In this document: positions 1 to 24,810 of the stretch, piece after piece | Layout: every line of letters begins with the position of its first letter | Position numbering within the stretch: position 1 is the stretch's first letter | Virus record (IMG/VR): IMGVR_UViG_3300046007_008332 | Span: 1 to 24,810 of that record | DNA length: 24,810 bases | DNA from: a virus | Strand: one strand, 5' to 3' | Notes under the pieces: model-generated | Databases searched by the model: none | The model's input: the letters and a program-made list of their open reading frames with translations, nothing else | Told to the model about the DNA's origin: nothing | Program-made: the position numbers and the translations under genes

Positions 1-2
1 GA

Positions 3-1325
3 AAGCCGATCGACCTGGCTGTCCTCGCCGAAGAGCTCAAGAAGTCCAAGAAGTTGGCCGATGTCGGCGGCTATACCTACCTGATGCAGCTCTCCGAGCG
101 CACGCCGACCACGGCGCAGGCGGCATACTTTATCGAGAAGGTGCGCGAGCTCTACCAGCTGCGTGAAATCATCAAGGCCACCACCGGCGCGCTTGAGCGC
201 TGCTACACCTACAGCGGGCCGGAAGACCTAGAGAAGATCGTCGCCCCCCTGCGCACGGCAGGCGACGGCAAGACCCCGCTTGGTGAACGCATGCGCGGGG
301 CCATGCTTTCCTTTGAGCGCCCGCCGTCCGAACCACAGGCCCGCTGGATGATCGACCACAAGCCCATCTGCACGCCAGGCAATCTCACCGCCATCGTTGC
401 TCAGGCAAAGACCGGCAAGACCGCCTTTATCGGTGCACTGTTGGCCGCCGCAATGGTCGCTGAGAGCGAGCGCCAAGGCGTGGAGATCGAAGGCATCGAC
501 ACCCTCGGAGTTGTCGCCTGCGCACCGACGCTAACCTTAAAAGATGGCACCGAGCAGGGCCGCGTCCTGATCCACATCGACACCGAGCAAAGCCCATACG
601 ACCACTACCAGACCGTGAGGCGGGCAGTCGCACGGGCGAAACTCACCGCGGCTCCCGCATGGCTGTGGTCGTTTTCGCTGGCAGGCTGGAGCGCGGGCGA
701 CTTGCGCAAGGCACTTGCCGAAGCCCTCAAGCGGGCCAAGCGCATGAACGTCGGCGTGTTTGGCGTGATCCTCGACGGCGTGGCCGACCTCTGCGCCGAC
801 GTGAACGATGCCGAGGAATCCAACGCCCTGATTGCCGAGCTTCACGGCAACGCAATTTCCGCCGACACGCCGATCATCTGCGTGGTGCACCGCAACGAAG
901 GCGAGAAAGCCGACAGCGCGGCGCGCGGACACCTTGGCAAGCAACTCGCCCGCAAAGCCGAGACGAACCTGCGCATGGAGAAGACCGACGGTAAGACGGT
1001 GGTATTCTCTGAGCGCAACCGAGGCGCGCCGATCTTGGAGAAAGACGGCCCCTGCTTCGAGTGGTCCGACGAAAAGGGCTACCACGTGAGCGTGGCGAGC
1101 GTAGGCAAGGCCCGCGCCGAGGTGAGCATGGATGAGGCGAAGTGCCTAGCTGAAGAAGTTTTCAGCGAAGGAAAGAGCCTCACCTACACGGAGATCAAAC
1201 ACGGCATCATCAAGGCCCGCGCCTGCGCCGGCCGGACAGCCGAGCGCAACATCAAGAAGCTCATCGCTGGGGGAATCATTATCCACTGCGGGGCGGGTAA
1301 GTACAACCCCAGCCCTAAAATCTGA
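3..1325 (+). CDS. DnaB-N / RepA-like replicative helicase-ATPase (5' partial)
   Basis: The reading frame is open from the window edge, so the true start lies upstream; the TTG at 54 is not needed as a start. The first ~60 visible codons match the DnaB helicase N-terminal domain pattern (PIDLAVLAEELKKSKKL, then GGYTYLMQLSERTPT). A RecA/RepA-like ATPase follows, with a Walker A motif (AQAKTGKTAF, near base 402) and a hydrophobic Walker B strand ending in Asp (VFGVILDGVADL, near 755-790). After it comes a 'TPIICVVHRNEG' sensor-like strand. The last ~65 residues look like a winged helix. Phages and plasmids often use such proteins to load or drive replication. The gene overlaps the next one (stop and start share one base), so the two are probably co-transcribed. 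Domain identities are from motif recognition; helicase activity is inferred. It could also be a primase-helicase partner without its own unwinding role. Confidence 0.85.
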   Translation, partial: KPIDLAVLAEELKKSKKLADVGGYTYLMQLSERTPTTAQAAYFIEKVRELYQLREIIKATTGALERCYTYSGPEDLEKIVAPLRTAGDGKTPLGERMRGAMLSFERPPSEPQARWMIDHKPICTPGNLTAIVAQAKTGKTAFIGALLAAAMVAESERQGVEIEGIDTLGVVACAPTLTLKDGTEQGRVLIHIDTEQSPYDHYQTVRRAVARAKLTAAPAWLWSFSLAGWSAGDLRKALAEALKRAKRMNVGVFGVILDGVADLCADVNDAEESNALIAELHGNAISADTPIICVVHRNEGEKADSAARGHLGKQLARKAETNLRMEKTDGKTVVFSERNRGAPILEKDGPCFEWSDEKGYHVSVASVGKARAEVSMDEAKCLAEEVFSEGKSLTYTEIKHGIIKARACAGRTAERNIKKLIAGGIIIHCGAGKYNPSPKI

Positions 1326-1690
1326 TGAGCCCGAACCAATTCAACACTATCACGGGCAGCGACTGGCGAGTGAGCCTACAAGCCGCCCGCGCCCGCCGAA
1401 CCCTCAACCAACAAAAATTTAGGAATCAAATCGACACCATGATCAAACTCGCACCACGCACCCAATCGAGCAGCCGCCGGAGAGTCGGCCCGAAAATGAT
1501 AGCGGCGCACGCCGATAAAAAGGCCTACGCTCTGGCGCTCCTGCGCAACGGCTATTCCGCCGGAGCCATCGCCCGCAACTTGGAAACATCGCCAAACCTG
1601 ATAGTGCACTGGCGCGACGAGGCCGGGATCGCCCCATGCAAGCCCGGCAAATGTCGGCCCACGCCTGCGGTGGGGGAGGTGCTGGTATGA
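1325..1690 (+). CDS. Small helix-turn-helix protein downstream of the helicase
   Basis: This 121-residue protein starts on an ATG that overlaps the helicase stop codon (TGATG), which indicates translational coupling within the replication operon. The N-terminal half is basic and Gln/Arg/Ser-rich and looks disordered. Residues ~66-100 (AYALALLRNGYSAGAIARNL, then a probable recognition helix containing PNLIVHWRDEAG) form a homeodomain-like helix-turn-helix of the sort found in transposase and small terminase N-termini. A role in DNA binding for replication or regulation is inferred. The stop codon lies one base before the left end of the first attC site. The gene therefore abuts the cassette array, although it is joined by overlap to a phage gene and no integron core site is evident between the two. 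Confidence 0.75.
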   Translation: MSPNQFNTITGSDWRVSLQAARARRTLNQQKFRNQIDTMIKLAPRTQSSSRRRVGPKMIAAHADKKAYALALLRNGYSAGAIARNLETSPNLIVHWRDEAGIAPCKPGKCRPTPAVGEVLV

Positions 1691-1691
1691 A

Positions 1692-1778
1692 GCCCAACGT
1701 TTGAGGTCAGCGACGCAGCCCTAACCGCGAGCACGCAATGTGACGATTACATGCGTTCGCTGTAGCGCCTAGTTCGGC
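1692..1778 (+). other. attC site 1
   Basis: The site starts with GCCCAAC and ends with GTTCGGC. The inner arms GTCAGCGA and TCGCTGTAGC are complementary with one extra base on the right arm. The centre contains a small hairpin (ATGT / ACAT). It lies one base after the stop of the helix-turn-helix gene. The outer boxes mismatch at one position. That is expected when the right-hand half belongs to the next inserted cassette. Confidence 0.85.
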
Positions 1779-1869
1779 TCAGTGGTTGAGCTTTCCGTCT
1801 CCGAAAACTATTTTGATTTATTTTGAATTAGTGCTTGCAATCAATCAAAACGCAGTCAGGGTCTAACTC

Positions 1870-2058
1870 ATGACATCCACTAACGCAATGAACGCAGTTT
1901 GCAACGCCCTCGAAACCTACGCCGCCTCTTTGGGCGTCACCTTAACTGAGGCTGTAAACCTCTTTAAGACCGAAAAAAGCACCCAAGAGTGCATTCACCT
2001 TCTAGTGCTGGCGCAGGCCGATAAAGAGGGGCTCCGCAAGCTAGCTGCCACTCTATGA
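1870..2058 (+). CDS. Cassette protein, 62 aa, unknown function
   Basis: This is the first gene of a two-gene cassette that begins at the cleavage point in attC 1. It encodes a 62-residue, probably all-helical soluble protein, with an amphipathic stretch (NALETYAASLGVTLTEAVNL) that could pack as two helices. The ATG at 1870 is the first start after an AT-rich 90-base leader in which I see no convincing promoter. Its stop overlaps the start of the next gene (ATGA), which implies coupled translation. Function is unknown. The arrangement of two small overlapping genes, the second basic and DNA-binding-like, recalls toxin-antitoxin or small regulatory pairs, but no toxin family is recognisable. 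Confidence 0.6.
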   Translation: MTSTNAMNAVCNALETYAASLGVTLTEAVNLFKTEKSTQECIHLLVLAQADKEGLRKLAATL

Positions 2059-2246
2059 GCGCAGGTGGGAAAAGAAAAGGGGCAGGCCGCAAGGCAGGCC
2101 CCGCTAGGGTCGCAATAACGGTAAAGGTGGATCAATGCACGTCATCCAGATTCCTCCTCTACCGACACATCACGAATCTCAGCCAAGCCCGTGCATTCGA
2201 GCGGCTGGTTCGGGACTCCGTCCTGCCGAAACAGAGCAACCTTTGA
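2055..2246 (+). CDS. Small basic cassette protein, possible ribbon-helix-helix
   Basis: This 63-residue protein is the second gene of the cassette and overlaps the previous stop by four bases. The start is rich in Gly, Lys and Arg (KRKGAGRKAG). A beta-strand-like stretch (RVAITVKVD) and helices up to FERLVRDSV follow. That order resembles small ribbon-helix-helix DNA-binding proteins with a basic N-terminal arm; the assignment is tentative. The last codons (LPKQSNL) lie inside the degenerate attC 2, in the same frame that gives LPNV in the other cassettes. Confidence 0.6.
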   Translation: MSAGGKRKGAGRKAGPARVAITVKVDQCTSSRFLLYRHITNLSQARAFERLVRDSVLPKQSNL

Positions 2247-2277
2247 GCGGGTCATTCGCTGTAGCGCGTAGTTGGGC
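2225..2277 (+). other. attC site 2 (degenerate, shortened)
   Basis: The right half is intact: ATTCGCTGTAGCG followed by a GTTGGGC end box, as in neighbouring sites. The left half is worn down. GCCGAAA at 2225-2231 is the best left box, matching 6 of 7 bases of the complement of the cassette's own leading TTCGGC. The usual TCAGCGA arm is missing; only GAGCG near 2244 could pair with CGCT. At 53 bases it is shorter than typical attC sites and may no longer recombine. Confidence 0.6.
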
Positions 2278-2317
2278 CCCGTAACGACTGAATTTCCGAC
2301 AACTAAACGAAAACTCT

Positions 2318-2716
2318 ATGGATAAAACAAAAGCAGATATACTATACGATTCGCTCGCCAACTTCACGGACGAGGAAGGAGCGATAGAATGCGGGGCAAA
2401 AATGCGGGACTTCGCCCGCGAGCTTGAGATCGAGCTGAACGAGCAAGTGGCATGCAACGGCAAGGGAGCTGAACGTGAGGCTGCCCTGCTCGGAAAAGTG
2501 GAGCGGCTTGAGCGTGAGAACGCACGGATTCTGTCGAATGAAGCCTCGATTAACGACCAAATTTGCGAATTGGCGACGCAACTATCAAAACTCCGTGAAG
2601 CTGCGCAGTCCGTGGTTGATCGGTGGGAGACCCCGCTGTGGAAAAAAGTAGAACCAACTGCGGCTTTAATCTATCGGCTCCGAGATTCTCTGCCCAACGT
2701 CGAAGCTCAGCGATAG
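2318..2716 (+). CDS. Coiled-coil cassette protein, 132 aa
   Basis: This soluble protein has an acidic N-terminal third and a heptad-patterned central coiled coil (residues ~48-96, including LLGKVERLERENARIL and ICELATQLSKLREAA). The tail contains Trp residues (DRWETPLWKK). I do not recognise a family; similar coiled-coil proteins are common in phage early regions. The ATG at 2318 is the first in-frame start in the cassette and lies about 40 bases after the core site. The gene runs into attC 3, which encodes its last eight residues, LPNVEAQR. It is the only gene in the cassette at about 2272-2777. Confidence 0.7.
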   Translation: MDKTKADILYDSLANFTDEEGAIECGAKMRDFARELEIELNEQVACNGKGAEREAALLGKVERLERENARILSNEASINDQICELATQLSKLREAAQSVVDRWETPLWKKVEPTAALIYRLRDSLPNVEAQR

Positions 2717-2783
2717 CCAACAAACAAACTCCCGAACAATCAGGGGCTTAAGCGTGGTCATTCGCTGTAGCGACTGGTGGGGC
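2692..2783 (+). other. attC site 3 (type I centre, mutated right core)
   Basis: The left box GCCCAAC and left arm GCTCAGCGA pair with TCGCTGTAGC on the right. The centre is the type I sequence shared with sites 4 and 6 (CCCGAACAATCAGGGGC). The right end reads GTGGGGC instead of GTTGGGC, so the conserved GTT of the cleavage triplet is changed to GTG. The left box is a perfect complement of the GTTGGGC that opens this cassette, as expected for its free circular form. Confidence 0.8.
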
Positions 2784-2859
2784 TCGATTGCTCGATTCCG
2801 AAATAACCAATAAATAAACATGACGCGGCAACGTGTCTAAAAAACCACGAAAAATAAAC

Positions 2860-3150
2860 ATGAGTGAAAAACCAATGACAGCCCCTACCTTTACATTTTG
2901 GGGCGACAAATATCAAAAACTAGCCGACCTAGGAGATGGATGGGTACTTATCGCCCACCCGAACGGTCCCGCAGTTTGCAATGGTGACGCGATTTCGACC
3001 ATCGACATTTACGAGGGCGAATCACTAGCGCCTAAAATCATTAAATTACGAGGGCAAGAAGCGTTCCGAAAGTGGGCATGGCCTCGACTTAAAGAAGTGC
3101 TCACATTCCCCGATTTCCGACCATTGCCTAACGTTCAAGCTCAGCGATAG
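2860..3150 (+). CDS. Cassette protein, 96 aa, unknown function
   Basis: The protein is predicted to be soluble and mixed alpha/beta, with several aromatic residues (TFTFWGDKYQKLADLG, GWVLIAHPNGPAVC, RKWAWPRLKEV). No family is recognised. I chose the ATG at 2860. A GTG at 2833 would add nine mostly basic residues, and a further ATG at 2820 gives only a six-codon frame. Both ATGs are preceded by the same AATAAAC string, a small duplication that may reflect leader shuffling. The last residues, LPNVQAQR, are encoded inside attC 4. It is the only gene in its cassette (about 2778-3210). Confidence 0.65.
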   Translation: MSEKPMTAPTFTFWGDKYQKLADLGDGWVLIAHPNGPAVCNGDAISTIDIYEGESLAPKIIKLRGQEAFRKWAWPRLKEVLTFPDFRPLPNVQAQR

Positions 3151-3216
3151 ACCACAAACAAATACCCGAATAATCAGGGGCAAAAGCGGGCTATTCGCTG
3201 TAGCGCTTGGTTGGGC
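3126..3216 (+). other. attC site 4 (type I centre)
   Basis: The end boxes are GCCTAAC and GTTGGGC, which pair with one T-G wobble. The L arms GCTCAGCGA and TCGCTGTAGC pair with one bulged base, and the stem extends into GATAG / CTATTC. The centre closely matches sites 3 and 6 (ATCAGGGGC, AAGCGGGCTATTCGCTG). Confidence 0.9.
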
Positions 3217-3277
3217 TCAGTGCGGTTTGGGTTTCTGGCTCCAGAAATATTCATACGCGTTGGTTCGACTCCGTGCT

Positions 3278-3565
3278 TTAATTTCTTGCATCTTTAATAT
3301 TACTTTCAGCCCAATGAGTAGCATATCTAATCCTTGCCTTGGGATCGACATTCAACCCATTTTTGGAGCAGAATGCGAAGAACTCGTCCGCCTTAATTAT
3401 GGACCGTATAACCCTGGTTCCTTTGGCGGTCTCTCGGCGCTCGAATTTTTCAGCGAGAACTTTCCATTCATCGAATGTAGAAGGCATGTCCTTGACGCCA
3501 GCGACGACCTTAACGGCGTCATATTCGGTTTTATTCGTAAACCAAGCGAGTGCGATATGGCTCAT
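3278..3565 (-). CDS. Reverse-oriented cassette protein, 95 aa, conserved-hypothetical type
   Basis: The gene runs against the array direction and fills the cassette at 3211-3670. The ATG at 3565 lies eight bases inside the left box of attC 5; the frame stays open further upstream through the attC, but that extension looks non-coding. The protein starts MSHIALAWFTNKTEYDA, then has STFDEWKVLAEKFE and a later KADEFFAFCSKNGL. This layout (hydrophobic IALAWF strand, a YDEW/FDEW turn, then an EF..WC/FC helix) matches my memory of a family of small conserved hypothetical proteins found in many bacteria. No function is known to me. An antisense plus-strand frame (3227-3598) is open too, but its composition looks like a shadow. 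Confidence 0.7.
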   Translation of the reverse strand: MSHIALAWFTNKTEYDAVKVVAGVKDMPSTFDEWKVLAEKFERRETAKGTRVIRSIIKADEFFAFCSKNGLNVDPKARIRYATHWAESNIKDARN

Positions 3566-3573
3566 ATATTTCT

Positions 3574-3676
3574 GCCGAACGTCGAAGCTCAGCGATGAAG
3601 AGGAATGGCGCGACCTGTGCGGCTCGGAGCACAAGGCGTGACAGCCCTCGGAATTCGCTGTAGCGCTTTGTTCGGC
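3574..3676 (+). other. attC site 5 (type II centre)
   Basis: The end boxes GCCGAAC and GTTCGGC are perfectly complementary. The L arms are the usual GCTCAGCGA and TCGCTGTAGC. The centre differs from type I sites and contains CTCGGAGCACAA within a TGTGC / GCACA hairpin, shared only with site 8. Both type II sites follow reverse-oriented genes. Confidence 0.9.
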
Positions 3677-3742
3677 TCCGTTTTCATATTCCGTAATGCT
3701 TTCTATATTCAAATCTCCATTTATGTATTAAAACTTCATACC

Positions 3743-4117
3743 ATGAATCAATCGAAAGATAACGAATCCACTCATCAGCATTTTTCTGTGTCTGACCAAA
3801 GCCAGACTCAGCAAGGTGCTTGCCGTAAAAAACGCCTTCGTGAACTCGAATGTGAAGAAGCATCATCATTTCGTCACTTAAACTACTCTCATGCACGTCT
3901 TTTGATCGAGAATAACGGCGTAGAACCTGATCCAATTCCTACCGATGTGTTCTTTCGTATTCGAGAAGGGAAGCTGGTTCGGATAACCTTTGATATGCTG
4001 ACGCCAGAAGAGCTGATTTCGATTCAGCATGAACGCGAGACTGCCAATTTGCTATTAAATCAGAAAGCGGCTGCATTGGATGGTTTTATTTTGCCGAACG
4101 TTCAAGCTCAGCGATAG
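3743..4117 (+). CDS. Cassette protein, 124 aa, unknown function
   Basis: The first ~35 residues are polar and probably disordered (SKDNESTHQHFSVSDQSQ). A helical, charged body follows (KKRLRELECEEASSFRHL; FFRIREGKLVRITFDML; PEELISIQHERETANLLLNQ). No transmembrane segment or known motif is seen. The ATG at 3743 is the first start that lies wholly inside the cassette; the frame is open further upstream, but that would cross attC 5. The last eight residues, LPNVQAQR, come from attC 6. This cassette opens with TTCGGC and its own left box is GCCGAAC, a perfect match in circular form, so the cassette looks intact and potentially mobile. Confidence 0.7.
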   Translation: MNQSKDNESTHQHFSVSDQSQTQQGACRKKRLRELECEEASSFRHLNYSHARLLIENNGVEPDPIPTDVFFRIREGKLVRITFDMLTPEELISIQHERETANLLLNQKAAALDGFILPNVQAQR

Positions 4118-4182
4118 ACCACTGAAACTAGCCGAACAATCAGGGGCTAAAGCGGGCTATTCGCTGTAGCGCTTGGTTGGGC
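4093..4182 (+). other. attC site 6 (type I centre)
   Basis: The end boxes are GCCGAAC and GTTGGGC. The L arms and centre are nearly identical to site 4 (GATAGACCAC, CGAACAATCAGGGGC, AAGCGGGCTATTCGCTG). The mismatch between the end boxes is explained because the right box belongs to the next cassette. Confidence 0.9.
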
Positions 4183-4203
4183 TTTCTTTTTCTTTTTCTT
4201 TTT

Positions 4204-4434
4204 ATGAACAACGTTTGGATAAAAACATCTGACAGGCTTCCTGGTAACGTAGGCGATCAGCTCGATATACTTATGTGGTCTCCCGAGTGGTCAACGTGGC
4301 TGAAGGGCATGGTTACTATTTGGGAAGAACGCTGCGAGTGGGCGATATACGATTGGCAGAATGATAGATATTATGAATGGCCCTACGCTCCCGAGTTTTG
4401 GATGTCTCCGATTCTTCCTATGCCGAACGTTTAA
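4204..4434 (+). CDS. DUF551-like cassette protein, 76 aa
   Basis: The start NNVWIKTSDRLPGNVGDQLD matches the DUF551 pattern (W-I/V-S-DRLP near the N-terminus), and the end EFWMSPILPMP resembles that family's closing 'HWMPLPEPP'. DUF551 proteins are small, frequent in phages and of unknown function. The ATG at 4204 is preferred over an in-frame start at 4177, which lies in the attC core and would add only a Phe/Leu run from a pyrimidine-rich leader. The protein is unusually rich in Trp. The final Pro-Asn-Val codons come from attC 7, where the frame stops at once with TAA. Confidence 0.75.
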   Translation: MNNVWIKTSDRLPGNVGDQLDILMWSPEWSTWLKGMVTIWEERCEWAIYDWQNDRYYEWPYAPEFWMSPILPMPNV

Positions 4435-4515
4435 GGTGAGCCAGATGCGCAACACCCCCGATAATCGAAGCAATAGCGGGCCAATGCGCATCTTGGCTCT
4501 AGCGCCTTGTTGGGC
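4422..4515 (+). other. attC site 7 (divergent type III centre)
   Basis: The end boxes are GCCGAAC and GTTGGGC, but the inner arms differ from all other sites. GAGCCAGATGCGC pairs with GCGCATCTTGGCTC, giving a long stem with one bulged T. The spacer and AGCGCC next to the right box are conserved. This cassette probably came from a different integron lineage. Confidence 0.85.
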
Positions 4516-4569
4516 GTCTTTGTATCCCTTCCGAATAACCTTTAATGTAAACTCAAATCTTAGAAAAAC

Positions 4570-4797
4570 ATGAATAAGAAAATAAACGAATTGATAGATA
4601 GCCTAATCGCTCTGCCGACGACGGTATTCCACGCGTTGTGGATGTTGGTAATAATCGCGCTATTTCTGCCGATCATATTAGTCGTGGCAGCAATCGGCCC
4701 ACGCAAAAACTACCCGCTACTTGGGGACTGGTTGCGTGATCGCGTTAGAGTGGCCCGAACTGGTGAGTTTGTTTCTCTGCCCAATGCTGAATCTTAG
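4570..4797 (+). CDS. Small membrane cassette protein, 75 aa
   Basis: A short amphipathic N-terminus is followed by one long hydrophobic segment (residues ~18-43, including ALWMLVIIALFLPIILVV). A basic C-terminal part then contains LGDWLRDRVRVARTG. The positive C-terminal side suggests an inner-membrane protein with a cytoplasmic tail. No family is recognised. The start at 4570 directly follows an A-rich leader. The protein ends SLPNAES, the same frame and nearly the same codons as the attC-encoded ends of other cassettes, but the rest of that attC is missing. Its 3' end overlaps the reverse gene at 4745-4993. Confidence 0.65.
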   Translation: MNKKINELIDSLIALPTTVFHALWMLVIIALFLPIILVVAAIGPRKNYPLLGDWLRDRVRVARTGEFVSLPNAES

Positions 4798-4993
4798 AAA
4801 CCAAATCAGAATCTTTATTTATGAATGACCTCAATTCCTCCAAGACGTCCAAACTACCTTTTATATGCTTTACGCCAAATTCAAGTTCGGGCGGTAGCAC
4901 CTTCAGCATTTCTTCCGACTCCCGAAGTAGGTTTTGGATTTCGTGGTCGTTATTGAGGGCGTCCATTCGATTACTGTTGGTTGGAAAAGTCAC
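4745..4993 (-). CDS. Reverse-oriented cassette protein, 82 aa, possibly altered C-terminus
   Basis: The gene reads leftward from a GTG at 4993, fifteen bases from attC 8; an ATG lies nine codons further in. The protein is soluble and helical, with many acidic and leucine residues (NLLRESEEMLKVLPPELEFG, SLDVLEELRSFINKDSD). No family is recognised. The last ~17 codons cross a decayed left half of an attC and the end of the convergent membrane-protein gene. The C-terminus is therefore probably not original and may have been created by cassette fusion. Confidence 0.6.
   Translation of the reverse strand: MTFPTNSNRMDALNNDHEIQNLLRESEEMLKVLPPELEFGVKHIKGSLDVLEELRSFINKDSDLVSKIQHWAEKQTHQFGPL
4779..4798 (+). 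other. attC left-half remnant
   Basis: GCCCAATGCTGAATCTTAG resembles the left end of the complete sites (GCCCAACGTCGAAGCTCAG) with a few changes, but no L' arm or GTTRRRY end box follows. The left box matches 6 of 7 bases of the complement of the GTTGGGC that opens the cassette at 4509. It is probably the remains of that cassette's own attC. Confidence 0.6.
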
Positions 4994-5008
4994 GATGCGT
5001 TTTATTTT

Positions 5009-5111
5009 GCCGAACGTCGAAGCTCAGCGATGAGCGTGCTTGGCGCGGAATGTGCCGCTCGGAGCACAATCCGTGACAAGCATGCTCATTCGCTGTAGCG
5101 CTTTGTTCGGC
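5009..5111 (+). other. attC site 8 (type II centre)
   Basis: The end boxes GCCGAAC and GTTCGGC are perfectly complementary, and the L arms are GCTCAGCGA and TCGCTGTAGC. The centre folds further: GCGTGCTTG pairs with CAAGCATGC, enclosing TGTGC / GCACA. It is the same length (103 bases) and type as site 5. Confidence 0.9.
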
Positions 5112-5118
5112 TCAGTTT

Positions 5119-5532
5119 TCATCTTCTGAAAATAACGTCACCTCCGCCGGATGATTTATTGCGTTCAGAAATCGGAATATAATATGGTAGTTTGAATTCT
5201 GACTTTTGCTTATTCTTTAGTTCTTCAATCTCCTTGTTTTTAAGCTCTATAATTTCATTCACCTGTTTAATAGTATTTTCTAGTTCATTCATTTTAATTT
5301 TTCTTTTAAATGACACCCAAAACAATCCAACCAAGCAGAACACTATTCCGAGCGATGCTATTATTAATGTCCGTGTGCTTACCAACACCGTTGAGTCTGT
5401 ATTTCGCCAGACAACCTTCAGATACGCCACTATGGCTGATCCTGGTATTCCAAAGCTGGCTAGGATCGGTAGCCACTCTTTTAGCCATTTGGGCGGGAGA
5501 AGTATGGATTGCTTTTCGTGATTCATCTTCAT
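5119..5532 (-). CDS. Reverse-oriented membrane/coiled-coil cassette protein, 137 aa
   Basis: The gene starts at the ATG at 5532, one base from a left attC box, and reads leftward to 5119, just before attC 8. A second ATG two codons later is possible. Two hydrophobic segments (LPILASFGIPGSAIVAYLKV, residues ~20-42, and LIIASLGIVFCLVGLFWVSF, ~55-78) precede a Lys/Glu coiled coil (VNEIIELKNKEIEELKNKQK). A polar tail ends SSGGGDVIFRR. The frame stays open to 5940 upstream, but that part crosses the junction hairpin, a terminator and another gene and is not credible. It is probably an inner-membrane protein with a cytoplasmic coiled coil. Two-helix plus coiled-coil proteins occur among anti-phage effectors, but nothing here proves that role. 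Confidence 0.7.
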   Translation of the reverse strand: MKMNHEKQSILLPPKWLKEWLPILASFGIPGSAIVAYLKVVWRNTDSTVLVSTRTLIIASLGIVFCLVGLFWVSFKRKIKMNELENTIKQVNEIIELKNKEIEELKNKQKSEFKLPYYIPISERNKSSGGGDVIFRR

Positions 5533-5533
5533 T

Positions 5534-5550
5534 GCCCAACGTGAACTAGG
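5534..5550 (+). other. attC left-half remnant at the array/phage junction
   Basis: GCCCAACGTGAAC begins like a complete attC (box plus GT), directly beside the start codon of the reverse gene. No matching L arms or GTTRRRY end follow before the phage late operon. It marks the truncated right end of the array. Confidence 0.55.
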
Positions 5551-5557
5551 CATAGGA

Positions 5558-5598
5558 TTTTCCAGATAGGCGGGCGTAACCCCGCCCAAACTGGAAAG
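5558..5598. other. Two-part inverted repeat at the junction
   Basis: TTTTCCAG and CTGGAAAG form an outer 8-base stem with one wobble. GGCGGG and CCCGCC form an inner 6-base stem with a 6-base loop, separated from the outer stem by a small internal loop. It could be a terminator for the rightward array (TTTT follows) or a recombination or binding site. The stretch 5533-5723 holds no gene; beyond this hairpin and the terminator at 5691-5723 I see nothing definite in it. Confidence 0.5.
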
Positions 5599-5690
5599 TT
5601 TTAAGCATTCCACGGGTAAGATTAGGCAGTCCTCACGCCTGCAAATCCTCACCATTTTCCGGTAGGTCAAAACCCCGCGCGCCTTGTAAA

Positions 5691-5723
5691 AAAACAAAGC
5701 CCCGCCGTAACAGGTGGGGCTTT
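5691..5723 (-). terminator. Rho-independent terminator of the late operon
   Basis: AAAGCCCC (5696-5703) pairs with GGGGCTTT (5716-5723). Three more pairs bring the stem to 11 and close a 6-base loop. In the minus direction the stem is followed by a T-rich tract and begins at the base after the stop codon of the last late gene. T residues on the other side too make it probably bidirectional, so it could also stop transcription out of the cassette array. Confidence 0.85.
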
Positions 5724-5921
5724 TTATTGGCCAAGTCCTGCAGGCAGCGCAATCGGCCCGCACTTCTGGCAGGCGAGGGCAACGAGATTGCGCGCGGAAA
5801 AACCCGCCAGCCCTGCTGCGTGGCACTTGGGGCAGCGCACGAGGTTCGACGGTTGCCAGTCGATGAGCGCGTAGGCCATAACGTCGGCGGGCGCTACGCT
5901 TTCGCGGGGTGGCAGGTTCAT
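5724..5921 (-). CDS. Small zinc-ribbon protein, last gene of the late operon
   Basis: This 65-residue protein has two CxxC pairs, CPKC at residues 30-33 and CQKC at 51-54. The spacing of about 17 residues is typical of a zinc ribbon that binds one Zn ion. Phages often carry such Com-like or unnamed ribbons, but their targets vary and none is assigned here. The start overlaps the preceding stop (ATGA). The stop codon directly meets the terminator stem. It could be regulatory (RNA- or DNA-binding) rather than part of lysis. Confidence 0.7.
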   Translation of the reverse strand: MNLPPRESVAPADVMAYALIDWQPSNLVRCPKCHAAGLAGFSARNLVALACQKCGPIALPAGLGQ

Positions 5922-6142
5922 TCCTTGGCGTTCTTGTCACGACTCATGCGCACGATCTTAAGCGCGGTGTAAATCACGACAAGCGTTGACCCGATAGCGC
6001 CAACGCACACGGCATAAAATCCGACCCACTGATGAGCCTCGGCAAGCGTGATGCCGCCGAAGAACGTGGGGAAGGAGAATAAACCTCCGACGGTGATTGT
6101 GCGGTCTTGAATCAGGTCTGCGGCGATTGCGGAGGAGTTCAT
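5918..6142 (-). CDS. Small membrane protein, holin-like
   Basis: This 74-residue protein has one clear transmembrane helix (GFYAVCVGAIGSTLVVIYTA, residues ~41-62) and a weaker hydrophobic stretch before it (GGLFSFPTFFGGI). It ends in a basic tail (KIVRMSRDKNAKE). The size, the charged C-terminus and the place next to another holin-like gene fit a holin or antiholin. It overlaps both neighbours by four bases. The role is inferred from topology and position only. Confidence 0.6.
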   Translation of the reverse strand: MNSSAIAADLIQDRTITVGGLFSFPTFFGGITLAEAHQWVGFYAVCVGAIGSTLVVIYTALKIVRMSRDKNAKE

Positions 6143-6573
6143 TTCTTGGAAGTGTAGCGGCTACCCAGCCACCAGAAGATTGCAGTGAAAGCGGCAAATT
6201 GGAGTTCGGAGATCATGCCCGCCTGCACTTCTTCCGGTGCGTTGAAATAGGCGAGCGAAAGGATGCCGAGCAAGGCCCACGTAAGGCCTGGGCGTGTAAA
6301 TGCCCGCAAAGCCTCAACAATGCCCAGCAGCGAGGCCACCCACGACGCCGCGCCCTCGGGGATGGGGATTGCGTCGTTGGTTTTTTGTGAGGCGGCGAAA
6401 GCGTCCCAAGCGGACTGCTTCTCTGCGGCGGCGACCTTGGCGTTCATCAGCAGGATTTCAACCTCGGCGTTTTTCTTCTTCTGCCAGGTCTCGAAAAACC
6501 CAGTGCCGAGATGGAGGATGGAGCCGACGACGCCGCCGCCAGCTGCGTTGAATAGTATGTCGATGAGGCTCAT
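6139..6573 (-). CDS. Putative holin (3TM type)
   Basis: This 144-residue protein has a helical, Lys/Ala-rich N-terminal half (FFETWQKKKNAEVEILLMNA). Hydrophobic segments follow from about residue 81 (WVASLLGIVEALRAFTRPGL, then WALLGILSLAYF). A final segment reads AAFTAIFWWLGSRYTSKK. The RP-containing turn and the closing F-W-x-G-S-R motif match the family called 'holin of 3TMs' in phages and gene-transfer agents, which makes holes in the inner membrane at lysis. It overlaps both neighbours by four bases. Confidence 0.7.
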   Translation of the reverse strand: MSLIDILFNAAGGGVVGSILHLGTGFFETWQKKKNAEVEILLMNAKVAAAEKQSAWDAFAASQKTNDAIPIPEGAASWVASLLGIVEALRAFTRPGLTWALLGILSLAYFNAPEEVQAGMISELQFAAFTAIFWWLGSRYTSKK

Positions 6574-7016
6574 TCTTCGATGATGTAGGTTTTAACCACG
6601 CGCCCGACGAATGTCTCATGGTAAACGCGGGTGGTGTCGTAGCTGGAATTGTGAAGGCCCGAGGTGATCCAACCGGCTGAGGTGAGCTGGGCGAGTTGGT
6701 GTACGACGTTGCCCGAGGGCGTGCGGAAAACTACGAGGTCTCCTTGGCCGAGAACGCGGAAATCGCAGCGTTCGACCATGACCCATGCGACGACGCCCTC
6801 GCCTGCGGGGATGTAGGGTTGCATGGAGCCGGTGCCGAGGACGGCGATGAGCGGGTATCCCTCGCGCAACATGCCGTCGATTTCATGCGGCGCGACGGTG
6901 AAGGAGGGCGGGAGGGATTTGACCATAGAGCGGTGGCGTTGGATTTCCTCGGCAACGATGACGGCCATGACCGCAGCGCCGAGGCAGGCGAGGAGGGCGA
7001 TTAGGAGGATCTTCAC
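6570..7016 (-). CDS. Membrane-anchored S26B signal-peptidase-like protein
   Basis: This 148-residue protein starts with a transmembrane anchor (ILLIALLACLGAAVMAVIVA). The catalytic box GTGSMQPYIPAG contains Ser64. GQGDLVVFRTP and NVVHQL follow, with His106 where bacterial signal peptidase I has its general-base Lys. It closes with a GLHNSSYDTTRV region and VGRVV. The Ser-His pair and this order of boxes are those of the S26B (archaeal/ER type) signal peptidases. A phage-encoded version placed beside holins is unusual. It could process a membrane-tethered lysis or virion protein, or alter host secretion; the substrate is unknown. The alternative of a LexA-type (S24) peptidase is less likely because there is an anchor and no DNA-binding domain. 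Confidence 0.75.
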   Translation of the reverse strand: MKILLIALLACLGAAVMAVIVAEEIQRHRSMVKSLPPSFTVAPHEIDGMLREGYPLIAVLGTGSMQPYIPAGEGVVAWVMVERCDFRVLGQGDLVVFRTPSGNVVHQLAQLTSAGWITSGLHNSSYDTTRVYHETFVGRVVKTYIIEE

Positions 7017-7471
7017 GTGTAGGAGGCGGCCAGTCGGAACAGGTCATCGACCTGCGCGGAGGTCATGCCGAGGGCGGCAGCCATGGCGTTAAGGGTGGCG
7101 TCGTCGCGCTTGACCTCGGTGGCGTAGTCCCACGCATCGCGGGCGTCCTGTGGGGCGGCGGCGAGGGCGGCTTCGACCATGCCGCGCATACCCGAGGCGT
7201 TGAGGGCGCGGCGGATTTGCAATGGGGTTACGGTAGAGGGTGGCGGCGCGGGCGAGCGGTACGGGTTGGCCCAGAGCGCGGGCAGTTCGGCTTCGACGTT
7301 GGCCTCGTTGGCCGTGGTCGGAGATTCTAGGCCGATGCCTGCGCCGTCGTAGCTCACCACATAGCTATTGCCCGAAATGCCCGTGACGGAAACGATCACC
7401 TCGGGTTCGGTGGAAACCGTTACCGACATAGGCCACGGGGAGAGTTCGATGGGGTCAGTTAAAATGCTCAT
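7013..7471 (-). CDS. Tail-fibre-associated protein, 152 aa
   Basis: The start at 7471 overlaps the tail-fibre stop by four bases; an upstream in-frame ATG at 7486 lies inside the fibre gene and is less likely. The N-terminal half is beta-like with a Pro-rich linker (NPYRSPAPPPSTVTP). The C-terminal half (LQIRRALNASGMRGMVEAAL, DAWDYATEVKRDDATLNAMA, LGMTSAQVDDLFRLAA) is a helical module seen at the end of many phage proteins encoded beside tail fibres. That module often follows 'tail fibre assembly' type genes. The role is inferred from context. Confidence 0.65.
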   Translation of the reverse strand: MSILTDPIELSPWPMSVTVSTEPEVIVSVTGISGNSYVVSYDGAGIGLESPTTANEANVEAELPALWANPYRSPAPPPSTVTPLQIRRALNASGMRGMVEAALAAAPQDARDAWDYATEVKRDDATLNAMAAALGMTSAQVDDLFRLAASYT

Positions 7472-10002
7472 TGGATGTATTCCCACATGATCGTATGTTT
7501 GAGGGTCGCCGTGGTGCTGGAGTTGACCCAGAGATTACCCGTGGCCGTGAAGGGCGTGAGGAGGGTGATTTGATTGTTGCCCGAAACGACGGCGGCGGAA
7601 GCGCGGTAATGTGCGCCTGCGGAGACGTTGCCGAGGGTGACATTGGGCGTGCCGCTGGAGTTGATGACCCACGAGGAAATACGGGCATTCGTCGGGATGA
7701 TAACCTGCGTGCCGCCAATCTGCTGATTGCCCGATGTGCTCGTCGTGAAGCGAATCACGCCGCGCATGGCGGGGTCGATTACCGAGACGCCCGTTGCTGG
7801 CAGGATGAGGTCAAGGTTGTTGCCGCTGGTATCGCGCACCATGTACCCCGCGTTGCGCTGGCCGCTGTCCTGCTCGAAGAGGGTGCCGAGGGGGATGACC
7901 GACACGGCGGAAACGGTTAGTGAACCCGACGCTGAAGCAATGACTTGAAAGCGTGCCGTAGTGTTATCCGTCGAGGTAAACGTGAATGTGTTAACCCCTG
8001 ATGCTAAAGTGATATTATATGCACCGCCTGTGAGGTCACCATTGGCCCCGTTATCTACAAAAACGACGGAGGGTAGCGTGCCCGCTAGGGTAAAAGTAAC
8101 CTTGAACTTTTGGCCAAGGCGGGCCGCAAACGGTGACGATACGGCGCGGGCCGTGACTCCTCCTGCATTGCCCGTGAACCCCGTGGCGCTTGCTCCGCTA
8201 AAAGTGCCAAATGGAATTTCGCCCGCATCGCCACCGTTGACGAAAGTCGTCGTATTCAGCGCCGTCATACTCCCGCCGCGTTGCTCCGGCAGGGTGACCA
8301 GACCGCGACCGATTAGGGCCGTGATTTCGGCCTGCGTTAGGGCGTAGTTTAGCGGCTTAACGCCAGCCAGTGTGCCATTGAGGTAATTAACCGCGCCGGT
8401 AGATGCACCCAAAAGCGTAATGCCGGTAGTATAAACGCTCGCATCGGTGAATGTTCCCGACGCCACGCCGTTGATGTAAAAGGTGCCCGTAGTGCCCGAG
8501 CGGACTACGCTAAAAAAGAAAGGAGTGCCAGCGGTTACAGTACCGGAGGATGTGCCGAGCGTTCCGGTGCCCTGCAATGAGGCCACAATATTTCCAGAGC
8601 TATTTACCACTAGCGTGAAACCACCTGCAATAGACCCAACAATCGTTTGGGTTCCGGTAAGCGAGTCAACTTTCGCAACGCCGCTAATCGTGTAATCGCT
8701 TGAGCCTAAAACTGGCCCAGTAGCCACAGCGCCCGCCGTGCCGTCGAACCGCAGGCCCTCGCGCTCGATCAGCGCGGCTTTGCTGGCGATGTCGGCGGCG
8801 TAGGCGTAGGCCGTAGTCGATATCTGAGTGCTGTTGGTATTCGCCGAAGCCGTGGGCGCGGTGGGCGTTCCCGTCAGTGAGGGCGAGGCGAGATCCGCCT
8901 TGAGGTTGAGCGCGGTCTGCTGGGCGGTGCTGACGGGCTTATTCGCATCCGAGGTGTTGTTCACGTTGCTGATGGCCAGCATCGTCTTGACCGTCGCCAC
9001 GCTCAAATCCTCGGCGTTGCCAGTCCCTGCGGTGTTGCGACCCTTGAAAGTCTGCGTGGCGACCTGCGCTGCCTTCGCATTGGTCACTGCGTTGGCCGCA
9101 ATCGTCGCCGCGAAGCTGCCCGTTCCGCTGCCGGTTACGTCGCCCGTCAGACTAATCGTCTGGTCGCCTGTGTTCGTGCCGCTCGAAGTTCCGCTGAACG
9201 TGCCGCTTTGCGTTGCGAGCGTGCCCAGCGCCGACTTTTCCCAGAGCCCCGTCGTCGAGTTAAAACGCAGCGTGTCGCCGTTGGTGGGATTCTGGGCCGA
9301 AACGTCGTGAATTTCGTCAAGCTCGTAGCCATTCTGGATCGCCACCTCAATCGATCCGAGCGTCGGGTGCGAGCTGGTCACGATGCCCACGTAAACCAAG
9401 TGGTTTGGGGCGTACTGCTTCGTCGTAGTGTACGCGCCAGCGACGGTTGACGAGAGATAAAGCTGTTGCCCCTCGGTCAAAGATTGGGTGTTAAGCCCGC
9501 TTACGATGCCGCGAATGACGACCAGCCCCGTGCCGTTGTTAACGATGCTGGTCTGCACAAGCCCAATCGTCTGCGCTGATGTCGCGTCCCCCGTGCCCAG
9601 GGCTTTTGCAATCGTCGGGAGATTGCCCGTTGCGCCGTTGATGTAAACCACGGTGCCAGCAGTCATCGTTCCTCCTGACTGGTTGCGAACTTCGACAACC
9701 AAAGCGCGGGCGGTCGATCCGCCTGCCGCAAGTTCCTGCTGCACGAAGGCCGTTGATGCAGCCTGAGTGGTGTTCGTGCCCGCCGCCGCCGTCGGCACGA
9801 CGGGGCTGCTCGAAAAGGTTTTGATTCCCGCTACCGTCTGATTGCCCGTCAGCTGCACGCAATCGGCTTTTGCGGCCGCGATTGCCGTTGTGGTCGGCGT
9901 TGAAACTGGAAGCGCGGAGAGCTGCGCGCCTTGGCCGTCTCCTAGCTCGATGCGGTCGGTTGAGAGCGGGGTAGCTTTGAGTGTGAGGCCGTTGATTGTC
10001 AT
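7468..10002 (-). CDS. Tail fibre / receptor-binding protein with LamG-like domain
   Basis: This 844-residue protein is low in charge and rich in Thr, Ser, Gly and Ala, typical of phage fibres. It carries repeated fibre motifs: PVVPTAAAGTNTTQAASTAF near the N-terminus and LASPSLTGTPTAPTASANTN near residue 370. Between them are an Asn/Thr-Gly-rich stretch (SGTNTGDQTISLTGDVTGSG) and other phage-fibre modules. A concanavalin/LamG-like beta-sandwich lies at about residues 415-575 (LRFDGTAGAV to LTQAEITALIGRG), likely to bind a cell-surface glycan. The C-terminal part is beta-rich and ends HTIMWEYIQ. No peptidase S74 chaperone is visible at the end. The start overlaps the stop of a tiny upstream gene. 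Confidence 0.85.
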   Translation of the reverse strand: MTINGLTLKATPLSTDRIELGDGQGAQLSALPVSTPTTTAIAAAKADCVQLTGNQTVAGIKTFSSSPVVPTAAAGTNTTQAASTAFVQQELAAGGSTARALVVEVRNQSGGTMTAGTVVYINGATGNLPTIAKALGTGDATSAQTIGLVQTSIVNNGTGLVVIRGIVSGLNTQSLTEGQQLYLSSTVAGAYTTTKQYAPNHLVYVGIVTSSHPTLGSIEVAIQNGYELDEIHDVSAQNPTNGDTLRFNSTTGLWEKSALGTLATQSGTFSGTSSGTNTGDQTISLTGDVTGSGTGSFAATIAANAVTNAKAAQVATQTFKGRNTAGTGNAEDLSVATVKTMLAISNVNNTSDANKPVSTAQQTALNLKADLASPSLTGTPTAPTASANTNSTQISTTAYAYAADIASKAALIEREGLRFDGTAGAVATGPVLGSSDYTISGVAKVDSLTGTQTIVGSIAGGFTLVVNSSGNIVASLQGTGTLGTSSGTVTAGTPFFFSVVRSGTTGTFYINGVASGTFTDASVYTTGITLLGASTGAVNYLNGTLAGVKPLNYALTQAEITALIGRGLVTLPEQRGGSMTALNTTTFVNGGDAGEIPFGTFSGASATGFTGNAGGVTARAVSSPFAARLGQKFKVTFTLAGTLPSVVFVDNGANGDLTGGAYNITLASGVNTFTFTSTDNTTARFQVIASASGSLTVSAVSVIPLGTLFEQDSGQRNAGYMVRDTSGNNLDLILPATGVSVIDPAMRGVIRFTTSTSGNQQIGGTQVIIPTNARISSWVINSSGTPNVTLGNVSAGAHYRASAAVVSGNNQITLLTPFTATGNLWVNSSTTATLKHTIMWEYIQ

Positions 10003-10136
10003 GGGAGTGTGCGGACTTCGCCGGTTGAGATCGTGCGGAATGTGCCGTTTGGCAGCGTGCGGATTTTAGAAAGAGGGATGGCGGCGGTGGCCTTAAACTT
10101 GGCCGACAGCCGAAGCCATTTGATGACAGCCTTCAT
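9999..10136 (-). CDS. 45-aa small basic protein between tail genes
   Basis: The ATG at 10136 opens a 45-codon frame that ends with a TGA overlapping the tail-fibre start (ATGA), and it begins three bases after the stop of the preceding gene. The product starts MKAVIKWLRLSAKFKATAAI and ends with two related repeats, SKIRTLPNGTFRTI and STGEVRTL. Tight packing and the exact overlap support a real gene. The RTLPNGTFRTI-type repeats resemble short motifs that precede phage fibre genes. Function is unknown. Confidence 0.65.
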   Translation of the reverse strand: MKAVIKWLRLSAKFKATAAIPLSKIRTLPNGTFRTISTGEVRTLP

Positions 10137-10139
10137 CGG

Positions 10140-10499
10140 TTAAAGCGCGACGGCCTTGAGTTGCCCGCCTTGCACGCGCAGTAATTCGCCAGTGGAGAAC
10201 AGGCAGCGGAGCGTGTAGTGGTAAACCTGATTCACGGCAAGGAGCGCAGTCTTTGCGGCGTCGTGGTGCACTTGGCCGATGCCAGACGCGGCGGTGATAA
10301 TCAGGATCTCGTTTGCTGCCGAGGAAAGCGAAAAAATGGCGTCGGCATCCGCGTCAACCTCGCTCGCCTTCACGACTAGCTCGAAGGTGCAACCGCTGAT
10401 GTTAACCGCCGCGCCTGCGGACTCGGGATCAATGACCGTGAAAGACCAAATCGGGGAAGACCCGACGGCCAAGCAGAGATTCAAAGTCGCGCAGCTCAT
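10140..10499 (-). CDS. Virion-associated protein, 119 aa, unknown
   Basis: This soluble, beta-rich protein has SPIWSFTVIDPESAGAAVNI near the start, TFELVVKASEVDADADAIF in the middle and YHYTLRCLFSTGELLRVQGG at the end. The pattern (a W-x-F-x-V opening, a strand reporting per-element properties, and a closing R.Q.G.L) resembles small phage baseplate-upper or fibre-adjacent proteins of Ig-like fold. It lies between distal tail genes and the fibre, 43 bases after the upstream gene. A structural role is inferred from position. Confidence 0.6.
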   Translation of the reverse strand: MSCATLNLCLAVGSSPIWSFTVIDPESAGAAVNISGCTFELVVKASEVDADADAIFSLSSAANEILIITAASGIGQVHHDAAKTALLAVNQVYHYTLRCLFSTGELLRVQGGQLKAVAL

Positions 10500-10543
10500 G
10501 TTCCCACTTTTTGGATACGCGCTTGCGTGTCAAGTGTGCTCGA

Positions 10544-11281
10544 TCAAACCAAGGTGTAAAACGTGCTGGAGCTGGTCGCCGATACCGAGCCGAATGAGGG
10601 TATCGGAGGAGGCGCAGGCCAACTAGGATTAAAACGGGGCCCGCTCGCCGACGTGTCACACGTCTTATAGAGCGGAAACTCGTAGCCAAACACGGTTACG
10701 CTTCCAGCAGACGTGCGCGACCATGCCGCGTACCAGCCAGGGAAATCCTCATAGTATGCGTAGCCGGAAAAAGGACTTGGTCCTCCTATTTCCACGGATA
10801 CATCTCCTTCCGATGTATCCCAAGCCGTAGCGCCAAGGGTCTGCACAACCAAGCACCACCGGCTCACGTCCTGCGCGTAGCGGATACCCACCGCCTGGTA
10901 GCCGCTACTTGGGTCCGGCCCCCAAGTCGGCGCGGGCGTGGTGGAGTAATCCCAGACGATTCCGCCCTCTGCGTCGGGGAGTGCCAATTGCCCCTCTAGG
11001 CTGCATCTGCTTGCAGGGGCAGGAAACGAGGGCCGTGGGAATGAACGGGTCACTGTTTCACTGCTCGATGTCGCGGTAAGCGTAAGGGTAAAAGATTCGG
11101 TCAGCCAAAACAGCCGACACGCCTCATTCAGCCCCTCGTCACCGTCCGCTTGGGGCAGCAGCGCGTGCCGCCCATCGTAAGCCGCGTCGGTCATCGTTGG
11201 CACTGTGACCGCATCCCGATCAAACGGAAACGGGCAACGCTTGTCCGGCCCCCGATATTTGAATGTGGGCGAGGTGCTCAT
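10544..11281 (-). CDS. Distal tail / virion protein, 245 aa, unknown
   Basis: The protein is rich in Ser, Thr, Pro and aromatic residues, with few Lys. It has an N-terminal PTFKYRGPDKRCPFPFDRDA, several Trp-containing beta-like segments (WGPDPSSGYQAVGIRYAQDV, GYAYYEDFPGWYAAWSRTS) and a Pro/Ser-rich C-terminus. Six Cys residues are unusual for a phage cytoplasmic assembly. No family is recognised. It starts on the base that ends the previous stop (TGATG). Its position after the tape-measure gene fits a tail-tip or fibre-base protein. Confidence 0.6.
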   Translation of the reverse strand: MSTSPTFKYRGPDKRCPFPFDRDAVTVPTMTDAAYDGRHALLPQADGDEGLNEACRLFWLTESFTLTLTATSSSETVTRSFPRPSFPAPASRCSLEGQLALPDAEGGIVWDYSTTPAPTWGPDPSSGYQAVGIRYAQDVSRWCLVVQTLGATAWDTSEGDVSVEIGGPSPFSGYAYYEDFPGWYAAWSRTSAGSVTVFGYEFPLYKTCDTSASGPRFNPSWPAPPPIPSFGSVSATSSSTFYTLV

Positions 11282-11577
11282 CAGTCCGGATTGTCGGTCA
11301 AGAAATTGCGCGTGGTCACTATGCCGCCATCATAAACAGTCCACTCCTCCGGCCCATAGCCGTCGGGCAATCCGCTACCACTGCCGCCGCCCCCATCGTT
11401 CTCATCAGGCGACGGAATCTCAACGACGATATTCATTTCGGAGGCCGTCACCTTGATGCCATTGCGCCCCTCGATGCTTGAGAGCGGGCGCAGCGCGTCG
11501 ATGATCTGGTTTATCTTCCGCGCCTGCGCGTCAAACGCAGCCGGCCAGCTTGAGAGCTTTTCTGGAACTTGGCTCAT
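11281..11577 (-). CDS. Small tail-region protein, 98 aa
   Basis: The N-terminal half is helical (LSSWPAAFDAQARKINQIID) and is followed by a short beta stretch (NGIKVTASEMNIVVEIP). A Gly/Ser linker (DENDGGGGSGSGLPDGYG) and a short tail come last. The helix plus 'G-I-x-V' strand resembles the neck of short phage fibres that trimerise, with the Gly-rich linker feeding into further structure. It overlaps its upstream neighbour by four bases. The assignment is tentative. Confidence 0.6.
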   Translation of the reverse strand: MSQVPEKLSSWPAAFDAQARKINQIIDALRPLSSIEGRNGIKVTASEMNIVVEIPSPDENDGGGGSGSGLPDGYGPEEWTVYDGGIVTTRNFLTDNPD

Positions 11578-12467
11578 AGTGCACGCACGTAGATGGTTTT
11601 GCGAACGTAGATTGACCCCTTCCAGGGCTCAACCAACGATGACACCACAAGCCCGACACCTCTCGCCACCATGTCGTAGTATTCCGATTTGCTGGGCGTG
11701 GTGGTGGTCGTGATGCCTGACGATCCGGCGTTTCCGTATTGGTCAAAATACCCAAACGGCTCAAACGGCTGGATGCTGTCAACAGTTGCGTATCCAGCGG
11801 TCACACCCGGCAAAATATACTCGTTGATCTGCCATGTTGGCACGTTGCGCGTGCGCGATCCGTTGCCCAAGTTGTCCGATCTCCAGACAAGTCCAGTCGA
11901 GAAAGTGCCGCTGTTTTTATAGGGGCCGGTGAATGAATTTGTCGTAACCGACGTTGCCACTCCGGTGGTGGAATACCATGTTTTATCAGTGTTGCGAATG
12001 TTTACGCGGTAGGTTCCGCCTACCAAAATTCCGTGTGCGGTTACGTTGTACGTGGCGACGGAACCAGAGATTCCCGTGATAGATGTTATCACGTTGGATG
12101 CTCCGGTCGTCTCTTTATCGACCGCTGGGAATGGATAGGCCGTGCTTCCCGGATAATCCTTGCGAGTGGCAGGGATGTTTGCCCACTTGCGCACGAATGA
12201 AACGAGCCCCGCCTCTATCTCTTGCGGCTCGGTGTCTCCTATGCAATAGGCCGAACCAGTGCTCACCGGAGAGCCCGAAAAATTGGCGTCGGTTGCAGGC
12301 ACAAACGCAGCCCCTAGTGTCGGCGGTGCGTAGCGGTCGGCGAGCTGAACGAGCGGCTGGTGAATCTCCTTAGTCGCAAGGTCTCCCAAATCCGCGAACG
12401 GGTAAATGATCTTCGCCGGTTTATCGAAGATTGGCGACGTGGTGACGTGTGTTTCGTAGGATGACAT
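11574..12467 (-). CDS. Distal tail protein, 297 aa, unknown
   Basis: The protein is encoded directly after the tape measure (7-base gap), the usual place for distal tail or tail-associated proteins. It begins with PIFDKPAKIIYPFADLGDLA and contains WANIPATRKDYPGSTAYPFP. A central Ig-like or Thr/Gly-rich beta domain (about residues 120-200, ITGISGSVATYNVTAHGILV) follows, then aromatic strands and a basic end (KGSIYVRKTIYVRAL). No named family is recognised. The inserted Thr/Ser-rich domain could be a surface-exposed decoration. Confidence 0.65.
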   Translation of the reverse strand: MSSYETHVTTSPIFDKPAKIIYPFADLGDLATKEIHQPLVQLADRYAPPTLGAAFVPATDANFSGSPVSTGSAYCIGDTEPQEIEAGLVSFVRKWANIPATRKDYPGSTAYPFPAVDKETTGASNVITSITGISGSVATYNVTAHGILVGGTYRVNIRNTDKTWYSTTGVATSVTTNSFTGPYKNSGTFSTGLVWRSDNLGNGSRTRNVPTWQINEYILPGVTAGYATVDSIQPFEPFGYFDQYGNAGSSGITTTTTPSKSEYYDMVARGVGLVVSSLVEPWKGSIYVRKTIYVRAL

Positions 12468-12474
12468 GGTGTTA

Positions 12475-13749
12475 TCAATCGCCCTTTGGCATCAGCAGTT
12501 TCTCGATTCGCTCCAAAATATCAGCAGGCTTTTTTCCGTCGCTTGCCTGTATTACCTTGTTCTCAGCCTTGGTCTTCTCCGTGCGAATGGCATCCGCTTC
12601 ACTAATGACGACGCCGTTGCGCATGAGTTGGCCCTTTTCGTTGCGAGTGCGGCCCGTGCCTTCACCTGCCAAGTCCATCTGCTTGCCATTACCACCGCCC
12701 GCTTTCTCAGCGTTCAGCTCGGCGTATTTTATGCGCATCTCGCCAAGGGCCTTTATGTCTTCTGCCGCCTGCGTCCTTTGCGCCTTCGCGTAAGCCGCCT
12801 GCCCCTCCTTCTTCGTCTGCGCGATCTTCTGTTCAAGCGTGGCGTTATCCCATGCGTGCTTGTAGCGCGCCTCGGCTAACGCGGCCTCGTCCTTTTCCTG
12901 CTTCGCCACCCATTCCTGGTGGGCGTTTTGCATCTTCTCAAATTCGGCTTGGCGCTCTTGCGCTGCCTTCGACTCGGATTCGTTGAACTTTGCGATTGCC
13001 GCATTGTCGGCATTTTTTGCAGCCGTAAGCGCCTTTTGAAATTCAAGCTCGGCGGCCTTAATTGCTGCGCGTTTTTCGGCTGTGTCATTCCCTTTGCCCT
13101 CAAGTTCCGCGAGCTTTTCCGCTGCCGCTGCAACGTCGTTTGCGCGAGCAATCGCCAGCTCGTCAACGGTCGCGCCGATTTCGCCACGCTTCTTTTTTTC
13201 GTCGGCAATCTGCGCATCAATCTTGGCCAACTCTTTTGCCTCTGCGTTCAATCGCTTGCGCGCCTCAATGTTTTTGAGCGTGGCCGCAAGCGAATCTTCG
13301 GATGCCTTCACCATTGCATCACCAGCCTCAACCTCGGCAGAGCGCAGTCCGCCCCACGTGCGGGAGAATTGCACCACGCTGCCTACGGCATCAGAAAGGA
13401 AATTTGAAAATGCGCTCTTTGCCTTTTTGGCTGAATCGCCCCAGCTTGCCATCGCCTTCTGGTTTTCAGAGGCAGCGGATCCCAATTCTTTTGCGCTCTG
13501 AGATAGTGCTGAAAAAGCGTTAAGTATTGAACTAACACCGCCAACAATTGCGCCGCCCTTCATCACTGATTGAGCCTTGGCAAACTGCTGGTTCATCTGG
13601 GCCAGACTTTTACCTGTCGCATCCTTCACATCTACTTTTTCGAGCCCCTTGACCGCACGCTCGTAAGCCTTGGTCGCTCGCGTGGCTTGAAGCATCTTTG
13701 CCTCAACCTCCGACACATCCGCCCCGAATTTTGCTTTGATGCTAGACAT
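12475..13749 (-). CDS. Short tape measure protein
   Basis: This 424-residue protein is almost wholly helical. The N-terminus (KAKFGADVSEVEAKMLQATR) is typical of tape measure proteins. A small hydrophobic segment (GGAIVGGVSSILNAFSALSQ, ~65-84) is followed by a very long Ala/Lys/Glu coiled coil, with a short C-terminal helix (PADILERIEKLLMP). Tape measure length sets tail length. At about 0.15 nm per residue this predicts a tail of roughly 60 nm, short for a siphovirus. The gene begins eight bases inside the previous one. The lack of a peptidase or lysozyme domain is consistent with its small size. Confidence 0.8.
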   Translation of the reverse strand: MSSIKAKFGADVSEVEAKMLQATRATKAYERAVKGLEKVDVKDATGKSLAQMNQQFAKAQSVMKGGAIVGGVSSILNAFSALSQSAKELGSAASENQKAMASWGDSAKKAKSAFSNFLSDAVGSVVQFSRTWGGLRSAEVEAGDAMVKASEDSLAATLKNIEARKRLNAEAKELAKIDAQIADEKKKRGEIGATVDELAIARANDVAAAAEKLAELEGKGNDTAEKRAAIKAAELEFQKALTAAKNADNAAIAKFNESESKAAQERQAEFEKMQNAHQEWVAKQEKDEAALAEARYKHAWDNATLEQKIAQTKKEGQAAYAKAQRTQAAEDIKALGEMRIKYAELNAEKAGGGNGKQMDLAGEGTGRTRNEKGQLMRNGVVISEADAIRTEKTKAENKVIQASDGKKPADILERIEKLLMPKGD

Positions 13750-14425
13750 TTTTAAAAGCTCTTTCTGCGCGTCGTAGCGCGTTCAACTTGCCGAGATAAT
13801 GGCGGTTCACTTGGTCGGTCAACTGGTCGCCGCGATACTCGGGATTCGTGGCCTTGCGCGCGCGGGCGAGCCACTGCCAAAACTGCGCAAGCGGAATCTC
13901 GCGCAGCGCCTCGAATGTCCACGCGGGAAACTCGGCCATGATCTCGCCCGCCATGAGGATTTGCACGTTTACCCGCGACGGGTTGGCGGGGTCTTCCGGC
14001 GTCGAACCCGTCGAGAATCTTCCAGGCATGTCGATAAACCCGCGCTCCACGTGCTGCGTAACCGCGTAAACGATAAACCGTTCGTCGTACCCGCACGCCC
14101 GCAAGGTCATGTTGGCGCGGAATCCACGCAGAAACTTAGCCCTGCGCGACCCTTCTGGCACGCCCAGCCAATCAGAGCGCAGAATCCAAAGGGCGCGCAA
14201 CGCATCCGCGCACGTCACCTCGCCACCGCAAACAAGCGGCGACTCGATAGCGTCGAGCACCGACCACGTTTTGAGCGTGATCGGCAAAACGGAGCACCCG
14301 CAAACAACGTCGGATAATGCGAAAAGAGAGCTGTCGCGTACCTCGCGCAGTTGCGCCTTAGCTGCGTCGAAGTCCTCGCGCCAGCCCTCGATCTCCGTGA
14401 AGGATCGGGGCAGGCCGGTTGTCAT
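13742..14425 (-). CDS. Putative tail assembly chaperone-position protein, 227 aa
   Basis: The start at 14425 overlaps the stop of the tail tube gene by one base (TAATG); an earlier ATG at 14515 lies within that gene and is rejected. The protein is helical, with LRALWILRSDWLGVPEGSRR and many Trp/Arg residues. It has a Cys-containing segment (VVCGCSVLPITLKTWSVLDA) and a C-terminal helix pair (FWQWLARARKATNPEYRG). The place between tail tube and tape measure is where siphoviruses encode tail assembly chaperones, so that role is inferred. There is no visible slippery site or -1 frameshift partner. Confidence 0.6.
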   Translation of the reverse strand: MTTGLPRSFTEIEGWREDFDAAKAQLREVRDSSLFALSDVVCGCSVLPITLKTWSVLDAIESPLVCGGEVTCADALRALWILRSDWLGVPEGSRRAKFLRGFRANMTLRACGYDERFIVYAVTQHVERGFIDMPGRFSTGSTPEDPANPSRVNVQILMAGEIMAEFPAWTFEALREIPLAQFWQWLARARKATNPEYRGDQLTDQVNRHYLGKLNALRRAERAFKNV

Positions 14426-14763
14426 TAGACAGCGGCCCCAGTGCGACGGAGCGTAAGGGCGAAGGTTCCAGCTGCAGACGAGCTGAGAGTCTCCGCGACT
14501 TGGAAGATGACCCACGCGCTGCCTTGGTAATTCAGCGTGGCGAATTGGGCCGGCGCAGTCTCGGCTGCGTTTTCGCGCTCGATGGTCATTGATGCTTCAC
14601 GCGGACCAGCGACACGGCGGCATCCTCGATATGAACCGTTTGAATTTTGGAAGTCAGGGCCAACAGCGGAAGCGCCGCTGTCGCTGAAGTCAGTGACGAT
14701 GTAAGTGACTGCGCCGATGGTTACATCAGTGGTGACGCCGGAAGTAGTGGGATCGTAAGACAT
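14425..14763 (-). CDS. Putative major tail (tube) protein, 112 aa
   Basis: This beta-rich protein includes VTIGAVTYIVTDFSDSGASA, a basic RGCRRVAGPREASMTIE turn, QGSAWVIFQVAETLSSSAAG and ends FALTLRRTGAAV. The short length and beta pattern resemble small tube-forming proteins. It lies directly before the chaperone-position and tape-measure genes and after the tail terminator. The 47-base gap upstream (14764-14810) is the largest among its neighbours and contains a run of seven Ts in the coding direction. A separate promoter or transcript end there is possible for a highly expressed gene. Confidence 0.6.
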   Translation of the reverse strand: MSYDPTTSGVTTDVTIGAVTYIVTDFSDSGASAVGPDFQNSNGSYRGCRRVAGPREASMTIERENAAETAPAQFATLNYQGSAWVIFQVAETLSSSAAGTFALTLRRTGAAV

Positions 14764-14810
14764 AATTAGTATTCAGTTTTTGGATACAGTTTGGAGAAAA
14801 AAAGGGGCGG

Positions 14811-15329
14811 TTAAGGCGTCGGCCATGCGTCGGCCTTGATCTGCAACTGCACGGCGTAGTTGAGCGTCGAAACGTCGAACGCATCACCGGCTACGGCGTG
14901 GTCTTCTGCGGCGGACGAAAGGACGGCAATCCCGTGGTAATCGAGCACCAGTGCGGTCTTGCCGTTCACCGTGCCATTCAGCGATCCGCGCAACATGAGC
15001 GCCTTGATCTGCGCGACGCGGTAATCGTGGAGCGACGCAAAGCCGGAAACAGGCGATGCCTCGGCAAGTGCGCGCTCAGTGTGAACCTCGAAAATGATGA
15101 CACCATTGAACCAGTCGTCTTCTTTCTGGCCAGTGTTGGTGGTGGTTGTCGTTGCGCAGTGGCCCGTGCTTGCGCCGTGCTGGTATTGCACGATGACCTT
15201 TTGATCCGGCTCGTCGCCCGTGTGGCGCGTGCCGTATGCGGTCACGCCGTTGGCCGCTAGGTAGGCCACAAAGCCCGCTTCGATGCTGGCCTGCGTGTCC
15301 ATGAGGTGTTCTAGGCTGGGGGCTTGCAT
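14811..15329 (-). CDS. Putative tail terminator / completion protein, 172 aa
   Basis: The mixed alpha/beta protein contains an N-terminal helix (QASIEAGFVAYLAANGVTAY), strands (QKVIVQYQHGAS; DWFNGVIIFEVHTE), a helix (ASLHDYRVAQIKALMLRG) and a final strand (LNYAVQLQIKADAWP). This order matches minor tail/terminator proteins that cap the tail tube. I use the ATG at 15329; a second ATG at 15302 is possible and would remove the first nine residues. It lies between head closure and tail tube, as expected. Confidence 0.65.
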   Translation of the reverse strand: MQAPSLEHLMDTQASIEAGFVAYLAANGVTAYGTRHTGDEPDQKVIVQYQHGASTGHCATTTTTNTGQKEDDWFNGVIIFEVHTERALAEASPVSGFASLHDYRVAQIKALMLRGSLNGTVNGKTALVLDYHGIAVLSSAAEDHAVAGDAFDVSTLNYAVQLQIKADAWPTP

Positions 15330-15335
15330 GGCTGT

Positions 15336-15707
15336 TTAAGTGCGGCGCTTGGAGAGCGTCAACTGGTAGCAGTCCTTGGCTAAATCCGTGCGAACGTCGG
15401 TGATTCTATAAACAGTCGAACCCGAGCGGATGCCGTGTTGGTCGGTTTCGTAAATCGTAATGCTGTCTTGGCTCTGCGCTTCCGGCTTGGCCATGCCAAG
15501 CGGCAGTGCAATCATAAGCTCGATGTCAGCGGTTTCCTGTGTGTATCCAGAAATCCCTATTTTTCGCTGAAACGAAGGCTCGGAAACGCGGGCCGTGTAC
15601 TCTTTCCCGCGAAAGAGAACGAGGGACGGCTTGCGGTAAATGTTGGCACTAAAAACCCCTCGGCGAAGGCTGCCGTCGATTGCCGGAATCGTCGAGGGGT
15701 CGTACAT
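15336..15707 (-). CDS. Head-tail connector / head closure protein, 123 aa
   Basis: This small beta-rich protein opens PSTIPAIDGSLRRGVFSANI. It contains SLVLFRGKEYTARVSEPSFQ, ADIELMIALPLGM and SITIYETDQHGIRSGSTVYR, and ends LAKDCYQLTLSKRRT. The position directly after the major capsid gene and before the tail terminator is typical of head closure (stopper) proteins. No exact family is recognised. The 15-base gap to the capsid gene suggests close co-translation. Confidence 0.6.
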   Translation of the reverse strand: MYDPSTIPAIDGSLRRGVFSANIYRKPSLVLFRGKEYTARVSEPSFQRKIGISGYTQETADIELMIALPLGMAKPEAQSQDSITIYETDQHGIRSGSTVYRITDVRTDLAKDCYQLTLSKRRT

Positions 15708-15722
15708 TGTCAGTCGGCTTGA

Positions 15723-16892
15723 TTAGCCCTTCAGAATGGCGACATGCGCAGGCTTCCAAACCTTGGCTTGGTAAAACGTGGTAATGTCGATCATGTTCAT
15801 GCCATAGCCCTTGTACAGAGCGACTTCGTAAACCAGACCGGAAACAGGATCGGTGACGGTCATGCGGTCGGCGGCTTGGTCGCCTCCCATAGGCTGGGCA
15901 GGCGGGCGAATAACTAGCTCGATGGCGCTACGGTCAAAGCCAACGTTTCCGGTGAAGCTGTTGGTGACGGTGATAGCGTTATCGTTCGGGATGGCAACGC
16001 GCAGGCCAGGGGCGGCAATCGTGATGTTGCCCGAGGTGGCCGTGGTGCCGGTAAGAACGACGTACTGATTGAGGGTGTCGGCAGCGAAGGTGATAACGTC
16101 GCCAGCTTTGATGCCGGTGGTGTTAACCGTGAGCGTGTCGAATGGTATCGTGGTCACGCCAACCGCAAGACCGCCAGTAGCATTGACGAGCGCGCCGGTG
16201 CCAGCGCCCTTGACGAAGGAGGTGACTCCGGCGGATTCGCGGAAGGCGAAGCCGTGAGCATTGAGCAACTCGCCACGGCGAAGGGTGGCGTCGGACGCGG
16301 CTTCGTTGGCCTTGGTGAGCTGGGTCAAGGTGCGCAGCTTCGCGCCTGCTGTGGTGTCGATAACCAGCGAGAGATCGCTGAGAGGTGAGCCGTTATCGGC
16401 AAGGATTTTCCGAAGCTGCGCGGTGTCGGAAAGGTCGGAGGCGAAGGGAGCCGTTCCAGACGTGCCGTAAGCACGGGATGCGCCGAGTTGAGCGACGGAG
16501 CCGACGTGTGCTTCGATGGTGTTGCCGATGCGGCGGAATGCCTGGGCAAACATTTTGTCGAGCACGTCCTGATATTGGCCGACGTTGTCGAGTTTCTTTA
16601 CGTCCTCGCCGCGCAGTGGGATGCGCACGTTGGCGACTTGGCCGATAGTCATCGTCGCGTTGCCGATGATCTGGTCATCGCCCGCAGGAATGGTCATCGC
16701 GGGGGTGTAGCTGGTGTTCAGCGTCGGGGCGGCGGTGGTCAGCGAGTTGACGGTTCCGTTGATGCTTACGCCCTCGTCGCCATCGGAGTTGATGAGAACG
16801 GAGGGGATAAAGCCGATGAGCTCGCGGGAAACGCTGTCGCGAGCGCGGAAAATGTTTTCCGCGAAGGAGGTCAATGTTAGGTCGTTAGGCAT
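15723..16892 (-). CDS. Major capsid protein, P22 coat-like
   Basis: This 389-residue protein has the hallmarks of the P22-type HK97-fold coat family. It shows an opening helix ending SRELIGFIPSVLI, an early segment IIGNATMTIGQVANVRIPLR, a helix QYQDVLDKMFAQAFRRIGNT, and the closing block NVGFDRSAIELVIRPPAQP, then DRMTVTDPVSGLVYEVALYK with DITTFYQAKVWKPAHVA. An inserted beta-rich domain at about residues 245-330 (GGLAVGVTTIPFDTLTV, GIKAGDVITFAADTLNQYVV) corresponds to the I-domain-like insertion in that family. Such coats form T=7-like capsids. The upstream leader is AT-rich with no Shine-Dalgarno. Confidence 0.85.
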   Translation of the reverse strand: MPNDLTLTSFAENIFRARDSVSRELIGFIPSVLINSDGDEGVSINGTVNSLTTAAPTLNTSYTPAMTIPAGDDQIIGNATMTIGQVANVRIPLRGEDVKKLDNVGQYQDVLDKMFAQAFRRIGNTIEAHVGSVAQLGASRAYGTSGTAPFASDLSDTAQLRKILADNGSPLSDLSLVIDTTAGAKLRTLTQLTKANEAASDATLRRGELLNAHGFAFRESAGVTSFVKGAGTGALVNATGGLAVGVTTIPFDTLTVNTTGIKAGDVITFAADTLNQYVVLTGTTATSGNITIAAPGLRVAIPNDNAITVTNSFTGNVGFDRSAIELVIRPPAQPMGGDQAADRMTVTDPVSGLVYEVALYKGYGMNMIDITTFYQAKVWKPAHVAILKG

Positions 16893-16930
16893 GATATTTT
16901 AAGTGTACGTGGTTGGAGTGCTATGGGAAA

Positions 16931-17374
16931 TTAGGCGGTGATTTTGCCGCCCGCTGCTACGTGCTGGCCTTGAGCAACGGGGTTAAGCGCGGAGAACTCG
17001 GCGCGGGTGATAGACTTCACCTCTTTTACTTCGTGGGCTCCGGTATTAACAGGGCGGATACCGAAACGTGCGGTGCGCTTGGAAAGCTGGGCGACTTGCT
17101 CGGCGAGCTCGCTGTTTTTCTTGGAGAGGTCAGCGGCTTTTTCCGCGTCGGGCTCGAGCGCGGAAATCTTGGCTTTAAGAGCGGCGACCTCAATCACCAG
17201 AGCGTCACGCTCGGCAATTAGGGCGGCTTGGTCTTCTTCGGAAAGCTGATCTTTTACGGCGTCGATAACATCCTCGGGTTTAGCCTCGGGGTTTTCGGCA
17301 GCGAATTTGACGGCGCGGGCAACGTGTTCAGGATTTTTCCCGAAGGCGGAATGGATGTCTTTAAGTGTGCTCAT
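16931..17374 (-). CDS. Probable nested scaffold protein (internal start)
   Basis: The ATG at 17374 (codon 198 of the larger gene) opens a 147-residue product beginning MSTLKDIHSAFGKNPEHVAR. It removes exactly the protease domain and keeps the whole coiled coil. The bases before it (CACACGCACACTTT) resemble the leaders of the neighbouring capsid gene (TACACTTAAAATATC) and of the full-length gene (CACACATCC, then an AT-rich tract). The arrangement parallels lambda C/Nu3, in which scaffold is made from an internal start of the protease gene. Confidence 0.55.
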   Translation of the reverse strand: MSTLKDIHSAFGKNPEHVARAVKFAAENPEAKPEDVIDAVKDQLSEEDQAALIAERDALVIEVAALKAKISALEPDAEKAADLSKKNSELAEQVAQLSKRTARFGIRPVNTGAHEVKEVKSITRAEFSALNPVAQGQHVAAGGKITA

Positions 17375-17965
17375 AAAGTGTGCGTGTGGTGATTTTTCAA
17401 CTACAAGTAAAGCGGTGGTGATTTCGTTGTGTATTGGTTTCTCTGATACGTCAAGCGGTGTTTCCTTGCTGAAAAGGGCTTTGTTTGCTGCGGGCGCGGA
17501 AACGAAGTCGGCAGACTCAATCGAGGTCGGGCGAATGAAGGCGCTGCCACCGTCCGCCGACTCCTCAAGATCGTGGTAAATTGAGACAGAAACGCCGAAG
17601 GATTCCGGCGCAGTCATGGCCAGCTCGAAGAGAGTGTCGTAGGCTTGGCGGTTGTGGTTCTTGAATGCTTCGAGCGCCTTGAATTGCGAGGCGCGTAGCA
17701 CTCCTTTTTCAGCGTCGATGTAGATGCCGGAGAACACGCCTACGACTTCCGTTGGCGCGGGGTTGTAGGAGTGGTTTAAAAAGGCTTTTACGCTCTTGCC
17801 TTGGCTCAACTGAAAGAGCCCTTGCAAGGTGCCCAAGTCCACGCGGCAGTCGTGGCCCGCAGCCTCGCCAATCGACATAAGCGCGACGTTGCGGAGGATG
17901 CCGTTTTCTGAATCGACGTTGGTGAGTTGGAGCGGCTCTGCGTTGTAAAATTGAACGAGGGGCAT
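16931..17965 (-). CDS. Prohead protease-scaffold fusion
   Basis: This 344-residue protein joins an N-terminal maturation protease to a C-terminal scaffold. The protease part shows a likely catalytic His in KAFLNHSYNPAP (His65), a Ser in ESFGVSVSIY (Ser126) and the family's closing block SIESADFVSAPAANKALF (~148-165). From about residue 198 the protein changes to a helical scaffold with a coiled coil (~250-297, VIEVAALKAKISALEPDAEK, KKNSELAEQVAQLSKR). Such fusions direct capsid assembly and then cleave the scaffold. An in-frame ATG at 17374 could start the scaffold alone. The tail (RITRAEFSALNPVAQG-like) ends in Gly/Ala residues, which may help bind the coat. Confidence 0.85.
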   Translation of the reverse strand: MPLVQFYNAEPLQLTNVDSENGILRNVALMSIGEAAGHDCRVDLGTLQGLFQLSQGKSVKAFLNHSYNPAPTEVVGVFSGIYIDAEKGVLRASQFKALEAFKNHNRQAYDTLFELAMTAPESFGVSVSIYHDLEESADGGSAFIRPTSIESADFVSAPAANKALFSKETPLDVSEKPIHNEITTALLVVEKSPHAHFMSTLKDIHSAFGKNPEHVARAVKFAAENPEAKPEDVIDAVKDQLSEEDQAALIAERDALVIEVAALKAKISALEPDAEKAADLSKKNSELAEQVAQLSKRTARFGIRPVNTGAHEVKEVKSITRAEFSALNPVAQGQHVAAGGKITA

Positions 17966-17991
17966 AAATTAAAAGTTGGATGTGTGCTGTT

Positions 17992-18234
17992 TTAGGTGAT
18001 GCTCTCGGCCTCGGTGTGTTCGCCGAGCAGCGTGCAGATCTGCGAGCAGTTTGGCTTTAAAAACGCCCAACCCTCGGCGCACTCGATTGGATCAGCCCAC
18101 CACTGCGTAATAGGCGGCAGCGGTTGCATGATGCCATCCACGCGCACCTCACGCACCGTGGCTAGGTATGCAGGGTTAATTGCGGCGAGCGCCTCTTCTG
18201 CGGCGGCCCGAGTGGGATATATGGCGTATATCAT
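17992..18234 (-). CDS. Small head-region protein, 80 aa
   Basis: The start at 18234 overlaps the previous stop by four bases; an upstream ATG at 18363 would lie inside that gene and gives a basic, unlikely extension. The protein opens MIYAIYPTRAAAEEALAAIN and contains YLATVREVRVDGIMQPLPPI and ITQWWADPIECAEGWAFLKP. It looks like a compact alpha/beta fold of the type that reads 'value entry' in many phage hypothetical proteins. Function is unknown. Confidence 0.65.
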   Translation of the reverse strand: MIYAIYPTRAAAEEALAAINPAYLATVREVRVDGIMQPLPPITQWWADPIECAEGWAFLKPNCSQICTLLGEHTEAESIT

Positions 18235-19019
18235 GCTGCGGGTGCGAGGGTCTTGAATGGGTGATCGGCGGCCAAGCCGCCGGTTGTTCCCCACTTGTGG
18301 GCGAGATAGCCTTCTAGCTTTTGCCTGTCGGAGCCGGACAAGTCGCTCTTTATAAAAACCCACTCACCAAACCCACCACGGAAGTTTCGACCCACCGTAA
18401 GAGGGGAGTATTGGAGATAGGTTATCTGCGTGACGTTTAATCCCGAGTCGCGCCGAAACCGCATGGACGTAGCGGGCAGGGGCAAGAGAGTAGAGGTGCC
18501 CACAGTGTCGCCGTTTTTATAGACGGTGCCTGTAAAATTCGATCCCATACCACTGTAAGGGACTAATTCGGAAGTGTTAGTTAGTACAATAACGCGCTCA
18601 AAATTGAATGCTCCTGACGGCCCAGCTAATAGCGTATTGGTGTTGGTTGCCAACGACTGGATTCCGTTGCCGTAATAGCCGACACAAAAAACTTCTCGAT
18701 ATGAAGTTTCGGGCACGATTAAGCCAACGAGGCCCGCATCGGCAAGCACCTTGACCGTGGGCCTGCTATTAAGCAGCGCGTCGGACGATACGTAGGTCGG
18801 CTGGCTGGCCGCTGTGGCCTGCGTAGCGTGACGAGCGTTGCCCGACTTGTCGTTCCACTGGCTCACGGTGGAGCCGTTGAGCGTGATCGTGCTGGCGTCA
18901 GCGGCGTCGAGCCACAGGGCAAGCGAAGCGCCGAGTTTGTCCGGGGTCCACAGGGTGGATTTTCTACTGGCACTGAGTCCGATCCGGCCAACTTGCCCTA
19001 TTGTTCCTACGGCGATCAT
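18231..19019 (-). CDS. LamG/concanavalin-like head decoration or fibre protein
   Basis: This 262-residue protein opens with a short N-terminal anchor, followed by LGASLALWLDAADASTITLN and VSQWNDKSGNARHATQAT. It ends SDRQKLEGYLAHKWG and ADHPFKTLAP. These are the start and end blocks of a well-known LamG-type beta-sandwich protein. It is common in environmental phages and in Verrucomicrobiota/Planctomycetes-like bacteria, and probably binds glycans. Its place between portal and protease genes suggests attachment to the head rather than the tail. The start overlaps the previous stop by four bases. Confidence 0.75.
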   Translation of the reverse strand: MIAVGTIGQVGRIGLSASRKSTLWTPDKLGASLALWLDAADASTITLNGSTVSQWNDKSGNARHATQATAASQPTYVSSDALLNSRPTVKVLADAGLVGLIVPETSYREVFCVGYYGNGIQSLATNTNTLLAGPSGAFNFERVIVLTNTSELVPYSGMGSNFTGTVYKNGDTVGTSTLLPLPATSMRFRRDSGLNVTQITYLQYSPLTVGRNFRGGFGEWVFIKSDLSGSDRQKLEGYLAHKWGTTGGLAADHPFKTLAPAA

Positions 19020-19435
19020 ACGGCGGTGGGAACGATGCTAATGAATCCATCAGCGCTATCGCGGATGTAGGAGATGTGCGTATGTCCGGCGGGAATACGC
19101 AGGTGGAAACGCTCGTCAGCCGCCAAGGGGTGTGACGTTGCGGCGGCGGCTACCACCGCGCTGTCACCCGACAAGAAAAAACAGCGCTGCGTCGCCATAA
19201 CGTAAAGTTCGCGGCTCGCCCCCAGTGTGGGCAGTGCCACGCGTGCGGACGCCGCTCCGACCGCTTGGCGGGTCATTCCCGCCATGTTATACTCGCGGGT
19301 GCCTGCGCGGTTTGTGGCGGTGGTTTCCTCGTCTTGCTTGGCCTCGGTGGCCGAAGACGCGTAAGGAACAAGCGTATCAGGATTAACCAATAAAACGGGA
19401 GCGATTAGCCTGTTTGGTGAGATTGCGTCAGCCAT
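19016..19435 (-). CDS. Putative head decoration protein, 139 aa
   Basis: The N-terminal half is extended (ISPNRLIAPVLLVNPDTLVP, RAGTREYNMAGMTRQAVGA). The C-terminal half is a beta-rich domain (FFLSGDSAVVAAAATSHPLA, RFHLRIPAGHTHISYIRDSA) closing GFISIVPTAV. That C-terminal pattern occurs in small phage head proteins that report a capping trimer fold. The gene lies 29 bases after the portal gene with an AT-rich, Shine-Dalgarno-free leader, and overlaps the next gene by four bases. The role is inferred from position. Confidence 0.6.
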   Translation of the reverse strand: MADAISPNRLIAPVLLVNPDTLVPYASSATEAKQDEETTATNRAGTREYNMAGMTRQAVGAASARVALPTLGASRELYVMATQRCFFLSGDSAVVAAAATSHPLAADERFHLRIPAGHTHISYIRDSADGFISIVPTAV

Positions 19436-19464
19436 GATGTTTTAGATAATTGAAAGTTTGTTTT

Positions 19465-21069
19465 TTAGACGGGTGGAATTTCTGTTGCGCCAACACTTGC
19501 CCGCGCCGCGTTGGCCTCCGCGTTGACGGCTGCCGCGTCGGCATTGGCCAGCGCATTGATTGCCTCGCTTGCGGCCGTGGCGTTCGGCATGTAGGCCATG
19601 ATTTCTTGCGCGGTAACCTGTTGCGCTTCGATCTGCTCTTTCGTGGGGGCCGCGTACATCGCATACGCCCGCACGTTCTTGGCCCAGCGAACCGCCGAGC
19701 GCACGACCTGCTGTTGCACTTGATCGGCAAATTTGCCGTTCTCCGCGCACACGTCGTCTAGAGACTTGGAACCGTTCGCCAATGCCGTGCCCTGGGCGAG
19801 AACGTGCTTGGTCTCGTCGATCTCTCGAACCACTGGCCAACCGTAGGAGATGTCCGCGATGCCGTCGCCCTCGATTGGGATCTCGCCCGAATCAACGGCG
19901 ATGGCTGTTTGCCGCTCAATCACGCGGTCGCAAAACACTTCCCGCTCGCGGCGAATGTCTTTGAGTACGTCCGTCAAGCGAATGCGGTCAGCGCGCGCGG
20001 ATGAGTAGTTGCTATTGCGATACCCTACCAAAACCTCCTCGGGGAATAGTCCGGTCGGTGCGCAAATTTGATCGAGCAACATCAGCGCGAACGAGGAAAA
20101 GTCCTGCGCGTTCAAGCTGGGCTCGATGAGCTTCACATCCTCGCCAACCTCGCCGTACATGATCGAGCCGTTTTTGATGTCCTGATAGGCGGAACGCGCC
20201 ACGCTCTGCGCAAGGATCGTGCCACCATTCTGCTCAACCGTTGACGATAGCGCGGACGATTCCGCGAACATGCCAGGGTCAAAATTCTTCGTGAAAAAAA
20301 TCGACATGGCAGACTGGTTTTTAACCGTCGTGACCTTGGCCTTGATGATGTCGTCGAGGTGCTGGATCTGCCCGATGACTGAGGCGAGGATCGGAGAAAA
20401 ACGGCGCTCTTCGATCCGCATAGGCGTGCCGATGTGCGAGACGAACTCGGCGGGAACAAGCTGCGCGCCGTCCTTTTCCTCGAACGACACAACAGATGAC
20501 TGAAATTGATCCGTCGTCTGCTTGCGAACGCCGAAACGGTAAAAAAGGGGCACGCCAGTCGCATCATAGGTGATGCCGTCAAATTCATTTTCGTCGGGCT
20601 TGGCCGGTGAGCCGCAAAGCTCCGACGGGATGAGCTGAATCTTGTCGTCAACCTCAACCGCGAAGACTTCGCCCGCGATGAGCGTTTCGACGGAGATGAT
20701 CTTGTTCATGCGGTGCCAGCTCCAGCCGCACCCGTACATGATGGAGCGCAGTCGTCTCTCAAGCGACCGTTCTTTTTGGTCGTTAAAGCCGCCGTCGCTG
20801 GTGATCGCGTGAACCGTTGGGGAGCCGATTGCCAGCGCGTAGCGGAAGGCCAGCGCGGCGACCACGGGGTTATTGCGCAGCGACCGGCGCAGGTATGAAA
20901 TGATCTTTTTGCGATCCGTAAACGGAAGCATTTCCGTCTCGGGGCGCGTGTTGTAATCCCACACTCCGTGGAGCTTGCGCTCGCGGGTGTTGCGGCTCGC
21001 CTCGTATTCGCCAACGTAGAACTGCACCGGCTTCCCCTTGGCATCTAAAATGGTCGGTTGCGTTGGCAT
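19465..21069 (-). CDS. Portal protein, lambda family
   Basis: This 534-residue protein matches the lambda-type portal family. It has an early YLRRSLRNNPVVAALAFRYA block (~58-77), a VETLIAGEVFAVEVDDKIQL strand block and the motif LDQICAPTGLFPEEVLVGYR, then NSNYSSARADRIRLTDVLKD. The protein forms the dodecameric DNA channel at the capsid vertex and docks the terminase. The C-terminal ~90 residues are Ala-rich and helical. It lies next to a gpW-like connector and, with the GpA terminase, completes a lambda-style packaging set. The gap to the upstream gene is one base. Confidence 0.9.
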   Translation of the reverse strand: MPTQPTILDAKGKPVQFYVGEYEASRNTRERKLHGVWDYNTRPETEMLPFTDRKKIISYLRRSLRNNPVVAALAFRYALAIGSPTVHAITSDGGFNDQKERSLERRLRSIMYGCGWSWHRMNKIISVETLIAGEVFAVEVDDKIQLIPSELCGSPAKPDENEFDGITYDATGVPLFYRFGVRKQTTDQFQSSVVSFEEKDGAQLVPAEFVSHIGTPMRIEERRFSPILASVIGQIQHLDDIIKAKVTTVKNQSAMSIFFTKNFDPGMFAESSALSSTVEQNGGTILAQSVARSAYQDIKNGSIMYGEVGEDVKLIEPSLNAQDFSSFALMLLDQICAPTGLFPEEVLVGYRNSNYSSARADRIRLTDVLKDIRREREVFCDRVIERQTAIAVDSGEIPIEGDGIADISYGWPVVREIDETKHVLAQGTALANGSKSLDDVCAENGKFADQVQQQVVRSAVRWAKNVRAYAMYAAPTKEQIEAQQVTAQEIMAYMPNATAASEAINALANADAAAVNAEANAARASVGATEIPPV

Positions 21070-21070
21070 G

Positions 21071-21340
21071 TTACTCGGGGACGTAGTTGCTTAAATTGAT
21101 TCCAGAAGGCGCGGGGATTTCCTTGGCGGCGGCGAGGGCAAGGTACTGCTCCTTGATTCGTTGAAGCACTGGGAGCTGGGAAACCGCCATCCGTATCTGG
21201 GTATCTGAAAATGTAGAGCTAACGCCCTGCGCTGAGTGGGATGATCCGAGTCCAGACGAAACGGATAGCACGTTTTCGTGCATGGATATCCTGCGTTCGA
21301 TCTCGGCAAGGCGGACGGATTGCGACGCAGTGAGGGCCAT
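21071..21340 (-). CDS. gpW-like head-tail connector, 89 aa
   Basis: This small helical protein (SQSVRLAEIERRISMHENVL) has a Ser-rich hairpin (SVSSGLGSSHSAQGVSSTFS), then a closing helix (LPVLQRIKEQYLALAAAK). The layout matches gpW of lambda-like phages, which sits between terminase and portal genes and seals the portal. One of the clearer SD-like sequences in the operon (AAAGGG) lies just before its ATG. The tandem 8-base repeat GCGGATAC lies upstream. Confidence 0.65.
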   Translation of the reverse strand: MALTASQSVRLAEIERRISMHENVLSVSSGLGSSHSAQGVSSTFSDTQIRMAVSQLPVLQRIKEQYLALAAAKEIPAPSGINLSNYVPE

Positions 21341-21371
21341 TGCCCTTTACTGTATCCGCGTATCCGCTTTG

Positions 21372-22250
21372 TCAATACTCCTTCACCACTGCCCAAGGGT
21401 GATACTTGGCTACAAACTTCGCGTCGGAATAAAATCCCTTATCTAGGCTGTTCATGAAGAAGCGGCGGCGGGCCGAGATGGCGCTTTCAAGTTTGCGCTC
21501 GCCGCCCGTTGCCGATGCCAGGCCCGATCCGTTAACCACAGTCAGCTCGAAGTTGTTTGTCTTCTCGCCGGTAGCGATGACGCCCGCCACCGTGCGTGTG
21601 CGATTGGAAATTGGCCGAGCGCGGCGCACAAAGTCGGGGATGCCCTCAGCGTATCCGCTTTGCAGCTTGTCGATGATCTCAAGCCATGAGCGCGCAGTGA
21701 TACCTCGGGCTGCGAGCCGGTCCTTGATTCGGTCATCAGTGTCTTTCATGTCTTCATACCACAAACGCTTGAAGTTATTCCAATCCTCATCCTTCACGCG
21801 CCACCCGTTGCGGCTGCGGTGCTTGGCGCGTAGTCGGTTGACCCCGTTGGGACTGCGGTTTAGTTTCATTCCCTTGTTGCCTCCTTTGCTTGATCCGTTT
21901 TGCAAAAATGCAAAAATTCCCGAATCTGGGTTAAACCACCCCATTGGAATGGCTTTTTTAGTTCCGCGCCGACCAACCATCCATTGCCTGCCGTACTCGC
22001 CGCGCCGCCCCGAGACATTCGTTGTCCCACCGAAGCTGCCCTCGGACACGCGAAACGACGCCACTCCTTTTTTGAACGCACGCGCCTTGACCTCGGACGG
22101 CTTGGAATGCTTCTGCATCCGCATCGTTGCGCGGATGATGTGCTTCACCTCGCCCCTGATCGTCTCGGGGACGTTCTTGCGCAGCACCACCGCAAGCTGG
22201 CCGAAAAAGGTTTCGACCGGCTTAATGTCAACGGTGGCGGTGATCTTCAT
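21372..22250 (-). CDS. Unknown protein between terminase and gpW, 292 aa
   Basis: This basic, helix-containing protein opens VDIKPVETFFGQLAVVLRKN. It contains an Arg/Gly-rich centre (TTNVSGRRGEYGRQWMVGRR, KHRSRNGWRVKDEDWNNFKR), followed by a helical part (GITARSWLEIIDKLQSGYAE) and an amphipathic end. No family is certain; the opening and the ARRRFFMNSLDKGF end recall phage minor tail/HK97-gp10-like or virion proteins. Lambda has no large gene here. The Arg-rich centre could bind DNA or RNA. Confidence 0.6.
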   Translation of the reverse strand: MKITATVDIKPVETFFGQLAVVLRKNVPETIRGEVKHIIRATMRMQKHSKPSEVKARAFKKGVASFRVSEGSFGGTTNVSGRRGEYGRQWMVGRRGTKKAIPMGWFNPDSGIFAFLQNGSSKGGNKGMKLNRSPNGVNRLRAKHRSRNGWRVKDEDWNNFKRLWYEDMKDTDDRIKDRLAARGITARSWLEIIDKLQSGYAEGIPDFVRRARPISNRTRTVAGVIATGEKTNNFELTVVNGSGLASATGGERKLESAISARRRFFMNSLDKGFYSDAKFVAKYHPWAVVKEY

Positions 22251-22288
22251 GGTATCGGCTTATTCGATACCCTTGCCCACGTCAACCA

Positions 22289-24292
22289 TTAGCGACTAAA
22301 CACCGAATCACCATCGCCACCCGCGCCGCGCCTTTGTGAAATGGGGACGTAGGCAGGCAGGATTGAACTCGGCTGCGGGATTGGCGCACGCTCCACGACA
22401 ATGTTGCCCACGATGCGCTCGGGAGACTCGGCGGCGGGCTCAGCTGTCAAGGAATCCTTGACGACTGGTTCCGGCTTGGGGATCGCCGCCATTTCGGCAA
22501 GGATTCCCACCGTGTCGAACGTCAAGCGGCGGTGAGCGGCGAGCGCGTAAACGCGAATGTCCAGCGGCTCGTTGCGCCGGTTGCCAGCCTCGTAAATGTA
22601 ATAAGGCCGTCCATGGCTGTACCGCGTCATCCGCTTCTCGCTCGTCAGCTGATGATAAAACCGCGTGTCGTACCCGTGGCCCTTCGGGAAGTGCATCGAA
22701 CCAGGCCCAGGAACCGGGAGCATGATGCGCGAATAAATCACCGTCTTGGCCGCCGTCACGCCGACCATCCACTGGTGCACCTTGCGCTTGTTGTTGATCG
22801 ATGGCTTGCGCTGCATGATCGGGATCTGTTTGCCGATAGTGTTTTGCCCCTTCGACGCGAAGATACCACGCGACCGGCGTGGGCCGGTGAACTGCAAGAC
22901 GCGGTCTTGCTTCGCCCCCGAGTCAATGAACGTCGTGGCCGCGCCCATGGTCTTGCCGCTGGGGTGCTTGAAGGTTTTCGCGAGGAGCAAGTCTAACTCC
23001 TCCCACACCTTGTCTGCCTGCGTGTCGCCGTGGATAACGTAATACCCGAGCCCCCACGTTTCTTCCCCTTCGCCGTAGCCGACGAACTCGCATTCGATTC
23101 GATCATCCTGCACGTCGGCACCCGCCGCGATGCGCAGCACGCCAGCGGGCAATACCTCGTCGGGGTTGTAATCCTCGGCGCGCGCCAGCACCGACTTCTC
23201 GTCCAGCTTTTCAAATTCTTCTTCCGACGGTTCAGCCAAAAACGTGTTCATCCAAGGCTTCATGCGCTCGGGGCCGCCCGCCTTCGATTCGAGGAAATCA
23301 ACCGCAAACTCATGGAGCATGGAGGTAAACTGCGGCTTGTGACCCATGAGCCGGTAAAGCCCACTCAGGTGATATCCGCGCCGCCCCTTGAACGGTTGCC
23401 GTGCCTGCCAATGCCCGCGAACGATTGCGCGCTGCCGGTCAAGGTCAGTCCACCGGCAGCCGCACTCGCCCAAGTAGTAGGCCGTTTCCGGCATTGCCTT
23501 GCCCTCTGCGTCCTTGTCCCAACGCACGCCCGCCCATGTCAGCTCTTGCGCCTTGTTGCAGTGAGGGCAGAGCGCACGCCATGTGCGAAAGTCGGAATCT
23601 TCAAGGAGCGACCAAATCTTTGACCGGCCCTTGACCGTCGGCGTGGACATCTTGACCTTGACCGCGTTCGAGAAATTGGATGCGCGGCGATCCGCAAGCG
23701 CGCATGGGTCGCCCTCCTCGCCCGCCGAGAATGGGTCGGAGTCGATTTCATCCTGTAGCACGACGCGGCACGATGCTCGCCGCAACCCGCTCGGTGAGTT
23801 GGCACCGGCGATGCGGATAAACCCACCTGGAAAACTCTTTTGCAAAATGGTGTTCCCGCTGTCACGCGACCTCGCGTCCTGTATCAGCGCAGCCAATACC
23901 GGCGTATCTTGGATCATTGGATCGAGCTTCTCCTTCGAGTAGCCTTTCGATGCGTCAAGCGTCGGGTACTTGACCAAGATCGGCGACGGGTCGGCGTGAA
24001 TCATGTAGCCGATGAGGTTATTCATCAGCTCGGTTTTCCCGACCTGCGAGGCGATGCAAAGCACCGTTTCCCGCACGTCCGGCGCGGTGAAAGATTCCAT
24101 TATCTCGCGCTGGTACGGCACGCGGTCGCATCGATATTTGCCAGGCTCCGACGATGCACCACGCGAGAGGATGCGGTATTTCTCCGCCCACTCGGCGACG
24201 GTCATCTTCATCGGCCAACGCAGGAACTTCCACGCCCGAACCAGCGCGGCCCTATCGTTGGCACGGCAATACTTTTTGATGGCTTGGCTCAT
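22289..24292 (-). CDS. Terminase large subunit, GpA family
   Basis: This 667-residue protein is the DNA-packaging motor and nuclease. The N-terminal ATPase has Walker A SQVGKTE (~82-88) and Walker B CRVVLQDEID (~175-184). The C-terminal nuclease domain shows the GpA blocks GADVQDDRIECEFVGYG and TFIDSGAKQD with its acidic metal-binding residues. A CxxC...CGC zinc-like segment (LCPHCNKAQEL, YYLGECGCRW) lies between them, as in lambda gpA relatives. It overlaps the small subunit stop by four bases. GpA terminases usually cut at cos sites, which predicts cohesive ends; no cos site was identified. Confidence 0.9.
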   Translation of the reverse strand: MSQAIKKYCRANDRAALVRAWKFLRWPMKMTVAEWAEKYRILSRGASSEPGKYRCDRVPYQREIMESFTAPDVRETVLCIASQVGKTELMNNLIGYMIHADPSPILVKYPTLDASKGYSKEKLDPMIQDTPVLAALIQDARSRDSGNTILQKSFPGGFIRIAGANSPSGLRRASCRVVLQDEIDSDPFSAGEEGDPCALADRRASNFSNAVKVKMSTPTVKGRSKIWSLLEDSDFRTWRALCPHCNKAQELTWAGVRWDKDAEGKAMPETAYYLGECGCRWTDLDRQRAIVRGHWQARQPFKGRRGYHLSGLYRLMGHKPQFTSMLHEFAVDFLESKAGGPERMKPWMNTFLAEPSEEEFEKLDEKSVLARAEDYNPDEVLPAGVLRIAAGADVQDDRIECEFVGYGEGEETWGLGYYVIHGDTQADKVWEELDLLLAKTFKHPSGKTMGAATTFIDSGAKQDRVLQFTGPRRSRGIFASKGQNTIGKQIPIMQRKPSINNKRKVHQWMVGVTAAKTVIYSRIMLPVPGPGSMHFPKGHGYDTRFYHQLTSEKRMTRYSHGRPYYIYEAGNRRNEPLDIRVYALAAHRRLTFDTVGILAEMAAIPKPEPVVKDSLTAEPAAESPERIVGNIVVERAPIPQPSSILPAYVPISQRRGAGGDGDSVFSR

Positions 24293-24759
24293 TCGGCTTC
24301 GCCCTCGTCATCCTCGCCGCCATCCGGCCCAGCGTCCGCGATACTGTCGAAGGCGTCGCGCAGCTCTGACTCGATTAGCTTCGTCGCATCGCCCGCGCTC
24401 TTCGCAATCACCACCATCGGCCCAATCCGCGCAGGCATCGCCATGCATTTTCCGCGTAGCCCGCTCAGTGCGTTTGCCCACCGCCGCTCAATCTTGGCGA
24501 TCTCGACGAGCTTGCGGCCTTCCTTCGCTGTAAGCAGTTCGGCTAGGTCCGCGTCGGCTTTCATCTTTCGCGCCTTGTCGGCCTCGTAATCGGCAACGTC
24601 TTCGGTTTTTTCGTCGCGTTCTTTTTTAAGCAGGGCGGCGAGGGACTCGCACGAAACAAATCCGGGCTTAGGCCGAACCAGTGCGCCGTCTTTAACGTGC
24701 TGATCAATGCGGCGAACCGTTACACCAAAAATTTGAGCGGCTTGTTTTGTTGTTATCAA
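24289..24759 (-). CDS. Terminase small subunit, Nu1-like
   Basis: The N-terminus is a winged helix-turn-helix (TTKQAAQIFGVTVRRIDQHV, residues ~3-40) of the Nu1/MerR-like type that binds the packaging site. A helical middle region (DYEADKARKMKADADLAELL) and an acidic C-terminus (DGGEDDEGEAE) follow. The start is a TTG at 24759; a nearby ATG is out of frame and stops at once. It is the first late gene in the window. The 50 bases upstream (24760-24810) hold no recognised promoter, so the operon may begin outside the window. Confidence 0.8.
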   Translation of the reverse strand: MITTKQAAQIFGVTVRRIDQHVKDGALVRPKPGFVSCESLAALLKKERDEKTEDVADYEADKARKMKADADLAELLTAKEGRKLVEIAKIERRWANALSGLRGKCMAMPARIGPMVVIAKSAGDATKLIESELRDAFDSIADAGPDGGEDDEGEAE

Positions 24760-24810
24760 AGAAAGAAATGCATTTTCGAGAATCAGTCTCTAAAAAAGCC
24801 TCGGGCCTAA

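Follow-up and report, generated by a model that had tools for sequence, protein, structure and literature searches.

Results

An integron-type cassette array in a phage contig

The window, that is, the whole stretch of DNA analysed here (24,810 bases, IMG/VR record IMGVR_UViG_3300046007_008332), is a contig of phage DNA that carries a cassette array of the integron type. The attC sites of this array span 1692-5111, a region without an integrase, and lie between the early and late phage genes. The features are listed below, where f1 denotes the reading frame that passes through R'' as CCN AAC GTN; bits are scores of an attC covariance model.

1-1325, +: replicative helicase, DnaB-like (profile match)
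1325-1690, +: array-edge gene in frame f2, own stop one base before R'' of attC 0 (ORF)
1692..1778, +: attC 0, the array's first site, GCCCAAC ... GTTCGGC (68.7 bits; repeats D1, D2, D6)
2055..2246, +: cassette gene, small KRKGAGRK-type protein ending LPKQSNL (ORF)
2225..2277, +: short degenerate attC, R'' GCCGAAA, L'/R' intact (sequence; L'/R' copy in D1)
2318..2716, +: cassette gene, coiled-coil protein ending LPNVEAQR (ORF; one of a 14-member coiled-coil group)
2692..2783, +: attC, f1 stop TAG at 2714-2716, LPNVEAQR* (77.4 bits)
2857..3150, +: cassette gene ending LPNVQAQR, alternative start 2833 (ORF)
3126..3216, +: attC, f1 stop TAG, LPNVQAQR* (86.1 bits)
about 3278..3565, -: reverse cassette gene (profile match to PHROG 4753, E 4e-17)
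3574..3676, +: attC, its cassette gene on the - strand (67 bits; 81% identity to the 5009 site)
3743..4117, +: cassette gene ending LPNVQAQR (ORF)
4093..4182, +: attC, f1 stop TAG, LPNVQAQR* (85.6 bits)
4204..4434, +: cassette gene ending MPNV (ORF)
4422..4515, +: attC, f1 stop TAA, MPNV* (69.7 bits)
4570..4797, +: gene ending SLPNAES inside an R'' remnant (ORF)
4745..4993, -: reverse cassette gene (ORF; same-strand homologue in L122)
4779..4797, +: R'' remnant, GCCCAAT at 4779, of a lost attC in a fused cassette, LPNAES* (sequence CTGCCCAATGCTGAATCTTAG; copy in D4)
5009..5111, +: attC, the cassette's last gene on the - strand (71.6 bits; bottom-strand fold z -6.4)
about 5119-5532, -: gene with weak PHROGs/Pfam matches
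5534..5549, +: R'' remnant at the array's far end, immediately 5' of the preceding gene (sequence)
22289-24292, -: terminase, gpA-type (PF05876, PF20454)

We aligned 22 sites taken from the window and from loci with the same core. Of the cells in the R''/R' and L''/L' arms of this alignment, 96% are paired, a share that falls to 23-48% if the partners are shifted along each other. The L arms contain one extrahelical base and show compensatory changes; R''/R' is frequently mispaired at its centre, as expected where recombination exchanges R'. Arm pairing, compensatory changes and R''/R' mispairing together identify the sites as attCs, and the mispairing is consistent with, and lends indirect support to, their recombination by an integron integrase. 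Seven window sites have the R''-L''...L'-R' build with a complementary R core (E 2e-18 to 1e-13), where a CALIN requires at least two, and each unit consists of one gene and an attC, with 38 protein families sharing one attC family. In predicted folds the intact window sites pair their L arms, and most of them pair their R arms too, the 4422 site being an exception; bottom-strand folding was clearly better than in shuffles for two sites only (z -3.2 and -6.4; the others -0.7 to -1.7), and we counted the extrahelical base and bottom-strand folding of a CALIN as present. An Rfam scan of the window returned no family, and no complementarity between the motif upstream of R'' (see below) and the sequence past R', as in an extended stem, was seen by eye.

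The exact attC core pattern was matched 18 times among 85,000 prokaryote species genomes, each time in Verrucomicrobiota, and also occurs in eight viral contigs. Since the attC type matches Verrucomicrobiota, this phage family probably infects Verrucomicrobia. None of 17 phage records matched the intI profile TIGR02249, although these records are fragments in which absence is no proof, and IntI scored above the cut-off in seven of the 28 records searched, all seven of them host genomes. The phage array is thus classed as a CALIN, having attC sites without an integron-type integrase, and the intI of a complete integron was not found in these phage records. Its cassettes would then be mobilised in trans by the host IntI. 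No near-identical relatives of the window were found among deposited phages. Several phages carry the array at one shared place with differing cassettes, downstream of a homologue of the gene at 1325 and/or facing a signal-peptidase-like gene. This array at a fixed locus is a by-product of the analysis that is of more interest than the shared protein endings described next.

Forward cassette genes read into their attC sites

Six forward cassette genes of the window carry the endings quoted in the preliminary description of this DNA, and both the sequence and the ORFs place all six in f1. The claim that every forward cassette gene shares this frame holds for six out of seven, because the gene at 1325-1690, with attC 0 directly 3' of it, lies in f2 and has its own stop. 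Likewise, four of the endings lie in attCs as had been described, whereas SLPNAES and LPKQSNL fall in degenerate R'' sequences whose attCs are not intact; the interval 2692-5033 holds most of the features, but the gene at 2055-2246 lies upstream of it. The stop of this last gene (LPKQSNL*) is provided by the degenerate attC at 2225..2277, and relatives of its protein in G005 and G006 end DASLPNV*. At the array's other edge, the reverse cassette at the remnant 5534..5549 has a homologous cassette in L123 that carries a full attC.

Three more + strand ORFs end in f1 (3227-3598, 4821-5033 and 5310-5549) and overlap - strand genes. We regard them as probably spurious, the first because of the - strand gene opposite at 3278..3565 and the second because of that at 4745..4993; they are absent both from the six genes of the preliminary description and from our counts. 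The only PHROGs or Pfam matches of the window's cassette proteins were phrog_4753 for the reverse gene and weak ones for 5122-5532, and searches outside arrays gave no useful relatives for a 132-aa window protein or for an 81-aa f1 protein.

With the covariance model built from the attC alignment we located 70 attCs across 12 phage records and another 120 in host contigs of verrucomicrobia. The gene beside each phage attC was called by hand from its length, position, leader and homology, because codon usage, scored after training on the long ORFs of phages, discriminates poorly among the short ORFs of cassettes. The suggestion that the frame bias exceeds chance was borne out: the 60 forward phage genes in the 12 records divide f1:f0:f2 = 38:15:7 (chi-square against equal use, P = 2e-6), although the phages are related and some cassettes are common to several, and these counts are not independent. 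Frames are therefore not equally used in the phage set. Counting by protein family gives 21:14:6 (P = 0.016), and genes stopped by the attC itself divide 35:13:0. An automatic classifier gave a matching picture for the phages (28:11:0); for 67 bounded cassettes of the hosts, in which reverse genes predominate, it gave 3:4:0, so that only seven of the 67 read into the attC. The bias is thus real in this phage lineage and no general property of host arrays. Four regions of class 1 integron plasmids held too few cassettes near detectable R'' sites for a frame count.

The frame follows the available stop codons

Each frame meets a different supply of stop codons in the attC. In f1 an early stop is offered by TAA or TGA at +10 or by TAG or TGA at +22, numbered from base 1 of R'', and 43 of 55 phage attCs have an f1 stop within 24 nt. 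An early f0 stop occurs mainly where base 4 of R'' is T, as GCCTAAC (read GCC TAA C) stops f0 at once, and early f2 stops are scarce (9/55). Where base 4 is T, genes in f0 and f1 number 12:9 (binomial P 0.66), whereas with C or G at this base (GCC[C/G]AAC), which leaves an early stop in f1 only, they number 1:26 (Fisher P 4e-5 for frame against base 4). Each of the seven f2 genes has a stop of its own shortly before the attC. Since the split changes with base 4, the frame follows the available stop, and the idea that the attC acts as a common stop module is upheld in the sense that genes enter it only in frames that offer an early stop there. The further proposal of an intrinsically preferred fusion frame reduces to stop availability, f0 and f1 being used alike where both have early stops.

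Reading into the attC might also be useful in itself, if the ribosome opened the R''/L'' arm in the mRNA, relieved a hairpin block and coupled translation to the next cassette. It has been reported that attC hairpins block ribosomes and that short ORFs within attC relieve the block by termination-reinitiation (PMC8876359), and the f1 stops at +10 and +22 do fall inside R''-L''; the f0 genes, however, stop already at +3, the f2 genes stop ahead of the attC, and many cassettes have A/T-rich leaders resembling initiation sites of their own. We consider this account improbable as an explanation of the frame.

Enzyme genes inside and outside arrays

Two enzyme families allow the array genes to be set beside their native counterparts. 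RNA ligase (PF09414) homologues outside arrays, which occur in many other phages, end in PK and about 1-10 further residues (e.g. KALA*, KSLA*), whereas three array RNA ligases end PK-SSYLPNV*, PK-SSCLPNVQAQR* and PK-SLCLG*. The last is in f0 and is stopped by the TAA of R'', so that this one family has been joined to attC in both f1 and f0. Most relatives of a cytosine-methyltransferase-like protein outside arrays end ADQWG* or ADQWG and a few residues (ADQWGTL*); the array gene ends ADQW-VGVPSA*, again at the TAA of R''. In L171, with a different phage attC type, a ligase ends LQVA, followed by TAA within GCCTAAC. Homologues of both enzymes outside arrays accordingly end at their own stops and lack the tail. 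Comparison of native with array ends indicates that an attC became attached where the coding sequence ends and that the gene thereby exchanged its native stop for one of the attC, in whichever frame works. What survives of the preferred-frame proposal is thus supported by these ends: attC appears to have been joined a few codons from the native C-terminus, replacing the native stop.

A joining reaction that favours one frame or junction sequence at cassette birth could likewise place joins a few codons from native C-termini, as in these two enzymes, and a candidate junction sequence exists: the motif TTCYKCWYT at -9..-1 before R'' is found in phage arrays (T at -1 in 97% of sites) and is weak in host arrays. 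This motif is, however, present in all frames and therefore cannot impose one; moreover, the RNA ligase family was joined in two frames, and f0 and f1 are used equally where both offer a stop. Such a reaction seems improbable, slightly more so than ribosome entry, and we infer instead that the frame is set by selection against long read-through.

The shared endings are probably a by-product of attC sequence

The preliminary description had also raised the possibility of a functional C-terminal tag, such as a degron, interaction peptide or localisation signal, common to the cassette proteins. Exactly LPNV ends 16 of the 35 attC-stopped f1 proteins and QR ends nine, and the residues upstream of the tail are often alike ([SA][AS]L). 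Yet these 35 proteins have 14 different tails and 10 C-terminal dipeptides, f0 genes of the same arrays end FSA, NSA or PSA, and the homologues of the two enzymes do without a tail. Furthermore, the DNA that encodes LPNV is equally conserved in cassettes that read it in another frame, leave it non-coding or carry it antisense: 29 of 35 f1 cassettes and 23 of the 30 others retain the valine codon (P 0.55), and the score of the upstream motif is 6.9/9 for f1 genes, 6.2 for the rest and 6.8 for reverse cassettes, against 3.0/9 inside genes. There is accordingly no protein-level conservation beyond the DNA in the valine codon and little in the upstream motif, nor a common C-terminus. Readings as a degron or PDZ-type ligand were dropped since the terminal residues vary. 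The earliest stop (+10) is used by 18 of 35 f1 genes against 8 of 30 other cassettes (P 0.048), and R'' departs from CC in 1/35 against 5/30; the +10 stops and CC cores hint weakly at slight selection on the translated part of attC. The tag is very improbable, and the shared endings are a by-product of the attC rather than a purposeful or selected tag.

Finally, chance or an ORF-calling artefact, with ORFs that reach the attC staying long-open in f1 and some lying antisense to a true gene, would suit the three overlapping window ORFs and a sample of six or seven genes in one window, but is refuted for the phage set, where the bias holds in the 60 forward genes and with the automatic classifier and extends to enzymes of clear homology.

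Discussion

The explanation that we consider likely is that an attC fused where a coding sequence ends takes the place of the native stop and provides a new one, the resulting tails being passive. The phage, probably of a verrucomicrobial host, carries a CALIN whose cassette genes would have lost their native stop codons, attC having been joined no more than about two to six codons from where the native protein ends. Ribosomes would run on into the attC up to the first in-frame stop. Because the R''/L'' half gives an early f1 stop in most sites, an f0 stop only where R'' is GCCTAAC and seldom any in f2, the cassettes that survive would be those in the first two arrangements, with f2 genes retaining their own stop. 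The endings LPNV, LPNVQAQR and so on would then arise passively, by translation of DNA that is conserved because recombination requires it. A broader and distinctly more tentative scenario is that a verrucomicrobial phage lineage maintains the cassette array permanently, as an accessory locus in a single position, borrows the host integrase in trans and builds cassettes by swapping a gene's stop for an attC, with the attC stops, and possibly ribosome entry, forming part of array expression.

Cassette origin, the first joining of gene and attC, has been named as a gap (PMC12901181), and the two enzyme families give a direct before-and-after view of this joining, in two different frames. The analysis also carries a warning for annotation, as C-terminal motifs that cassette proteins seem to share can stem from the attC. 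Few phage CALINs are known, and a phage lineage whose cassette locus varies now joins them. In the literature searched, which leaves subscription journals largely uncovered, we found no report of a frame rule or of cassette genes that systematically take their stop from the attC.

Among known systems, the 17 CALINs described in bacteriophage genomes (PMC9892861) resemble the present array in having several attCs with cassettes, mostly in one orientation, without an integrase gene. The present array differs in its verrucomicrobial attC type, in genes that end inside attC, and in recurring at one place in the genomes of several related phages while its cassettes vary. The published CALINs were assayed for recombination (attC x attI1). 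Chromosomal verrucomicrobial integron arrays share the attC family, including a 103-nt subtype, but unlike the phage arrays carry mostly reverse genes and seldom read into attC. The two-gene cassette at 4516-5111, where an attC was lost between genes, is similar to the fused cassettes with truncated attC described previously (PMC4670013), although it has no resistance genes and its second gene lies on the opposite strand. Lastly, ORF-11 of attI1 obtains its stop from the first inserted cassette (reviewed in PMC8876359), and here too a frame crosses the recombination site to a stop carried in the partner site; ORF-11, however, encodes a short leader peptide in attI, whereas in the phage arrays whole cassette genes are ended by their own attC.

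Leaders of the phage cassettes

The hexamer TTCCGA was present in 26 of 66 phage cassette leaders (the first 60 bases after R', the last arm of attC), against about 3 expected, and is followed there by an A/T-rich stretch ahead of the start codon. Weaker enrichment was seen immediately upstream of the first arm, R'' (8/62 versus 1.4 expected). In addition, one leader recurs ahead of different genes in several cassettes. It contains a six-codon ORF, ATGACGCGGCAACGTGTCTAA (MTRQRV, stop), about 20 bases upstream of the cassette gene start, an arrangement in which translational coupling of the two is possible:

window 2820-2840, L103 10224, L105 8828 and L124 12663: leader ORF
L123 6389, reverse strand: variant leader ORF

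Array position and contents

Among several related phages the array locus is constant while its cassette content varies (window 1692-5560; L102, L103, L105, L106, L108, L122, L123 and L124). It is flanked by a homologue of orf 1325 upstream and/or by a signal-peptidase-like gene (window 6570-7016) facing the array. Window gene 2318-2716 and 13 other cassettes encode a group of small coiled-coil proteins with an ELERENARLR core; the group turns up in one cassette after another with mosaic N- and C-termini, as though pieces had been shuffled. Two reverse-oriented cassettes contain:

window 3281-3565, reverse strand: a gene of PHROG 4753, a family of unknown function (E 4e-17)
L107 ~10030-10630, reverse strand: what looks like a Phd/ParE-type toxin-antitoxin pair

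Such pairs are the usual stabiliser of cassette arrays.

Putative cassettes beyond the lineage

Some RNA-ligase genes in other phages stop at a TAA that lies within a different type of attC, or within what remains of one:

L171 3594-3680, L170 3597 and L174 2745: RNA-ligase gene end

Judged from these gene ends, phage-borne cassettes therefore probably extend beyond the lineage of the window's phage. Outside phages, plasmid pTs485 of Candidatus Thiodictyon syntrophicum (L248) carries an integron integrase that shares 56% identity with its verrucomicrobial counterpart, adjoined by small genes that may be cassettes.
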